A stretch of DNA of 64,000 bases. Source: Candidatus Gastranaerophilales bacterium (GTDB taxonomy: Bacteria > Cyanobacteriota > Vampirovibrionia > Gastranaerophilales > Gastranaerophilaceae). Both the position numbers and the translations under genes were made by a program. The stretch spans positions 1-64,000 of the forward strand of contig CALUUI010000002.1 in assembly GCA_944323925.1 (NCBI GenBank), in the 5' to 3' direction. Shown one piece after another: positions 1 to 64,000 of this stretch. The notes below the pieces were generated by a model, which was not told the DNA's origin, did not search any database, and was given only the letters and a program-made list of their open reading frames with translations. Every line of letters starts with the position of its first letter. Position 1 is the stretch's first letter.

Positions 1-46
1 TTGTAATATCTGTGGAAAATAAGTGCTTCCTATATCGTTCTAAAAG

Positions 47-79
47 TTCGAACCTAGAAGCGTCAGTTCCGCCATTTAA
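47..79 (+). repeat. Direct repeat copy 1, tRNA-3'-end-like
   Basis: A 17-base block (positions 47-63, beginning TTCGAACC) is followed by 7 variable bases and then GCCATTTAA. The same layout recurs without gaps at 1847-1879, exactly 1,800 bp away. TTCGAAC resembles a tRNA T-loop and GCCA resembles a discriminator plus CCA end, but the spacing between them does not fit a canonical tRNA. This could be the 3' end of a structured RNA that begins left of the window, or an attachment-site repeat. Confidence 0.5.
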
Positions 80-81
80 AG

Positions 82-104
82 AAGCCACCTTGTGTGGCTT
101 TTTT
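82..104 (+). terminator. Intrinsic terminator after the first RNA-like 3' end
   Basis: The stem AAGCCAC (82-88) pairs with GTGGCTT (94-100) around a 5-base loop and is followed by a T run. It lies 8 bases after a CCA-like end, the same layout as the tRNA-Glu terminator elsewhere in the window. It likely ends a plus-strand RNA entering from the left edge. Confidence 0.7.
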
Positions 105-303
105 AATGACTGAATGCCGGAAGGCGAGAACTCCAAATGCAAAGCATTTTATAGAGTTCGGTACGAACGAGCTGAGGGCGAAGAACTTTTCTTTGGAACA
201 AACAAAGTTTGTGAAAAGAAAATCCGTAGACCCGTTATACGCGAGTGAGTAAGACAACCTCGTCGTTCCCGCCATTAAAAAGAGTCCTTAATGGACTCTT
301 TTT
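105..303 (+). ncRNA. Candidate structured RNA between two terminators
   Basis: This segment is unusually rich in nested inverted repeats: GAACTC (128-133) with GAGTTC (154-159) enclosing AATGC/GCATT; GTTCG/CGAAC around 156-168; CTTTTC (186-191) with GAAAAG (213-218) enclosing ACAAAC/GTTTGT; and ACGCGAG (239-245) with CTCGTCGT (259-266). It ends in GTTCCCGCCATT followed by a strong terminator, echoing the GTTCCGCCATTT-terminator end just upstream. A 70-codon open frame on the minus strand looks spurious. It may be a dispersed structured repeat instead of a functional RNA. Confidence 0.35.
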
Positions 304-307
304 ATTT
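277..307. terminator. Bidirectional terminator
   Basis: An 11-bp perfect stem (277-287 with 293-303) has a 5-base loop, with A residues before it and T residues after it. It can end the plus-strand structured element and the minus-strand gene starting at 891. Confidence 0.75.
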
Positions 308-342
308 AATGAAATTATTAGTACAAAATTATATATAATTAT

Positions 343-891
343 CTAGAAAAGTTTACTCCAATAATTTGTGTACGCTTCATTTATTCCTTTATTCCATAGG
401 TCTGAATAGAATTGTTTAACATTATCAAAATATTTTTCAATAAATCCTTTTTCATCTTTCTCAAACTCTTTTTCAACATTTTGCGTTTTTGCAACTTCTT
501 TTTCTAAAACCAGTTTTTCTGGTATTGCTAAAGGTTCTTTGGTTGGATGTTCTACACCTTTTTCATCTGTATAAGTTGTGTCTATGTTGCTAATATTTCC
601 TTTTGTATCATAGCCAATATACATTCTATTTCCTGTACTATCAATAATTTCATCATAAGAAGTGCCATCATCCCATTCAAAATGTTCTTTTTTAGAACTG
701 TTTAAATAATCATACATTTTTTCACTAACAAGCTTCTTATCATTTTCTTCTGTACAATTTGCAAGAAGTCTTGATAAAGCCGCAAACTCTTCATTGGAAT
801 CAATTTTAGTTTTGTCTTTTCCACCACCATCAATTTCTGTTAATGCTGCAATTTGTGTCATTCTTGTAGATAACCATTCTGAATTACTCAT
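343..891 (-). CDS. Hypothetical acidic protein, 182 aa
   Basis: I do not recognise this protein. It is soluble and charged, with no signal peptide or membrane segment. An N-terminal helical part is followed by a WDDGTSYDEIID stretch that looks like short beta repeats, and by a Lys/Glu-rich region (about 120-150) that may form a coiled coil. An ATG with a good ribosome site (GGAGAAAAAT) supports the start. A five-copy ATCCT repeat lies about 70 bp upstream and could vary its expression. It shares a 1.8-kb cassette with a Fic protein; a link between the two is only inferred from proximity. Confidence 0.6.
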   Translation of the reverse strand: MSNSEWLSTRMTQIAALTEIDGGGKDKTKIDSNEEFAALSRLLANCTEENDKKLVSEKMYDYLNSSKKEHFEWDDGTSYDEIIDSTGNRMYIGYDTKGNISNIDTTYTDEKGVEHPTKEPLAIPEKLVLEKEVAKTQNVEKEFEKDEKGFIEKYFDNVKQFYSDLWNKGINEAYTNYWSKLF

Positions 892-961
892 ATTTTTCTC
901 CTCTTTCCTTTTGGTAAATCTCGTGTATATTTCTATAAAGAATTTAGTTAAAACAAAATTG

Positions 962-988
962 ATCCTATCCTATCCTATCCTATCCTAT
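962..988. repeat. Pentanucleotide microsatellite (ATCCT)5
   Basis: Five perfect ATCCT copies (962-986) plus two more bases lie between the divergently read edges of two minus-strand genes, 71-97 bp upstream of the ATG at 891. Such tracts can change copy number by slippage and alter promoter spacing. That role is inference. Confidence 0.85.
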
Positions 989-1067
989 TAGGCATTCTAA
1001 CTGGATTACAGACGAACGAAATTTGAGTTTACAAAAGTTAATATTTGTATTATTTTTCGCCAAGAAA

Positions 1068-1104
1068 GTAGGATGCGGTAAATCATAGATTTACCGCATC
1101 CTAC
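1068..1104 (-). terminator. Long hairpin after the Fic gene
   Basis: A perfect 17-bp inverted repeat (1068-1084 with 1088-1104) with a 3-base loop begins 18 bp beyond the Fic stop codon. On the minus strand it is followed by TTTCTT, a modest T run. It is a likely terminator and would insulate the gene at 343-891. Confidence 0.65.
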
Positions 1105-1121
1105 AAACTAAACAATAATTA

Positions 1122-1730
1122 TTACTTCAATTCTTCTGCTCTGTACACAGCATAACCTTCATAATGGTAACTTGCATCGATGCCTTTCATATAGACTTCT
1201 CTGCTACTGATTTCTGTGGTTAGTGCTTCTTTTAAAAGGGCTTTTATTTCCACGCTTTTAATTGGACTTCTTTCCATTGCCAATAGATAATCTTCCTTGT
1301 CTATTTTGCTCCAATCAACAACTTTCCCTAACTCTTTTTTAAAAATCAAATCAAGCCAAATTCTTGCACTTCGACCATTACCTTCTCTAAAAGGATGGGC
1401 AACATTCATTTCTACATATTTTTCAACAATCTCATCAAAATTAGATTGCGGCATATTGTCAATGTGTTCTAATGCAGATTTGAGATACATAACAGGTGCA
1501 AATCTAAAATTACCTTTTGCAATATTTACAGTTCTTATTTCTCCTGCAAAATCATAGATTTCATCAAACAAATATTTGTGAATAAAAGCTAGAGATTCAA
1601 ATGTTCCAACTTTCAAATCGTAAATAACCTTGTTCTCAAAAAGCTCTATTGCCTTAAGCTTACTTATTTTTTCTTCTACTCTAAAAAGCTCTGTTGAATC
1701 AGTTATTCCTAATTTGTTTTCTAAAGTCAT
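1122..1730 (-). CDS. Fic/DOC family protein (AMPylation-type), 202 aa
   Basis: The protein carries a complete Fic active-site motif, HPFREGNGR, at residues 112-120. Upstream is the family-typical FDEIYDFAGEIRTVNIAKGNFRF region (about 55-77), whose flap positions the target. Fic enzymes usually transfer AMP from ATP to hydroxyl side chains. The start ATG has an AGGGG ribosome site 5 bp away. No (S/T)xxxE(G/N) inhibitory helix is obvious at the N-terminus, and no small antitoxin gene is seen beside it. The C-terminus ends in an Asp/Tyr-rich tail. It lies in a segment bounded by direct repeats, hinting at mobility. The target is unknown. Confidence 0.9.
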   Translation of the reverse strand: MTLENKLGITDSTELFRVEEKISKLKAIELFENKVIYDLKVGTFESLAFIHKYLFDEIYDFAGEIRTVNIAKGNFRFAPVMYLKSALEHIDNMPQSNFDEIVEKYVEMNVAHPFREGNGRSARIWLDLIFKKELGKVVDWSKIDKEDYLLAMERSPIKSVEIKALLKEALTTEISSREVYMKGIDASYHYEGYAVYRAEELK

Positions 1731-1846
1731 AATTACCCCTATACGACTATTCTATCATAAAAATTGTTAATTAGTTTGTTTATCTTTAAACAAACTATAG
1801 ATATATAATTTGTTTGTAAATTTATATAATATCTCTTCAACAAAAA

Positions 1847-1879
1847 TTCGAACCTAGAAGCGTAAAGCCTGCCATTTAA
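1847..1879 (+). repeat. Direct repeat copy 2, tRNA-3'-end-like
   Basis: This copy matches 47-79 in 17 contiguous bases, then 7 mostly different bases, then GCCATTTAA. No terminator follows here, so this copy looks truncated or out of context. Together the copies bracket the hypothetical protein and Fic genes. Confidence 0.5.
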
Positions 1880-1947
1880 CAAAACAACATAAAACTCAAC
1901 ATCTATTAAATATACCGTGAAACAAGTTTTAAAATTAAATTATGCAA

Positions 1948-2409
1948 CTACTTTTTTGTTACCTTATGACATTTACAATCCTGATATGGACAATTACCTT
2001 GACCGTTAAGCTCCAAAATATCATTGGTCACATATTCTGTTTCTATATCATATAATTCACCTATCTGCTTAAGCCTATTATAGTAAGCCATTTGGGATTT
2101 TGGATTATCTAATATAAGTACAACTTTAGGTTTTTTCCCTGTCATTATTCCATAATGCAAAGCCTGCCCGATACTTTCCGCCCATTTGGTTGCAAAATCA
2201 AATTCTACCGCATTTGTTTTTGTTAAACAATCTACTCTGGTGTGGTCTTTGTTTTGATATTCAGTAATACCGCCGTTTGCACTGCACCATGCTTGTTGAT
2301 AACTTGCTTCACTATGCCTAAAAGCTTTGCTGTAATCATTTTCCGATGCGCTACACGTTTGCAGTAAAAACATACTTATTAATATACTTAATCCAAACTC
2401 TTTTCTCAT
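1948..2409 (-). CDS. Secreted PD-(D/E)XK-like protein, 153 aa
   Basis: The N-terminus is a signal peptide: MRK, a hydrophobic stretch to about residue 18, then CSA, possibly a lipoprotein or type I site. The mature part has RVDC (D60), then AVEFDFATKW (E69, K75), then a GQALHYG helix and a KVVLIL strand. This order (Asp, Glu-x-Lys-like, helix, strand) resembles the PD-(D/E)XK nuclease core, though the spacing is not exact. Five cysteines in the mature chain suggest disulfides outside the cytoplasm. It could be an exported nuclease or a nuclease-fold protein without activity. It stands alone, with no partner gene. Confidence 0.55.
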   Translation of the reverse strand: MRKEFGLSILISMFLLQTCSASENDYSKAFRHSEASYQQAWCSANGGITEYQNKDHTRVDCLTKTNAVEFDFATKWAESIGQALHYGIMTGKKPKVVLILDNPKSQMAYYNRLKQIGELYDIETEYVTNDILELNGQGNCPYQDCKCHKVTKK

Positions 2410-2460
2410 AATTACCGTAATACTCTATCATTACAACAAATATTTAATACAAGTAATTAG

Positions 2461-2592
2461 CCATGTTCCCTAGGTTGCAGGGGATGTATTGAGAAATGGT
2501 ACAAAATTCCTAAGGGAGTTGAACTTACTACCCAACAGCAAGAATATCTGGTATCTATAATTATTAAATGGATCAAAAATCAGCTTAATTAA
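2461..2592 (+). pseudogene. C-terminal fragment of a DUF4186 protein
   Basis: In the frame of 2461 the plus strand encodes a 43-residue tail that includes GCRGCIEKWYKIPKG, a QQQEYLVSIII helix and KWIKNQLN before a TAA stop. I recognise this as the end of DUF4186 proteins, which finish with a Cys-x2-Cys/KWH-IPKG segment and a tryptophan helix. An in-frame TAG lies directly upstream (2458-2460) and there is no start codon, so the rest of the gene has been lost. It marks a past deletion or insertion boundary. Confidence 0.7.
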
Positions 2593-2594
2593 GT

Positions 2595-3245
2595 TTACCG
2601 TGCTACTAAATATCCATATCTTTTATTTTTGAAAATAGATTTATCAGAAATGATTTCACCTAAAAATGTATAATTAATTTCCGCTTTATCTAATAAAGAT
2701 TTTTGTATTTCTGCCTCATCTTCGCCTTGGTTAATGATTAACATTTTTTTATTAAGCAGACTGTAGGCATGTAGCAACAATTTTTCAGGCATAAAATATT
2801 TTTCAGGCAGGCCCCATTTTTTTAAAGGGTATATGCTCACAAACGGCAAAAGCCATATTATATAATCATATTTTGTTTTTATATTCAACAAATCATCAGG
2901 ATAATAATTAACTCCGGCTAATTCCTTTATATAGAATTTAGCAACCTCATATCTTGAATACAGATTCGAATATAATCTATATGCGTCAATTTCAACCCCA
3001 TCAAGTAGAAGTCTGTTACAGGATTGATTAAAAAAATTATATTCCCCTCTCACATAAGCCCAATTTTTAGAACCAATATCTAAAACACTTGTATTTTCTT
3101 GAAATTCTATTTTAAAATATTTGGTTAAAATGTCAAAAACATAGTCACTTTCGGCAGTTTTAATTTTACCTTGATAATTCTTTCTTGAAAATTTTGTACA
3201 AGAACGTATGTAAAAATCAAACGTGTTTTTGAAGTCATTAAACAT
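2595..3245 (-). CDS. Class I SAM-dependent methyltransferase-like, 216 aa
   Basis: The motif order of a Rossmann methyltransferase is visible. SVLDIGSKNWAY (about 54-65) is the glycine-loop motif I, although it has S-K where G-x-G is usual. GVEIDAYRLY is the acidic end of strand 2, and KYDYIIWLLPF is motif IV. The substrate is unknown, and the loose motif I leaves room for a non-catalytic member. There is no ribosome site. A TATAAT box ends 7 bp before the ATG, so translation is probably from a leaderless mRNA. It runs tail-to-tail with the DUF4186 remnant. Confidence 0.6.
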   Translation of the reverse strand: MFNDFKNTFDFYIRSCTKFSRKNYQGKIKTAESDYVFDILTKYFKIEFQENTSVLDIGSKNWAYVRGEYNFFNQSCNRLLLDGVEIDAYRLYSNLYSRYEVAKFYIKELAGVNYYPDDLLNIKTKYDYIIWLLPFVSIYPLKKWGLPEKYFMPEKLLLHAYSLLNKKMLIINQGEDEAEIQKSLLDKAEINYTFLGEIISDKSIFKNKRYGYLVAR

Positions 3246-3260
3246 AAAAACATTATATCA
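3246..3260 (-). promoter_or_regulatory. Leaderless promoter (-10) of the methyltransferase gene
   Basis: On the minus strand TGA-TATAAT (3260 to 3252) is an extended -10 box. Six bases (3251-3246) separate it from the ATG at 3245, so the expected +1 is the A of the start codon. No clear -35 is seen. Confidence 0.6.
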
Positions 3261-3275
3261 AAATATCTGATATAA

Positions 3276-3304
3276 GAGCAGGCAGAAAATACTTCTGCCT
3301 GCTC
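3276..3304 (-). terminator. Hairpin after the 180-aa gene
   Basis: A perfect 12-bp stem (3276-3287 with 3293-3304) and 5-base loop lie 21 bp beyond the stop at 3325. The T run after it on the minus strand is poor, so termination may be inefficient. The next promoter follows directly. Confidence 0.6.
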
Positions 3305-3324
3305 CTTCGGTATGCTTTGATGAC

Positions 3325-3867
3325 TTAGAACTTATCTGATTTAGTAACATTATGAGAAGTTTGAACTTCAGTAAACTGTATCGGTTCTTTTGCAATATAA
3401 ACATTTCTGGAAGCCTCACCATAGGCTTTTGAATTAGCTTTTTTAATAAGTTCTAATTCACTACTGATCGTTCTTTCAAAAACATCCTCAGTCTTTATTG
3501 ATTGGTTGCTGATAATGGTTTGCTTCTTAACTATTTTCTCCGGTAAATAAGTTTCTTTATCTCCTTTTACCCCAAGGATTTTAGCAAAATTAACAGTATT
3601 TTCTTTAACCTGTCTATATCCCGCTTTATATTTAGATTCCATTGTTTCAATATAAGACTTTAAATTAGCAAAATAAGGACCGGATGTTCTTGAATAAGTA
3701 GGCAAAGTTCTTGACATACGCCCTAAATAACTTCCGTCAGGGCTGTAAAACTCGCATGTCTTTATTTTTATACCTGAAGGATAATCAGTATATTTTTGGA
3801 TGTTTTTAGCCTTTGCTTGGTTTGCTCTAAGAAATTCTGCAACCGGTGATAGTTTTTTTACATTCAT
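3325..3867 (-). CDS. Hypothetical protein, 180 aa
   Basis: I do not recognise this protein. It is basic and soluble, without signal peptide or membrane segment. A central strand-like stretch (IKTCEFYSPDGSYLGRMSRTLPTYSR, about 34-60) is followed by helices rich in Lys and Glu. The ATG has a strong GGAG ribosome site 6 bp upstream. The neighbours are other lineage-restricted small genes, and the gene ends in a hairpin. No function can be offered. Confidence 0.55.
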   Translation of the reverse strand: MNVKKLSPVAEFLRANQAKAKNIQKYTDYPSGIKIKTCEFYSPDGSYLGRMSRTLPTYSRTSGPYFANLKSYIETMESKYKAGYRQVKENTVNFAKILGVKGDKETYLPEKIVKKQTIISNQSIKTEDVFERTISSELELIKKANSKAYGEASRNVYIAKEPIQFTEVQTSHNVTKSDKF

Positions 3868-3958
3868 TTTTTACTCCTAAATTTTATAACCCCAACTATA
3901 ATAAAACATAAAGAGATAAAAAATACTATCATTGGCTTTTTAATCTGCGCCGTAAAAA

Positions 3959-4270
3959 TTATTTTAACTCTCCTTTTTGAAGATTTAAACGATTAATTTT
4001 AATTTCTCTAATTTTATTTTTCAAATTTTCGATTTTTCCGGAAAGATAATAGTGAACATCATTAAAATAATTAGAATCTTTCTCAGAGATTTTTTTCTTC
4101 TGATAAGCTCTCTCGAGTTTATACAACTCGCATTCTGTTTGAGTAATTGCTTTTTGATAATCTGTAATAAGTTTTTGTTCAGCTTTTGTCAGCTTTAAGA
4201 TAGGTCCTTTGTAGTTTTTAACAGGAACCAGACCTTTAAATTGTAAATCGTTATAAGAATAGGTATTCAT
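3959..4270 (-). CDS. Hypothetical coiled-coil protein, 103 aa
   Basis: No family is recognised. The first 27 residues are non-helical and include LQFKGLVPVKNYKGP. The rest is a predicted helical hairpin rich in Lys, Glu, Gln and Leu with heptad-like spacing. No ribosome site is evident before the ATG. The short N-terminal F-x-G block resembles that of three other unrelated proteins in this window. Function unknown. Confidence 0.5.
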   Translation of the reverse strand: MNTYSYNDLQFKGLVPVKNYKGPILKLTKAEQKLITDYQKAITQTECELYKLERAYQKKKISEKDSNYFNDVHYYLSGKIENLKNKIREIKINRLNLQKGELK

Positions 4271-4383
4271 ACCACAATGAAAATTGCTAAACCAATATAA
4301 TTGCCAATAAATAAAAGAATCTTTACATATTGTTACGTAAAATATTATCTTATAAATTGTAAAAAATGATTTTAGCTATTATA

Positions 4384-4776
4384 TCATTTTCCATTTTTTA
4401 AATATCCTTTTGTTTGAGTGCTTGAAACATCAGGTGTTCTTGGAATATAGACAACATCACAATAATCTTTTAGGAAGTCAAATTTCCCCTTCCAATCATC
4501 ACCCATCACAAAAATATCTGCTTCGTATTTTTTAATATCACTTATCTTTTGTTCCCAGTTGCACTCCGGAATAACCAAATCTACATACCTGCAAGCCTCT
4601 AATATCTTTTTACGTTGTTCATAAGTATAATATGATTTTTTATTTTTAACCTCATTAAATTCATCGCTTGATAACGCTACTATCAAATAATCACCAAGTG
4701 CTTTAGCTCGCTTTAATAAATTTATATGCCCATAATGCAATACATCAAATGTTCCGTACGTTATAATTCTTTTCAT
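4384..4776 (-). CDS. tagD: Glycerol-3-phosphate cytidylyltransferase
   Basis: TagD makes CDP-glycerol from CTP and sn-glycerol 3-phosphate in the cytoplasm, a donor for glycerol-phosphate decoration of envelope polymers. The 130-residue chain matches the family length. It starts with GTFDVLHYGH, whose HxGH binds the CTP phosphates, and ends with RTPDVSSTQTK, the second nucleotide motif. Its ATG overlaps the TAA of the LicD reading frame upstream (TAATG), which indicates translational coupling with that sugar/phosphate transferase. The related riboflavin/ethanolamine cytidylyltransferases differ in length, so TagD is the best call. Confidence 0.9.
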   Translation of the reverse strand: MKRIITYGTFDVLHYGHINLLKRAKALGDYLIVALSSDEFNEVKNKKSYYTYEQRKKILEACRYVDLVIPECNWEQKISDIKKYEADIFVMGDDWKGKFDFLKDYCDVVYIPRTPDVSSTQTKGYLKNGK

Positions 4777-4927
4777 TAAATCTTGGCTCCTAAAGAATGT
4801 ATTATTTCTTTATCCTTAGAATTTAGTTTTTTATACATACTATGTCCCATACTTATTTTTTTAGGATAAGACATATAATTCCCATATACCTCTTTTAAGT
4901 AGTAATCTGTATTGTTTATACAGGGGA
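4776..4927 (-). pseudogene. LicD C-terminal coding segment in shifted frame
   Basis: On the minus strand, a frame one base away from the upstream gene continues without stops from about 4927 to a TAA at 4778-4776. It encodes [19 protein letters not shown] and then a helical tail ending LGAKI. FEG-x-KFP followed by YL-x3-YG is the conserved LicD C-terminus, so this belongs to the preceding gene. Adding one A in the AAA run near 4925 would restore it. The stop overlaps the tagD start, as expected of the intact gene. Confidence 0.75.
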
Positions 4928-6601
4928 ATTTGCCCCTTCAAATTCAATGGATTGTAAAGGGAAAATAATATCTTTAGAGTAAAACCAATTTTTCCAAGAA
5001 TGGTTAAAATCAATTCCCAAAACCAAATCTCCATTCAGTTCTGAACTAAAGAGGAATTTTTTTCTCTCCTCTTCAATTATTCTTCTTATATCTGACAAAT
5101 TAGTAAGTTTTGCGCATTTGTTAAATAAAACTTTTCTAATATTTTTTATAATCTCTGTTTTCTTTAATTGTCCGTTATGAGATAATGATTTGCCGTAAAA
5201 ATCATACGGGAATATATCAACAAATAAAAGCGGACATTTCTTATGTTTTACTTTTATAAAACACTGTGCGGGATTATGTTTATTAATTGAGAAAGAAGCA
5301 TAAATATCTTTGTTCCTTGAGCTTTTATTAAATACATTTATTATTTTGTTATAATCCTCTCTAAGCATGCCAACATCTATATCATCATCCCATGGAATAA
5401 ACCCCTTATGCCTTACAGCCCCCAATAAAGACCCAAAGTCCAACCAATATTGAATATTATTTTCTTTGCAAACATAATCCAATTCCTTTAACAGCGCTAA
5501 ATTTGCTAATTGAATCTCTCTTAGCTGACCTGTCGCAGGAGGAAGTTTGGTAATATCAATATTATTCTTTTTGTAATAATAATATGAATTTTCTTTTTTC
5601 ATTTTTGCATACTGTGATTTTGGAAATTTAATAGTTATAAAATTAAATAATTTTATACGATAATGAGTTTCACAATATTCCTCAAAAGAAAAAATTTTTT
5701 CTATAGGATTGTATGTACTAATTAAAGCACTATAAAACCTTGGTCTAAGCATAAAAAGAGGGCGATATTTAATATATGCTAACAAAGAAGCCCATTGATT
5801 ATCCTTTGTCCAATGCTTATAATCTTTTTCGCTCAAAGCCCAAGGAGTATACTGTAAATATTTAAAGTATAACTCTCTATGATAACTAAATGATGCCCAA
5901 TGCCAAGGTTTTCTTTTAGAAACAAAATGCACTATTTTCGGATTTTTCGTGTAGCTGGAACGATTTGTAAAGTTGCTTGATTGAACATTCCACTCATCAT
6001 CCACTGTCTTTATTTTTCCCTTTAGCACCTCGTTTATGATTTCTTGATCACCCATTTTGATACTCTCATAATGCTTTTTTGTCCAATTCCAAAATGCATC
6101 TTCTATTCCAAACTTTCTCATGTTATCTAAATCCATGAGAACAACACCAGAATTAATATATTCAGGATTTTTTCGTAAAATCTTTTTATTTATATCCTTA
6201 ACTCCTGCAACTATAAAATTTTCCATTTCGATATTAAACAATTCCTGTAACGTAGTATTAACAATCACATCACAATCTAAATAAATTACTCTTTGAACGT
6301 CAGGTAACAATGTAGGTAATTTTAGTCTGTAATATGCAGGAATTGATATATAATCGTGCGTCTTGATATTAAAATAATCACGGAACATTTCATTATCAAT
6401 TTTTATAAGATCTATCAAACACGGTTTAATCTTACTCAAAGAAAGCAATTTAGCTTTATTTTCATCACTAATCCCGCCATCTAAAATATAGAAGGTTAAA
6501 TCATCGCTCATATCTGCATTTGCTAATACTGATGCTATAGTAACGCCGGCATATTGTGCATAATTATCATCACAAGCCACACAAATATTTATTTTTTCCA
6601 T
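4916..6601 (-). CDS. Glycosyltransferase family 8 - LicD fusion, frameshifted near its 3' end
   Basis: The N-terminal half (about 1-330) is a GT8 glycosyltransferase: [14 protein letters not shown] at the start, [10 protein letters not shown] with the metal-binding DxD at 109-111, and [11 protein letters not shown] near 225. The C-terminal half (from about 360) is a LicD phosphotransferase: [24 protein letters not shown], with the DDDID cluster at 405-409. LicD proteins attach phosphocholine or related groups to surface sugars. The reading frame stops early at 4916 (FEGANSPV), but the expected LicD end lies in the next frame up to tagD. The ATG has GGAG and AGGA ribosome sites. The neighbouring tagD suggests that glycerol phosphate, not choline, may be transferred; this is inference. 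Confidence 0.85.
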
Positions 6602-6749
6602 TCCTAACTCCTAAATATTTAATATATTTGATAATATAAAAATAAATATTTTATATAAACACTCTATTTTTGCACTGATAATAACAAATGTAAAAACTAA
6701 GTGTATAAAAAAAAATAAATTATACCTAAAATCAAAAAAGTGGGGTAAT

Positions 6750-6908
6750 ATGTTCAAAGTCGAAAAACCTGAAATGATAAATAAAACCTTTAGGCTTCCT
6801 TTAAAGCTGGTGCAGGAATTACAGACTGTTGCTCAAAACAAAGAAGTCTCGCTTAACAATCTTGTTCAACAGTGCTGTGAATATGCACTTAAAAATTTAG
6901 ATAAATAA
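6750..6908 (+). CDS. Small ribbon-helix-helix DNA-binding protein, 52 aa
   Basis: A 53-codon frame begins at ATG 6750 after a GGGG ribosome site. The protein has a strand, NKTFRLPLKLVQEL, then a helix-turn-helix pair ending EVSLNNLVQQCCEYAL. This is the Arc/MetJ-type ribbon-helix-helix pattern: basic strand, L-x-x-L helix, S/N-L-N-x-L second helix. Such proteins are usually antitoxins or plasmid/phage regulators. Its neighbour on the right, on the opposite strand, is a Fic protein. A repressor role for that region is plausible but not shown. Confidence 0.65.
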   Translation: MFKVEKPEMINKTFRLPLKLVQELQTVAQNKEVSLNNLVQQCCEYALKNLDK

Positions 6909-7037
6909 TAATACCCATATAGCAATGAAGTCAAAAATATCCAAATCAACCTAAATGACAAACAGAAAAGATTACTATTGTTTAGTGTAGATTTTTTCAC
7001 TGATATACTTAAAAAAAATATTCCCACTCCGGAATAA
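6909..7037 (+). other. Start-less open stretch after the RHH gene
   Basis: After two consecutive stop codons the same frame stays open for about 40 codons, giving a polar peptide with INLNDKQKRLLLFSVDFF and ending IPTPE. It has no ATG in a good position. It may be a decayed gene, or a small gene using TTG. Otherwise this stretch between the RHH and Fic genes shows nothing recognisable. Confidence 0.25.
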
Positions 7038-7065
7038 TATTTTGATTATTCTACCCTCAAATCTA

Positions 7066-8160
7066 TTATCTCAATACATAATGAGTTGAACGACCTGTTC
7101 CCACTTTTTTAAGTATTTTCTTATTAATTAAATCATTAATATCATTAGTAGCAGTATCTTGAGAACAATTTCCCATTTTAGCCCATTTTATTGTAGTTAG
7201 CTTACCTTCAAAATTATTCATAAATCTGTTTAAAATATTATGTTGTCTTTCATTCATTATAACTGAAGAATTTTTTCTCCAAAACTCAGAGATTTTTAAA
7301 ACATCAGATAATGTATTATCGCTAGATGTAATTGTTTCAAGTAAATTATTTAAAAACCATTCTAGCCAATCCGTTATATCCATAGAGCCTTTTTGAGTTC
7401 TCTCTAGAATTTGATAATAACTTTTTCTGTTTTTCTGTATTTGAGATGACATTGAATAAAATCTATATTTACACTCATCACTTCGAGCTAATATCATGTC
7501 ACTTAAGGCTCTTGCTATTCTGCCATTTCCATCATCAAAAGGATGGAGTATTAAAAACCATAAATGGACTATCCCTGCTTTTATAAGCAAATCTTCTTTG
7601 TCATTATGATTTATATAATCTATTAAATAGCTCATTTCAGTTTCTAGGGAGTCAGCGGGAGGCGCTTCATAGTGAATTCTTTCTTTTCCTTGATAACCTG
7701 ATACTACTCTCATTGCTCCTAATGTATCTGTTCTATAATTTCCGACAGTAATCTTATATAATCCGCTATATCCGGTAGGAAACAATGATGCATGCCATCC
7801 AAACAATCTCTCTTTAGATATATCTGCCTTATAATTCTGTGTTGCATCAAGCATCATATCCACAACGCCTTCTATATTTCTTGATATTTGAATTTCTCCA
7901 CCAATATCTATACCCAGACGTCTTGCAACAGAAGAACGCACTAAATGTCTATCAAGAATTTCTCCTTCTATTTCAGAAGATTTAATAATATTCTCAGTAA
8001 GAATTTGTAATTGTGCATTATTCTTAACATCAAACCCTAAGCTATCCATTTTACCAAGTAAAAAACCTTGTTGCTTTTTTATTTCTAGAAGTAATTTTTG
8101 TAATTTTTCTCCAATATATGTAAAGCAGTGCCAGTCTTGATTTTGATAGATATATTTCAT
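7066..8160 (-). CDS. Fic family protein with N-terminal inhibitory motif and winged helix
   Basis: The order is a DUF4172-type N-terminal domain, a Fic domain with HPFDDGNGR (206-214 from the chosen start), and a C-terminal winged-helix domain (TIKWAKMGNCSQDTATNDINDLINKKI). SSEIEG at 61-66 matches the (S/T)xxxE(G/N) inhibitory helix, so the enzyme is probably autoinhibited (class II). The start is set at ATG 8160 because GGAG lies 5-6 bp upstream; an in-frame start 11 codons earlier lacks a site. Three CTCCG/CGGAG boxes in front of the gene could be the winged helix's own operator. HPFDDGNGR has Asp where some members have x-x-G. Confidence 0.88.
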   Translation of the reverse strand: MKYIYQNQDWHCFTYIGEKLQKLLLEIKKQQGFLLGKMDSLGFDVKNNAQLQILTENIIKSSEIEGEILDRHLVRSSVARRLGIDIGGEIQISRNIEGVVDMMLDATQNYKADISKERLFGWHASLFPTGYSGLYKITVGNYRTDTLGAMRVVSGYQGKERIHYEAPPADSLETEMSYLIDYINHNDKEDLLIKAGIVHLWFLILHPFDDGNGRIARALSDMILARSDECKYRFYSMSSQIQKNRKSYYQILERTQKGSMDITDWLEWFLNNLLETITSSDNTLSDVLKISEFWRKNSSVIMNERQHNILNRFMNNFEGKLTTIKWAKMGNCSQDTATNDINDLINKKILKKVGTGRSTHYVLR

Positions 8161-8165
8161 ATTTA

Positions 8166-8206
8166 CTCCGAATATTATACGGAGATTATACAATTTTTCT
8201 CCGAAT
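8166..8206 (-). promoter_or_regulatory. Operator-like CTCCG boxes upstream of the Fic gene
   Basis: CTCCGAAT occurs at 8166-8173 and 8199-8206 as a direct repeat, with an inverted CGGAG at 8180-8184 between them. The first box overlaps the ribosome site of the Fic gene. This arrangement is typical of autoregulation by a DNA-binding domain such as the protein's own winged helix; binding is inferred. Confidence 0.45.
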
Positions 8207-8247
8207 TAGTCAAATTGGTAGACTGTTTGAATTTTTAAATAAGGCAT

Positions 8248-8274
8248 AAAAAAAGCCACTTATAAGTGGCTTTT
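8248..8274 (-). terminator. Terminator of tRNA-Glu
   Basis: A 24-base perfect palindrome (8251-8274) sits directly after the CCA end of the tRNA, followed on the minus strand by a run of seven Ts. It is a strong intrinsic terminator. Confidence 0.9.
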
Positions 8275-8277
8275 AAA

Positions 8278-8353
8278 TGGTACCCCCAAGCGAATTCGAA
8301 TCGCTGTCTACACCGTGAAAGGGTGTTGTCCTAGGCCTCTAGACGATGGGGGC
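8278..8353 (-). tRNA. tRNA-Glu (anticodon TTC)
   Basis: The minus strand folds as a full 76-nt tRNA. The acceptor is GCCCCCA with TGGGGGT, the D arm includes GTCTAGAGGCCTAGGAC, the anticodon loop CTTTCAC reads TTC, and the T arm is AGCGA-TTCGAAT-TCGCT. The 3' CCA is encoded. The body is typical of bacterial tRNA-Glu. A terminator follows directly. Confidence 0.97.
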
Positions 8354-8414
8354 TTACCGACATTTACTATCGTACCAAAACAATTTTTTTTGTCAACGGG
8401 GTTTATTTTTATTA

Positions 8415-9332
8415 CTAATATCTTAATGGAATTTTTGAACGATTTATTGTCTTTTTCTCATATCCGTAATTCGCTAGAAGCCTACAAGTACTTGTATAGA
8501 AGATGTTTTCATCTAATGTCGGACCTATATTTATTGAACTTACTGTACGTTTCAAAAATCGATATTCTATATACGGGATAAATAATCCGTTTTTTTCAAA
8601 TATTTTTGTCTGTTTATAACTGTTATTGCCAAAGTTTATTATAAAGATTATCCTATACTCTTTTTCATCTCTAAAATGAGGGTTTTTAAAAAACAGGCTG
8701 ATTATACTTAATATATCTATTAGTTCAAATAATATATCCTGTTGTTTTTCTGTTTTCTTTACGGTCTGTTTTGTGGATAATAATTTTTCATACTGCTTAT
8801 TCCATTTTTCGAATATCATTTTCAATATCATTATCTGGGTTTCTCTTTTATAGATTATATTTCCATACACCGATTTAAAACCCTGACGTTCCATATCTTC
8901 TATCAAATCTTTTTTATAAAAACCGATATTATAACCTGTATAGGTTTGACCTTTTGAATAGTTATTCCACAGGGTTAAATTATCGTTATCGGTTGAAAAT
9001 GATATTGTATAATATTCATATTTATTCAAAAAATTATCATTTCCATCAACAATATTCTTATATTTCTTATAAAAATACTCTTTTATTTGATTGAATAATT
9101 CCTTGTTCAAGTTTTCAGTTTCGTCTATCAAATTAACTATTAACTTGTATGAATAAGTAACTTCTTCCTTATCATTAAGATAAAGGGCATTTGAAAATCT
9201 TATTATTCCTGACTCTAGAATACTTAAGAGTTTTTCCGGCTTTGTATAATGATACAAGCTGGTATTAGAACCATCATCAAGAATTTTTTTGACCTTAGGA
9301 ATTTTACTTAATAAATCATCATAGTTAATCAT
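8415..9332 (-). CDS. DUF2971 family protein, 305 aa
   Basis: The N-terminal part, SLYHYTKPEKLLSILESGIIRFSNALYLNDKEEVTYSY (about 25-62), is the DUF2971 signature. Later come YYTISFSTDNDNLTLWNNYSKG and FRDEKEYRIIF, both characteristic. The conserved Tyr/His and Arg pockets recall ADP-ribosyltransferase-like folds, but the activity of the family is not established. Such genes often sit in variable or defence-rich areas. The ATG has AGG about 9 bp upstream. It lies alone between tRNA-Glu and the giant FliD gene. Confidence 0.75.
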   Translation of the reverse strand: MINYDDLLSKIPKVKKILDDGSNTSLYHYTKPEKLLSILESGIIRFSNALYLNDKEEVTYSYKLIVNLIDETENLNKELFNQIKEYFYKKYKNIVDGNDNFLNKYEYYTISFSTDNDNLTLWNNYSKGQTYTGYNIGFYKKDLIEDMERQGFKSVYGNIIYKRETQIMILKMIFEKWNKQYEKLLSTKQTVKKTEKQQDILFELIDILSIISLFFKNPHFRDEKEYRIIFIINFGNNSYKQTKIFEKNGLFIPYIEYRFLKRTVSSINIGPTLDENIFYTSTCRLLANYGYEKKTINRSKIPLRY

Positions 9333-9398
9333 TCTTTAACCTGAAATTTTTATTTATATTCATATTATAGCATTTTTTTGATATTTATACCAATAAAT

Positions 9399-12300
9399 TT
9401 AAACCAAGCCACCTGAGAAAAGGTTGCTATATGAACTTTGCATCGACGAATATAGCATTTCCATATTTTGGAACTTACTTTCTAGCATTGCCTTATATGA
9501 ATCCGCTTGAGCTTGCGCTTTTTCTATCTTTTGATCATATTGATCAATTTCTCTTTGTAAAGATTTATTCTTTGTAGAGAAATAACCGGTAGTTGCAAGC
9601 ATATTTTCAACTATATTTTCAACTTTAGTTAAAATTCCGGGGTTATTTTCAGTACCGACAAGCAAAAGTTTAACTTCATCTTCTGAGGTATCGAGTGCTC
9701 GTTCAAATTTCTCAGGATCAAGGTACAATGTATAAATATCAGAAGGCATTGCGGAGCTTGCCGATTCGGTTGAGATTCCGATTGCTGCTAAGTTTCTAAA
9801 CAACGATACTCCATTTGTTCCGCGAGAGGTAAATAATGATGTTATTTGATTTTTGATTCCTTTTAGGGCTATATCATTATGTAAATCTCCGCCTATTTCA
9901 AGAACTGTATTTAGTTCTGCTACTAATGTATTATAGGCATCTAAAACTTCTTGAACTGCATCTACTATTGATTGGGTATCACGTTCTACTGTTATTGTTA
10001 CATATTCACCTTCGGTTATTCCTTTGATATTTACTGTTAAACCTTCTATTCTTGAAATATCGCTTGTAATAGTATTGGAAGTTGCAACTATTCTTGTGCC
10101 ATTGATTGTTAAAATAGCATTATCTCCCAATTCTTGGTTATAAGTTGTTAATTTTTCGCCATTTGCGTCATTTATTGTTAGACCGAATATTTCGGTAAAA
10201 TTACTTGTTCCTGCTGATATATTTACATAAGAAGCACCAAGACTTGCTGATGTTATAACCATTTTCCCATTTATGTTATCCCAATATGCATTTGCATTTG
10301 CTTCTTCTGAATGGTTAATTTCATTTATTAGTGATGCAATTGTAGTATCACTCGTAATTGTAAATTCAGCATTACCTATAGTAAATGTGCCCTCTGTAAT
10401 ATCGCCTTCTCTATAAAGTCCATGCTCTGTCAATTTAGATGAAGACGATGCTTTATACAATGAGGTATTACCAGTTATAACATTTGAGCCATCTTGAGAC
10501 ATATTAAATATCGTAACTAAATTGGTTGTATCTGTTGATGTTCCAATAATAAGTTCTACGCCTTCTGCTGCTTCTAGCATAAATCTGCCGTCAGAAGTTA
10601 ATGACGCCGTTACTGAACCATTTGAAGCTGTTGATATTCTTGACATTACATTGGCCAATGTATCTGTTGAGGCAACATTAATATTTATTATCGCACCATT
10701 AATACCGATTGCAAATTCACCATTTGAAACCCCTAAGGTTTCTAAGGTTGTTGTATTATCTGCATAATTAACAACTGAAAGATATCTGATTTCATCTTGA
10801 GTATATGTTATTTCATCATCATTTTGCATCCATTGTTCAAGAGTTGCATCACCAAAGTTCAATGTATCTGCAATAGAGGATGTTCCGCCGGTTATTTCAA
10901 CACTACCCATTCCGTTATGGAAAGAAATTACACCGTTTTCAAAGTATGCAGTTACTCCAACTTGCTCAAATTTTTCTATTAATGTACCTATTGTATCAGT
11001 AGACTCTATATTTATTACAGCATTTGTTAAATTCCCATCTTGATCATACATTGATAGGTATACTGAACCTTCTGCTTTTTTCCCTCCATTATCATAATAA
11101 GATAATAATGTATCCTCTGTTGCTACATTTACGTTATCTTCCAGAACTAATGTTGTTCCATAATATGTATTTGAATAAACATTATCGTCTAATCCAAGAT
11201 GGCTGACAAGATTTGACGTTCCATCTAATAATGTAACATCACCAACACTTTCTATAGTAATTTTTCCATCAGCGGAAACATTACCTGCTATTCCATGTGC
11301 AGATAGTGCGCTAAATAATTGAGAAATAGTAGTATCTTCTCTTATTGCAACTGTAGAAACTATTTCACCATTTCTCAATACGTTTATATAGCCTGTTGAA
11401 ACTCCTAAATCTGAAAGTTTTGACGCCTCATCTGCTATATATGTAACATCCTCTGATAATTCTTTTGATTGATGAGAAAGCACTTTTTCTGTTGTTTTAT
11501 AAGTTGGGGCAGCACCGGTTAATTTATCGGCTAAAGACCCAATTAACTTAAAGGTTTTATCTGTTGTTACTGCTGTTAAAACTCCGTCTTTTAATTCTGT
11601 ATTTATACCAAAAGTATTTAAAGAATCAATAACATCACCTATTGTTTCATCTGGAGTAAAGCCTATTGTTTGCATTACACCATCTATTTCCAACCTTAAT
11701 GAAGCTCCAGAATCAAAACCCAAGTCTTTTAGCGTTGTTGTTTCTGACATTTCATAAGTTCTTACCATTGTAAGAGTTTTTGAATTTGTTTGATCATAAA
11801 TATTTACTTTTGTTTGAGTCCTGTTTGTTAATCCGAGTTTTGAAACAAGGTTTGATGATTCATCAGCAATATATTTATCAGAATCAGAAGTTATTTTTAT
11901 TTTATTTCCGTCTAATTCGGCCGTAAATCCGTAGCCAGTAAGAGCTGAAATAAAATCACCAATTGTAGTATTATCTTTAATATTAATAGCGGTATTAATC
12001 CAAGTTCCATTATCATAGATTTTAACCCCGCCTTCTGTTACGCCTAAATCAACTAACTTTGTATCTTCATTTATCACAACAGGGTTAACGGACTGAGGTA
12101 AATCTGTTGTATAACCTGTAACCGTTACTATTGTAGAAGTAGTTGGGTTTGTACTTGCCAATTTTACACCTAAATCGCCTGATATAGAGAATACGTGTTC
12201 TGTAGAGGAAGCTCTAAATGTTCCATTATTAATTGTAGCCGTTATTCCATAAACACCAAGAGCATCTATTACATCCTGCATTGTTTCATTTTCACTAAAG

Positions 12301-15300
12301 CCAAGAGAATAAACCGTACCATCAAGTACTAATCTCAAATCAGAACCATCATTAAACCCTAACTCTGCTAAAGTCGTTGAAGCGGTAATCGTTTTAACTA
12401 CATTGTATGATTGCGCATTAGATGTAGATGATTGATAAACTGTTTTTGTTGTTTGGGTTTTTGTAAAGCCTAATTTAGATGCTAAATTAGAAGTTTCATC
12501 GACAATATACTTATCAGAATCAGCAGAAATATTTAATTTCCCACCAGATAAAGAGGCTGTAAATCCATAGGTTTGAAGTGCAGATATTAAATCATTAATG
12601 CTGGTATCTTCATTAATACTGAAAGCTGTAGGAATCCAAGTTCCGTTATCGTAAATTTTAACATCACCGGTTGTAACCCCAAGATGAATAAGTTTTGTAT
12701 TCCCATTTATAGTAGCATTCTCGACTTTATCAGAAACTGTTCCTGACCAGCTTGTTGTTCTTGATGTATTTGTAATAACAGGATTACTTCCTAATATAAC
12801 CTCGCCTAAGGATCCTGATATAGCAAATTCCTGATAGGTTGAAGATGCTTTAAAAGTTCCACCATTTAACGATGCTGTTATACCTTTAGAAGACAAATAA
12901 TTTAATATATCTTGAACAGTATTTGTTGCCGCAAAGGTTTTAGAAACGACTTCCCCATTCAAGGTAAGTTCTACAACTCTATCTGTTGCAGTATTTGTAA
13001 AATCACCTAAAGAAGTTGTTGTCGCAAGAAGATTAGTAGTTAAATTAGTTATTGCATTGGAAGTAGTATTTTGTGTAAGCGTTTCTGATACAATACTTTG
13101 TGACATACCAAATTTAGTAACTAAATTTGAAGTACCGTTTTGTACCCTTAAATCAGACTCAGCAGATAAGGTTAGCCTACCATCAGCAAACTCTGCGTCA
13201 ATACCTTTTAACTCTAACGCTGCCATAAAATCACTTAGAGTAGATGAGGCAGAAACAGTAAATACAGCAGTCGTAGAGCCGGTTACACCATTATATAAAT
13301 TAATAGTACCATTAGTTACACCCATACTGGACAACTTCGTGGCGGCAGGATCAAACTCCGTTGTATTTACCTGATATGTTTTTTGACCTGAACGGTATAC
13401 ATAGGTATCTGTTGAAGTCAATGTAGTGGTAATCGTTGTTATAATTTGTTCTATAGTTGTCGGAATACTATTAATTGTTTTTGTTGTAATACTTGTTCTT
13501 GTTGTAACATATTGTTGAGTAGAACCCGCTTTATAGTCTATACCTAAAGTCGTTGCAAGTGTACCTGATATTTGAACCCCTGAGATAGATATCATACCAT
13601 CAGTTAAGTCAAAAGTTCCTCCGGCTGATCTTACAGCGTCTGCAATAGATGCTATAGTTGATGAGCCGGTGAAAGTATATTTTGTTGTTGTGCCATCATG
13701 ATTAATAGTAAGATATGTAGTACCCGCAGCACCAATAGCAGAAAGTGATGTACCCATTTCGGCTATAGTATATGTACTTGCTGTTATTAGAGTTGAAACC
13801 ATGGTTACACTGGTAACATTTGTTTTATAATTTTTCGTTGAGATACCTAGAGCTGTAGCCAATGTACCTGTTATATACCCGTTAGAAATATTTATACTCC
13901 CTGATGAATCAACATAAGCATCCAATCCATAAGATTTAAGAGCAGCATTGAAATCACCAATAGTAGCATTTGCGGCAATGGTAACTCCAGAAGCAATTAA
14001 GTCACCATTTTGTGCATAAACATTAAATGATTTTCCGGTTGGAGAAATTCCATAATCTGATAACTTCGAGGCCTCAGTTGCTATCGATCCAACCGTATAT
14101 CTAACCGGAGAAGACGTTATTGATGTAGCATTTCCAGTCGAACTACCAGTCAAACCTAACCCTGTAAGTAATGAGCCGGATATACTACCTACTCCTGAAA
14201 TGGTTATCTGTTTATTATTAAACGTAAATTCACCACCAGCAGCCGTTATTGCATCTGCTACTGATTGTAATGTTGAAGCGGTAGTAAATGTGTGAACAAA
14301 TGTTGTTCCGGCTTGTTTTATTGTTAATACTTGATTAGAGTTAATACCCAAGTCTTTGAGTGTAGATGTCATGGTAGCTGTAGTAGTTATTGTACCTTTC
14401 AGCGCTGAAGATACAATATTTGTTTTGGAAACATAAGTGTGATCTGCACTATGAGATAATCCCAGTTTTGTTGCCAAATTCCCTGTTATATATCCATCTT
14501 CTATTGATATTACACCATTTTCATCTATACTTGCTGTGAGTCCTGCACTTCTTAATTTAGTGAATAAATCACCGATTGTCGCTGTTGATGCTAAAGTTAC
14601 ATTTGACTTCAAAGTTCCTATTTCATCATAAATAGCAAAACTGAGGTTTGAACCGCTTATACCAAGAGAGGACAATTTCGTTGCTTCTGTTGCAATAGAC
14701 GTAACAGTATATGCCAATTTGTTATTGTACATAGATGTACCATTAATAGTATGTTCATCTAATTTTAAAGAGGTAACAAGCGAGCCCGACAACTTATCAA
14801 CTCCTGATATACTTAAAACCCCATCTTCAACAGTCATATTTCCGCCCGCTGTCTTTATAGCATTAGCAATATTTTGCAAAGTTGCAGAACTGGTAAAGGT
14901 TTTCACAGTATTAGTACCATTTACATTAATGGTTAGAACTTGATTAGAATTAATCCCTAAAGACTTAAGCGAAGATGTCATTGTAGCTTGAGTAGTTGTA
15001 GTACCTGCCAATGCACTTGATTCAACCTTAGTTTCTGATATAACTTCCCCAGACACAACTGAAGAAAGTCCAAGGGCTGTAGCTAGTCCACCAGTAATAA
15101 GCCCACCATCTATTGATATAACTCCTTCTTCTGATATTGAGCCTGTTATTCCATATTGTTTCAACGAATCAAACCACTGTTCAATAGTTGTTGTTCCTGT
15201 TACTTGTAAATTTGTGGCAAGATTTTCTCCTCTTTCATTTTGGACAGTATATTTTAAATTTCCTCCGCTTATTCCTAAATCTCCAAATGTTGTACTCGTT

Positions 15301-16613
15301 TGGGCAGTATATGTCAATGAATATTCTAAATACGAACTTGTTAATGATGTCCCGTTTACTTTTTCAGTATCGAAACCTAAACCTGTTGCTACTCCTCCTG
15401 TAATATATAATTTGTCAATATCACCTGTTATAGTTATTACACCATCTTCATCTATCTCAAAATTCGCAGTCATACCATTTGCTGTAGCATAACTTTCTAT
15501 TTGTGTTTTAACATCATTAAGACTTGATGTAGAAGAAAGATTTACTGTTTTAGTGGTTGTTCCGTTACCCAATACCAGTTGATAATTAGAGAAGGTGGTA
15601 TTAAGGTTACCTAACCTTGTTGATAAATCAGCTGATTCAGTATGAACATAAGATAAATTTCCGCTTGAAGATGTAACCGAATCAACAGTTTCTTTTAAGC
15701 CGAGAGCTGTTAGAATATTTGAACCACCATCCATTTCTTTTATATCAATGCCTTGAATGGTTATAAATCCATCAGAATCCATAGTTGCAGTACCTGCGCC
15801 ATAATTATTATTTAAGTAATTCAGGAAGGTTTGAACAGTAGCACCTGCTCCCAGTGATAAATTCTGAACTACTTTATTAATCGTGATATTACCACCAACA
15901 GCCCCAATGTCTGCCAAAACGGTGTCAGGTTTTATTGTTACATATCCTTCGACTCTTAATTCAGAAGAAGATGTTCCCTCAATATCTTTGAAACTCAATC
16001 CCAAAGACTGGAAGACCTTTGTGCTACCTTCATCTATTTGGTAAATATCCGTTTCTATAGTAAACCGGCCTTTATCCTCATCATACGTAGCTGTTACTCC
16101 GATATCAGCCAATTTATTTATCAATGACTCTATTGTATCCTTATTCTCTATCTGGATTTCTTTATCATTAATTGATACATACCCCTCTTTGGCTCCTAAA
16201 ATAGACAGTTTTGTATCCATATCAGCAGTATAAGTCACTGTAACAGTTTTTCTTATGGCAGTGTTAACTTTCGTAGCAGACGCCAGTTGTGTAACCCCAA
16301 CTTCATAAGTATCACGAGAAGCACTGTGTGTAGCTGTAGCTGTAACTTTTGACGGATCAGATGAATTGGCAAGGTTTTGGACAAATATATCCATTGCATC
16401 TACGCCAAATTTGGCATCTGTTAATCTCTCTAAACTACTTCTAAATGATGAAAAATAAGTTTTTATCCCAGATACAACATCCTGCAAATTAACAACGGCA
16501 GCTTTTTCAGTCTGTAATTCCTGAACTTTGGCATTCTTAAGCGCCGTGAGTGCACTCACCCACGAATTGGTGTCTAAACCAGTTACTAAACCGCTAAACT
16601 CGATTACGCTCAA
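9399..16613 (-). CDS. Giant FliD-like flagellar hook-associated protein 2, 2,404 aa
   Basis: Both ends are FliD. The N-terminus (VIEFSGLVTGLDTNSWVSAL, then coil and EVGVTQLASATKV) is FliD_N. The last 250 or so residues (TVERDTQSIVDAVQEVLDAYNTLVAELN through LQREIDQYDQKIEKAQAQADSYK) are FliD_C. FliD normally caps the filament and helps flagellin fold, at about 400-700 residues. Here roughly nineteen flagellin-IN-like modules of about 100 residues lie between the ends. Translation starts at TTG 16613, with GGAG 10-11 bp upstream. No other flagellar gene is in the window. It could be a true cap with an enormous surface domain or an adhesin derived from FliD. Confidence 0.85.
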   Translation of the reverse strand: MSVIEFSGLVTGLDTNSWVSALTALKNAKVQELQTEKAAVVNLQDVVSGIKTYFSSFRSSLERLTDAKFGVDAMDIFVQNLANSSDPSKVTATATHSASRDTYEVGVTQLASATKVNTAIRKTVTVTYTADMDTKLSILGAKEGYVSINDKEIQIENKDTIESLINKLADIGVTATYDEDKGRFTIETDIYQIDEGSTKVFQSLGLSFKDIEGTSSSELRVEGYVTIKPDTVLADIGAVGGNITINKVVQNLSLGAGATVQTFLNYLNNNYGAGTATMDSDGFITIQGIDIKEMDGGSNILTALGLKETVDSVTSSSGNLSYVHTESADLSTRLGNLNTTFSNYQLVLGNGTTTKTVNLSSTSSLNDVKTQIESYATANGMTANFEIDEDGVITITGDIDKLYITGGVATGLGFDTEKVNGTSLTSSYLEYSLTYTAQTSTTFGDLGISGGNLKYTVQNERGENLATNLQVTGTTTIEQWFDSLKQYGITGSISEEGVISIDGGLITGGLATALGLSSVVSGEVISETKVESSALAGTTTTQATMTSSLKSLGINSNQVLTINVNGTNTVKTFTSSATLQNIANAIKTAGGNMTVEDGVLSISGVDKLSGSLVTSLKLDEHTINGTSMYNNKLAYTVTSIATEATKLSSLGISGSNLSFAIYDEIGTLKSNVTLASTATIGDLFTKLRSAGLTASIDENGVISIEDGYITGNLATKLGLSHSADHTYVSKTNIVSSALKGTITTTATMTSTLKDLGINSNQVLTIKQAGTTFVHTFTTASTLQSVADAITAAGGEFTFNNKQITISGVGSISGSLLTGLGLTGSSTGNATSITSSPVRYTVGSIATEASKLSDYGISPTGKSFNVYAQNGDLIASGVTIAANATIGDFNAALKSYGLDAYVDSSGSINISNGYITGTLATALGISTKNYKTNVTSVTMVSTLITASTYTIAEMGTSLSAIGAAGTTYLTINHDGTTTKYTFTGSSTIASIADAVRSAGGTFDLTDGMISISGVQISGTLATTLGIDYKAGSTQQYVTTRTSITTKTINSIPTTIEQIITTITTTLTSTDTYVYRSGQKTYQVNTTEFDPAATKLSSMGVTNGTINLYNGVTGSTTAVFTVSASSTLSDFMAALELKGIDAEFADGRLTLSAESDLRVQNGTSNLVTKFGMSQSIVSETLTQNTTSNAITNLTTNLLATTTSLGDFTNTATDRVVELTLNGEVVSKTFAATNTVQDILNYLSSKGITASLNGGTFKASSTYQEFAISGSLGEVILGSNPVITNTSRTTSWSGTVSDKVENATINGNTKLIHLGVTTGDVKIYDNGTWIPTAFSINEDTSINDLISALQTYGFTASLSGGKLNISADSDKYIVDETSNLASKLGFTKTQTTKTVYQSSTSNAQSYNVVKTITASTTLAELGFNDGSDLRLVLDGTVYSLGFSENETMQDVIDALGVYGITATINNGTFRASSTEHVFSISGDLGVKLASTNPTTSTIVTVTGYTTDLPQSVNPVVINEDTKLVDLGVTEGGVKIYDNGTWINTAINIKDNTTIGDFISALTGYGFTAELDGNKIKITSDSDKYIADESSNLVSKLGLTNRTQTKVNIYDQTNSKTLTMVRTYEMSETTTLKDLGFDSGASLRLEIDGVMQTIGFTPDETIGDVIDSLNTFGINTELKDGVLTAVTTDKTFKLIGSLADKLTGAAPTYKTTEKVLSHQSKELSEDVTYIADEASKLSDLGVSTGYINVLRNGEIVSTVAIREDTTISQLFSALSAHGIAGNVSADGKITIESVGDVTLLDGTSNLVSHLGLDDNVYSNTYYGTTLVLEDNVNVATEDTLLSYYDNGGKKAEGSVYLSMYDQDGNLTNAVINIESTDTIGTLIEKFEQVGVTAYFENGVISFHNGMGSVEITGGTSSIADTLNFGDATLEQWMQNDDEITYTQDEIRYLSVVNYADNTTTLETLGVSNGEFAIGINGAIININVASTDTLANVMSRISTASNGSVTASLTSDGRFMLEAAEGVELIIGTSTDTTNLVTIFNMSQDGSNVITGNTSLYKASSSSKLTEHGLYREGDITEGTFTIGNAEFTITSDTTIASLINEINHSEEANANAYWDNINGKMVITSASLGASYVNISAGTSNFTEIFGLTINDANGEKLTTYNQELGDNAILTINGTRIVATSNTITSDISRIEGLTVNIKGITEGEYVTITVERDTQSIVDAVQEVLDAYNTLVAELNTVLEIGGDLHNDIALKGIKNQITSLFTSRGTNGVSLFRNLAAIGISTESASSAMPSDIYTLYLDPEKFERALDTSEDEVKLLLVGTENNPGILTKVENIVENMLATTGYFSTKNKSLQREIDQYDQKIEKAQAQADSYKAMLESKFQNMEMLYSSMQSSYSNLFSGGLV
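10185..16230 (-). repeat. About nineteen flagellin-IN-like protein repeats inside FliD
   Basis: Each module follows the plan: K-L-S-x-L-G-I/V, a beta hairpin, S/T-x-T-I-x-D, a short amphipathic helix ending A-L-x-x-Y-G-I, two strands with D/G-G-x-I-x-I, and a close at L-A/V-T-x-L-G-L. Two variants alternate for much of the array: one keeps LRLxLDG, the other xVKIYDNGTW-type hairpins. This suggests growth by duplication of two-module units. The count is by eye. Confidence 0.75.
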
Positions 16614-16876
16614 CTTAGTTTGTCTCCATAACTTTCTTGACAGGCACGTCCAAGCGTCCTTGAACTTTCTAGTACCTGTTTTTGTTTTATACTGCCTATA
16701 ATATTTCTATTCCACCTTATTATATTTTTATAACATTTTTACAGCAAAACTTTACATTTCTTTGCGTTTACAATAGAAATCTAGCTCTTTCTACTTCTTC
16801 AATGTTGATCTGGATATAATTTGTATAGTGGACGTATATATTCTACTAAATTTTATTACTTTTGACAAGTATAAAT

Positions 16877-17602
16877 TTAAATATTAAAGCTCTTACGCTG
16901 ACCTTCTTCGTGATAAATCCCGCCACCACAGATAATTTCAACAACTTTTAGCACAAATTCTGTTGCAGCATCGGTATTGTTCAAGAAAAACTCTCTGTTA
17001 GATAAATGCTTAATCTTAAATATGCAGCTTTGCGATTTATCCGCAGGAACATATAAGGAAGCGACTTCTTTTTCAAGAAGTTTTTCCATAATTTCCGAAG
17101 GAGTTTTAGCGCCTTCAACAATATTGTTATAATTCCCGTTAAGGGCCATTACCCTTCCGCAGAAGAAAGGAGGATTCTTTTCTCTAAACAATGCTTGCGG
17201 TTCAAAATTGCAACGAGTAGTCAGACTTATTGTATGCCACAATATATTAATTACAACTACTGTTTTATCTTTATCATAATCAACAAAAATGTTTTGAGTC
17301 GCAATTCCTCTTGCTGAAAAAGATTGTTTTAGGGTGTCTGCCATTACTTTAAAATTATTTATCATTTCACTAAAAATCTCAGCAGTATTAACTGTTGAAT
17401 GCTGATAGTCAAGAAATTGTTTATACATATGAGAGGACACCAATCCCAGACGCTCTTGTATTACAGAGGATTTGCGAAATGATGTTTCCATATTATCAAA
17501 ATTTTCGTAATTACTAGGCAATTTGTGACAATCTCCTACCAGTATTTTACAACTAATTCTTTTTTTTTGTAAACATGTTGACAAAATTTCGTTACAATTC
17601 AA
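16877..17602 (-). CDS. Conserved-looking hypothetical protein, 241 aa
   Basis: I do not recognise a family. It is cytoplasmic and mixed alpha/beta. It has two Cys near the N-terminus and a central strand pair, NIFVDYDKDKTVVVINILWHTISLTTRCNF. The gene starts at TTG 17602, only 12 bp after the pgeF stop, without a clear ribosome site. It is therefore likely to be translated by coupling from pgeF; an internal ATG start cannot be excluded. Being in one transcript with pgeF hints at an envelope or nucleotide-recycling role, but nothing in the sequence confirms that. Confidence 0.6.
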   Translation of the reverse strand: MNCNEILSTCLQKKRISCKILVGDCHKLPSNYENFDNMETSFRKSSVIQERLGLVSSHMYKQFLDYQHSTVNTAEIFSEMINNFKVMADTLKQSFSARGIATQNIFVDYDKDKTVVVINILWHTISLTTRCNFEPQALFREKNPPFFCGRVMALNGNYNNIVEGAKTPSEIMEKLLEKEVASLYVPADKSQSCIFKIKHLSNREFFLNNTDAATEFVLKVVEIICGGGIYHEEGQRKSFNI

Positions 17603-17614
17603 ATTTTGACTTAA

Positions 17615-18304
17615 TTACTGCTGTTTTAGGGTAATAAAAGCATTATGTCTTAGCGGAGTCCCGTTTTCTTTTCGGTAAGAAAAGAAAATATCGTTATCAC
17701 AACTTGTACAATAGGGGCAAATATCAATTTGTTTAACACCAATTTCTTGAAGTTGTCTTGCATTTATCGCTTTTAAATCTACAAAATTACCCTCTGACAG
17801 ACTTGATTTATCTTTTACAGTGCTCAATAATTTGCTTAATACATCTTCACCCACTTCGTAGCAGCATTTTGAAATTGCAGGCCCTATCAGAACTTTAATG
17901 TTTTCAGGTTTTGATTGAAAAACATTTTTCATCTTTTCTATTGTTACAACTGCAATTTTCCCTGCTGTTCCGCGCCAACCTGCGTGCGATATTGCTCCGA
18001 TTTTATTTGCGGTATCGTAGAAAATTAAAGGAGTACAATCTGCAAAGCTCAAATATATTCCATCATTCACATTTGAAAGAATTAATCCGTCGGTTTCAGG
18101 ATATGCAGCCCTTTCGTCAACTATCTCAACACTATTGGTGTGAGTTTGGGTTGGTGATATTAAGCGATTGAGTTGATATAAGTTTTTATACTCTTCCTCG
18201 CTCCCTCTTATCGGGCATTCACGTGTAGTAAAAAAATGAGTAACTTCTTTTAATAAATCACTCTTTAGGACTTTTTTCCCGTTTAATTCATCAAAATAAA
18301 ACAT
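17615..18304 (-). CDS. pgeF: Peptidoglycan editing factor PgeF (purine nucleoside phosphorylase/laccase-domain family)
   Basis: The 229-residue chain has all the family marks: SPTQTHTNSV, ADCTPLIF, SHAGWRGT with its His, GPAISKCCYEVG, CPYCTSC and FFSYRKENG. His and Cys residues bind zinc. Members hydrolyse or phosphorolyse purine nucleosides, and PgeF prevents serine replacing alanine in the peptidoglycan stem. No ribosome site precedes the ATG. A TATATT box with a TTGCAA -35 puts the start of transcription on the start codon. A hypothetical gene follows at 12 bp. Confidence 0.9.
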   Translation of the reverse strand: MFYFDELNGKKVLKSDLLKEVTHFFTTRECPIRGSEEEYKNLYQLNRLISPTQTHTNSVEIVDERAAYPETDGLILSNVNDGIYLSFADCTPLIFYDTANKIGAISHAGWRGTAGKIAVVTIEKMKNVFQSKPENIKVLIGPAISKCCYEVGEDVLSKLLSTVKDKSSLSEGNFVDLKAINARQLQEIGVKQIDICPYCTSCDNDIFFSYRKENGTPLRHNAFITLKQQ

Positions 18305-18310
18305 AACAAT

Positions 18311-18339
18311 AATATATTCCCGCTTTTTATTTTTTGCAA
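18311..18339 (-). promoter_or_regulatory. Leaderless promoter of pgeF
   Basis: On the minus strand TTGCAA (18339-18334), a 17-bp spacer and TATATT (18316-18311) are followed by six bases and the ATG at 18304. The predicted +1 is the A of the ATG, and no ribosome site is present. Confidence 0.65.
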
Positions 18340-18437
18340 GTTAAGATTTACTTTTTAAGTATTATTTATAATAAGTTATAACCATTTTTAGTTTGTTATA
18401 TATTGTAATAATGCAAGAATCAATTAAGGATAAAAAA

Positions 18438-18743
18438 ATGAGTATAATTAATTTAAAAGATATAGAATACACAGATGGCATAAATAAGCGATTAGTATTT
18501 GATAATGAACAGAGTTCATTAACTTTACTTTCTTTTAAAGCAGGCAAAGAGCGGAGCCTGCATTGTGATGAAAAGGATGAAGTCGCACAAATCATAGAAG
18601 GGTTAGCAGATATAACTGTCGGAGAAAACACATATCGTTTACAAGCAGGAGAAATGATTGTAATGCCTGCAAAAACTCCACACGGTTTAAAAGCTATTGA
18701 AGATACAAAAATGTTACTTCTCCGTCCAAAACATGTTCATTAA
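18438..18743 (+). CDS. Small cupin-domain protein, 101 aa
   Basis: A single cupin barrel fills the protein. Motif 1 is SFKAGKERSLHCDEKDEVAQIIEG; it starts like G(X)5HxH but has S-L-H-C-D-E. Motif 2 is LQAGEMIVMPAKTPHGLKA, with PxxxPH. One metal site formed by the two His and Glu is likely; the substrate is unknown. ATG 18438 is chosen because AAGGA sits 7 bp upstream; in-frame upstream starts at 18393 and 18411 lack a site. It is divergent from pgeF. Confidence 0.8.
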   Translation: MSIINLKDIEYTDGINKRLVFDNEQSSLTLLSFKAGKERSLHCDEKDEVAQIIEGLADITVGENTYRLQAGEMIVMPAKTPHGLKAIEDTKMLLLRPKHVH

Positions 18744-18797
18744 AAAAGGCAAAAAATTTTATGTTCGGTTTTTAATAAATAAAACGGAGATAATACA

Positions 18798-19109
18798 ATG
18801 TATATTAATAATTCAACCCCAAATACTTATTTTGGAAATTTTAAAAGAATAATCGGAAACCCAAAAGAAATTAAACAAATTCATACTCAAATACCCGAAA
18901 AATATTTAACAATACTAGATAGAGAAAAATCAGATAAACACTCATTATACCTATTTTCAGGAAAACATTTTAATAAATTGATTGAATTACTAGAAAAAGA
19001 TTTTTGTTTAATTGAAATATTTGAGAATCTATCAAAAAATATAGGTGAAAAGCCACAAAAATTGTCATACAATAAAGCCCTTGAACAACTTAAAAAAGGC
19101 AAATTATAA
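18798..19109 (+). CDS. Hypothetical protein, 103 aa
   Basis: No family recognised. The protein is basic and mostly helical, with the N-terminal block STPNTYFGNFKRIIG. The ATG has a GGAG ribosome site. The gene ends tail-to-tail with the acyltransferase gene: the stop codons lie side by side (TTATAA) and the coding ends overlap by six bases. It shares the short N-terminal F/G motif seen in other small proteins here. Confidence 0.55.
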   Translation: MYINNSTPNTYFGNFKRIIGNPKEIKQIHTQIPEKYLTILDREKSDKHSLYLFSGKHFNKLIELLEKDFCLIEIFENLSKNIGEKPQKLSYNKALEQLKKGKL

Positions 19110-20162
19110 TTTTTTATTACAAACAATAGAAGTAATAGTTTTTCTTACATACTTTATCATTACGCCCAAATATGTTGTAACAATAACACCAATAACAAAA
19201 TAAAAATATGTTAGTTTAAGCGGCGAATAAAACCAATAAATATCAGCACTATTCTTAATATCAAACGGAATTCCTTTTATAGTAAGCAGTGTATAGGTAA
19301 TAAAATTGAATACTAATAAGTGGTTAGCCATAATATGATAAGTATTTTGCCCGATTAAGTGTAAGAATTTCCAGTTTTTGACATAATCATAGCTAATATT
19401 AATAACAAACAACGACGCCCAAATCCCTGTAATACTTGTAATAATAGGAACTATCCAATTATCAAACTGTCCCCAAACCAGAATATAACTTAATCCGATA
19501 CCATCCGCCGGAGTATAATCTGCATTTGTTATCCATAATATAGCTTGCAGAAGAATTACAAAGAAAAATACTTTAGATGAGAAAATATCATACTTACCAT
19601 CAATTTTTTTAATATAAATATGTCCAAGATGAATAAATAAAAGAGAAAACATTGTTCTTAGAAGGTATAGAATATATAAATTCTGATTAAATTGCTGCAT
19701 TTGTATTGCAACAAGGCTCAAGAATACATAAACAAGAGTGTTCAATTTAAACTTATCTAGGACTTTATAAATAATTAACGAGGTAAATAACTGCGGAACA
19801 AACCAAAGTGGTGCTATCAAGTCAAGTTGATGTCCTGTTAAAAACGGAATTAAAATTTCGTTTTTTAAAGTTATAGGCATCCCCCAGAATTTCCCAACCA
19901 TAGGTGTTATTAAAAAAGTAATTCCTAAATAGACAATGGCATAAATAATATACGGAATCATTAAAGTCTTAAATCTTCTTTTAAAAAACTCTCCAAATGA
20001 ATACTGCTCTTTAAACAACATACCTGAAATAAAGAAGAACAGAGCAATCTGAAAAGAGTACGGCGGAAACATCGGGATAAGAGAAAATTCCAAATGACCT
20101 GAAACCACTATTAAAATTGCAAGTGCTTTTAATAAATTAATCTTATTACTAAAAATTTCCAT
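19104..20162 (-). CDS. Membrane acyltransferase (acyltransferase 3 / OafA-like), 352 aa
   Basis: The polytopic membrane protein begins NLLKALAILIVVSGHLEF, the acyltransferase-3 signature with the catalytic His in SGH, and continues with FFFISGMLFKEQYSF and an R-x-x-x-L-x-x-P-Y motif (RRFKTLMIPYIIYA). Around ten hydrophobic segments follow, including WFVPQLFTS. This family O-acetylates (or acylates) surface sugars in the inner membrane; the closest-looking group is the fucose-4-O-acetylase type. AGGGG precedes the ATG. The context (tagD/LicD elsewhere) is compatible with surface polysaccharide modification. The exact substrate is unknown. Confidence 0.85.
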   Translation of the reverse strand: MEIFSNKINLLKALAILIVVSGHLEFSLIPMFPPYSFQIALFFFISGMLFKEQYSFGEFFKRRFKTLMIPYIIYAIVYLGITFLITPMVGKFWGMPITLKNEILIPFLTGHQLDLIAPLWFVPQLFTSLIIYKVLDKFKLNTLVYVFLSLVAIQMQQFNQNLYILYLLRTMFSLLFIHLGHIYIKKIDGKYDIFSSKVFFFVILLQAILWITNADYTPADGIGLSYILVWGQFDNWIVPIITSITGIWASLFVINISYDYVKNWKFLHLIGQNTYHIMANHLLVFNFITYTLLTIKGIPFDIKNSADIYWFYSPLKLTYFYFVIGVIVTTYLGVMIKYVRKTITSIVCNKKL

Positions 20163-20212
20163 AATTAATAACCCCTAAACAAGGATTATTATATATTGAA
20201 AACTTTTATTTG

Positions 20213-20602
20213 TTAATTTAATTTCCAAATAGCAATATTCAAATACAGGGCAAACGAAACCCATAAAAAATAGGGGATAAGAAGAATAGCCGCAAATTTT
20301 GAGAATCTATAAAAGGATATAATAGTAAGAAAAACCAGAATAACTAAAATTAGACATAAAACAAGAGCAAAAGTTATGTTTTGATAGAAGAAAAACATTG
20401 GAGTCCACAACAAATTTATTAATAATTGGAAGGTCCAAATTATACTTGGAACAAACTTATCTTGCTGAGATTTTGATTTCAAAAATAAAATAAAAGAAAC
20501 CAAAATCATAATATATAAAATTGCCCAAACCGGAGCAAAAATCCAATCAGGAGGAGTAAGGGGCGGATGGTTTAAGCTGTGATACCAATCTAAATTTTGC
20601 AT
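20213..20602 (-). CDS. tspO: TspO/MBR family protein
   Basis: The protein has 129 residues and five membrane helices, rich in Trp and aromatic residues. PPLTPPDWIFAPVWAILYI is the TspO signature, followed by WTFQLLINLLWTPMFF and PYFLWVSFALYLN. TspO proteins bind tetrapyrroles such as protoporphyrin and act in stress or tetrapyrrole handling at the membrane. The chain is slightly short of the usual 150-160 residues because the N-terminal cap is brief. No ribosome site is present; a TAAAAT box 6 bp before the ATG suggests a leaderless mRNA. Confidence 0.88.
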   Translation of the reverse strand: MQNLDWYHSLNHPPLTPPDWIFAPVWAILYIMILVSFILFLKSKSQQDKFVPSIIWTFQLLINLLWTPMFFFYQNITFALVLCLILVILVFLTIISFYRFSKFAAILLIPYFLWVSFALYLNIAIWKLN

Positions 20603-20614
20603 ATTGGTATTTTA
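20603..20614 (-). promoter_or_regulatory. Leaderless -10 box of tspO
   Basis: On the minus strand TAAAAT (20614-20609) is followed by six bases and the ATG at 20602. No convincing -35 is visible. It is included because its geometry equals that of five other genes here. Confidence 0.45.
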
Positions 20615-20682
20615 AACTGAAACCTTGTTATTTATATTAGGCAAAAGATTATATCTTATTAGACAAGGATTTAATATTTATA

Positions 20683-20711
20683 TTGAAGTTTTTTAGTCCA
20701 ACCTATATAAT
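20683..20711 (+). promoter_or_regulatory. Leaderless promoter of the 146-aa membrane protein gene
   Basis: TTGAAG (20683-20688), a 17-bp spacer, TATAAT (20706-20711), six bases, then ATG at 20718. The predicted +1 is the start codon itself. Confidence 0.7.
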
Positions 20712-20717
20712 GCTCTT

Positions 20718-21158
20718 ATGAAAAAAATTATTGTAAAAGAATCTTCATTTATAATATCATTCACTTATTTTATTATAGGAGCCATAATAGTATATAAATC
20801 TTTTTATTCATTGGAATTATTCGGAATAATTGGTACAATAATATTAATTTCGTGTGGTCTGTTGTTATCAATATTAGGTTTATTGTGTCTTTTAGTAAGA
20901 AATACATTTATAATAAGATACAACGAATTTGTTATTGAAATTACATACAAATCACTATTCAATAAACCAATTAAAATCAGTATAGAAATAAAAGAAATCA
21001 GCCGAATTAGTTTTGCAAAACGTCTATTTTCTCAAGGAGTAGATATTTACTACGGTGATAATAAAAGATTTAATTTTTTCTATGGAATAAATAATCTTGA
21101 TTTTCACCGTTACATTGAAAATTTAGCAAAACAAATTGAAGCTGAGCATAGGAAATAG
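20718..21158 (+). CDS. Membrane protein with PH-like cytosolic domain, 146 aa
   Basis: Two transmembrane helices (about 12-28 and 36-58) precede a beta-rich soluble domain (RNTFIIRYNEFVIEITYKS through FNFFYGINNLDFHRYIENL) that resembles the bacterial PH (bPH) fold. I cannot name a function. It has no ribosome site but a near-consensus promoter immediately before the ATG. It runs in the same direction as the serine hydrolase gene 87 bp downstream, so the two might be co-transcribed. Confidence 0.6.
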   Translation: MKKIIVKESSFIISFTYFIIGAIIVYKSFYSLELFGIIGTIILISCGLLLSILGLLCLLVRNTFIIRYNEFVIEITYKSLFNKPIKISIEIKEISRISFAKRLFSQGVDIYYGDNKRFNFFYGINNLDFHRYIENLAKQIEAEHRK

Positions 21159-21160
21159 AA

Positions 21161-21239
21161 CTCTCCCCTAAATGAATGAAATTTTGGCGATATAATTGAA
21201 AAACCAAAATACTAAATGCTAAGATAATATTGGGGAGAG
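21161..21239 (+). promoter_or_regulatory. Long-range inverted repeat masking a ribosome site
   Basis: CTCTCCCC (21161-21168) is the exact complement of GGGGAGAG (21232-21239), which is the ribosome site of the next gene. Inside lies a second pair, ATTTTGG (21181-21187) with CCAAAAT (21204-21210). In a transcript coming from the upstream gene this would fold and hide the ribosome site. It could also act as a processing or termination hairpin. Confidence 0.5.
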
Positions 21240-21245
21240 GGAAAT

Positions 21246-22439
21246 TTGTACGCATATAATTACCGCACAACAGAGCAAATAGAGAGACCACGAGTAAATA
21301 GGCGAACACAGTATAAAAGGACTGTTGTTAAGCGTACGGTTATAAAGAAGCGTAACCCGGTTTTAAACTTTTTTTCAAGAATAATAGCGTTAAGTATAAT
21401 TTTATCAATAGCATATTTTGTACTTCCACAAGTATTTAATAAGCTATATTATCAAAACTACGTTAAGCGCAATATAAAGCTAAGCACAGAGCAAAGCGAT
21501 GCAATCGGGAAAATAGGCAGCAAAATCGACTCGAGCGTTGATATTAGAGATATTGCGTTGCCATTATCTTCCAGAGTTTATAATACTCATTTTATGGGAG
21601 AGAATTTTATAACACCTATAAATACTAATAACAGAGAGATTTCTTCATTATATCTAACCCAAAAATTAACACCATTAGAGCATAAAATAAGAAACTTGAT
21701 GAAAACTTATCCTCAAATAACTCCGGGGATATTTGTATGGGAATATGACAGCGGGAATTATTTGGGAATAAATGAAAATGAAATCTTTTCAACAGCAAGT
21801 ATAATTAAAATACCTGTTTTAATAAGAGTATTCAAATCAATTGAAGCAAACCAGCTAACAATTTATGATGAAATGACATTAACAAATTATTACCGTTCAT
21901 CCGGCTCTGGAGATTTACAATATCAACCAGACGGACTTAAATTAACAATAGACCGATTGGCACACGATATGATAACAATCTCTGATAATACTGCAACAAA
22001 TATGCTGATGTCAAAAGTCGGTTCAATGGAAGATATAAATGCAGGTTTAAGAGATTGGGGGTTAAGCAAAACAAGGGTAAATAATTGGCTTCCTGACTTA
22101 GACGGAACAAATATAACAACCCCTATGGAGATGGCAAAACTATTATATAATCTTGATAACCCGGGATTTTTGAATGTTAACTCAAGAGAATACATAATTG
22201 ATTATATGAGTCACGTAAAAAATAACCGACTAATTCAAGCAGGAATCGACCCCAAAGCATTATTTATACACAAAACCGGTGATATCGGAACAATGTTAGG
22301 TGATGCAGGGATAGTATATGCGCCAAACGGAAAGAGATATATAATAGTAATTCTCGCAAATCGTCCATTTAACCATCCTGCAGGAAAAGATTTCATTCAG
22401 AAAGCAAGTTCAATAATATACAAAGAGCTTGTAGGTTAA
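21246..22439 (+). CDS. Class A beta-lactamase-like serine hydrolase, membrane anchored, 397 aa
   Basis: A basic cytosolic tail (1-38) and one membrane helix (40-60) are followed by an extracytoplasmic catalytic domain. The three penicillin-recognising motifs are present: S185-x-x-K188 in FSTASIIKIP, SDN at 246-248, and KTG at 343-345. The omega-loop Glu (ExxLN) of true class A enzymes is not found; LPDLDGTN stands there. It is more likely a cell-wall peptidase/esterase or a weak beta-lactamase than a resistance enzyme. The gene starts at TTG 21246, 6 bp after a strong GGGGAGAGG site. Confidence 0.85.
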   Translation: MYAYNYRTTEQIERPRVNRRTQYKRTVVKRTVIKKRNPVLNFFSRIIALSIILSIAYFVLPQVFNKLYYQNYVKRNIKLSTEQSDAIGKIGSKIDSSVDIRDIALPLSSRVYNTHFMGENFITPINTNNREISSLYLTQKLTPLEHKIRNLMKTYPQITPGIFVWEYDSGNYLGINENEIFSTASIIKIPVLIRVFKSIEANQLTIYDEMTLTNYYRSSGSGDLQYQPDGLKLTIDRLAHDMITISDNTATNMLMSKVGSMEDINAGLRDWGLSKTRVNNWLPDLDGTNITTPMEMAKLLYNLDNPGFLNVNSREYIIDYMSHVKNNRLIQAGIDPKALFIHKTGDIGTMLGDAGIVYAPNGKRYIIVILANRPFNHPAGKDFIQKASSIIYKELVG

Positions 22440-22451
22440 AAATATAGCAAG

Positions 22452-22489
22452 AAGAAACACCCCGAAGTAATAACTTCGGGGTGTTTCTT
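22452..22489. terminator. Bidirectional terminator between the hydrolase and clpB genes
   Basis: A 17-bp perfect stem (22452-22468 with 22473-22489) and 4-base loop lie between two convergent genes. There are few Ts directly after it, but the GC-rich core CCCCGAAG is strong. Confidence 0.8.
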
Positions 22490-22499
22490 GTCAGAGGAA

Positions 22500-25130
22500 T
22501 TATTGTACATCAGTTGTTTTACCGTTTTCATCAGACTTGGCAAAAGTAATCTCATCATTTTTAACATCAACGATAACAGTATCGCCATCGGAGAATTTTT
22601 GTGCAAGTATGAGTTTAGAAAGCGGATTTTCAACAAGTTGTCTGATTGTTCTTTTAAGAGGTCTTGCACCATAAATAGGATTAAATCCTCTTGTAGCAAG
22701 AAGTTCTTTAGCATCATCCGTTATAACAATAGACAAACCTTGTTCTTCAAGTCGTCTTTCAAGGCTTTCAGCTTGAATATCAACAATTTCTTTTAATTGT
22801 GGCAAAGTAAGAGCCTTAAAGAATATCGTTTCATCAACTCTGTTTAAGAATTCCGGTTTAAATCTTTCACGCATGATAGCCATAACTTTGTCTTTAGTTT
22901 CTTCAAAATTACTGCCATTAAGGGTAGAATTAAGCGAATCCTCAAGGATAATATCACTACCGATATTACTTGTCATAATAATAACAGTATTTTTGAAATC
23001 AACAGTTCTGCCCTTAGAATCAGTTAATCTTCCATCATCAAATATTTGAAGCATAATATTGAAAACATCAGGGTGAGCTTTTTCAATTTCATCAAACAAG
23101 ACAACAGAATACGGTTTTCTTCTAACAGCTTCGGTCAGTTGACCGCCTTCTTCGTATCCAACATATCCCGGAGGCGCACCAACCAATCTTGCGACATTGT
23201 GTTTTTCCATATATTCACTCATATCAATACGAATGATAGAATCTTCATCATTGAACAAGAATTCAGCAAGCGCCTTAGCAAGTTCAGTTTTACCAACACC
23301 GGTTGGTCCTAAGAAGATAAATGTACCAATTGGTCGTTTAGGATCTTTTAACCCGCTTCTTGCGCGTCTTATTGCATCAGAAACAATATCAACTGCTTCT
23401 TCCTGACCGATTAATCGTTTATGCAATACATCCTCCATGTGAAGAAGTTTTTGCATTTCACTCTCAACAAGTTTAGTAACAGGAATCCCTGTCCACTTAC
23501 TAACAACAGCAGCAATATCACCACCGTCAATTTGTTCTTTTAATAATTTATTTTCTGTCTTTTCTTTGTTTTGTATAGATTTTAGTTTTTTCTCCAATTC
23601 AAGTAAAGTACCGTATTTAAGTTCAGCCGCTGTTTGCAAATCAGTATTACGTTCAGCCTCTGCAATTTTGTTCTTTACTTTATCAATTTCATCCTTTATT
23701 GCAGCTTCACCAATAATAGAATTCTTTTCTGCTTCCCATTGTGTCTTCATTTCAGCAATCTTGCCTTCAAGTTCGTTAATTTCCTTAGAAATTTTTTCAA
23801 CTTTAGCAATACATTCTTCACTGGTTTCTTTTTTCAATGCTTCACGCTCGATTTCAAGTTGAATTTTTTGTCTTAACATAGAATCAATTTCTTCAGGCAT
23901 AGAATCAATTTCAATTCTAAGTGAAGAAGCCGCTTCATCAATCAAGTCGATTGCCTTATCCGGCAAAAATCTGTCAGTGATATATCTGTCAGACAATTTG
24001 GCAGCTTGAATAAGAGCCTCATCAAGAATTCTAATTCCGTGGTGAACTTCATATTTTTCTTTTAACCCTCTTAAAATACTAATTGTATCCTCAACAGAAG
24101 GCTCATCTACCATAACAGGTTGAAATCTTCTTTCAAGAGCAGGGTCTTTTTCGATATACTTACGATACTCATTAATTGTAGTAGCACCGATAGTTCTTAG
24201 AACACCTCTTGCCAGCATTGGTTTTAAAAGGTTACCTGCATCCATTGCACCATCTGTAGAACCGGCACCGACAACCGTGTGAAGTTCATCAATAAACATA
24301 ACGATATCACCGTTAGATTCTTCTACATCCTTTAAAACCGCTTTCAAACGTTCCTCAAATTCGCCTCTGAATTTTGCACCTGCAACTAATGCACCCATAT
24401 CCAAAGATACAAGTTTAACATCCTTTAAACTTTCAGGAACATCACCTCTTATTATTCTTTGAGCAAGTCCTTCAACTATAGCTGTCTTACCAACCCCTGG
24501 TTCACCTATTAAAACAGGGTTGTTTTTTGTTCTACGGTTAAGTACCTGTATAATTCTTCTTATTTCTTCATCACGCCCGATTACAGGGTCAAGTTTCCCC
24601 TTTCGAGCCAATTCCGTAAGGTCTGTTGAATACTTTTCAAGAGCCTTCATATTTTCTTCTGCATTTTTACTATCCACTTTTTTATTTCCTTTTATTTTTT
24701 TGATAACACTTCTTACTGAATCTTCACTAACTCTAAACCTAGACAAAGTTTCTTTTATCCCACTACCGTCTAAACGAGTCATAGCTAGTAAAATACTTTC
24801 TATACCGATAAACTCATCACCTGCTTGTCTTGCTATATCATCTGCAATTTCAAACAACCTGTTTGTTTCATTTGAAACAAACAATTGTTGAGGGTTTTGA
24901 GGATTTGATAAAACAGGAAATGTTTTTATCTTACTAACAATAGCATTAATAAACTCTTGATTGAGTAATTTCAATTCAGTTAAATAATCCTTGATAATCC
25001 CTTTATCCTCAATCATAGTAATCATAATATGTTCAGGCTGGATTTCAGGATTTTTATAATAATTCATCTTGGCAGATGCGCCAAAAATAATTTCCTGACT
25101 ATAATTTGTAAAACGATTAAAATCTATCAT
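22500..25130 (-). CDS. clpB: ATP-dependent disaggregase ClpB
   Basis: ClpB threads aggregated proteins through a hexameric ring with DnaK help. The 876 residues contain an N-domain, a first AAA+ module (GEPGVGKTA Walker [16 protein letters not shown] Walker B), a long coiled-coil middle domain (about 400-520, needed for DnaK contact and setting ClpB apart from ClpA/ClpC), and a second module ([29 protein letters not shown]). Length and motif order are standard. The ATG has a GGAG site 12 bp away. Upstream is a palindromic region that could mediate stress control. No CIRCE element is seen. Confidence 0.97.
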
Positions 25131-25238
25131 AAAACTTAAAACTCCGTTTGTTACATTATCATTTTAATGTTAATTTCAAGAAATCAAGGAAAACTTAATC
25201 ATAAATTAACAATTGTAAAGTTTTGTATCAATGATAGA

Positions 25239-25303
25239 ATTATATCGTTAGAGAAAATATCAAGTAAGTATTAATCTTTTATGTGATACTCACACTCTCT
25301 AAC
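25239..25303 (-). promoter_or_regulatory. clpB upstream palindrome and -10-like box
   Basis: GTTAGAGA (25247-25254) pairs with TCTCTAAC (25296-25303), and inside them TATCA (25258-25262) pairs with TGATA (25284-25288). On the minus strand TATAAT (25244-25239) lies just after the palindrome, about 110 bp before the clpB ATG. This suggests an operator overlapping a promoter, or a hairpin in the leader. The rest of the 258-bp gap to dut shows only a small GGTAG/CTACC hairpin. Confidence 0.4.
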
Positions 25304-25388
25304 ATTCATCCTATTTCACAAGCCATTGGGTAGGGGTTCTACCTCAACATTAATATAAGAACAATAATCGGGCTAAAAACTTAAATTC

Positions 25389-25838
25389 CTACTTTCCGGT
25401 AGAGCCAAACCCGCCTGCCCCCCTTGCAGTACCTGTAAGTTCAGCTAAAACTTCAATCTTTGCACGCTCTGTTTTTGCTATAACCATTTGGGCAATTCTC
25501 TCTTGAGGCTCAATAGTATATGCCTCGTTGCTTATATTAACAATAGGAACACAAACCTCACCACGATAATCTTCATCAATTGTACCTACACAATTAATAA
25601 GTGTAATACCGTGCTTTATGCTCATACCTGAACGAGGTCTGATTTGTGCTTCAAACCCGTGTTCTAATTCTATCTTAATCCCGGTAGGAATTAATTTTCT
25701 CTCCAATGGCTGTAAAGTAACAGACTCATCTATTGCAGCACACAAGTCCATGCCTGCTGCCCCTTCTGTCTTGTATTCAGGTAAAAACTTATTATGCGCA
25801 AGTCGCTCTATTTTTAGAGTGGTTGTGTATTGTTCCAT
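25389..25838 (-). CDS. dut: Deoxyuridine 5'-triphosphate nucleotidohydrolase
   Basis: dUTPase converts dUTP to dUMP and pyrophosphate, keeping uracil out of DNA and feeding dTMP synthesis. The 149-residue chain shows all motifs of the trimeric family: [35 protein letters not shown], the ERIAQMVI strand, and the C-terminal glycine/arginine loop [14 protein letters not shown] that closes over the nucleotide. AAGGGG lies just before the ATG. A small gene precedes it by 19 bp on the same strand. Confidence 0.96.
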
Positions 25839-25857
25839 ATTTCCCCTTTATATTAAC

Positions 25858-26031
25858 TTATGCAAGAAAATTTAATGATACTAAACTATTTTCTCGTTCA
25901 TTTGCTTTGAAAAAACAATCTTCTACATTCATAGAAGGATTTGAGGTATATGATTTATTACTATATTTAATAAAATCCAACTTTCTAGGTCTGCAATCCA
26001 TTCCTAATCCGTTAATTTTTTCTATTTTCAT
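25858..26031 (-). CDS. Small hypothetical protein, 57 aa
   Basis: The frame from ATG 26031 has a good GAGG ribosome site 6 bp upstream and ends 19 bp before dut, so it is probably translated from the same mRNA. The peptide starts MKIEKINGLGMDCRPRKL and is polar, with no membrane segment. I do not recognise it. A spurious frame is possible, but the ribosome site and spacing favour a real gene. Confidence 0.45.
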   Translation of the reverse strand: MKIEKINGLGMDCRPRKLDFIKYSNKSYTSNPSMNVEDCFFKANERENSLVSLNFLA

Positions 26032-26211
26032 TTCTGACCTCAAATTCTGTGATAATCTTCAACAATATTTTCTTCCTAATAATTACTTATGTCAACAAAA
26101 AGTGTAGATATGTAAAGGTTTTTTGAGGTTTTTATCAATACTTAATTGTGAACTTTTGTAACAATAAACTGTAAAAAATGGACTTTTTCTTAATCTTTCT
26201 TAACAAAAGGG

Positions 26212-26312
26212 TTGAATTTATATATCCGGTATGATATATTGAGTATATACAGATGTTATATACCGTGTGTCGTCAAGAAAGGCCTTAACCTTCTTAAACC
26301 AGATAAAGAAGG
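26212..26312 (+). promoter_or_regulatory. Promoter and leader hairpin of the sigma-factor gene
   Basis: TTGAAT (26212-26217), a 17-bp spacer and TATATT (26235-26240) form a good sigma-70 promoter with +1 near 26247. The 110-base leader contains the stem CCTTCTT (26289-26295) with AAGAAGG (26306-26312). No T run follows, so it may act on translation or mRNA stability. Confidence 0.6.
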
Positions 26313-26358
26313 CTCTTATAGGGCTTAGTTTGTAATGAAAAAATAGGAGTTTAATATT

Positions 26359-27309
26359 ATGACAAATCATTTCCCCCACAAAACACAAAACAACAGAAAC
26401 GAACAAAAATTCAGAATCGAAAATTTCAGAAAAGACGAAGGCTACTCAACAGTTCCTTACGAAAACAGAGGCTTTAATGTAGTTTTATCCGAAAGCGAGT
26501 TTGCAAAATACATCAAAAAAGTGTATTCATACAAATCTTTAAGTGCAAAAGAGGAAGCAGAAGTTACTGCGAGAATAAAAGCAGGAGATAAAGAGGCAAA
26601 AAAGATTTTAGTAAACGCCAATTTAAAACTTGTGTTTACTATTGCAAAGAAAAGCATTCATATAGCAAAAATTCCTTATGTAGATTTAATCCAAGAAGGG
26701 AATTTAGGATTAATGGTAGCTGTAGAGAAATTCAATCCAGACTTAGGCTACAGATTTGCGACTTATGCGGGCTGGTGGATAAAACAAGCTATGTTCAAAG
26801 CAATTTCAGAGCAAGCATACTGTATGAAAATTCCTGTATATGTACAAGAAACCTTATCAAAATATTCCAGAATAAAAGCTGAAATGGAGCGTGCTTATGA
26901 CTGTCAGGTTAAAACAGAGGATGTAGCAAAAAAAATGAACATTGAGCCTGAAAAGATTGTTTCATATCTTTCTGCATACAATGTAAGTTTATCATTAGAG
27001 GGCAGTTTTGACGGAAAAGACGGAAGCGAAATGAGTCTTAGCGAAATACTAAGTGACGAAAACAGCAATCTTGAAAACAATATTGAGTACGAAAGATTAA
27101 AACACGATTTAAAGGTTGTAATTTCAACATTGAAGGAACGTGAACAAGACGTATTAAGAATGAGATTTGGGCTTGAAAATCACGCAAGAAAGACCTTAGA
27201 AGAAATCGGAAACTTGTTTGGCGTAACAAAAGAGTGTATAAGACAAACAGAAGCAAGAGCATTAAACAAGATGAGAAATTGCGGATTACTTAACTGCTAC
27301 GCAGACTAA
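26359..27309 (+). CDS. Group 2-type RNA polymerase sigma-70 factor, 316 aa
   Basis: Regions 1.2 to 4.2 are present. Region 2 has NLKLVFTIAKK, DLIQEGNLGLMVAVEKFNP and RFATYAGWWIKQAMFKAI (2.3-2.4, promoter melting and -10 reading). Region 3 follows, and region 4 has LKEREQDVLRMRFGL and TLEEIGNLFGVTKECIRQTEARAL (-35 reading). Region 1.1 is missing and the first 45 residues are Asn/Gln/Lys-rich. The W-W pair and length suit a non-essential RpoD paralogue used for stress or adaptation, not the primary factor. It is monocistronic, with its own promoter, AGGAG site and terminator. Confidence 0.88.
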   Translation: MTNHFPHKTQNNRNEQKFRIENFRKDEGYSTVPYENRGFNVVLSESEFAKYIKKVYSYKSLSAKEEAEVTARIKAGDKEAKKILVNANLKLVFTIAKKSIHIAKIPYVDLIQEGNLGLMVAVEKFNPDLGYRFATYAGWWIKQAMFKAISEQAYCMKIPVYVQETLSKYSRIKAEMERAYDCQVKTEDVAKKMNIEPEKIVSYLSAYNVSLSLEGSFDGKDGSEMSLSEILSDENSNLENNIEYERLKHDLKVVISTLKEREQDVLRMRFGLENHARKTLEEIGNLFGVTKECIRQTEARALNKMRNCGLLNCYAD

Positions 27310-27337
27310 TAAGGAGAGAAGCCAAAACTTATAAACG

Positions 27338-27373
27338 ACTCAAGGTTCGGTTATATACGACCTTGAGTTTTTA
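27338..27373 (+). terminator. Terminator of the sigma-factor gene
   Basis: A 9-bp stem ACTCAAGGT/ACCTTGAGT (27338-27346 with 27360-27368) with a 13-base loop is followed by five Ts, 28 bp after the stop codon. Confidence 0.85.
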
Positions 27374-27402
27374 TTTCTCATTCACACATAATAAATGATT
27401 TA

Positions 27403-27411
27403 TGCTAAAAT
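27403..27411 (+). promoter_or_regulatory. Leaderless extended -10 promoter of nth
   Basis: TGC-TAAAAT (27403-27411) is an extended -10. Six bases later is the ATG at 27418, so +1 is the start codon. A TTCACA at 27381-27386 is a possible but distant (19 bp) -35. Confidence 0.6.
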
Positions 27412-27417
27412 CCGATT

Positions 27418-28068
27418 ATGGGAAAAATTGAAATAGATAAAATAATATCAGCGCTAAAACAGGCAAAGCAACCACAGAGTGATTTTGTAAAACTTATGTC
27501 AGGCTTTAAGGATCCGTATCTTGTATTAATTGCTTGTATTTTGAGTTTAAGAACGAATGATAAGACAACCTATCCCGCAACACTAAGAATGCTTGAAATC
27601 GGTCGAACACCAAAAGACTTTGCAAATTGTTCTGAGGAGAAACTTGCAAAAGCTATTTATCCTGTAGGATTTTATGCAAACAAAGCTAAACAAATTATAG
27701 AGCTTTCAAAAACAATATATGAAGAAATGGATTCAAAAGTACCTGACGAGATTGACGAGCTTGTAAAATTTAAGGGAGTCGGAAGAAAGACAGCAAATCT
27801 TGTTTTAGCACTTGGCTTCAATAAACCTGCAATTTGTGTTGATGTCCATGTTCATAGGATATGTAACAGACTTGGGTATATAAAAACCAAGACCCCTGAA
27901 GAAACAGAATTTGCTTTAAGAAAAATCTTACCGATTAATTATTGGCTTGATATAAACACCATACTTGTTACACACGGTCAAAATATTTGTAAACCTATTA
28001 ATCCTAATTGTTCTAATTGTCCTATATCAGAGTATTGTAAAAAAGTAAATGTAAAAACAAAAAATTAA
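27418..28068 (+). CDS. nth: Endonuclease III (DNA glycosylase/AP lyase)
   Basis: Nth removes oxidised pyrimidines from DNA and cuts the abasic site. The helix-hairpin-helix is LVKFKGVGRKTANLVLALGF, with the catalytic Lys in GRKTAN. The catalytic Asp is in AICVDVHVHRICNRLGY. The [4Fe-4S] loop is C-x6-C-x2-C-x5-C in ICKPINPNCSNCPISEYC. At 216 residues it is normal length. It has no ribosome site, fitting leaderless translation. Confidence 0.95.
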   Translation: MGKIEIDKIISALKQAKQPQSDFVKLMSGFKDPYLVLIACILSLRTNDKTTYPATLRMLEIGRTPKDFANCSEEKLAKAIYPVGFYANKAKQIIELSKTIYEEMDSKVPDEIDELVKFKGVGRKTANLVLALGFNKPAICVDVHVHRICNRLGYIKTKTPEETEFALRKILPINYWLDINTILVTHGQNICKPINPNCSNCPISEYCKKVNVKTKN

Positions 28069-28214
28069 AATCTTGCCGTTTAAACCCCTATAAATACATG
28101 ACTTTAGGAAATATATCATTAAAACATGGGTATACATCTCATACTTATGTATGATTTTTGTAGCAAAAATAGAAGAAACAAAATTAAATTCCGATAAAAT
28201 ATAAGGAAGGATGG

Positions 28215-29903
28215 TTGATTTTGTTAAATACGTTAAACACAGTTAGACAGCGCCCATATTTGAATAACCAAAACGGATTAAAGAAGTCCGAAGATGGTGA
28301 TAGCAATCACCGTCCTGAGAATGGTGCTCACGGTCAGCAACAAAATCACAATCAAGATGACAATGTAGTAGTCAGAGGTAGAGCAAGCCAATATGCGCCG
28401 CAGCAGCTGAACGGCAGATATCAGGGTTCTCAAGCCGGCAGAAGTGCATATCCTATAGGCTATACGCCATACCAACGTCCAAACTATCCTTCTGCAAACG
28501 CACAGAGAATGTCTGCTCCTCAACAGCATCAAATGGCAGGAAGATTTACTCCTGTTAATAACAACGTCCAACAACCCGCACCACAAGCTCAAAAAAGAAG
28601 CAACAGAGTTAATATTTCTCAGATTTTGAGAGATTTTAGAAACACGATAAAAGCAATTGCTACACCACCTGATTTGGAAGAACAAGCAGAAGAATATTTG
28701 AAACTTGTTGAAATGCATGTTAAACGACCAAATCCTAATGTACCAATTGTTCAAAATAATTTAAGAAGTGCAGCTCAAATACTGGACAGATATATAACAG
28801 AAACTCTTAAAAAAGAGTCAAAAGTTGTTCAGAATTGGCTTGAAGCATTATTTTTACAACAAATTAATTATAGCTACAATGAAGATGAAGTTAACGAATC
28901 ATTTTTAGTAAGATTTCCACAAAATCAACCCAAACCACAACCAAAACAACAAACCCCACAGCAGGCTGAATCGGTACACGAACCGATTGAAGCCGCATTG
29001 GACGAAAATGTACCAATCGGTGATTATGAACCGATAGGAATAGCTCCGGAAGAAACCCAAGAAATAGATTTATTTGACACAAGTGATACTGTAGAAGAAA
29101 GTATACAGAAAACTTTTGTCAAAAAGCCTCATATAACAGTTATACCTCAAGACACGAGATTAAAATCTCTATTTATTGAAGCAAAAAAACACGCATATGA
29201 GGATAACCCCAAAAGGGCTATGCAAATCTTTAAAGAAGCATTTTATCGTGCAGAGGAATTAAAAGATTACGAAACGCAATCGAGAATTTGTCTTGAAGTT
29301 GGAAAAATCTACGATGATAACGATTTTTATGCTCAAGCTCTTAACAGTTACAGAAACTCTCTTAACTACACAACAGATAACGAAGTAAGAACACAAGCAC
29401 ACTTATCAATGGCAAAAATATATGATGATGTTAATCAAGTAGAACCTGCAATTGACCACTACTTAGTATCTGTTTCATACGCAGGAGAAACTGATGATGT
29501 TGTAACTCAATCAACAACACTTGCTAAAATAGGGAATTTATTAACTGATAAATATGATAAACAATGCTTTGAATTTTATGAAGAAGCAAAAGAAGTAATT
29601 GCTTCAACAAATGATTCAAAAACAAAAGGATTTATCTCAAGTTCAACTGCTGATGCATATTCACATTTCAATTTTGCAGACACAGCTCTTAAGTACTACG
29701 CAGAAGCGGTTAACAACTACACAAAAGCAGGCGAATACGAAGAACTTGCCCAAAACTACAAATCCGCAGCAAAATTGATGATGGAATTTAAAAATAAATC
29801 AAAATCATCACAACTTTTAAAGAAAGCTCTTACCTACGCATATAAAGCTGAAAACGAAGATTTAATCAACGAAATAACAATCATGTTTGCAGCTATTGAA
29901 TAG
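28215..29903 (+). CDS. TPR-repeat protein with disordered Gln/Asn/Pro-rich N-terminus, 562 aa
   Basis: Residues 1-130 are low complexity (Gln, Asn, Pro, Tyr) and probably disordered. A short conserved-looking helical block (RVNISQILRDFRNTIKAIATPPDLEEQAEEYLKLVE, about 135-170) follows, then an acidic linker. From about 320 on are at least five tetratricopeptide repeats, for example RICLEVGKIYDDNDFYAQALNSY. TPRs bind partner proteins; the role is unknown. The start is TTG 28215 (or TTG 28221) after a GGAAGG site; the ATG at 28211 leads to an early stop. It overlaps the nudix gene tail-to-tail by 11 bp. Confidence 0.75.
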   Translation: MILLNTLNTVRQRPYLNNQNGLKKSEDGDSNHRPENGAHGQQQNHNQDDNVVVRGRASQYAPQQLNGRYQGSQAGRSAYPIGYTPYQRPNYPSANAQRMSAPQQHQMAGRFTPVNNNVQQPAPQAQKRSNRVNISQILRDFRNTIKAIATPPDLEEQAEEYLKLVEMHVKRPNPNVPIVQNNLRSAAQILDRYITETLKKESKVVQNWLEALFLQQINYSYNEDEVNESFLVRFPQNQPKPQPKQQTPQQAESVHEPIEAALDENVPIGDYEPIGIAPEETQEIDLFDTSDTVEESIQKTFVKKPHITVIPQDTRLKSLFIEAKKHAYEDNPKRAMQIFKEAFYRAEELKDYETQSRICLEVGKIYDDNDFYAQALNSYRNSLNYTTDNEVRTQAHLSMAKIYDDVNQVEPAIDHYLVSVSYAGETDDVVTQSTTLAKIGNLLTDKYDKQCFEFYEEAKEVIASTNDSKTKGFISSSTADAYSHFNFADTALKYYAEAVNNYTKAGEYEELAQNYKSAAKLMMEFKNKSKSSQLLKKALTYAYKAENEDLINEITIMFAAIE

Positions 29904-30477
29904 GCGTAAGATTTTTTAAGAAAAATAACGCCGCCAGAGTTTGACCTGAAATAGAATTACCTTTTTCTTGTTCAGAGTTTAAGAAATTAAGAATATCTTT
30001 AAACTCAATAAGCATTCTCTCAACTAGGATTCCACCATCAGAAACCGGTTCTTGAACAGGTAATGGATTAGATATCTTTGCAATAGCAATTGTTGATACC
30101 TCAGAAGTACAACCTGATGAGCTTGAAACATTTTTTGCAACTATTTCAATACTATCAGCTACAAGCCCTGTTTCTTCAAGCAACTCTGCTTTTATTGCAT
30201 CAGTAACACTTTCTCCAATACGCTCATCACCTACAAGCCCTGCAGGGAGTCCTATGTTATACTTGCTCCTTCTTTCCGCATACAAAGGCGGACGAAGCTC
30301 GCGGATAAATAGAACATAGTCCTTATTATCTTTTTTTATCCAAGGCAAAATTATAACAATATCACTTGCATTTGGGCGATGAGCATACACCCATTCTTTT
30401 CCCATTGGAGATTTTGCCGATTTTAATTGTAAAAACTTAGTATCGTATAATACTTTTTTTCCGTAATCTTCAGGCAT
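29893..30477 (-). CDS. NUDIX hydrolase (ADP-sugar pyrophosphatase-like), 194 aa
   Basis: The Nudix box is GLVGDERIGESVTDAIKAELLEETGL (about 76-101), with the E-x-x-E-E metal ligands. GLPAGLV just before it is a variant of the LPAG signature seen in ADP-ribose pyrophosphatases, and SSSGCTSEVSTIAIAK continues the fold. It probably hydrolyses a nucleoside-diphosphate derivative such as ADP-ribose. It follows asd by 14 bp, with a GGAG site inside the gap, so it belongs to the dapB-asd transcript. Confidence 0.85.
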   Translation of the reverse strand: MPEDYGKKVLYDTKFLQLKSAKSPMGKEWVYAHRPNASDIVIILPWIKKDNKDYVLFIRELRPPLYAERRSKYNIGLPAGLVGDERIGESVTDAIKAELLEETGLVADSIEIVAKNVSSSSGCTSEVSTIAIAKISNPLPVQEPVSDGGILVERMLIEFKDILNFLNSEQEKGNSISGQTLAALFFLKNLTPIQ

Positions 30478-30491
30478 GCCAGCTCCAATAC

Positions 30492-31520
30492 TTATCTGTT
30501 TTTACCCCACAAGCCCATTTCAATAACCTTGTTACATATTCTCACAGTATTAAGCGCCGCACCAATACGAATATTATCAGCCACACACCACAAAGAAATA
30601 CCGTTATCAAATGCTAAATTCTTTCTTATTCTGCCGACAAATACAGGGTCAACGCCACTTGCATCATAAGTTGTAGGATACTCAAAGTTATCAGGATTAT
30701 CAATAACAGTAACACCAAAACTAGATTTTAATATATCCCTAACCTCATCAGGTGTAACTGCTTTTTCAAACTCAATATCAACAGCCTCTGAATGCCCGTT
30801 ATAAACAGGAACTCTTGCTGCTGTACAAGATATAGGTAAATCAGCAGGCAAATGAAGTATTTTCTTTGTTTCATTTGATACTTTCATTTCCTCTTTTGTA
30901 TAGCCGTTTTCACAGAATACATCAATTTGGGGGATTACATTGAAAGCTATTGGCTTTTTAAAACATTTGTTTTCAAATTCTTCACCCGCTAATTTTGCCT
31001 TTGTATTTTCAGTAAGCTCATTGATTGCAGCAAGCCCTGCACCGCTAACAGCTTGATAAGTCGATACAATTAATCTTTTTATACCAAATTTGTCATGAAG
31101 CGGTTTTAAAACCAACATTAATTGAGAAGTTGAACAATTAGGATTTGCGATAATACCTTTATGCAACCTTAAATCCTCATCATTAACATTTGCAATAACA
31201 AGCGGAACATCCTTTTCCATACGGAACGCACTTGAATTATCAATAATTAATCCGCCACGCTTTACAATCTCAGGCGCAAACTTCTTACTTGTAGAACCAC
31301 CCGCAGAAGCCATTACTATATCTACATTATCAAAAACTTCAGGTGTCGCTTCTTCAACCGTATAAGTCTTTCCTTTAAATTCTATTTTCTTCCCTGCACT
31401 TTTTGCTGAAGATAAAAACTTAATTTCATTAAACTGAACATCAAGTTCCTCTGCTATCTTTAGAATTTCTCTCCCAACTACTCCCGTTGCACCTAATACT
31501 GCAATATTTGGTTTCTGCAT
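30492..31520 (-). CDS. asd: Aspartate-semialdehyde dehydrogenase
   Basis: Asd reduces aspartyl phosphate with NADPH in the lysine/threonine/diaminopimelate pathway. The Rossmann start is LGATGVVGREIL, followed by SSAKSAGKKIEFKGK and ASAGGSTSKKFAPEIVKRG. The catalytic Cys is in ANPNCSTSQLMLVL, and the substrate region is GHSEAVDIEFEK. At 342 residues it fits the bacterial type. AAAGGAAA precedes the ATG. It lies 26 bp after dapB on the same strand, a natural pair in diaminopimelate supply. Confidence 0.96.
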   Translation of the reverse strand: MQKPNIAVLGATGVVGREILKIAEELDVQFNEIKFLSSAKSAGKKIEFKGKTYTVEEATPEVFDNVDIVMASAGGSTSKKFAPEIVKRGGLIIDNSSAFRMEKDVPLVIANVNDEDLRLHKGIIANPNCSTSQLMLVLKPLHDKFGIKRLIVSTYQAVSGAGLAAINELTENTKAKLAGEEFENKCFKKPIAFNVIPQIDVFCENGYTKEEMKVSNETKKILHLPADLPISCTAARVPVYNGHSEAVDIEFEKAVTPDEVRDILKSSFGVTVIDNPDNFEYPTTYDASGVDPVFVGRIRKNLAFDNGISLWCVADNIRIGAALNTVRICNKVIEMGLWGKNR

Positions 31521-31546
31521 TATATTTCCTTTCTATTCCTGTTAAA

Positions 31547-32293
31547 TTACATTATTTTTTCAAGCCCATATATAAATTCATTGTTCTTACTTACATGATT
31601 AATAGCAAGCAAAACTCCTTTCATATAACATTCTCTGTTCATAGAATCATGTCTGAGTTTGAATATCTGACCTTCTTCTCCGAATATAACCTCTTGTGAA
31701 GCAATATACCCGGGCATTCTGACAGAATGTATATGAATATTAGAATAAGAACTTCCGCCCCTTGCCCCATCAATCGTTTCAACTTCAGGACAATTATTTA
31801 AAGTGAAATCTTTTTTAACTTCTGACATCATTAATGCTGTCTTTATAGCCGTGCCAGAAGGCGCATCTTTCTTTTGGTTATGATGCATTTCTATAATTTC
31901 AGCATTATCAAAATATTCTGCAGCCTTTTTTGCAAACATCATCATCAAAACTGCACCTGTAGAAAAGTTTGGCGCAATAAGACAAGCCGTATTGTTAGAT
32001 TTTGTTAACTCCTCTAACTCCTTAATTTCTTCATCTTTTAGTCCTGTAGTACCAATAACAGGTTTAATTCCATTATTCAAACAAAATTTAGCATTTTCAA
32101 AAATAGATTTAGGCTGCGTAAAGTCAACCAAAACATCTATCTTGCAAGCCTCTAAAGCCTCTTTAATAGAGGAATAATCCCCACCGTTGATGTCAATTTT
32201 AGCAACGAGATTCATTTCAGGCGAATTACTAACAGCCTTAACGACTTCTTTGCCCATTTTCCCTTGTGATCCGCAAACCGCTACATTAATCAT
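31547..32293 (-). CDS. dapB: 4-hydroxy-tetrahydrodipicolinate reductase
   Basis: DapB makes tetrahydrodipicolinate for lysine and peptidoglycan. The NAD(P)-binding N-terminus is VAVCGSQGKMGKEVV. EMHHNQKKDAPSGTAIKTALM holds the catalytic His pair and Lys, and IHIHSVRMPGYIASQEVIFG and the C-terminal dimer region follow. It has 248 residues, standard for the family. A GGAG site is 9 bp before the ATG. It heads the dapB-asd-nudix transcript; dapA is not in the window. Confidence 0.96.
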   Translation of the reverse strand: MINVAVCGSQGKMGKEVVKAVSNSPEMNLVAKIDINGGDYSSIKEALEACKIDVLVDFTQPKSIFENAKFCLNNGIKPVIGTTGLKDEEIKELEELTKSNNTACLIAPNFSTGAVLMMMFAKKAAEYFDNAEIIEMHHNQKKDAPSGTAIKTALMMSEVKKDFTLNNCPEVETIDGARGGSSYSNIHIHSVRMPGYIASQEVIFGEEGQIFKLRHDSMNRECYMKGVLLAINHVSKNNEFIYGLEKIM

Positions 32294-32377
32294 AAAAATA
32301 TCTCCGTTTTTAAAGAATATTATACACAGGAATAATTAATATACAACGCTACGATAAAAAATCCTAAACAAAAGGAA

Positions 32378-32399
32378 AGTCTTGCAAGTGTGCAAGACT
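32378..32399 (-). terminator. Hairpin in the 305-bp gap before dapB
   Basis: AGTCTTGCA (32378-32386) pairs with TGCAAGACT (32391-32399); the minus strand continues TTTCCTTTTG. It probably ends the transcript of the gene starting at 32934. The rest of 32294-32598 shows no gene, only AT-rich sequence that must hold the dapB promoter. Confidence 0.6.
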
Positions 32400-32598
32400 C
32401 AAAAATATACATTTACCCCACACAATTTATACCATAAAACAGCCCTATTGTCAATACGTCGGATAGAGTAGAAAACTAAGTAATAATAGCAATATAGAGC
32501 ATATTCATTAAAAACGTGGCGGTAAAATAATATCACCATGCCAAAATTTTTCGATAATAAAATCGAATAAAACACCACTAAAAACCAAAATTTTTAAA

Positions 32599-32934
32599 TT
32601 AAAGCTGGGTAGTAGAGAAGTATGCAGCTTCCTCATATGGATTTTCTTCACCATTTTGGACCGCTTGATAATATGCAAATTCAAATAATTTATCAGAATT
32701 CTCTGCAATCTGAGGATTTGCAATAAGTGCATCCAAATCATTTTTCATAGTATCACGCTCAACAGAAACCATTGAACGTCCAAGAACTTCAGCATGTGGA
32801 TTGGAGAAGTCATTAATCTTATCTTCTTCCGATTTGCATTCAGGGCAAGGTTTGTTCACATCAGCAGATTTTGGCTGAATATTTTTGCCAATTGGACTAA
32901 AATTATTCAAATTTGTTCCATTTAATTCACTCAT
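32599..32934 (-). CDS. Hypothetical protein with CPEC motif, 111 aa
   Basis: The family is not recognised. After a short polar start (NLNNFSPIGKNIQPKSADVNK) comes CPEC, a single C-x2-C that could bind metal in a dimer. A helical, acidic domain containing ERDTMKNDLDALIANPQIAENSDKLFEFAYYQAVQ follows. ATG 32934 is chosen because AGAGGTG lies 6 bp upstream; a GTG three codons earlier would overlap that site. A TATAAT box at about 32962-32967 on the minus strand could be its promoter. Confidence 0.6.
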   Translation of the reverse strand: MSELNGTNLNNFSPIGKNIQPKSADVNKPCPECKSEEDKINDFSNPHAEVLGRSMVSVERDTMKNDLDALIANPQIAENSDKLFEFAYYQAVQNGEENPYEEAAYFSTTQL

Positions 32935-33214
32935 GTTTATCACCTCTTTTGCACTAAAGCATTATACATTTTTTTTAGGATATTGACTACCCCCGTTTAT
33001 ATAAACCGAAGATTTATTTTTTTTTGCTATTTTTTGAGCATTTTTCAGCCAATCGTTACAAAAGTTTACAAAAATTAACCTTGTACATTTGCAAAAAGAG
33101 ATGACAAATAAGGGATACAAGACTTATAACTTAAAATTTCATTTATATACAGAAGAAGAATAGCAAAAAAAAATATTTAGTGATTTAATATAAACAAGAA
33201 CTAATGGTAAAAAT

Positions 33215-34582
33215 ATGTTAGCTGTAAATCCTATTGGCGTAAAAACTTTAAGTATTTTGCAAAAAGCAAAAATTGATAAACAAAAAACAGAATTTCTTTC
33301 CCTAAAAACGGAAGGAGATAAATTTACGTTTTCAAAAAAGAATACAACTAGCCAACCCGCCTTTCGAGGTAGTCCTTGGCAATTACCATATTACGAAATG
33401 AAAATTCCGGAATGGGGCGAATTAACAGCGAAAGAAGGAATAAAGATTTTTGAGAATTTCAAGGTTGGTAATTATCTTGATATAGGTGGTGAATATCATC
33501 GACGATTTTATGATGCAGAGATAAGAAAAAATAATTTAAGTTTTTTAGATAGAATAACCTCGATTGAAGAACAAAAAAAATTCATCAATCACTATAAGGA
33601 AGTGACCGGATTTCCAAACCTAACTGAGGTATCGGAGCGAATAAAAATAGAATTTGTAAAAGCACTAATAAAAGGCTCACAAGAATTAAATGAGCAGTAT
33701 GGGAAGGGTGAAAATTATTATGATGTAGTCCAAGCAGGATATGACGGAGTATGTTCTGTGGGCAGACATAAGGCCTTACCTGGAAGCGACTTAGACAAAG
33801 CCTATGTAATAATAAAGGGTCATGGAGACGGTGATGTAAAAGATAAAAGAGATGTTGACTTGTTTAAAAGTGAAATATGGTATGGTACTGATCAAAGAAT
33901 TTTGAGTTACAACCATGATATGGCAGCATTTCCGCAGGTATATACCGAAAGACAATTTACTAAACTACTTAATGCTGCTGATAATAAATGTATCGAATTA
34001 TGGAAGAATAATGGTGATGTAAGGTTTGTAGATGCATTTTTTGCAAACTATTTTGATTATAAATTAGACTTGAGGAAATCCCCTAAATTTACATATTTAA
34101 AACAGTTACAAGACAAATATACTGAAGATTATGTTAAAGCAAATCAATTCTACATAGAACTTTGTCAAAGTTTTCCAAACTTCACAAGAGAAAATGTATT
34201 TGATAACCCAACAAAAGAAATAATAAAAAACATTGGATTTGTAATAGAAACAATGCGAGAAGGTCAATATTTTTCAAAATTTGGGAAAATGAACTATTGG
34301 TATCTTAAGCAGAGTCCGACATTCCAACTTGTAAATCTTTCACAATTAAAAGCATTAAAAAACAGAGGAGACCATAAACCCAAAAGATTAGCCAGAGAGA
34401 AGTTGGAAAAAGAATTTGATACTTGGGATACAGAAAAGCAATATCGATTTCTCAAAGCCTTAATAGAATCGGCTTGTGCAAATAACAGTGAGTTTACAAC
34501 TGAGTTTAATGAATATTTTTCACGAGGAGGAAAAGATTTATTTGAACCGCTAATTGAAGCACTAACGAAAGAAGGGAAATGA
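33215..34582 (+). CDS. Nucleotidyltransferase-like protein of unknown family, 455 aa
   Basis: I recognise no named family. An N-terminal 50-residue tail contains PAFRGSPW. Around 175-220 is a pattern reminiscent of the nucleotidyltransferase superfamily: GVCSVGRHKALPGSDLDKAYVII, with G-S-x-x-D at 190-194, then RDVDLF at 212-217 as a possible third carboxylate. The remaining two thirds are helical. The TGA stop overlaps the start of the next gene (ATGA), so the two are translationally coupled. If it transfers a nucleotide, the coupled PHP protein could remove it; that is a hypothesis only. Confidence 0.5.
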   Translation: MLAVNPIGVKTLSILQKAKIDKQKTEFLSLKTEGDKFTFSKKNTTSQPAFRGSPWQLPYYEMKIPEWGELTAKEGIKIFENFKVGNYLDIGGEYHRRFYDAEIRKNNLSFLDRITSIEEQKKFINHYKEVTGFPNLTEVSERIKIEFVKALIKGSQELNEQYGKGENYYDVVQAGYDGVCSVGRHKALPGSDLDKAYVIIKGHGDGDVKDKRDVDLFKSEIWYGTDQRILSYNHDMAAFPQVYTERQFTKLLNAADNKCIELWKNNGDVRFVDAFFANYFDYKLDLRKSPKFTYLKQLQDKYTEDYVKANQFYIELCQSFPNFTRENVFDNPTKEIIKNIGFVIETMREGQYFSKFGKMNYWYLKQSPTFQLVNLSQLKALKNRGDHKPKRLAREKLEKEFDTWDTEKQYRFLKALIESACANNSEFTTEFNEYFSRGGKDLFEPLIEALTKEGK

Positions 34583-36243
34583 GAGTTAACAGAATAGAAA
34601 ATCAAATAGCTTATAAGAGAAATCTTACAAACTCACCTAATCAGGATGAGAAGTTTCCTCGTGCTAAGAATTTTTTACAAAAACGGAAAACATACATAGA
34701 GGCGGGGCTAACATCATTAGTAATTGGTGGAATATATTGGGCATATAATTATAAAAAATGCCGTTCTATAAATGCCTTAAATAAAAGTAACAATTTAAAC
34801 AATCAAGTAATTACTTATATAAAAAATCTAATGAAACAATTTCCTAAAGACATTGACTACAGAAAAGATATTATAAAAGGGATAGAAGGTAATCCAGAAA
34901 ATTATTATCACCTAAGAAGCATAATGGGTCCTGAAGAATACAAAAAAATACTAATAGATTTCAGTGACTCACCAGAACATTACTCGCCTGGGGCAAGTTT
35001 AATAACCGAAATAAAAGACGGTTATGATATGTCAGGAAAAATTAGTAAGAAATACAGAGCCAGTCTTCATAATCACACAACTCATTCAGATGGTAGAATG
35101 AGCATCAAGGAAATACTTGACCAAGCAGCAGAATATGCAGATGATATAGTTCGAACAACAAGCAAAACTCCAGACTTAAAAGCACCTCATGCACCTTTTA
35201 CTATAGCAATAACCGATCATGATACATTAGAAGGTTGTAAAGAAGCAGTAAAAATCATTAATTCAGATCCGTTAAAATATAGAAATCTAAGGGTAGTATT
35301 GGGATGTGAACTAAGTGTAGAAAGCCAATTAATAGAAAGGGAATTAAAATCTCCCATTTCGATACACATGTTACTGCACGGTATTAACCCTTTTGATAAA
35401 AAACTCAATGAATTTCTTGATTCTAAAAAACAAGCAAGAATAGCTTTGATAAAAGATATTATCCAAAAATCAGCTAATGAACTTAAAACAAACTACCCTC
35501 AAAGTGCTCAGAAGCTAAGCTATGAAGATGCAGGCTTATTATGTGCCCCTTTAGAAAAGGGAATTTTACACGTAAATAATTTAACAAAAGATTATATTCA
35601 GTTTCGAACGATATTTTCGGAATTATTTGAACAAAACCAAGAAATTCAAAGACTTTTAAAAGAAAAAGGCATTGACCCTAAAACAATAAACTATATTCAA
35701 AACAAAGAAAAATATATGAATGGTTTTGAATTTTCACAACAACCACACTGGGAAATTTATTATGAAACACTGTGTAAATACATTTCAGAATTACTCGGAA
35801 TAAAAGAGGAAGAAGCTGTAGGCAAAATGCAAATGCCAACAGAACTAAAATCAGTTTTTGAAAAAATAAATACCATATCTAAGAATGAAAGCCCCAAATT
35901 AGAATTACAGCCTGCATACATAGATATGAAAGAAATTATACAAATAATGAAGGAGCAGCCTTATGGTTATATGGGAATAGCACACCCCGGACTGATAAAC
36001 TTGGGTAGAGCCCTTAAATATCCTGAAGAAAGCATACCATCACTAAACAATTTTTTCAAAAAATTTAAAGAAGAAGGTGGAGATAAAGCACTATTTGTAG
36101 AACTTTATTATCACTATTTTGGAGAAGTAGGCAAAAGTGAGTATTGGTTAAATAAAATAAATAATTATGCAAAACAGAACGGACTCCACCCAAGCGGAGG
36201 ACTTGATTCGCACGGTAAAAGTATTTTCTATAGCGATACATAA
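34579..36243 (+). CDS. Membrane-anchored PHP-domain phosphoesterase, 554 aa
   Basis: One hydrophobic segment (about 41-57, AGLTSLVIGGIYWAY) precedes a helical linker and then a PHP domain from about 160. Its metal motifs are HNHTTHSDG (164-172), ITDHDTLEG (211-219), GCELSVE (242-248), HMLLHG (263-268), GIAHPGLINLG and a final GGLDSHGK (540-547). Single PHP domains hydrolyse phosphoesters (histidinol phosphate, 3',5'-nucleotides, DNA ends). An insert of about 180 residues lies between HMLLHG and GIAHPG. The start overlaps the upstream stop as ATGA. A 17-bp hairpin ends the pair. Confidence 0.78.
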   Translation: MRVNRIENQIAYKRNLTNSPNQDEKFPRAKNFLQKRKTYIEAGLTSLVIGGIYWAYNYKKCRSINALNKSNNLNNQVITYIKNLMKQFPKDIDYRKDIIKGIEGNPENYYHLRSIMGPEEYKKILIDFSDSPEHYSPGASLITEIKDGYDMSGKISKKYRASLHNHTTHSDGRMSIKEILDQAAEYADDIVRTTSKTPDLKAPHAPFTIAITDHDTLEGCKEAVKIINSDPLKYRNLRVVLGCELSVESQLIERELKSPISIHMLLHGINPFDKKLNEFLDSKKQARIALIKDIIQKSANELKTNYPQSAQKLSYEDAGLLCAPLEKGILHVNNLTKDYIQFRTIFSELFEQNQEIQRLLKEKGIDPKTINYIQNKEKYMNGFEFSQQPHWEIYYETLCKYISELLGIKEEEAVGKMQMPTELKSVFEKINTISKNESPKLELQPAYIDMKEIIQIMKEQPYGYMGIAHPGLINLGRALKYPEESIPSLNNFFKKFKEEGGDKALFVELYYHYFGEVGKSEYWLNKINNYAKQNGLHPSGGLDSHGKSIFYSDT

Positions 36244-36247
36244 CTAA

Positions 36248-36285
36248 AAATGAGGGCTTAGATTAATAAATCTAAGCCCTCATTT
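36248..36285. terminator. Bidirectional terminator
   Basis: A perfect 17-bp stem (36248-36264 with 36269-36285) with a 4-base loop, A-rich before and T-rich after, lies between convergent genes. Confidence 0.88.
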
Positions 36286-36297
36286 AGTGTAAATTTA

Positions 36298-36798
36298 TTA
36301 TTCCTTTATTTCTAGAGGAACAGTAATTATATATTTATCTCCCTTACGTTCTTTGGTAACCTTATCTTTATTAATTTCAGCTCCTAATGCAAATGTCTGC
36401 GAAAATTCAACAATCATATCTTTATGTTTTTCGGACTTATCCATCACACCTTTGATATTCACCATATCATCGTTAATAGTTACATCAACATTTTTTTCAT
36501 TATTATTAAGCTGTTTTAAATCAATAATGAAAACATAGGCATTATCTTCTTTAACCATATTAATAATAGAGTGGTGAAGCGGAATTCTTGTAGGCATAAA
36601 CACATCATTATCAATTCTTTGCATTTCACGTGCCTGTTTTTTAAACATTTTTTCAGCTCTTTTCATGCCAGCCATCGGGTCAAACATTCTGGCTAAAGTA
36701 ATATCCATAACCACATAGAATGCTAAAAAGCCACCCAATAGTGCCGCGATAAAAGTAATTACCGCATGTTTAAAAGTATGTTGTTTTTCTTCTGTCAT
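36298..36798 (-). CDS. Membrane-anchored Hsp20/alpha-crystallin-like protein, 166 aa
   Basis: A single N-terminal membrane helix (about 13-31, ITFIAALLGGFLAFYVVM) is followed by a linker and a C-terminal small heat-shock domain. This holds strands NAYVFIIDLKQL, KNVDVTINDDMVNIKG and FSQTFALGAEINKDKVTKERKGDKYIITVPL; the last is the A-x-x-x-n-G-x-L-like end strand. Small heat-shock proteins hold unfolding substrates; a membrane anchor is unusual and would place the domain outside the cytoplasm or at the membrane. No chaperone gene is adjacent. GGAG precedes the ATG. Confidence 0.75.
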   Translation of the reverse strand: MTEEKQHTFKHAVITFIAALLGGFLAFYVVMDITLARMFDPMAGMKRAEKMFKKQAREMQRIDNDVFMPTRIPLHHSIINMVKEDNAYVFIIDLKQLNNNEKNVDVTINDDMVNIKGVMDKSEKHKDMIVEFSQTFALGAEINKDKVTKERKGDKYIITVPLEIKE

Positions 36799-36882
36799 AA
36801 AAGCTCCTTTCTTTTACGACTATTAAATATAATCATAAATCAAATTACAATAAACAATCAGGCAATACAGGTGGGTAATCTG

Positions 36883-37662
36883 TCATTTTAAATTTTTTCT
36901 TGCCAAACACAGTTGCTCAGACAAATTTTTTTCCAATATGCGGATTTTTGAAGAAAAGTTATACGCTTTTGCCGATAATAAATTATCATTTTGTAGTGAT
37001 AACATTTTATTCATGAGTGTTTGGAATCTATAACCATCACCAAAAGCATTTTGTTCAGTTTTAATTATGTACCTAAAAAATTGTAAAAAATCTATATTTT
37101 CACTATTGGAATATTTTCTCGAAAATTCTTGTAAAACCATGTTTAGATTATTCTTATCGAATTTCTGACTTGTATAAATATTTTTATAGAAGAAATCAAT
37201 CACATCAGGTAATTTTTTCATATACTTATTTTGGAGAGCTAACATTCTTTGAGTAATTTTGGGATTACAAATCTGGTCAAAAAAATGTCTGAATTCATGG
37301 AATGCAATATAAGTATCGGAACCATCCAGCATCTCTGAATAATCTTTTTTAGTAGGTAAAAAAACTCTAAATCCGGAACAAACTTTCCCGAATGAAGTTT
37401 CATCAATACAAATATTAGTTTTAGCAGGATTTTGGGCAGTAGCAAAGAAATTTTCAAAGATCTCTATATTAATTTCTTCAGGAAGAGATTTTTTAATATA
37501 CTCCTCTAATGTATAAAAACTAATTTCGCTGTTAGAAAACTTGTTTTTAATACTTTTAAATAACTGCATATTGAGATTTGCAGCCTGCTCAAATCTGTTT
37601 TTCTCACTTCCTTTAGCTAAATTATAAGGGAGCTTAACTGATTTTGATATCATTACAACCAT
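36883..37662 (-). CDS. Putative HExxH zinc metallopeptidase-like protein, 259 aa
   Basis: The only recognisable feature is HEFRH at 122-126 in YIAFHEFRHFFDQICNP, which matches the HExxH zinc motif. A third ligand cannot be assigned with confidence; E or D in the following helices (for example LQEFSRKYSNSE) is possible. No signal peptide is present. The start could also be the fourth codon (ATG 37653), and no ribosome site helps to choose. It is a lineage-specific-looking protein flanked by other unrecognised genes. An unrelated protein carrying HExxH by chance remains possible. Confidence 0.5.
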   Translation of the reverse strand: MVVMISKSVKLPYNLAKGSEKNRFEQAANLNMQLFKSIKNKFSNSEISFYTLEEYIKKSLPEEINIEIFENFFATAQNPAKTNICIDETSFGKVCSGFRVFLPTKKDYSEMLDGSDTYIAFHEFRHFFDQICNPKITQRMLALQNKYMKKLPDVIDFFYKNIYTSQKFDKNNLNMVLQEFSRKYSNSENIDFLQFFRYIIKTEQNAFGDGYRFQTLMNKMLSLQNDNLLSAKAYNFSSKIRILEKNLSEQLCLARKNLK

Positions 37663-37797
37663 ACCAAACTAAAACAAGGAAATAAAAAAAATTGATATAA
37701 ATTTTACGAAATGTAACAAAAATAGAAATACATGTTACAAAAATAAAAAAATAGCCCATATAATTAATATCCACAAAAACTATAAAGAGAGGTGAAA

Positions 37798-38829
37798 ATG
37801 AAACGACAGAATGGATTTACATTAGTAGAAATACTCATCTCATTAGCCCTAATAGGTGTATTAAGTGTAGTAGCAATTAATACACTTAGAACGAGAGATA
37901 TGAGCGAAGAATTCACAGCAAAACGCGACAAAGCAGTAATGAACATTGAAGGCGTAGTTCACGAAGCAATGCTTAATAATCATTTAGAGGAAATTATATC
38001 CCTAAATGACGTTAATACTGCTTTAACTAATAAGATATATGCAGGAACAGTAAATGGCGCATCAATAATGCGAGATGGAACAGCATATAGTTTAGTAGCA
38101 AGAGAAGGTGACGACAATTATGTAGCCGAATTATTGATTGATGTAAATGGTAATATTGCTCCAAACCTTGAAGGACAAGATATTTATAATTTTCTTTTAA
38201 ATAGAAAAGGTAATTTAATATTGGCATCCAATGCGGGAAATGGATCACCGGCGCCTAAAGAGGATGATATACCGACAATAGATAATCCAATTATTCCAAT
38301 GCCACCGAATCCGGTGCCCCCATCTCCGCCTAACCCATATCCGAAACCGGATTTACCTTGGATAGACCCAACTCCAGACAATCCTGACCCAGAACCGACT
38401 CCAGAGCCGACTCCAACACCAGAGCCGACTCCGACCCCAGAGCCAACTCCAACACCAGAGCCAACTCCAACACCAGAGCCAACTCCAACACCAGAGCCGA
38501 CTCCAACTCCAGAACCGGAACCGACCCCAGAGCCGACTCCAACACCTGATCCTGAACCAACACCAGAGCCGACTCCGACACCAGAGCCGGAACCAACTCC
38601 AGATCCTGAACCAACACCAGAACCGGAACCGACCCCAGAGCCGACTCCAACTCCAGAACCGGAACCGACCCCAGAGCCGGATCCAAATCCTTATCCTGGT
38701 GGAGAAGGTGGATATGACAACCAATACGATGATAACGATCCTGATGCTCCAAATGACCCTAACCACGGAGCAGATCGTGAAGACGATGAAAGTCCCGACG
38801 ATCTTGATCACGAACAAGTATACGAATAA
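37798..38829 (+). CDS. Prepilin-like protein with long PTPEP tail, 343 aa
   Basis: The N-terminus MKRQNGFTLVEILISLALIGVLSVVAI is a type IV prepilin signal: cleavage after G6, N-methylated Phe, and Glu at +5. A globular pseudopilin domain (about 40-150) is followed by a Pro-rich linker. About 100 residues of PTPEP/PTPDPEP repeats and an acidic Asp/Asn-rich end come next. The tail would project from the cell surface. ATG 37798 is used because GAGG lies 6-8 bp upstream; GTG 37792 is in frame but inside the site. No pilus assembly genes are in the window. Confidence 0.82.
   Translation: MKRQNGFTLVEILISLALIGVLSVVAINTLRTRDMSEEFTAKRDKAVMNIEGVVHEAMLNNHLEEIISLNDVNTALTNKIYAGTVNGASIMRDGTAYSLVAREGDDNYVAELLIDVNGNIAPNLEGQDIYNFLLNRKGNLILASNAGNGSPAPKEDDIPTIDNPIIPMPPNPVPPSPPNPYPKPDLPWIDPTPDNPDPEPTPEPTPTPEPTPTPEPTPTPEPTPTPEPTPTPEPTPTPEPEPTPEPTPTPDPEPTPEPTPTPEPEPTPDPEPTPEPEPTPEPTPTPEPEPTPEPDPNPYPGGEGGYDNQYDDNDPDAPNDPNHGADREDDESPDDLDHEQVYE
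38395..38690 (+). repeat. Hexapeptide-coding minisatellite in the prepilin gene
   Basis: Units of 18 bp encoding Pro-Thr-Pro-Glu-Pro-Thr and the variant Pro-Glu-Pro-Thr-Pro-Asp repeat imperfectly across about 300 bp. The codons are near identical (CCGACTCCAACACCAGAG type), so length changes by recombination would keep the frame. Confidence 0.85.
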
Positions 38830-38850
38830 GAAATAACAGTAAGTGAAATT

Positions 38851-38903
38851 AACTAAAACCCTAAAATTGACTTTTTATTCTGTCAGATTTTAGGGTTTTA
38901 GTT
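38851..38903 (+). terminator. Terminator of the prepilin gene
   Basis: A 17-bp stem (38851-38867 with 38887-38903), extended inward by TGAC/GTCA, lies 22 bp after the stop codon. The poly-T after it is weak, but the stem is very stable. Confidence 0.75.
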
Positions 38904-38984
38904 AGTAAAAAAACTTTTTATCATACGATTACCTGTACATTTCATAGAAATAAGATATAATAAGAAAAAGGCAGGAGAAAACAG

Positions 38985-40892
38985 ATGGAACTCGACCCTA
39001 TAAAAAAAACAAATCCCAATTTAATACCGGAATTTAACAGAAATAAAACATATTCAGAAAAACAAGAGAATTCAAATATAAATAACAATTATGAACATCT
39101 AACAGAGGAGCTTAATAAAATGAGTGAGTTAAATAAAACAATGGTTAATTATCAAAAAGATTACGAATTAAATTTAAGTCATGATGAGTTATCAAAACGT
39201 GTAAATAAGGAATACATGACAACAAAAAAAATGCTTTCATCAGACTCAGAAGAGTATAAATCACTTGATGAAAGAGATAAAAAAGCATTAAAACATCTTG
39301 TTAAGGCAGCATATATTTTAGAAGAAATAAATTTAAAACTGGACAATCATCATAACTTAGCCTTTAGAGAATATTTAAACAGAGAAATAGCAAAAGATAA
39401 TGAAGAAGCAAAGCTAACAAGGATTTTATTTGAGGCGCAAAAGGGAGTCTGTGCAATAGACTGCGAGTCAAACAAAATTAGTCTTGCAAAAGGTGTAGAA
39501 GAAAAACTGGGCAAAGGATTATATCCAGAAGACTTAAGCGTAGAAGAATTCCATTCAATAATAAAGAAAATGATTGAAGCAGGAAAGATAGACGAAGTTC
39601 GTAAAATCTTGAACCAACGCAGTGTTGTAGAGCGTGACGGAGATATTTTAAAAGCAACGGATTATATAGATAAATACAAAGATGAATTTGAATTAATGGC
39701 AGCAGAGTTAGACCGAGCAGCAAAATTATCAACGAATAAGGACTTTAACGAATACTTAACTCTGCAAAGTGCGGCGCTAAGAACAGCAGATCCAATGTTG
39801 GATGCCCAAGCCGACAAAAAATGGGCGACACTTCAAGATACACCATTAGAATTTACAATAACAAGAGAAAATTATTCAGATGAAATGACTCAAACAGTTA
39901 TAGAAAATAAAGAGTTAATGGAACTGTTATCAAAATATGATATCAAGCCGGTATCAAAAGATATGCTGGGCGGCAGAGTCGGTATAGTGAATAAAAAAGG
40001 AACAGATGCGATATTAAAAGTAAAAGAATACTTACCAATAATGGCACAAAATATGCCTTTTAATAATGAATATGAACAAAATATTTCACCTGATAAGGAT
40101 TCTAAACAAACGATGGTAGACGTAGACCTAGTAGCGGTAACCGGCGATGTAGGAGAATTTAGAGGCGGAATAACCTTAGCCGAAAACCTACCAAATGATG
40201 ATAAACTGTCATTAACAATAGGCGGTGGCAGAAGAAACGTTTACCATAGACAAATAAGAATGATAACAAGCGAAGATGCAAAACAAAAACTTCAAAAACG
40301 ACTTGACGCAGTGCTAAATAAAGAACAGCACAAATATTATAACGACGAAGCAGACCATTGGTTTACAGTCGGTCACGAAAACGGGCATTCACTCGGACCA
40401 AACAAAAACAGAGAAGCACTTGGGAAATACCAATCAATAATTGAAGAAAATAAAGCTGATATGGTATCACTTGCAATGCTTGATATCTTAACAGAAAAGG
40501 GTTTATATACTCCGGAGCAAAGAGAACAGATTATAGTAACCTTTGCAGCAGATAACCTTTTAAAATCAAAGCCTGTACTCAGCCAAGCTCATAGAGTAAG
40601 AACAGTAATGCAAAATTATTATTTTCTAAAGAATGGAGCAATTGAAATTTCAAAAGACGGAATTTTGACTGTTAACATTGATAAAATGGTGCCAACAGCA
40701 CAAAAAATGCTTGAAGAAATAGTAAGAATACAAATTGATGCGGATTTCAATAAAGGCGAAAAATATGTATTAGATAATTTTGTATGGACAGATGAGATGG
40801 AAACAGTTGCAACAAAATTAAGAGAAGTATCTAAAACACTAAACGGTAAAGTGGAATCACCTCTTGCAAACGAACTTCTTGAAAAGGAATAA
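38985..40892 (+). CDS. Gluzincin-type metallopeptidase-like protein (M49-like), 635 aa
   Basis: A helical N-terminal half (1-260) precedes a catalytic region. HENGH at 464-468 in DHWFTVGHENGHSLGP is the zinc motif, and EENKADMVSLAMLD (487-500) supplies the third Glu ligand, the arrangement of the M49/dipeptidyl-peptidase III-like group (EEcxAD). There is no signal peptide, so it probably acts in the cytoplasm on peptides. True M49 enzymes have HELLGH, so it is a relative, not a strict member. AGGAG lies before the ATG, and its own terminator follows. It is monocistronic. Confidence 0.75.
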   Translation: MELDPIKKTNPNLIPEFNRNKTYSEKQENSNINNNYEHLTEELNKMSELNKTMVNYQKDYELNLSHDELSKRVNKEYMTTKKMLSSDSEEYKSLDERDKKALKHLVKAAYILEEINLKLDNHHNLAFREYLNREIAKDNEEAKLTRILFEAQKGVCAIDCESNKISLAKGVEEKLGKGLYPEDLSVEEFHSIIKKMIEAGKIDEVRKILNQRSVVERDGDILKATDYIDKYKDEFELMAAELDRAAKLSTNKDFNEYLTLQSAALRTADPMLDAQADKKWATLQDTPLEFTITRENYSDEMTQTVIENKELMELLSKYDIKPVSKDMLGGRVGIVNKKGTDAILKVKEYLPIMAQNMPFNNEYEQNISPDKDSKQTMVDVDLVAVTGDVGEFRGGITLAENLPNDDKLSLTIGGGRRNVYHRQIRMITSEDAKQKLQKRLDAVLNKEQHKYYNDEADHWFTVGHENGHSLGPNKNREALGKYQSIIEENKADMVSLAMLDILTEKGLYTPEQREQIIVTFAADNLLKSKPVLSQAHRVRTVMQNYYFLKNGAIEISKDGILTVNIDKMVPTAQKMLEEIVRIQIDADFNKGEKYVLDNFVWTDEMETVATKLREVSKTLNGKVESPLANELLEKE

Positions 40893-40908
40893 AAAAAGTA
40901 AGTAATAA

Positions 40909-40944
40909 AAAAACAGGGATTAATTTTCATTAATCCCTGTTTTT
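40909..40944. terminator. Bidirectional terminator
   Basis: A 16-bp perfect stem (40909-40924 with 40929-40944), A-rich on one side and T-rich on the other, separates convergent genes. Confidence 0.88.
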
Positions 40945-40949
40945 AATAT

Positions 40950-41480
40950 TTATTTTCCAAATTTTTGAGCAAGTTCTTTAAGATACTCATCCAGTGAAAC
41001 TTCTTGAGCGTTGTTTTTAGTAATAAACTTCAAAAATCTTTGATAGTTATAGTTTGCAAAATCATTAAGAGCTTTTATAGATTTTAAATGTTCAGGAGTT
41101 TCTTGAAAATTTTCAGATTTTTTAACTCCAAATAAAATTCCCCTAAAAATACTTTTTACCTGAAATAAAGCTAACTTAATAATATCAGTATCCGAGAACT
41201 CAAACAAAGGCTGCACATCAACATTAGGAAGTTCAATTCCATTATAGTTGCAATTATGAGCTAACCAATCAGGAGAATAGCCTTTCTTTTTAATTAATTC
41301 TTTAATATGAGAAAAAGTATTACAATCATTAATTGACCGATTTTTAAACAGGATATACGAATTTTTTGCTAAATTTTCACCGTATTTTTCCATAATTTTA
41401 AAATACTCTTGATCAGAGCATTTAATTATTTTAATAGCCCCAAAATTTGGCTGATTATAATTATTAAAATTGTAATTCAT
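40950..41480 (-). CDS. Hypothetical protein, 176 aa
   Basis: No family recognised. It starts MNYNFNNYNQPNFGAIKIIK, an Asn/Tyr-rich stretch leading to an N-F-G-A motif shared in style with other small proteins in this window. The rest is alpha-helical with a few Cys. A GGAGG ribosome site precedes the ATG. No signal peptide or membrane helix is evident. Confidence 0.6.
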   Translation of the reverse strand: MNYNFNNYNQPNFGAIKIIKCSDQEYFKIMEKYGENLAKNSYILFKNRSINDCNTFSHIKELIKKKGYSPDWLAHNCNYNGIELPNVDVQPLFEFSDTDIIKLALFQVKSIFRGILFGVKKSENFQETPEHLKSIKALNDFANYNYQRFLKFITKNNAQEVSLDEYLKELAQKFGK

Positions 41481-41694
41481 AGAGCCTCCACGACAAAAAC
41501 ATGAACAATGCTCAAGAAAAAAAATTGATAAAGATAGAATTCACTTAATAAAAATTTACAAAGGATATAAAAAAAATATAGAATTATAATTGGCGGAAAT
41601 AATTATTTGCACTAAGATAGGCGCCTACTTGATTGTGTATTTTTTTTGATTTAAAATCAAGCGGTAAAGCAAAAAAATAAAAGGAGAAAATATC

Positions 41695-42489
41695 ATGTCA
41701 AGAAAACCGATTATAGCAGGTAACTGGAAAATGAACTTATTACAAGAAGAAGGCAAGGAATTATTCAACGGAATAAAGACCTTTGCGAAGAATTTTTCAG
41801 AATCACAATTACCAACAATAGTAGTAGCTCCAACATTTTTATCAATACCAGCGGTTGCAAGCTGCAAACACAATTGCGGTTGCGGATGTGAAAAAGTAGC
41901 AATAGCAGCACAAAACTGCCATTGGAAATCATCCGGCGCATACACAGGTGAAGTATCAGTAGAAATGGTAAAAGATGCGGGCTGTGAATATGTAATAATC
42001 GGTCACTCAGAAAGAAGACAATATTTTTCAGAAACAGATGAAATGATTAACTTAAAAGCAAAAGCAATTTTAGCAGGTGGCTTAATCCCAATCATCTGCT
42101 GTGGTGAAACATTAGAACAAAGAGAAGCAGGTATAACGGATGAACACATTTCATCACAAATCAAAGCTGCATTAGACGGAATTTCATCAGAAGATGTAGC
42201 AAAATCAGTAATCGCATACGAACCAATCTGGGCAATCGGAACAGGTAAAACTTGTGATGCAGATGAAGCAAACAGAGTAATCGGAATGATAAGAAACGTA
42301 GTAAAAGAAGTATCAGGTTCAGAAGCAGCAGCTTCAATCAGAATCTTATACGGCGGCTCTGTAAAACCATCAACAATCGAAGAACAAATGTCAAAATCAG
42401 ATATAGACGGAGCATTAGTTGGTGGCGCAAGTTTAGCAGCCGAAAGTTTCAATGAAATCATATCAAATACAATGAAAGTAAGCGTATAA
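41695..42489 (+). CDS. tpiA: Triosephosphate isomerase
   Basis: TpiA interconverts dihydroxyacetone phosphate and glyceraldehyde 3-phosphate. Motifs: AGNWKMN (Asn, Lys), VIIGHSERRQYF (catalytic His), AYEPIWAIGTGK (catalytic Glu and loop 6), and YGGSVKPS and GALVGGASL (phosphate binding). Length is 264, slightly over the usual 250. The excess is in CKHNCGCGC at 57-65, a cysteine-rich insertion after strand 2 that is not part of standard TpiA. AAGGAG precedes the ATG. It is followed closely by the lipid-synthesis cluster. Confidence 0.96.
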   Translation: MSRKPIIAGNWKMNLLQEEGKELFNGIKTFAKNFSESQLPTIVVAPTFLSIPAVASCKHNCGCGCEKVAIAAQNCHWKSSGAYTGEVSVEMVKDAGCEYVIIGHSERRQYFSETDEMINLKAKAILAGGLIPIICCGETLEQREAGITDEHISSQIKAALDGISSEDVAKSVIAYEPIWAIGTGKTCDADEANRVIGMIRNVVKEVSGSEAAASIRILYGGSVKPSTIEEQMSKSDIDGALVGGASLAAESFNEIISNTMKVSV

Positions 42490-42504
42490 AAAAAGGAGTA
42501 TCAG

Positions 42505-42774
42505 ATGGCACAACAATTTCCGCCACCACAACAACCGCAACAAGGTCAACCGGTACAAACCAGAACAGCATTGGTATTGTTTTTGAAAGGATCAGCAACG
42601 CCTATAGTGTTGTATTTTGAAAATCCTCAAGCAGTATATGCAGAATTAAAGCAACTAATGAAATCACCAAATCCTGTTTTGGTAGAAAAAGAGCCTATAG
42701 GCCCTGTTAAAAAACTATGTTTTGTATCAACACAAATATCCGGCTTGATACTTCAAGAGGAACCATATGTATAG
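42505..42774 (+). CDS. Small conserved-looking hypothetical protein, 89 aa
   Basis: I do not recognise this family. A Gln/Pro-rich start (MAQQFPPPQQPQQGQ) leads to a small alpha/beta domain, TRTALVLFLKGSATPIVLYFENPQAVYAELKQLM, that looks like a two-strand/one-helix module such as those that line up with ribosome-associated or membrane-sensor proteins. It is preceded by a GGAG site, lies 15 bp after tpiA and overlaps yceD by 8 bp, so it is co-translated with both. Confidence 0.65.
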   Translation: MAQQFPPPQQPQQGQPVQTRTALVLFLKGSATPIVLYFENPQAVYAELKQLMKSPNPVLVEKEPIGPVKKLCFVSTQISGLILQEEPYV

Positions 42775-43261
42775 TGTAAAAATTAAAGACATAGAAAAAG
42801 AAGAAGGAAAAATTCTCAAACAACATTTTGCATTTGAGATTAAGGAATTATCTGCGAAGGTAGATAGTTCCTTAACCTTCAAGTCTTTGGGAGACTTTAT
42901 CGAAGTAAGCGGTCATGTAAATGGGGAAATAGATGTTGAATGTGATGTATGTTTAACTCCATACAAGGAAAAACTTGATTTTGATATAGACGAAACATAT
43001 GCCAAAACGACATTATTTGGCGAATACGGAAACGAAGTAGAGTTAAGGAACGGCGAATTTGTAACGGATTTAAACGGAGCAGATGAGATAGATGTTTATG
43101 ACTTATTGTATCAATCTGTAATATTATCTTTACCAAATAAAAAAGTTTGTGGTATAAATTGTAATGAAGGTCTTTTTGTAACGGATGAGGAATATCAGCC
43201 GGAGGATGAAAGACTAGAAATATTTAAGAATATAGAAATAAAAGACAAGCAGTCGAAGTAG
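42767..43261 (+). CDS. yceD: YceD/DUF177 family protein (23S rRNA accumulation)
   Basis: YceD is almost always found just before rpmF, as here. The protein has the DUF177 marks: VNGEIDVECDVCLTPYKEKLDFDIDETYA, with a C-x2-C pair, then DEIDVYDLLYQSVILSLPNKKVC and a second Cys pair. It has been linked to 23S rRNA accumulation in bacteria. It starts at ATG 42767, inside the end of the previous gene, after GAGGA. Confidence 0.85.
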   Translation: MYSVKIKDIEKEEGKILKQHFAFEIKELSAKVDSSLTFKSLGDFIEVSGHVNGEIDVECDVCLTPYKEKLDFDIDETYAKTTLFGEYGNEVELRNGEFVTDLNGADEIDVYDLLYQSVILSLPNKKVCGINCNEGLFVTDEEYQPEDERLEIFKNIEIKDKQSK

Positions 43262-43291
43262 AAACAGCAAAAGAAAGAAAGGTATAGAAAA

Positions 43292-43639
43292 ATGGCAGTA
43301 CCAAAGAAAAGAACCGGGCACAGTGCTCAAGGTAAAAGAAGATCAAACTGGAAGGCAACAAAGCCGGAAACAGCAAAATGTCCCAATTGCGGAGCAACCG
43401 TATTAGCACACACAGTATGTATGTCTTGTGGTCAATACAAAGGTAAAGTAGTAAGCATAAAAGCAGCAGGATATGCTGAAGAAGCAGAAGCAGTAAAACC
43501 TGCAAAAAAATCTTCAAAATCAAAGAAAGCAGAAGAATCAAAAGTTGAAGAAGTAAAAGCAGAAGCAACAGAAGAAGCAAAAACAGAAGAAGTAGCAGAA
43601 GTTGCAGAAGCAAAAGAAGAAGAAAAAACTGAAGAATAG
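43292..43639 (+). CDS. rpmF: 50S ribosomal protein L32 with long C-terminal extension
   Basis: The first 57 residues are a normal L32: MAVPKKRTGHSAQGKRRSNWK and a zinc ribbon CPNCGATVLAHTVCMSCG. L32 normally ends near residue 60, but here 58 more residues of Lys-, Glu- and Ala-rich repeat-like sequence follow (AEEAEAVKPAKKSSKSKKA, then mostly acidic). The extension is likely disordered. It lies between yceD and plsX, the widespread order. Confidence 0.93.
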   Translation: MAVPKKRTGHSAQGKRRSNWKATKPETAKCPNCGATVLAHTVCMSCGQYKGKVVSIKAAGYAEEAEAVKPAKKSSKSKKAEESKVEEVKAEATEEAKTEEVAEVAEAKEEEKTEE

Positions 43640-43657
43640 TTATAATAAGAGGAAAAG

Positions 43658-44710
43658 ATGACAAGAATAGCTATCGATGCAATGGGTGGGGATTATGCAC
43701 CGTATGAAGTAATAGCCGGCGCAGTATGGGCGGCACAGGAGTATGGTGTAGCGTTAGAGCTTGTAGGAAATCAAGACAGAATAGAACAAGTACTTGAACA
43801 GATATCACGAGAAGGATTTTTATCCGAATGTGGAAGGGCAAGCAGAAAACGCAGAGTTCGAGTGGATGTAAAATCACTTGATATAAAAATAACCCACGCA
43901 TCAGAAGTGATCGAGATGGGCGAAGCCCCAGGGCAAGCTATTCGTAAGAAGAAAAAATCCTCAATAGTATTAGCGGTAAATTCTGTAGCAACAGGGAGTT
44001 CAGACGCCCTAGTTGCTGCGGGTTCTACCGGTGCAGCAATGGCGGCAAGTTTGTTTGGTTTAGGCAGAATTCAAGGAATAGACCGTCCTGCAATTGCGGT
44101 AACACTTCCGACAATGAAAAAACCTATAGTAGTTATTGACGGTGGTGCAAACAGCAATTGTACGCCTGAAATGTTAAGACAATTTGCGATTATGGGTCAG
44201 ACCTTCTCAAAGAACGTACTAGGGATAGAAAATCCGAGAGTCGGAGTTCTTAACATCGGAGAAGAAGCAGGGAAAGGTAATGAACTTGCTCAACATACAT
44301 ACAAACTTTTAGAAGAAGAACAAGACAAATTTAATTTTGTAGGAAACATTGAAGGTAGAGAGATATTCTTAAACTTATGTGATGTTGTAGTATGCGACGG
44401 ATTTGTAGGTAACGTTGCATTAAAAATAACCGAAGGAACATCTTCAATGTTATTTAGAATGTTAAAAGCTCAATTCAAATCAGATTTAATCGGTATGATA
44501 ATCGGTTTATTGGCGAAACCGTTTATGAAGAGAATTTATACCAAAATAAATTATGAAGAATTTGGCGGAGCGTTATTGTTAGGGGTAAAAGGAATAACAG
44601 TAATCTCACACGGAAGAAGTAAAGCGTATGCAATCAAGAATGCCGTAAGAGTAGCAAAAGAAGCAGTAGTAAACGGTGTAAACAAACAGATTGCAGAATC
44701 AGTAGTATAA
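43658..44710 (+). CDS. plsX: Phosphate acyltransferase PlsX
   Basis: PlsX turns acyl-ACP into acyl phosphate for phosphatidic-acid synthesis by PlsY. Key segments: RIAIDAMGGDYAPYEVIAGAV, MGEAPGQAIRKKKKSSIVLAVN, SDALVAAGSTGAAMAAS, IEGREIFLNLCDVVVCDGFVGNVALKITEG and FGGALLLGVKG. Length 350 is standard. The enzyme is peripheral to the membrane. AGAGG precedes the ATG and fabH follows at 38 bp. Confidence 0.96.
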   Translation: MTRIAIDAMGGDYAPYEVIAGAVWAAQEYGVALELVGNQDRIEQVLEQISREGFLSECGRASRKRRVRVDVKSLDIKITHASEVIEMGEAPGQAIRKKKKSSIVLAVNSVATGSSDALVAAGSTGAAMAASLFGLGRIQGIDRPAIAVTLPTMKKPIVVIDGGANSNCTPEMLRQFAIMGQTFSKNVLGIENPRVGVLNIGEEAGKGNELAQHTYKLLEEEQDKFNFVGNIEGREIFLNLCDVVVCDGFVGNVALKITEGTSSMLFRMLKAQFKSDLIGMIIGLLAKPFMKRIYTKINYEEFGGALLLGVKGITVISHGRSKAYAIKNAVRVAKEAVVNGVNKQIAESVV

Positions 44711-44748
44711 AAGATAAAACAGACCAGAAAATACCAGAGGGAGTAGAG

Positions 44749-45759
44749 ATGGCAGAGAATAGAATTCCATTAAGAATAGCAGGAGTAGGATACGGATTAC
44801 CAAAAGCGGTAGTAACAAATGATGATTTAACACAATTATATGAAACCTCTGACGAGTGGATATACACAAGAACAGGTATAAAAGAAAGACGTGTTGTTTC
44901 AGGTAACGAAACAGCTATAGATTTAGGATTTGAAGCAGCAAAAAATGCAATAGAAAAATCCGGAATAAAAGTAGAAGATATCGACTTAGTACTTGCAGCA
45001 TCATCTGCACCACCACAATTATATCCGGCAATAGCATGCCATATCCAAGCAAAATTAGGTATACCAAACTATGTACCAGCATTTGATATAACAGCAGCTT
45101 GTACAGGCTTGATTTACGGATTGCAAATTGCAAGAGGATTAATAGGTACTGGTTTATATAAAAACATTTTAATAGTAGCAACCGATAACAATTCTAAATT
45201 AGTAGATTGGACAGATCGTTCAACCTCAATATTATTTGGAGACGGAGCAGGAGCAGTTGTAGTAACTCAAGCAGAAGACGGAATTGATGACATCCTATCA
45301 TTAGATATAAGAGCAGATGGCTCAATCGGTGAGTATATTTATATGGATATGCCCGGAAAAACTTGTCCGCTAGTAGAACAAGCAGATGAAAAAGATTGCC
45401 ATATCAAAATGAACGGTAGAGAAGTTTATAAATTCGTTGTTACGATTCTTCCCAAATACATTGAAAAATGTCTTGAAGAAGCAAAAATGAAGCCGGAAGA
45501 AGTTGATTATCTAATTCCGCACCAAGCAAATCAAAGAATAATAGAAGCTATCCAAAGCCGTTTAGGATATGATGACAGCAAGGTTATTTCAAATATTCAA
45601 TACTATGGAAACACCTCAGCCGCATCAATACCAATAGCATTAGCAGAAGGTGTAGAAAACGGAAAAATCAAATTAGGTTCTACAGCGATACTATGCGGAT
45701 TTGGAGCAGGTATGACCTGGGGTGCAGCTATCGTTAGATTAAGAGAAGGTATTTGCTAA
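44749..45759 (+). CDS. fabH: 3-oxoacyl-ACP synthase III (FabH)
   Basis: FabH starts fatty-acid chains by condensing acetyl-CoA (or a branched acyl-CoA) with malonyl-ACP. The catalytic Cys is in AFDITAACTGLIYGLQIA, the His in YLIPHQANQRIIEAI, and the Asn in YYGNTSAASIPIAL. At 336 residues it is full length. GGGAG precedes the ATG. It lies between plsX and fabD. Confidence 0.96.
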   Translation: MAENRIPLRIAGVGYGLPKAVVTNDDLTQLYETSDEWIYTRTGIKERRVVSGNETAIDLGFEAAKNAIEKSGIKVEDIDLVLAASSAPPQLYPAIACHIQAKLGIPNYVPAFDITAACTGLIYGLQIARGLIGTGLYKNILIVATDNNSKLVDWTDRSTSILFGDGAGAVVVTQAEDGIDDILSLDIRADGSIGEYIYMDMPGKTCPLVEQADEKDCHIKMNGREVYKFVVTILPKYIEKCLEEAKMKPEEVDYLIPHQANQRIIEAIQSRLGYDDSKVISNIQYYGNTSAASIPIALAEGVENGKIKLGSTAILCGFGAGMTWGAAIVRLREGIC

Positions 45760-45807
45760 GAAATTTAGAGTAACACTCTAAAAAATAAAACAAAAGGGAG
45801 TATAAAA

Positions 45808-46758
45808 ATGTCAAAGAAAGTAGCATTTCTTTTTCCTGGACAAGGCGCACAGTCAATCGGAATGGGAAAAGATTTATATGATAACTACGATGCAGCTAAA
45901 AATGTTTACAATACAGCTGATAAAGTGTTAGGCAGAAGTATCTCATCAATATGCTTTGCAGGGAGTGAAGATGATTTAAAACAAACAGTAAATACCCAAC
46001 CTGCGATTGTAGCAACATCTATTGCTGCATTAGAAAGTCTGAAATCAGAAATGGATATTCAGCCATCATACACAGCAGGTCACAGTTTAGGCGAATACTG
46101 TGCAATGTATGCAGCTGGTGTAATGGATTTAGAAACAACAATGAAGCTCATCCAAAAAAGAGCAGATTTGATGGGGGCAACCAAAGGTGGTGCGATGGGA
46201 GCAGTTTTAAACGCTCCGGAAGGTTCAATTGAGGAAGCATTAAAAGAAGCATCTTCAATCGGTTATGTAGATGTTGCAAACTACAACTCACCTGCACAAG
46301 TAGTAATCACAGGTGATAGTGCAGCAGTACAAAAAGCAGGCGAATTACTTCTTGAAAAAGGAGCAAGAAGATTTGTTCCATTGGCTGTATCAGGAGCTTT
46401 CCACTCCAAATTTATGGAAGGCGCAGGAAAAGAATTTGCCGAATATTTAAAAGAGTTTTCATTGAATGATGCAAGTGTCCCAGTAGTAACGAACGTTGAT
46501 GGAGAAATGACCACATCATCATCTGATTTTAGAGAAAAGATGCCAAAACAAATTTATTCATCAGTATATTGGACACAATCAGTTCAAAATATGGTATCAA
46601 ATGGTGTAGAAATCTTTATAGAAATCGGACCGGGAAAGGTTCTTGCCGGACTTGTTAAAAAGATAGCACCAGAAGTAAAAGTATTAAACATCTATGATAA
46701 AGCATCACTTGAAGCAGCTATTTCAACACTAAAAGATGAACTACTGTGTGAAGCATAA
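45808..46758 (+). CDS. fabD: Malonyl CoA-ACP transacylase (FabD)
   Basis: FabD loads malonate from CoA to ACP. FLFPGQGAQSIGMGKDL starts the protein, the nucleophile Ser is in TAGHSLGEYCAMYAAG, and the catalytic His is in VSGAFHSKFME. QKRADLMGATKGGAMGAVL holds the Arg that binds malonate. 316 residues. AAAGGGAG lies before the ATG. fabG begins 25 bp later. Confidence 0.96.
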   Translation: MSKKVAFLFPGQGAQSIGMGKDLYDNYDAAKNVYNTADKVLGRSISSICFAGSEDDLKQTVNTQPAIVATSIAALESLKSEMDIQPSYTAGHSLGEYCAMYAAGVMDLETTMKLIQKRADLMGATKGGAMGAVLNAPEGSIEEALKEASSIGYVDVANYNSPAQVVITGDSAAVQKAGELLLEKGARRFVPLAVSGAFHSKFMEGAGKEFAEYLKEFSLNDASVPVVTNVDGEMTTSSSDFREKMPKQIYSSVYWTQSVQNMVSNGVEIFIEIGPGKVLAGLVKKIAPEVKVLNIYDKASLEAAISTLKDELLCEA

Positions 46759-46783
46759 TAGAAATAAAATAAGGAGAAAAATA

Positions 46784-47515
46784 ATGAGTGAAAGAAAAAT
46801 TGCATTAATTACAGGCGGATCAAGAGGAATAGGTTTAGCTTGTGCATTAGAATTAGCAAAAGCAGGCTGTGATATCATTATCAATGATATATGTGATGCA
46901 GAAAAAGCTCAACCGGCTTTAGATGAAATAAAGGCTTGCGGAGCAAACGCATATTTCTACAGCTTTGACGTTTCAAACAATGAAGCAGTTCAAGAAAACG
47001 TAGATAAAATGATTGCAGAACACGGCAGAATCGATATTCTTTTAAATAACGCAGGAATCACAAAAGACGGCTTATTTGTAAGAATGGATATGGAACAATG
47101 GGAAAGAGTTATTAAAATTAACTTAACAAGTGCATACTGTGTAACCCACGCCGTAATTAAATATATGATGAAAGCACGTCAAGGTTCAATCATCAATATG
47201 TCAAGTATAGTAGGCCGTCACGGTAATGCTGGTCAAGCAAATTACTCAGCATCAAAAGCAGGTCTTATCGGTTTAACCCAAACATTAGCTAAAGAATTTG
47301 GTTCAAGAAACATAAGAGTAAACGCAGTATGCCCAGGATTTATCCAAACAGCAATGACTCACGACTTAGCTAATATTGACGAATACTTAAAAGCTATACC
47401 GATGAAAAGACTAGGAACTCCTGAAGATATAGCAAAAGTAGTTAAATTCTTAGCACTAGATACTGACTATGTAACAGGTCAAGCTATCGAAGTTGCAGGC
47501 GGTTTGATGCTATAA
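46784..47515 (+). CDS. fabG: 3-oxoacyl-ACP reductase (FabG)
   Basis: FabG reduces beta-ketoacyl-ACP with NADPH. Short-chain dehydrogenase motifs: ALITGGSRGIGLA, NNAGITKDGLFVRM, the catalytic Ser in INMSSIVGRHG and the Tyr-x-x-x-Lys in YSASKAGLIG, then NAVCPGFIQTAM. Start ATG 46784 (243 aa) is chosen because AAGGAG lies 7 bp upstream; an in-frame ATG at 46736 is inside fabD. Confidence 0.96.
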   Translation: MSERKIALITGGSRGIGLACALELAKAGCDIIINDICDAEKAQPALDEIKACGANAYFYSFDVSNNEAVQENVDKMIAEHGRIDILLNNAGITKDGLFVRMDMEQWERVIKINLTSAYCVTHAVIKYMMKARQGSIINMSSIVGRHGNAGQANYSASKAGLIGLTQTLAKEFGSRNIRVNAVCPGFIQTAMTHDLANIDEYLKAIPMKRLGTPEDIAKVVKFLALDTDYVTGQAIEVAGGLML

Positions 47516-47566
47516 AAACCAGCTTTGCACAGGTTTTTAACAAACTGTAACAATTTTGATACTATG

Positions 47567-47594
47567 TTGCAAAAATATCTTTAAATAGTATAAT
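47567..47594 (+). promoter_or_regulatory. acpP promoter
   Basis: TTGCAA (47567-47572), a 16-bp spacer and TATAAT (47589-47594) form a near-consensus promoter with +1 near 47601. It would give acyl carrier protein its own high expression beyond the operon transcript. Confidence 0.65.
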
Positions 47595-47637
47595 TTTATG
47601 TGACAGTGGATTACACAGATAATAAGAGGAATTAAAA

Positions 47638-47868
47638 ATGAGTACATTAGAAAAAGTAAAAAAAGTTGTAGTTGATCAATTAAGCGTAGATGAAAGCTTA
47701 GTAACTCCTGAAGCAAGCTTCACAGCTGATTTAGGTGCAGATTCTTTAGATACTGTTGAATTAGTAATGGCATTTGAAGCAGAATTCGGTTGCGAAATCC
47801 CTGATGAAGAAGCTGAAAAAATTCAAACAGTTCAAGATGCAGTTAACTACATCGAAGCACACTCATAG
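47638..47868 (+). CDS. acpP: Acyl carrier protein
   Basis: Small acidic four-helix protein that carries growing fatty acids on a phosphopantetheine. The modification Ser is in [16 protein letters not shown], the canonical DSL site. 76 residues, normal length. GAGG lies before the ATG and a strong promoter lies 44 bp upstream. Confidence 0.97.
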
Positions 47869-47894
47869 TCCTTTATAGGATAAACAAATTTTAT

Positions 47895-47931
47895 GAGGGT
47901 GAAAAATTAAATAACTTAATTTTTTGCCCTC
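47895..47931 (+). terminator. Hairpin between acpP and fabF
   Basis: GAGGG (47895-47899) pairs with CCCTC (47927-47931), with AAAAATTAA/TTAATTTTT nested inside. There is no long T run on the plus strand, so it may be a partial terminator or a processing site that raises acpP mRNA over fabF. Confidence 0.5.
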
Positions 47932-47954
47932 TATTTATTAAAGGAAAAGAGAAC

Positions 47955-49205
47955 ATGACAAAACGCAGAGTTGTAATAACCGGGATGGGAGCTGTTACTC
48001 CTTGTGGGATAGGCGTAAATGAATTTTGGAAGAATATGCTTGATGGCGTTTCTGGTATTAGCTTAACAGAAGCAATGGATACTGAACGTCACACAGTAAA
48101 AATCTCAGGTGAAATTAAGAATTTTGAGCCGGAAAAATATTTAGATGCCAAAGAGGCTAAGAGAATGGATAGATTTACACAGTTTGCTGTAGTAGCAGCT
48201 GATGAGGCTATCCGTGATGCAGGTTTAGTAGATAATAATAATTATGATCCATATAGAATCGGTGTTATTGTAAGTGCGGCAGCCGGTGGGTTTAAGACTT
48301 TTGAAAAAAGTCATAAAGATATCATTGAAAAAGGACCTACAAAGTGTTCGCCATTTACAATTCCAATGTTAATAGTAGATATGCCATCCGGCAGAATTTC
48401 TATGAAATATGGATTTAAAGGTGTTAATAAAGCTGTAGTATCAGCTTGTGCAACAGGTTCACATTCTGTTGGTGATGCATTCCGTGCTATTCAGTATGGT
48501 GATGCAGACTGTATGATTGCAGGCGGTTGCGAAGCTACTATTTGTGATGTTGGTATCGGAGCATTCACGGCTGCAAGAACATTATCAAAAAGAAATGACG
48601 AACCGGCAAAAGCAAGCAGACCTTACGATAAAGACAGAGATGGCTTTGTTATGGCGGAAGGTGCCGGGGTTTTAGTTCTTGAAGAATATGAAGCAGCTAA
48701 AAAACGTGGCGCTAAGATTTATGCTGAAATCGTAGGTTATGGTCAATCTGCTGATGCATATGATATGGTTGCACCTTGTCCTGAAGGTAAAGGCGCTACT
48801 AAGTCTATGGAATTTGCTCTTGCTGATGCAGGGTTAAAACCGGAAGATGTTCAATATATTAACACTCACGGAACTTCAACAGGCTTAGGCGACGTTGCAG
48901 AATCGCTTGCCGTTGAAAGAGTTTTTGGAGATAAAGAACACAACAAAAATCTGTTCATATCTTCTACTAAGAGTATGCACGGACATATGTTAGGAGCAAC
49001 AGGAGCGGTTGAAAGTATTGTTTGTGTTAAATCAATTACTGACAATGTTATTCCGCCTACTATCAACCTTGAAAATCTTGATGAGCATGTTGCTAATCTT
49101 AACTATGTTGCTAACAAACCTTTAAAAACTCCTGTACATGCTGCTCTTTCAAACTCATTCGGGTTTGGCGGACACAATGCTACATTGTTATTTAAAGAGG
49201 TTTAA
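47955..49205 (+). CDS. fabF: 3-oxoacyl-ACP synthase II (FabF)
   Basis: FabF elongates acyl chains by decarboxylative condensation with malonyl-ACP. Catalytic triad: Cys in VVSACATGSHSVGDAF, His in YINTHGTSTGLGD and His in STKSMHGHMLGATGAVE. The GFGGHNATLLF end is also typical. 416 residues. AAAGGAAAAG before the ATG. A terminator follows. No fabZ or enoyl reductase is in the cluster, so these lie elsewhere. Confidence 0.97.
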   Translation: MTKRRVVITGMGAVTPCGIGVNEFWKNMLDGVSGISLTEAMDTERHTVKISGEIKNFEPEKYLDAKEAKRMDRFTQFAVVAADEAIRDAGLVDNNNYDPYRIGVIVSAAAGGFKTFEKSHKDIIEKGPTKCSPFTIPMLIVDMPSGRISMKYGFKGVNKAVVSACATGSHSVGDAFRAIQYGDADCMIAGGCEATICDVGIGAFTAARTLSKRNDEPAKASRPYDKDRDGFVMAEGAGVLVLEEYEAAKKRGAKIYAEIVGYGQSADAYDMVAPCPEGKGATKSMEFALADAGLKPEDVQYINTHGTSTGLGDVAESLAVERVFGDKEHNKNLFISSTKSMHGHMLGATGAVESIVCVKSITDNVIPPTINLENLDEHVANLNYVANKPLKTPVHAALSNSFGFGGHNATLLFKEV

Positions 49206-49223
49206 TAATTTATTTATATTACT

Positions 49224-49255
49224 AAAAAGCGGAATGCGTTGCGTTCCGCTTTTTT
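49224..49255 (+). terminator. Terminator of the fatty-acid cluster
   Basis: The stem AAAAAGCGGAA (49224-49234) pairs with TTCCGCTTTTT (49244-49254) around a 9-base loop and is followed by a T run, 19 bp after the fabF stop. Confidence 0.92.
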
Positions 49256-49279
49256 AAATTTTAAATGAGGTTTCATTAT

Positions 49280-49804
49280 ATGGCAGATAAGATTATATTT
49301 TTCTCTGGCAAGCAGTATTCAGGAAAAGACACAGCTGGGAAAGTTTTCCTTGAGAAATTAGAGGGATATAGACGCTGTGCAATGGGAGATATTATAAAAC
49401 TTGAGTATGGCAGACTTCATAATCTTTCTTATGATGAGATTGAAAAAAATAAATCACAGTACAGGCAAGGACTTATAGAGCTTGGAAATTGGGGGAGAGA
49501 ACAATCACCTGATTATTGGCTTAAGAAAATTATTGAACAAGATGGGAAAATAATTGTTACGGATGTTAGGGTTCCTCACGAATACGAAGTTTTTAAGACA
49601 GCAAACGCTCTAGCTATAAGAATTGAAGCCTCAAGAGAGGTTAGAGCTAAAAGAGGACAATTAGTCGGAGAGAATGATATTACAGAAACAGGACTTGATG
49701 ATATAAAGGATTGGGATTATATTATTGAAAATAATGAAGATTACGATAGCTTTTATAGCAAACTTATAAAAGTTATTGAGGAAATAAAAAAATTAGGATA
49801 TTAA
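49280..49804 (+). CDS. P-loop kinase (phosphomevalonate/dNMP kinase-like), 174 aa
   Basis: FFSGKQYSGKDT is a P-loop. SQYRQGLIELGNWGREQSPDYWLKKI and IIVTDVRVPHEYEVFK then form the core, with ETGLDDIKDWDYIIEN near the end. The order and the GLDDFxDFDWVIEN-like end strongly recall the family of animal phosphomevalonate kinase (P-mevalo_kinase), which also covers phage dNMP kinases. The substrate is unknown. ATG 49280 is chosen because TGAGG is 9 bp upstream; an ATG five codons earlier lacks a site. Confidence 0.7.
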   Translation: MADKIIFFSGKQYSGKDTAGKVFLEKLEGYRRCAMGDIIKLEYGRLHNLSYDEIEKNKSQYRQGLIELGNWGREQSPDYWLKKIIEQDGKIIVTDVRVPHEYEVFKTANALAIRIEASREVRAKRGQLVGENDITETGLDDIKDWDYIIENNEDYDSFYSKLIKVIEEIKKLGY

Positions 49805-49854
49805 CTTGAACAAAAGATTTCTTTGGACTAGATTAATTATGAAGGAGAGAAGAT

Positions 49855-50511
49855 ATGAAAAAACTAGCAATATTATTAATGTTATTAGCAATAATGGGAA
49901 TAAAAACTCAAGCATCAGAAGTTAAAGGAATACCGGCAGATGAAGCACTTGCTAAGTTAAAAGCAGGGAATGAACGTTTTACATCATTGAAGGTAAAACA
50001 TCCTGATGAAAACAAGAAACGCAGAGAAGAAATGAGAAAAGGCCAACATCCTTTTGTTGTAATCTTATCTTGTTCTGATTCAAGAGTACCGTTAGAGCTT
50101 ATTTTTGACCAAGGCTTGGGAGATATTTTTGAAATCAGAAATGCAGGAAATGTACTTAATGACCACGTTATAGGAAGTATAGAATACGCTGTAATGCATT
50201 GTGGGGTAAAACTTATTGTAATTATGGGACACCAAGATTGCGGGGCTATTGCCGCTACACTTTCAGGAAAGTCTGAAACTAAGTATATTAAAGCATTAGA
50301 AGATTCTATTCAACCTGCTATTGAAAAATGTAAAAAGGACAATTTAGAGATTAACTCTGATAATGTCGTAAAAGAACATGTTCAACAAGATATTGAAGAA
50401 CTTTTAACAGAGGATTCGGAACTTGTGAAATATATGAAGGAGCACGATGTTAAGATTGTTCCTGCATACTACAGCATTGAAACAGGCAAAGTTGAATTTT
50501 TAGAAAAATAA
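49855..50511 (+). CDS. Secreted beta-carbonic anhydrase, 218 aa
   Basis: The first 20 residues are a signal peptide (MKKLAILLMLLAIMGIKTQA). The enzyme then shows VVILSCSDSRVPLELIF with the zinc Cys and Asp-Arg dyad, and IVIMGHQDCGAIAA with zinc His and Cys. It interconverts CO2 and bicarbonate outside the cytoplasm, which may serve pH control or CO2 supply. GGAG precedes the ATG. It is monocistronic, ending at a hairpin. Confidence 0.93.
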   Translation: MKKLAILLMLLAIMGIKTQASEVKGIPADEALAKLKAGNERFTSLKVKHPDENKKRREEMRKGQHPFVVILSCSDSRVPLELIFDQGLGDIFEIRNAGNVLNDHVIGSIEYAVMHCGVKLIVIMGHQDCGAIAATLSGKSETKYIKALEDSIQPAIEKCKKDNLEINSDNVVKEHVQQDIEELLTEDSELVKYMKEHDVKIVPAYYSIETGKVEFLEK

Positions 50512-50560
50512 TTAAAAAATCTTTTGGGGAAGATTTTAGAACTAAAAGTACTAAACTTAG

Positions 50561-50582
50561 TGGGTGGAAAGTATTCCACCCA
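50561..50582. terminator. Terminator hairpin between convergent genes
   Basis: TGGGTGGAA (50561-50569) pairs perfectly with TTCCACCCA (50574-50582) around 4 bases. It lies between the carbonic anhydrase gene and the small minus-strand gene. Confidence 0.7.
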
Positions 50583-50592
50583 TTAAAAATAT

Positions 50593-50823
50593 TTAATCTA
50601 ATGACTTCTCTAGTCGCAAACTAAGTTTATTTATTTTATTTGATGTTGCACAAGCTGTTCGTGTTAGTACCCCCGATAAGGTTGCTATACTTGTAGCACT
50701 AATATTTTCATCCCCATTGTTTAATATACTCTCTAATATTTTAGCCAAATGTTTTACATATGAAGATTCTATTACAATCTTTTGAACCTCATCTAATATA
50801 TAAGCTTTTTCATCTTTTATCAT
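50593..50823 (-). CDS. Small hypothetical protein, 76 aa
   Basis: No family recognised. It is all-helical, with a Leu-rich first half and a final NKINKLSLRLEK helix, and no membrane segment. GAGG is 6-7 bp before the ATG. It is transcribed away from an XRE-type regulator gene, with palindromes in the shared 143-bp gap, so the regulator may control it. A toxin/antitoxin-like or stress partner is possible but unproven. Confidence 0.6.
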   Translation of the reverse strand: MIKDEKAYILDEVQKIVIESSYVKHLAKILESILNNGDENISATSIATLSGVLTRTACATSNKINKLSLRLEKSLD

Positions 50824-50862
50824 AATTTTCCTCTGTGTGTTTGTATAATATTTTATTGTGAA

Positions 50863-50925
50863 TTCTCAATACTATATTACCATAAATTGTTGCAAAAATG
50901 CAATAATTCAACATAATATTGAGAA
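50863..50925. promoter_or_regulatory. Operator-like palindromes between divergent genes
   Basis: TTCTCAATA (50863-50871) is the reverse complement of TATTGAGAA (50917-50925). Between them TTGCA-AAAA-TGCAA (50890-50903) is a perfect short palindrome. They are candidate sites for the XRE protein encoded to the right. Confidence 0.5.
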
Positions 50926-50966
50926 ATATCAATGATATTTTTTATAACCTTATTCATAATAAGAAT

Positions 50967-51185
50967 ATGAATTATTCGGAATTAGGTAAATACATAAGAG
51001 CAGAAAGAATAAAACAGAATATAACATTAAACGAATTTGCATTACGTTCTGATGTTGATTCCGCAATTCTATCAAGAATTGAGAATTTAAAACAAGATAT
51101 AAAATTAAATGTATTAATAAAAATAGCAAAAGAGTTTGGCAAAACCCCAGCAGAATTTTTATCAAATTTTGAATCTGAAGGGTAA
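50967..51185 (+). CDS. XRE-family helix-turn-helix regulator, 72 aa
   Basis: The 72 residues are almost only an HTH_3 domain: LGKYIRAERIKQNITLNEFALRSDVDSAILSRIENLKQ, with the recognition helix in SAILSRIEN. ATG 50967 is taken as the start. A frame extending to TTG 50919 exists, but that lies in the palindrome. It likely represses its own and the divergent gene. Confidence 0.75.
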   Translation: MNYSELGKYIRAERIKQNITLNEFALRSDVDSAILSRIENLKQDIKLNVLIKIAKEFGKTPAEFLSNFESEG

Positions 51186-51239
51186 ATAAGGGATAGACAT
51201 CAAATTTACCTAATCAAAACAGACTCAAAGTAAGTGGAT

Positions 51240-52529
51240 TTATTCCTCATTCCAGAGTTCATCATCATAGTGAACAAGTTCAAGATGTCCGATTATTATC
51301 GTATCCCCATTCTTAATCCCTTTTTTCTTGAGTTCTTCAAATACTCCCATAGAAGTTAGGATATTTTGCAATCTTACAACCTGTTCGGTATTTCTTGCAT
51401 CTGTTACACCTGCAAGACGGTTAATTTTACCGCCCGTTACAATAAATCCGTCTTTAGCAAATTTTGTTACTTCAAAATTACTGTCATCGTTATCGTAAGC
51501 GCCTGTATCTTCTTCAACTTCTATATCAAACTCAGGTTTTGGCATTTCATCGAGTTTTGCATCAATAAAGTGGAGTAATTCAGTGAGATTTTCTCTTGTA
51601 ACGGCAGATATTACAAATACATCTTTTGCCAGTGCTTTAAACTCGTTAAGCAAGTATTCTCTAACCTCAGGAAGAACTGCATCGGATTTATTAAGCACAA
51701 CAATTTGATAAAGATTTTTAAGCCTATCAGAGTGTTTAGCAAGCTCATTGTTGATTATTTTGTAATTTTCAATCGGATTCTGCGCTGTCATATCAACAAT
51801 GTGGAGTAAAAATCTGCATCTTTCAACGTGTCTTAGAAACTCATGACCAAGCCCTACACCTTCGCTTGCGCCTTCTATAAGCCCAGGGATATCTGCTATT
51901 ACATAAGCATCACCGTCTGATTTTTTTACAACACCCAAATTTGGAATTAATGTTGTAAACGGATAATCAGCGATTTTGGGTTTAGCAGAACTTACGGCAC
52001 TTATAAAAGTAGATTTTCCGGCATTTGGCATACCAAGCAAGCCGACATCAGCTATAAGTTTAAGCTCTAATTCTAAAACTCTTTCAATCCCAGGTTCTCC
52101 GGGTTCACAGAATTGAGGTGCTTTTCTGTTTGCTGTGGCAAATCTTGCGTTTCCGCGTCCACCCCTGCCGCCTTTTGCTGCAAGCATTGTTTGACCATGT
52201 TCGGTTAAATCACCTATTATATTTCCTGTTTTTACATCTTTTACAACTGTTCCAAGCGGAACCTTTATATACAAATCATCAGCACCTGCTCCGTGCATCC
52301 CTTTTATTCCGCCGTTTTCTCCTGATTTCGCTTTATATACTGATTTGTGTTTAAAATCCATTAATGTTGAGATATGTTCATCTGCTACCAAATAAACATC
52401 GCCGCCACGACCGCCATCTCCGCCTGCCGGACCGCCTTTATCTACATATTTTTCGCGGCGCCATGCTACCATGCCGTTTCCGCCTTTACCTGAGATTATT
52501 CGTATTTTTGCTTTATCTAAAAATTTCAT
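51240..52529 (-). CDS. obgE: GTPase ObgE/CgtA
   Basis: An essential GTPase for 50S ribosome assembly and stress signalling. The glycine-rich Obg fold occupies 1-158 (GGKGGNGMVAWRREKYV, GGPAGGDGGRGGDV). The G domain follows: GMPNAGKST (G1), DIPGLIEGA (G3), NKSD (G4). An OCT domain lies at the end (VTGGKINRLAGVTDARNTEQV). 429 residues, full length. It is divergent from tsaD by 85 bp. Confidence 0.96.
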   Translation of the reverse strand: MKFLDKAKIRIISGKGGNGMVAWRREKYVDKGGPAGGDGGRGGDVYLVADEHISTLMDFKHKSVYKAKSGENGGIKGMHGAGADDLYIKVPLGTVVKDVKTGNIIGDLTEHGQTMLAAKGGRGGRGNARFATANRKAPQFCEPGEPGIERVLELELKLIADVGLLGMPNAGKSTFISAVSSAKPKIADYPFTTLIPNLGVVKKSDGDAYVIADIPGLIEGASEGVGLGHEFLRHVERCRFLLHIVDMTAQNPIENYKIINNELAKHSDRLKNLYQIVVLNKSDAVLPEVREYLLNEFKALAKDVFVISAVTRENLTELLHFIDAKLDEMPKPEFDIEVEEDTGAYDNDDSNFEVTKFAKDGFIVTGGKINRLAGVTDARNTEQVVRLQNILTSMGVFEELKKKGIKNGDTIIIGHLELVHYDDELWNEE

Positions 52530-52580
52530 AATTCTAACCTATTTTTATTTTCGTCGGATGCTTTTTTAATATTTATATCT

Positions 52581-52608
52581 TTGCCCGATTAATCGTTTGT
52601 ATTATAAT
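52581..52608 (+). promoter_or_regulatory. Leaderless promoter of tsaD
   Basis: TTGCCC (52581-52586), a 16-bp spacer, TATAAT (52603-52608), then six bases and ATG 52615. The predicted +1 is the A of the ATG. No ribosome site is present upstream. Confidence 0.65.
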
Positions 52609-52614
52609 GCTACT

Positions 52615-53643
52615 ATGAACACAGTAAAAAATACATTATTTTCTAATAAACCTGTAAAGATTGATGAAAATTCAATCATGATGGCTATTGAATCAAGTTG
52701 TGACGAAACCGCAGGCGCAATTGTAAAAGGCGGGAGAGAAGTTCTTGCAAACGTTGTTGCTTCTCAGATTAAAACACACGAAATCTATGGCGGTGTTATT
52801 CCTGAAATTGCAGCAAGAGAACACTTGGATGCAGTGAATTCCGTTATAGACGAAACCTTCAAGCAAGCGGGGCTTAAGCCTGATGATATTACCGCTTTCG
52901 CAGGTACTGTAGGACCTGGGCTTGTAGGATGTTTACTTGTTGGTTTAAACGCTGTTAAAACTTTAGCTTTAGTTCATGACAAACCGTTTATTGGTATCAA
53001 TCACCTTCACGCTCATATTAGCGCCAATTTTATTGATACCGATTTAGAACCGCCGTTTATTGCACTTCTTGTATCAGGCGGACACACTCAAATTATAGAA
53101 GTAAAATCTTATTCCGAAATGGAGATTATAGGCGAAACTATTGATGATGCTGTAGGAGAAGCCTATGACAAAGTTGCAAGACTTATAGGACTCCCATATC
53201 CCGGAGGGCCGAAATTGGATAAACTCGCTCAAATTGGAAATCCTAAAGCGTTCCAACTTCCGCAAGCTAAAGTCGGAGAATATGATTTCAGCTTTAGCGG
53301 GCTTAAAACCGCTGTATTTAGGTTGGTTAAAAGTTTTGATGGGCAAGAGCTTCCTGTAAATGACATTTGCGCCTCTTTCCAAGAATGCGTAAGTGAAACT
53401 TTATTAAAGAAGGTTAAAAAAGCTCTTGTTGATAAGGGGTATAAAACTGTTGTTCTGGCTGGCGGTGTTGCAGCTAACAGTGAGATAAGAAGAAAAATTT
53501 TCAATCTTCAAGATGAAGGCTACAGAGTTTATGCACCTATTATGAAATACTGTACAGACAACGCTTCTATGGTCGCAAGCTGTGCTTGTTTATTTGAGAA
53601 TTCTTTTGATGATATTAATGTCGAAGTATTTTCAAGAGCATAA
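52615..53643 (+). CDS. tsaD: tRNA N6-adenosine threonylcarbamoyltransferase TsaD
   Basis: TsaD transfers threonylcarbamoyl to A37 of ANN-reading tRNAs with TsaB/TsaE. Motifs: AIESSCDETAGAIV, VGPGLVGCLLVGLNAVKTLAL, the metal site INHLHAHISAN, LLVSGGHTQI, and VVLAGGVAANSEIR. Most family members start near IESSCDET; here about 23 extra residues come first if ATG 52615 is used, the leaderless start. An alternative ATG at 52678 would give the usual length but has no ribosome site. Confidence 0.95.
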   Translation: MNTVKNTLFSNKPVKIDENSIMMAIESSCDETAGAIVKGGREVLANVVASQIKTHEIYGGVIPEIAAREHLDAVNSVIDETFKQAGLKPDDITAFAGTVGPGLVGCLLVGLNAVKTLALVHDKPFIGINHLHAHISANFIDTDLEPPFIALLVSGGHTQIIEVKSYSEMEIIGETIDDAVGEAYDKVARLIGLPYPGGPKLDKLAQIGNPKAFQLPQAKVGEYDFSFSGLKTAVFRLVKSFDGQELPVNDICASFQECVSETLLKKVKKALVDKGYKTVVLAGGVAANSEIRRKIFNLQDEGYRVYAPIMKYCTDNASMVASCACLFENSFDDINVEVFSRA

Positions 53644-53655
53644 ATTATAGAACCG

Positions 53656-54465
53656 TTAGCGTTGAAGAGATTCTTTGGGCAGCATTTTGTTTTGCTTTTT
53701 CTCTTTTGCCTTCTTCTTAGCTTCTTCTTCGGCTTTTTTGGCTTCCTCTTCTGCTGCCTTTAGTTCTGCCTCGAGCTCTTTCTGGCACTCCTGACGTTGT
53801 TTTTTAAATTCCGCTTTATCAGGGTTCTTCGCTATTGCTTTATCATACTCTCTTATTGCATCACGCCACAGTTTAGCAAGTTTAAAGTTCTGAGCTGTAT
53901 ATGCGTATAATTCCGCTGCCGCTGAGTAGTCTCTTTTGGCATAATCAGATTTATTGCGGCTTTTGTAAAAATCCCCTCTATCGTTATAAAAATCGGGTTT
54001 AAGCGGCTCCAGTTCAACTGCCTTATCAAAATCTCTTAAGGCTAAATCATCTTCATTTAGCTTGGCATAAATTTTACCTCTTGAAGCATAAATTTCTGCT
54101 CTATATGGTCGCATGCCAAGTACTTCGGTTAAATCTTTTATTGCAAGATTGTATTCTTTTAACTCCTCATAACAAACAGCACGTCTTATAAGCAGTTCAG
54201 AGCGTCCGGGGGCTAATTCTATTGCCTTTGTATAATCCTCTAAGGCTGATTGATAATCTTTGTTCTCCTCGTAATATAAGCCCCTTCTCATATACTCAAG
54301 GCTGCTATTTGATGAGTATTGAATAATTTTTTCTATATCAATACTATTAGGCGGTTGATTATCAAGCGCTTTGTTTTCTGTTTTTTCTTCAGCCCCTACA
54401 GAGATTGAATTTAAGCCCGCTATTAATATAACTATGATTAATAATACTAAATTTTTTTTATACAA
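53656..54465 (-). CDS. Exported TPR protein at the end of the pyr operon, 269 aa
   Basis: A signal peptide (MYKKNLVLLIIVILIAGLNSISVGA) is followed by five tetratricopeptide repeats (for example YYEENKDYQSALEDYTKAIELAPG, FDKAVELEPLKPDFYNDRGDF). A basic/acidic coiled-coil tail rich in Ala, Glu and Lys closes the chain. It is exported and probably scaffolds other proteins. It overlaps the end of carB by 8 bp, so it is translated with the pyrimidine operon, although the function looks unrelated. Confidence 0.8.
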   Translation of the reverse strand: MYKKNLVLLIIVILIAGLNSISVGAEEKTENKALDNQPPNSIDIEKIIQYSSNSSLEYMRRGLYYEENKDYQSALEDYTKAIELAPGRSELLIRRAVCYEELKEYNLAIKDLTEVLGMRPYRAEIYASRGKIYAKLNEDDLALRDFDKAVELEPLKPDFYNDRGDFYKSRNKSDYAKRDYSAAAELYAYTAQNFKLAKLWRDAIREYDKAIAKNPDKAEFKKQRQECQKELEAELKAAEEEAKKAEEEAKKKAKEKKQNKMLPKESLQR

Positions 54466-57400
54466 GAGTACATACCTTCCTGTATTCAGTTATATCATCA
54501 TATTTCAAATTTGGGTAGGCGTTGTAGAATTTTAGTGCTTTCAAATACGCACCTGCTGTATCTAGCGAAGTAAAGCAAGGTGTTGAATACATTTCCGCTA
54601 TTGTCCTTATCATAAATCCTCTATTTTCAGAACCAATCCTTGCAGCATTGGCATTTGTTGAAGGAGTGTTTATTATAAAACATAACTGCTTTTTCTTCAT
54701 ATGTGCTTGCATCTTTGGAATATCAAAGTTTTCTACCTCTTTAGACGGAATTCCTCTTTCTTCAAGATATTTATGAGTCCCTGTAGTCGCAACAATTCTG
54801 AAACCTAATTCTACAAGAGTTTTAGCTATTTCATCACACTGCGGTTTTGTATGATTATTCAAGGAGAGCATTACATCACCGTTTAATCTGTCAAACTTAT
54901 AGCCTGCAGCAAGAAACCCTTTAACTAAAGCTCTATCAAATGAAGTATCCACACCCAATACCTCGCCTGTAGATTTCATTTCAGGAGCAAGAGCTGGGTC
55001 TATTCTGTTTAGTTTTTGGAACGAGAATACGGGAACTTTTACACATACCAAGTCGGTTTTATCATACAAACCCGTTTTATATCCCATCTGCGGTATTGTT
55101 TCACCTAATGCTGCTCTTATCCCCAACTCAACCATCTTTATCCCTGTTACCTTGCTCATTATAGGAACCGTTCTTGATGCCCTTGGATTTACCTCAATAA
55201 CGTATGCTACGTCATCTTTCAATACAAACTGAATATTCATCAAGCCTTTTATTTTTAGGGCTTTGGCTATTTTTTCGGTGTATTCGACAAGAGTATTAAT
55301 CATACTTGCCTTAACCTTTTGTGTAGGATAAATTGCAATACTGTCGCCGCTATGAACCCCTGCACGCTCTATATGCTCAGTAATTCCGGGGATAAGAACA
55401 TTCTCACCGTCAGATACCGCATCCAATTCTACCTCTTTTCCTTCTATGTATTGGTCTATAAGCACAGGATGTTCATCTGAGAACTTTAAGGCTGAATTGA
55501 AATATGTAATCAACTCCTCTGTATTATAAACAACCTGCATACCACGCCCGCCTATTACATAAGAAGGTCTTACAAGTAGTGGAAACCCTAGCTCCTCAGA
55601 AGTTTTTATTGCATCCTCTACTTTGCGAACAGCTCTGCCTTTAGGTTGCGGAATCTCAAGCTCTTTTAACAATGCTTCAAATTGTTTTCTATCCTCTGCC
55701 AAATTTATTGACTCTATTGACGTACCAAGTAAATTGACACCCTTATCAGCCAATTTTTCCGCAAGATTTATTGCGGTTTGTCCTCCAAATTGTACTAAAA
55801 CTCCGTAAGGTTTTTCACTATCTATTATATTCATTATATTTTCGATATTCATCGGCTCAAAATATAGCTTATCCGCAACATCAAAATCAGTTGATAAGGT
55901 TTCGGGGTTAGAATTGACTATTATTGCTTCATATCCGTTATTTTTTACACCCCAAGCGGCATGCACTGAGCAATAATCAAATTCTATTCCCTGTCCTATT
56001 CTAATCGGACCTGAACCAAGAATTATTATACTTTGTTTATCGCTTATTTTGTTTTCATCGTACTCGTTATAAGTTGAATAATAATATGGCGTAAACGCTT
56101 CAAATTCAGCTGCACAGGTATCAACAATTTTAAATGCGGCTTTAATATCATTTATCTTTTTAAATTCTTCTATCTCAGATAATGGTTTCTTTGATATTGC
56201 AGCAATTTCGCTATCTAAAAATCCCTTTTCTTTTGCTTCGATATAAAGCTCTTTTGTTAGTTCTTCGGATTTTAGTCTTTGTTCAAAATCTACAAGATTT
56301 TTGATTTTATAAATAAACCATTTATCAATTTTGGTAATATAATTTATTTCTTCAACAGAAACATTTCTTGAAAGTGCTTCCGCAACCCTGAAAATTCTTC
56401 TGTCATCTTGAATTGTTAACAGCGCCTTTAATTCTTCATCAGAAAAAGATGAATACTTTCTTCTTACAAGCCCCGTATTTTTATCTTCAATAGAAGTTAC
56501 AGCTTTTTTAAACGAGCTTTCAAAAGTTCTGCCAATCGCCATAACTTCGCCTGTAGCCTTCATTTTTGTACCCAGAAGTCTGTCGCCGTAGTCAAACTTA
56601 TCAAACGGCCATTTGGGGATTTTTGTTACAACATAATCCAGTGCAGGCTCAAACGCTGCTACTGTTTTCTTTGTTATTGAGTTCTTAATCTCATCCAGCC
56701 TGTAACCTATGGCTACTTTCGTAGTAACTTTTGCTATCGGAAAGCCTGTCGCTTTTGAAGCCAGAGCTGATGAGCGGCTGACACGAGGGTTAACCTCGAT
56801 TACATAATACTGATTGCTTGTCGGGTCTAGGGCATATTGAACATTACATCCACCCTCTATCTTTAATGCCCTGATAATCTTCAAGGCTGAGCTTCTTAGC
56901 ATCTGGTATTCTTTATTGGTTAATGTCTGAGATGGTGCAACTACGAAGCTATCACCCGTATGAATTCCAATCGGGTCAATATTTTCCATGTTACAAATTA
57001 TTATTGCAGTATCATTAGAATCTCTGATAACTTCATATTCAATTTCTTTGTACCCTGCAATACTTTTTTCTATTAAGACCTGTGTAATAGGGCTTCTTAA
57101 AAGTCCGCTATATACAATTTCTTCAAACTCCTTCATATTAGAAGCAATACCGCCGCCTGAACCGCCAAGCGTATATGCGGGACGAATTATTAACGGAAAC
57201 CCTGTTTTGTTTGCAAAATCTTTTGCCTCATCTATTGTTGAAACAGTCTTGCTATCAGGAATAGGTTCACCTATATCAAGCATTAATTCTTTAAATAATT
57301 CTCTATCCTCAGCTTTCTTTATTGAATCTATTTTTGTTCCAAGAAGCTCAACTCCGTACTTATCCAAAATCCCTGCTTCATATAATTCCAAAGCCAAGTT

Positions 57401-57688
57401 TAATCCTGTCTGACCGCCAAGTCCTGCAAGTATTCCGTCGGGACGCTCTTTCTTTATTACATATTCAAATGTTTCCACGGTTAAGGGCTCAATATAGACT
57501 TTATCCGCTATTGTTTCATCCGTCATTATCGTTGCAGGGTTTGAGTTTACAAGAACAACTTTTATCCCTTCCTCTTTTAGTGCCCGACATGCCTGCACTC
57601 CCGCATAATCAAATTCTGCTGCCTGACCGATTACTATAGGACCTGAACCTATTACAAGCACTTTTTTTATATTATTATTTCTTGGCAT
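54458..57688 (-). CDS. carB: Carbamoyl-phosphate synthase large chain
   Basis: CarB makes carbamoyl phosphate from bicarbonate, ATP and ammonia from CarA. It has two homologous ATP-grasp halves; the first starts KVLVIGSGPIVIGQAAEFDYAG and the second IIILGSGPIRIGQGIEFDYCSVHA. An allosteric domain (about 930-1070) ends the chain. ATP-binding Arg/Glu/Asn residues are seen in VIEVNPRVSRSSALASKATGFP. Length 1,076 is standard. It lies 19 bp after carA. Confidence 0.98.
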   Translation of the reverse strand: MPRNNNIKKVLVIGSGPIVIGQAAEFDYAGVQACRALKEEGIKVVLVNSNPATIMTDETIADKVYIEPLTVETFEYVIKKERPDGILAGLGGQTGLNLALELYEAGILDKYGVELLGTKIDSIKKAEDRELFKELMLDIGEPIPDSKTVSTIDEAKDFANKTGFPLIIRPAYTLGGSGGGIASNMKEFEEIVYSGLLRSPITQVLIEKSIAGYKEIEYEVIRDSNDTAIIICNMENIDPIGIHTGDSFVVAPSQTLTNKEYQMLRSSALKIIRALKIEGGCNVQYALDPTSNQYYVIEVNPRVSRSSALASKATGFPIAKVTTKVAIGYRLDEIKNSITKKTVAAFEPALDYVVTKIPKWPFDKFDYGDRLLGTKMKATGEVMAIGRTFESSFKKAVTSIEDKNTGLVRRKYSSFSDEELKALLTIQDDRRIFRVAEALSRNVSVEEINYITKIDKWFIYKIKNLVDFEQRLKSEELTKELYIEAKEKGFLDSEIAAISKKPLSEIEEFKKINDIKAAFKIVDTCAAEFEAFTPYYYSTYNEYDENKISDKQSIIILGSGPIRIGQGIEFDYCSVHAAWGVKNNGYEAIIVNSNPETLSTDFDVADKLYFEPMNIENIMNIIDSEKPYGVLVQFGGQTAINLAEKLADKGVNLLGTSIESINLAEDRKQFEALLKELEIPQPKGRAVRKVEDAIKTSEELGFPLLVRPSYVIGGRGMQVVYNTEELITYFNSALKFSDEHPVLIDQYIEGKEVELDAVSDGENVLIPGITEHIERAGVHSGDSIAIYPTQKVKASMINTLVEYTEKIAKALKIKGLMNIQFVLKDDVAYVIEVNPRASRTVPIMSKVTGIKMVELGIRAALGETIPQMGYKTGLYDKTDLVCVKVPVFSFQKLNRIDPALAPEMKSTGEVLGVDTSFDRALVKGFLAAGYKFDRLNGDVMLSLNNHTKPQCDEIAKTLVELGFRIVATTGTHKYLEERGIPSKEVENFDIPKMQAHMKKKQLCFIINTPSTNANAARIGSENRGFMIRTIAEMYSTPCFTSLDTAGAYLKALKFYNAYPNLKYDDITEYRKVCTLV

Positions 57689-57707
57689 TTTCTTTTTCTA
57701 ACCTCTT

Positions 57708-58844
57708 TTATTTTATTAATTTATCAAATATCAGCTTTAATTTTTTTATACCTTTGTATTTGTTTACAACCATCTCATACACCCAAATATCAAAAATCAC
57801 TCCCGCATCATAAGGCCCTGGGGCTGCCTCTGGGTGAAATTGAACAGCATCAATCTTTAGTGATTTACAACAAAAACCCTCTAATGTTTCATCATTAAGA
57901 TTTACATAAGTAACTTCAACGTTTTCAGGCAAAGTTTTTTCATCAACTGCATAGCCGTGGTTTTGAGAAGTCATAATTACTTTTCCTGTTTGCCTATTAA
58001 TAACAGGGTGATTGCCACCTCTATGACCGTATTTTAACTTATACGTTTTACCGCCAAGTGCTATACACAAAATCTGATACCCTAAGCAAATTCCGTATAT
58101 CGGAATTTTACCGATTAACCCTTTTGCTGTTTCTATTGCATCAACCGCATCTTGAGGGTCTCCAGGACCATTTGATATTAAAACACTATCTACAGAGCTT
58201 TCAAGAACTGTTTTGGCACTAACATCTGCAGGAAATACAATGATTTCACATCCTCTGTTCTTTAGTGCCTCAACTATTCCTTTTTTTACTCCGCAATCAA
58301 TTAATGCTACTTTTATTCCGCAATCTTTTTCCTTTAGCGGAAGTATTTTCTCTGCATTTTTTGTTGAAACCTGTTTGGATATATCTTTATCCATTGAAAA
58401 CTGTTTCAATTTATTTTTTATCTCGTCTGTTATTTCCTCTGTTGTTACCGCACAATTCATCGCCCCGCTTTCTCTTATTATTGTCGTAAGTCTTCGGGTA
58501 TCAATATTGGAAATTGAAACGATATTTTGTTGTTTAAGATAATCTTTTAACTTGATATATGATTTGTAATGACTTTCATTTTCACAGTAGTTTTTAACAA
58601 TAAACCCTGTCGCCTGAACCTTTGAACTTTCAAAATCCTCTTTATTAATCCCGTAATTCCCGATTTCAGGATAAGTCATTACTACGACCTGTTTGGCATA
58701 AGACGGATCCGTAAGGATTTCTTGATAACCTGTCATTGAGGTATTAAAGCAAATTTCACCAAATGCCGTTCCTTCGGCTCCAAAAGATTTGCCTTCAAAT
58801 ATCATTCCATTATCAAGTAATAATCTTGCTTTATTTTCTGACAT
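57708..58844 (-). CDS. carA: Carbamoyl-phosphate synthase small chain (glutaminase)
   Basis: CarA removes ammonia from glutamine. The N-terminal domain has FGEICFNTSMTGYQEILTDPSYA. The class I amidotransferase domain has the nucleophile Cys in GKIPIYGICLGYQILCIALGG and the His/Glu in DAVQFHPEAAPGPYD. 378 residues. It follows pyrF by 17 bp. Confidence 0.97.
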   Translation of the reverse strand: MSENKARLLLDNGMIFEGKSFGAEGTAFGEICFNTSMTGYQEILTDPSYAKQVVVMTYPEIGNYGINKEDFESSKVQATGFIVKNYCENESHYKSYIKLKDYLKQQNIVSISNIDTRRLTTIIRESGAMNCAVTTEEITDEIKNKLKQFSMDKDISKQVSTKNAEKILPLKEKDCGIKVALIDCGVKKGIVEALKNRGCEIIVFPADVSAKTVLESSVDSVLISNGPGDPQDAVDAIETAKGLIGKIPIYGICLGYQILCIALGGKTYKLKYGHRGGNHPVINRQTGKVIMTSQNHGYAVDEKTLPENVEVTYVNLNDETLEGFCCKSLKIDAVQFHPEAAPGPYDAGVIFDIWVYEMVVNKYKGIKKLKLIFDKLIK

Positions 58845-58861
58845 AATTAATTTCCCTGAAT

Positions 58862-59596
58862 TTATAATACACTTTCTATTTCATCGTAAATCTTTTTCAT
58901 TGCATCAACCTTATTGGAGCTGGCAGTAACTGCACGTCCGATTACAAGGTAATCAGCACCTTGTGAAACTGCATAAGAAGGTGTTGCAATACGTTTTTGC
59001 TCATTTGCTACCGACCACTGAGGTCTGATACCGGGGCAGAGAACTTTAAAATCACTGCCGCAGGCTGATTTAATATCAGCCGCTTCATGTGCTGACGCTA
59101 CTACCCCGCTCATACCGCTATTTTTTGCTAATTTAGCGAGCATTAGTGCATAATCCTTTGTATTTGAATTTATTTTTAATTCCTCGTTTAGTACCGACTG
59201 AGAAATACTTGTTAATAAAGTGACCGCAAGTATTGTCGGAGATTTTTGTCCAAGTTCTTTTGCAACATTATCTGCACCCTCTCTTGCTTGACGCATCATT
59301 TCCGCGCCGCCTGTTGCGTGTAAATTGAAAAATCCCACTCCTTTTCTTATTATGTTCTCAGATGCTTTTTTAACGGTATTAGGGATATCGTGAAGTTTAA
59401 CATCAAAGAATACTTCTGCACCCTCATCCTTTATGAATTCAAAAACCGAACTTCCGTTTGATGTATAAAACTGTAAACCGAGTTTGAATACCCCGACATA
59501 ACCCTTTAGCTCTTTTATAAGCGCTTTTGCTTCTTGTTCTGTATCAACATCAAGTGCTAATACTATTTTCTCTTTAATTCTTTCATTAATACTCAT
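58862..59596 (-). CDS. pyrF: Orotidine 5'-phosphate decarboxylase
   Basis: PyrF makes UMP from OMP, the last step. The signature is FFDVKLHDIPNTVKKA, with the catalytic Lys-Asp network. LALDVDTEQEA starts the barrel; VASAHEAADI, LCPGIRP and YLVIGRAVTAS close it with phosphate binding. 244 residues. It overlaps none and follows pyrC by 14 bp. Confidence 0.97.
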   Translation of the reverse strand: MSINERIKEKIVLALDVDTEQEAKALIKELKGYVGVFKLGLQFYTSNGSSVFEFIKDEGAEVFFDVKLHDIPNTVKKASENIIRKGVGFFNLHATGGAEMMRQAREGADNVAKELGQKSPTILAVTLLTSISQSVLNEELKINSNTKDYALMLAKLAKNSGMSGVVASAHEAADIKSACGSDFKVLCPGIRPQWSVANEQKRIATPSYAVSQGADYLVIGRAVTASSNKVDAMKKIYDEIESVL

Positions 59597-59610
59597 TATT
59601 TATCTCCGTT

Positions 59611-60783
59611 TTATAATTCATAAATTTTATTCCCTACAACAGTTTTGATAACTTTTCCAGTCAGCTCTAATCCCTCATAAGGAGTTATCTTAGATTTTGT
59701 CTTAAACTTTGCGCCCTCAACAACCCATTTTTTATCCGTATCAATAATATTAAACTCTGCTTTTTCCCCAATATTAAAGCCATATAACTTCAAACCAATT
59801 ATTTTAAGCGGGTTATAAACAAGTTTATCAATCAATCCCTCTAAGGTTAAATATCCGTTTAACACAAGATTTGTCATACCCAAAGAAAACGCCGTTTCAA
59901 ATCCTGTAATCCCAAACGGTGAATTTTCATAAGGCTGTAATTTTTCAAAATCAGTATGCGGAGCATGATCGGTTGCTATTATATCAATACTCCCGTCTTT
60001 TAATCCTTCTCTTATTGCCTCAACATCCTCAGATGTCCTTAACGGCGGGTTCATTTTAAACCTTCCGCTTTTTATTTTTGGTGCCTCAAACGTAAAATAA
60101 TGCGGAGCCGTTTCTGCCGTGATATTTAGCCCCTCTTGTTTTGCACCTCTTATAAGTTCAACTGATTTTTTAGTAGAAATATGCGCAAAATGGAGCCTTC
60201 CGCCAACCTCTCTTACAACATTAATTTCTCTTTCTACGGCTGTCCATTCTGAACGCTCGTCTTCGGGTTGATACTCTGTATTCTCTGAGTGAGAAATTAT
60301 TAAAACTCCCTCTTCTTTAGCCTTGATTAGTGCCTTTTTAAGTATTTCCATATCCTCAACAGGTTTTCCGTCGTTTGAAAATGCTACAGCACCCTTATTT
60401 TTTAATTCTTTAAAATCAACTAAATTTGAACTGTTTAAATTATCAGTTATTGCACAAATCGGTTTAACCAAGATACCATAAGGATTTTTGGAGTTATCAA
60501 GGATGTATTCTAAAGTTTGAATATTATCGCAAACAGGCTTGGTATTAGGCATAGGGCAAATAATCCCGTATCCGCCTGCAAAAGCTGAATTAATTCCGCT
60601 TTGTAGGGTCTCTTTTTCTTCTAATCCCGGCTCTCTTAAATGACAATGAAGCTCTACAAAGCGCGGCGAAATATACAAACACTTATCCCCGCTCCCCTGT
60701 TCAATATTAGTTATAATACCGTCTTCAATTGTTATTTTTAAATTTCGGGAATTTATCTCCACACTACTCCACTCCGTTCTCAA
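59611..60783 (-). CDS. pyrC: Dihydroorotase
   Basis: PyrC closes carbamoyl aspartate to dihydroorotate. Zinc ligands: HCHLREPG (usually HVHLREPG, so H-C-H here), the His in IISHSENTEYQ and in LHFAHIST, and the Asp in DIIATDHAPHTDFEK. 390 residues, of the longer bacterial (type I) class. It overlaps pyrB by 20 bp, showing translational coupling. Confidence 0.95.
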   Translation of the reverse strand: MRTEWSSVEINSRNLKITIEDGIITNIEQGSGDKCLYISPRFVELHCHLREPGLEEKETLQSGINSAFAGGYGIICPMPNTKPVCDNIQTLEYILDNSKNPYGILVKPICAITDNLNSSNLVDFKELKNKGAVAFSNDGKPVEDMEILKKALIKAKEEGVLIISHSENTEYQPEDERSEWTAVEREINVVREVGGRLHFAHISTKKSVELIRGAKQEGLNITAETAPHYFTFEAPKIKSGRFKMNPPLRTSEDVEAIREGLKDGSIDIIATDHAPHTDFEKLQPYENSPFGITGFETAFSLGMTNLVLNGYLTLEGLIDKLVYNPLKIIGLKLYGFNIGEKAEFNIIDTDKKWVVEGAKFKTKSKITPYEGLELTGKVIKTVVGNKIYEL

Positions 60784-61735
60784 GTACTGCCATTCTTACA
60801 TATACCCCATTTCTTGCCTGTTCAAGGATTGTTTTTCCTTTTTTTGAATCCAACAGCTCTGATGATATTTCTACATCCCTATTAACAGGCCCGGGGTGCA
60901 TTATAATCGCATTTGGCGCATACTTTTCCAACCTGTCTGAGGTTAAGCAATACATGTCTTTATAAGCTCTTGAACTGTTTAATTCCTCTGAGTTTAACCT
61001 TTCATTTTGAACCCTTAATAGCATTACCACATCAGCATCTTTAATTGCACTGTCATAATCACTTTCCCAAACACCGTCATAATCTGCTTTATTCTCAGGT
61101 ACAAAATACTCTGGCGCAAATAAGTGAACTTCTGCCTTCATCTTATTTAAAAGTGCTATATTGGATTTTGCAACTCGTGAATGCGCTATATCTCCAAGAA
61201 TAGTAACTTTCTTTCCAACAACAGTACCCAATTTCTCTAACATCGTCATATAATCCAGCAGAGCCTGTGTAGGATGGGCATTTTTTCCATCACCTGCATT
61301 AATGAATGATACCGAGCAGTCTGTTTTTTCCGCAATCTTATCAACAATATTATCTTCGCTATGCCTTATAACAAAAGTGTTAACTCCGATATAACAAAGA
61401 TTTTCAATAGTATCTTTTAAAGATTCTCCTTTTGAAAAGGACGAAGTTTTTGTATCAAAATCAATGATATTCATCCCCAATTTTTGTGCAGCCATAGAAA
61501 ACGAGCATTTTGTTCTGGTTGAATTTTCAAAAAACATCATACAAGCAGTTTTTCCAAAACAAGAATTTGCCCTGTATAATCGTTCGCCAAACTTAGCAAA
61601 ATCTATAATTCCACTGTTGTAACTGATTTCTCCCCTTATAGACTCAGCTGTTTCCGACTTATATTCAACCGCACGATTTATAATACTGTTAATTTCACTT
61701 ACCGTAAGACGCTTTATATCAATAAGATTTCGCAT
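60764..61735 (-). CDS. pyrB: Aspartate carbamoyltransferase catalytic chain
   Basis: PyrB joins carbamoyl phosphate and aspartate. MMFFENSTRTKCSFSMAAQKLG is the carbamoyl-phosphate site (S-T-R-T), HPTQALLDYMTMLEKLG is the second, and MHPGPVNRDVEI holds the aspartate loop. 323 residues. No regulatory PyrI gene is adjacent, so it is probably the unregulated trimer class. Confidence 0.96.
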   Translation of the reverse strand: MRNLIDIKRLTVSEINSIINRAVEYKSETAESIRGEISYNSGIIDFAKFGERLYRANSCFGKTACMMFFENSTRTKCSFSMAAQKLGMNIIDFDTKTSSFSKGESLKDTIENLCYIGVNTFVIRHSEDNIVDKIAEKTDCSVSFINAGDGKNAHPTQALLDYMTMLEKLGTVVGKKVTILGDIAHSRVAKSNIALLNKMKAEVHLFAPEYFVPENKADYDGVWESDYDSAIKDADVVMLLRVQNERLNSEELNSSRAYKDMYCLTSDRLEKYAPNAIIMHPGPVNRDVEISSELLDSKKGKTILEQARNGVYVRMAVLENGVE

Positions 61736-61749
61736 AAGTCAAACTCCTG

Positions 61750-62316
61750 TTATTTACCAACTCTGCTTCCCGGTTTTACAATCGGAATCCCCGCTTTACA
61801 TAGCGGACAATTTTCAGGCTCATAAGTCACAGGCTCAATCTGTAACAGTGATTTTATGTTTAATCCCGTTTTTCCGCAAGTCCTGTCAACAATACACCCA
61901 ACTGCAACAATATCAGGCTCAAATTCTTTTATTGCTTCAATGGTTTCGTTTATTGTTCTTGCAGTTGTTATTACATCCTCTATAATGACAACCCTTTCAC
62001 CTTTTTTAAGAGTATATCCTCTCCTTAATTGCATTGTGCCGTTATTTCTTTCGACAAACAAATTCCTTTTCCCTGCCTGTTTTGCAACCTCGTAACCTAT
62101 AATTACCGCACCTATTGCAGGAGAAACGATTGTATCAAATTCTACTCCCTTTAGGCTTTCTACAATGTATTTTGCTATTTTTTCCGTATATTCAGGATAC
62201 TGATACAACTTTGCACATTGGAAATATATATCTGAATGTAATCCGGAAGTAAGACAAAAATGGCCCCGAAGTACTCCTTCTGTTTTTTCTAACAACTCTA
62301 AAGCCTCATTACTCAT
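61750..62316 (-). CDS. pyrE: Orotate phosphoribosyltransferase
   Basis: PyrE joins orotate and PRPP. The PRPP loop is RVVIIEDVITTARTINETIEAI. FVERNNGTMQLRRGYTLKKGE is the flexible catalytic loop. A C-terminal C-x2-C (ENCPLCKAGIPIVKPGS) is found in some bacterial forms. 188 residues. It starts 8 bp inside the end of pyrD. Confidence 0.95.
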   Translation of the reverse strand: MSNEALELLEKTEGVLRGHFCLTSGLHSDIYFQCAKLYQYPEYTEKIAKYIVESLKGVEFDTIVSPAIGAVIIGYEVAKQAGKRNLFVERNNGTMQLRRGYTLKKGERVVIIEDVITTARTINETIEAIKEFEPDIVAVGCIVDRTCGKTGLNIKSLLQIEPVTYEPENCPLCKAGIPIVKPGSRVGK

Positions 62317-63235
62317 TCCTTAACGCTCCTTTCAAGTCATCTAATGTATTAAAATTATTTTTCTTCATAAAATCTTCAAGCTCTAAAACCAATTTTCCCG
62401 CAATATCAGGATGGGTAAAATTGGCCGTCCCAATCTGAACAGCCTCTGCCCCAACCGCAAAAAATTCAAAAACATCCTCTAAACAACAAATTCCGCCCAT
62501 GCCAATAATAGGAATATCAAGCACCTCTTTTAACCTTACAACTGCGCTCAAAGCTACAGGCTTAATTCCTTTTCCCGAATATCCGCCCTTTACCTGTTCT
62601 TTTCTAAATTTCCCGTTTTCAAAAAACAATTTGAGCCCCAATCCTTTTAAAGTATTTATTGCTGATACCGCATTTGCCCCTGCCTTTTGAGATGCTAATC
62701 CAAGTTTTTCAATACTTGTTACATTTGGTGTTAGCTTAACTATCAAACAACCGCTATAAACTTCTCTAACCATACTAACTAAACGATACAAAACTTGGTC
62801 ATCCACTCCAAACTCAAGACAACCATGGTTTACATTCGGACACGAAACATTCAATTCTATCATGCCAATTTTATTAATTTCGCATAATTGAGCCAGTTCA
62901 ACATACTCTTCGAAAGTCGAGCCTGCAAGATTAACGCAAAAATCTATTCCTTTTTCTAATAAAACCGGCAATTTTTCTTTTAAAAACACCTCAATCCCAA
63001 CATTCTCAAGCCCGATTGAGTTAACCATGCCGCACTCTGTTTCTATTATCCGCTGCCAGTCATTTCCAAGTCTTGGTTTTAGAGAAATAGCCTTAGTAAC
63101 AATACTCCCAATTAAGGTTAAATCCGTATAATCCTCATACTCCAAATTATACCCATAAGTACCGGAAGCCGTCATAATAGGATTTTTTAATTTTAGTCCG
63201 TTTTTATTAACTCTTAAATCAGGCATCTTCTCCAC
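62309..63235 (-). CDS. pyrD: Dihydroorotate dehydrogenase B, catalytic subunit (class 1B)
   Basis: PyrD oxidises dihydroorotate; the class 1B form passes electrons via PyrK to NAD. KNPIMTASGTYGYNLEY starts it, the active-site Cys is in ELNVSCPNVNHG, and FMN binding is in GMGGICCLEDVFEFFAVGAEAVQIGTA. 308 residues. It begins within the end of pyrK (17-bp overlap). Confidence 0.96.
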   Translation of the reverse strand: MEKMPDLRVNKNGLKLKNPIMTASGTYGYNLEYEDYTDLTLIGSIVTKAISLKPRLGNDWQRIIETECGMVNSIGLENVGIEVFLKEKLPVLLEKGIDFCVNLAGSTFEEYVELAQLCEINKIGMIELNVSCPNVNHGCLEFGVDDQVLYRLVSMVREVYSGCLIVKLTPNVTSIEKLGLASQKAGANAVSAINTLKGLGLKLFFENGKFRKEQVKGGYSGKGIKPVALSAVVRLKEVLDIPIIGMGGICCLEDVFEFFAVGAEAVQIGTANFTHPDIAGKLVLELEDFMKKNNFNTLDDLKGALRNE

Positions 63236-63998
63236 CCTCCACTAAATCATAGAAAACAACCCTTGAATCATAAACAGTCCCCTCTTTACAGACAGCCGAA
63301 TTTTTTATAACCCCATTATCTTTAATCTTAATAACACACCCTCGACATGCCCCAATTGAACACGCCATCATTTTTTCCATTGAAACCTGACAAAATATAT
63401 TGTGCCTTTGAGCAATCTCAGATATCAATTTCATAACAATCACAGGTCCACAAACACAAATATTATCAGGTTTAAAGTTATTTATTAAATTCTCAACATA
63501 ATTTACGATACTGCCTTTATTGGAATAACTTCCATCATCTGTTGAAATAAAATCAAACTCCGATTTAAAACAAACAGGTATCTCACCTTCCTCTCTAAAT
63601 CCGCATGCCAGTAAAGCAGGAATATTTTGTTCCTTAAGCATAGAGTACATATAATAAACAGGTGCCATCCCAACCCCTGCTCCAATTAGAAGATTTCTTT
63701 TTCCTACCTTAAATGAATTTCCATGAACGCCCGTAAAATTAATACTTTCTCCTGATTTAAGCGTAGAAAAATACTTTGTACCATCTCCCTTTATTTTATA
63801 AAGCAATTCAATTACCCCTGAATGATTATTCAAAATACTAATCGGTCGTCTAAAAGTTTTATCAGGTACCAGAAAAGATAAAAATTGCCCCGGATTGGAA
63901 ATTATTCCGTCCGGGGTTTGTATTTTCATCAAATATAAATTTTTACCAACTGGTTTATTATCAATAACTATAGAATCAAATAGTTTATTATATTTCAT
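63219..63998 (-). CDS. pyrK: Dihydroorotate dehydrogenase B, electron transfer subunit
   Basis: PyrK has a ferredoxin-reductase FAD/NAD module (RRPISILN for flavin; LLIGAGVGMAPVYYMYSML for NAD) and a [2Fe-2S] site with Cys in MACSIGACRGCVIK and SAVCKEG. It feeds electrons from PyrD to NAD, the anaerobe type. It is the first gene of the pyr run seen here, and the start at 63998 is almost at the window edge, so an upstream extension cannot be ruled out. Confidence 0.93.
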   Translation of the reverse strand: MKYNKLFDSIVIDNKPVGKNLYLMKIQTPDGIISNPGQFLSFLVPDKTFRRPISILNNHSGVIELLYKIKGDGTKYFSTLKSGESINFTGVHGNSFKVGKRNLLIGAGVGMAPVYYMYSMLKEQNIPALLACGFREEGEIPVCFKSEFDFISTDDGSYSNKGSIVNYVENLINNFKPDNICVCGPVIVMKLISEIAQRHNIFCQVSMEKMMACSIGACRGCVIKIKDNGVIKNSAVCKEGTVYDSRVVFYDLVEGGEDA

Positions 63999-64000
63999 CT

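Follow-up and report, generated by a model that had tools for sequence, protein, structure and literature searches.

An enlarged FliD paralogue with a nineteen-module array in gut Gastranaerophilales, a candidate filament-tip adhesin

The window, that is the whole stretch of 64,000 nucleotides analysed here, belongs to a Candidatus Gastranaerophilales genome (assembly GCA_944323925.1, contig CALUUI010000002.1) and carries at 9399..16613(-) a gene with a TTG start, the 2,404 codons of which run without interruption. Its product, a FliD paralogue here called giant A, has 2,404 aa (253 kDa, pI 4.4), is rich in threonine and contains no cysteine. Pfam places FliD_N at residues 11-113 (E 1.2e-13, 51.9 bits) and FliD_C at residues 2163-2393 (E 8.3e-36, 124 bits), both above the cut-off and in a single frame, which bears out the original prediction of a 2,404-residue FliD with complete N- and C-terminal parts. 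The N-terminal D0-D1 part (16269..16613(-), residues 1-115) is 47% identical to the normal FliD of the same genome, and the C-terminal D1-D0 part occupies 9399..10163(-) (residues 2151-2404 and the stop codon). In Pfam searches of giant A neither Flagellin_N nor Flagellin_C was matched, PF07196 (Flagellin_IN) gave no match at E<=0.1 while homologous modules in locus L211 do match it (E 8.1e-10), and none of the known binding-domain families matched the modules. The neighbours of giant A are conserved in same-genus genomes and include a DUF2971 gene (8415..9332(-), 305 aa), whose place beside giant A is kept in five genomes of this genus. A tRNA-Glu gene lies at 8278-8353(-), between a Fic-domain gene and the DUF2971 gene, and on the other side of giant A a 397 aa protein encoded at 21246-22439(+) has class A beta-lactamase-type matches, those shown all being below the family cut-offs.

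Between the FliD ends, a module HMM built from the giant A protein itself and iterated to convergence finds exactly 19 non-overlapping copies (residues 134-2145), sharpening the predicted "about nineteen", and 0 copies in 20 shuffles or in the reversed protein. The module has a core of ~75 aa and a period of ~105 residues, and pairwise identity among the copies is 15-58%. Modules 1-9 make up a putative outgoing half-array (13539..16292(-), residues 108-1025) with two-module supra-repeats (m4/6/8 and m5/7/9), and modules 10-18 a putative returning half-array (10500..13340(-), residues 1092-2038) with a second such series (m11/13/15 and m12/14/16); module 19 (10164..10499(-), about residues 2039-2150) stands beside FliD_C. 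The longest inter-module gap is a candidate hinge containing 30% Thr (13341..13538(-), residues 1026-1091), around which the array is split 9|10. The same split was found in all A and B giants compared, and giant B, a second giant of this genome, has about 670 residues of mostly Thr-rich inserts at the hinge position. Other giants carry extra inserts in mid-array, typically with 7-12 modules on the N-terminal side and 8-17 on the C-terminal side and asymmetrically in some (3|10, 5|9), although these positions are non-independent observations, the inserts being partly shared by descent. The inserts contain GLUG motifs, M26-N-like stretches and Thr-rich stretches; in G268 an acyl-carrier domain (PP-binding, E 2.8e-12) lies within the mid-array insert of a giant FliD (L055:12081-13517(-)). 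Since the two chain ends have to come together in D0/D1, the mid-chain part would be the one that reaches out farthest, and this topology, together with the insert positions, points to an arm that runs out and back and has its tip at the distal end. An out-and-back topology has also been argued for giant flagellins (PMC6248924).

Structure prediction of the repeat array, a check proposed along with the original prediction, matched the modules to the outer domains of FliD and flagellin. AlphaFold2 models modules 4-9 as repeated small alpha/beta domains, in which strands flank one main helix, with pLDDT of about 80-93 in the cores and <50 in the linkers; the relative placement of the modules is not confident (pTM 0.35). 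The top PDB match, and the sole one at E<=0.001, is Helicobacter pylori FliD (6iwy, E 5.6e-6), followed by flagellar filaments, with D2/D3 domains of FliD and flagellin among other weak matches. Judged on these models, the modules are D2/D3-type outer domains of the FliD/flagellin kind. At the sequence level, phmmer with full-length giant A found no FliD in the PDB. The module profile also matches polyubiquitin (E 3e-8) and, weakly, Pfam UBX/OTU1_UBXL, but the best 50 structure matches contain FliD and flagellin domains and no ubiquitin; a ubiquitin-like (beta-grasp) module was therefore rejected, and the profile matches are taken as the resemblance of a short strand-helix stretch.

Lengths in relatives proved near-constant: three same-genus orthologues comprise 2,421, 2,400 and 2,402 aa, all of them with 19 modules and at 73-81% identity. 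At the DNA level no tandem array was seen inside the gene, and its longest exact direct repeat is 14 bp, the same as in codon shuffles and thus at chance level. For giant A, dN/dS comes to about 0.10 over the modules and 0.03-0.06 over both ends, ratios that are rough with dS near or past saturation; by these estimates the D0/D1 core is under strong purifying selection. In a further orthologue of the genus (G090, L163:1549-2538) the entire 19-module array is missing in frame, which leaves 329-346 aa with ends 86-89% identical to those of the window protein and with the leader and the DUF2971 neighbour intact; no repeat is evident at the deletion junction. In G131 the array is present as far as the locus was read. 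If the G090 assembly is right, the array would not always be kept. AlphaFold2 models the array-less D0/D1-only protein with pLDDT 87.6 and pTM 0.80, and at E<=1e-3 its PDB matches number 26, every one a FliD cap; judged on this orthologue, the D0/D1 core of the giants is predicted to fold like the solved FliD caps.

The genome (1.94 Mb, 99.9% complete) is that of an uncultured, flagellated gut bacterium and encodes FlgI, FlgK, FlgL and FliP/Q/R as well as CsrA. It has six Flagellin_N matches, one of which (C2:98722) is FlgL, so that the search for fliC and hook genes yielded five flagellins together with FlgK and FlgL. The remark that no other flagellar gene is nearby stands for the window, where there was none among the ORFs tested (part of the window's ORFs), but not for the contig, on which FlgI, FlgK, FlgL and one flagellin are found 80-90 kb away. 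On G000 contig C9, a 280-aa frame (L046:6779-7621(-)) contains two tandem FliQ-type domains. Three genes of the genome have FliD_C: a normal FliD of 576 aa with two of giant A's modules between its FliD ends, giant A, and giant B (3,002 aa, 63% identical to giant A). The earlier picture of one FliD subunit bearing ~2,000 residues of modules was hence incomplete, as the giant is a paralogue beside a normal cap and belongs to a family whose largest members have about 6,600 aa. The normal FliD's module 2 and module 19 of giant A share 48% identity and take the same position, adjacent to FliD_C, and most other modules are closer to normal module 1 than to module 2, though weakly.

A family-wide scan of 288 genomes found giants in the genera g1, g25 and g40, and a class-wide scan of 382 genomes showed, among the matches listed, no giants of the main clade outside those genera. 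Several of the close loci in a named collection come from rumen or gut samples. The largest giant open frame has 6,603 aa, compared with ~580 aa and two outer modules in normal FliD; genomes with at least two giants occur, and normal-type FliDs were seen beside giants in giant-bearing genomes, some partners being cut by contig ends. A tree of the C-terminal ends unites all 36 giants analysed in one clade (100/100 support), which groups with normal FliDs from these same genera; giant A falls among the giants, as a separate paralogue clade, and apart from the normal FliD found in its genus. This single clade points to one ancient fliD duplication followed by amplification of D2/D3-type modules. 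As reconstructed from the tree, fliD was duplicated in one ancestral gut Gastranaerophilales lineage; one copy remained the normal cap, and in the second the D2/D3-type outer module was tandemly amplified with the D0/D1 core kept. Genus-level duplications of the giants are placed after this event by the same sequence comparison. Outside the main clade, divergent giant FliD-like proteins of about 5,900 and 3,980 aa with 25-27 modules occur in two other genera, one directly upstream of fliD (G005, L209:2809-19899 with L210:2-676) and one with modules that overlap Flagellin_IN matches (G033, L211:1459-13401); their C-termini match the FliD profile (E 1e-19 to 1e-26) and are missed by Pfam FliD_C. 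The literature searched contained no description of a giant FliD, or of FliD in Melainabacteria.

Upstream of giant A lies a leader hairpin (16640..16679(-)) with a CAAGGACGCUUG core, a covarying stem and a loop that shows GGA, as in CsrA sites. An alignment of 11 leaders, drawn from six genomes, has 100% of its cells paired, and 6 of the 8 pairs of the outer stem are changed on both sides, while slid controls all reach <=43%; the folding z is about -4 in the three examples folded. Rfam returned tRNA only in the regions searched. Within the genus, the hairpin pattern occurs upstream of giants A and B only, bar one mismatched, chance-like match in G063, and the two giants are probably controlled together through this leader hairpin, which may bind CsrA. 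Farther upstream, a GTGGAATA box (16708..16715(-)) recurs before giant B and the normal fliD; the box was chosen post hoc, after inspection, and it probably links the control of both giants with that of fliD. Candidate sigma-28-like promoters before giants, fliD and flagellins were no better than shuffles and were discarded.

On domain and sequence grounds, the giants are an enlarged variant of the known FliD cap protein that is present in addition to the normal one. Like FliD (HAP2) caps (PF02465/PF07195; 9gnz, 9m6i, 6sih, 5h5v), giant A combines D0/D1 ends and the predicted core fold with D2/D3-type modules in between; unlike them, it has 19 modules instead of 2 and 2,404 instead of about 580 aa, occurs beside a normal FliD, and possesses a Thr-rich mid-array hinge and its own leader RNA. 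The outer modules resemble the PF07196 modules of flagellins and FliD in that the G033 giant has Flagellin_IN matches overlapping the modules that the module HMM detects there, whereas the window protein itself lacks a direct match to that family at E<=0.1. A second parallel is provided by the giant flagellins of marine Gammaproteobacteria, which have about 1,000 aa or more, two duplicated DE regions and a thicker filament (PMC6248924). In these, as in the giants, the outer domain is tandemly duplicated between conserved D0/D1 ends and an extra insert lies between the duplicated regions (PMC6248924), but in the giants it is the cap protein that is enlarged, to a maximum of some 30 modules and about 6,600 aa. 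FliD has been reported as an adhesin in some bacteria; for Pseudomonas aeruginosa and Clostridioides difficile the cap protein is described as binding to mucin or host surfaces, with some contradictory reports (reviewed in PMC8306008); those proteins are normal-sized and their adhesion has been studied, whereas for giant A adhesion is inferred only.

The explanation that we consider rather probable is that giant A is a fliD paralogue with an amplified outer module, joined to the cap as an arm that serves as a tip adhesin or tether and is under shared control. The flagellar type III apparatus would export the giant unfolded, and its D0/D1 core would join the cap or replace some of the normal subunits there. 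The array would then project as a flexible out-and-back arm, with 9 modules leading out, the Thr-rich hinge, and 10 modules leading back. The far tip would be the hinge or, in larger giants, the inserted GLUG-motif or Thr-rich domains, and the giant would act as an adhesin or tether for gut mucus, cells or particles of feed. A flagellar tip with such long arms would probably be a device for sensing or sticking. Of the two functions originally proposed, the filament-tip adhesin is the one best supported by these comparisons. A fully repurposed surface protein has become less likely, since the genome encodes a normal FliD and five flagellins along with hook-associated proteins and the flagellar export apparatus, and because the D0/D1 core combines strong purifying selection (dN/dS ~0.05) with a predicted cap fold. 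A more specific version, to which we give not quite an even chance, is a mixed cap in which normal FliD builds the filament and the giant paralogues (2,400-6,600 aa) form grappling tentacles at the flagellar tip that would grow by two modules at a time, have exchangeable mid-array tips and share post-transcriptional control through the hairpin.

The alternative that fares best is that the giants are caps for particular filaments or flagellins, with an array that is structural (spacing, sheath or bundle contact) and not ligand-binding. Giant-bearing genera have 5-12 flagellin-type genes and some genomes two or more giants, in keeping with this reading, and matched surfaces of filament and cap are conceivable where giant modules occur in flagellins: two flagellins of 984 and 997 aa in the same-genus genome G063 (L213:100-3054 and L212:3320-6313) have six giant-type modules between their flagellin ends. 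However, up to 13 flagellin-type genes are found in genera without these giants, so flagellin number does not track the giants, and the GLUG and Thr-rich inserts in mid-array fit a presented tip better than a structural spacer; we regard this alternative as unlikely. Alternatively, the giants may no longer be cap subunits and may instead be surface or released proteins secreted through the flagellar type III apparatus, which would retain the FliD ends only as a signal for export and a handle for chaperones. In principle such ends could be enough for export, capping is already covered by the normal FliD beside the giants, and the giant genes stand away from the flagellar clusters that were seen. 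The strong constraint on both D0/D1 halves nevertheless favours cap membership, as these halves (dN/dS 0.03-0.06), and not the N-terminal export region alone, are the most conserved parts; moreover, a cap-subunit fold is predicted for the core, and the array deletion in G090 leaves precisely this core in frame, which makes secretion for its own sake unlikely. An assembly error or several fused genes inflating the protein, suspected because the draft genome is in 42 contigs, the protein is repetitive and the relative L076 has an N-run within its array, is very improbable indeed, given one open frame, no exact repeat >14 bp, a near-constant length and the same module count in three other species, and constraint over the full protein, so that neither collapse or expansion of the assembly nor a spread of the repeats over several genes accounts for giant A.

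FliD is usually treated as one modest-sized protein per flagellum, and the giants are four to eleven times larger. If the cap-joined arm is real, the tip of the flagellum can serve as a dedicated binding device with a long reach, the giants would test the upper substrate size of the flagellar export channel, and they would be the counterpart, among cap proteins, to the giant flagellins. With the orthologue that lacks the array and with the mid-array inserts, the out-and-back topology can be put to a direct test. As a separate observation, two contigs of another genome (G168:C40 and G168:C50) contain Flagellin_N in open frames of 1,393 and 1,418 aa; these are giant flagellins, and giant FliDs are likewise found in the genus to which this genome belongs.
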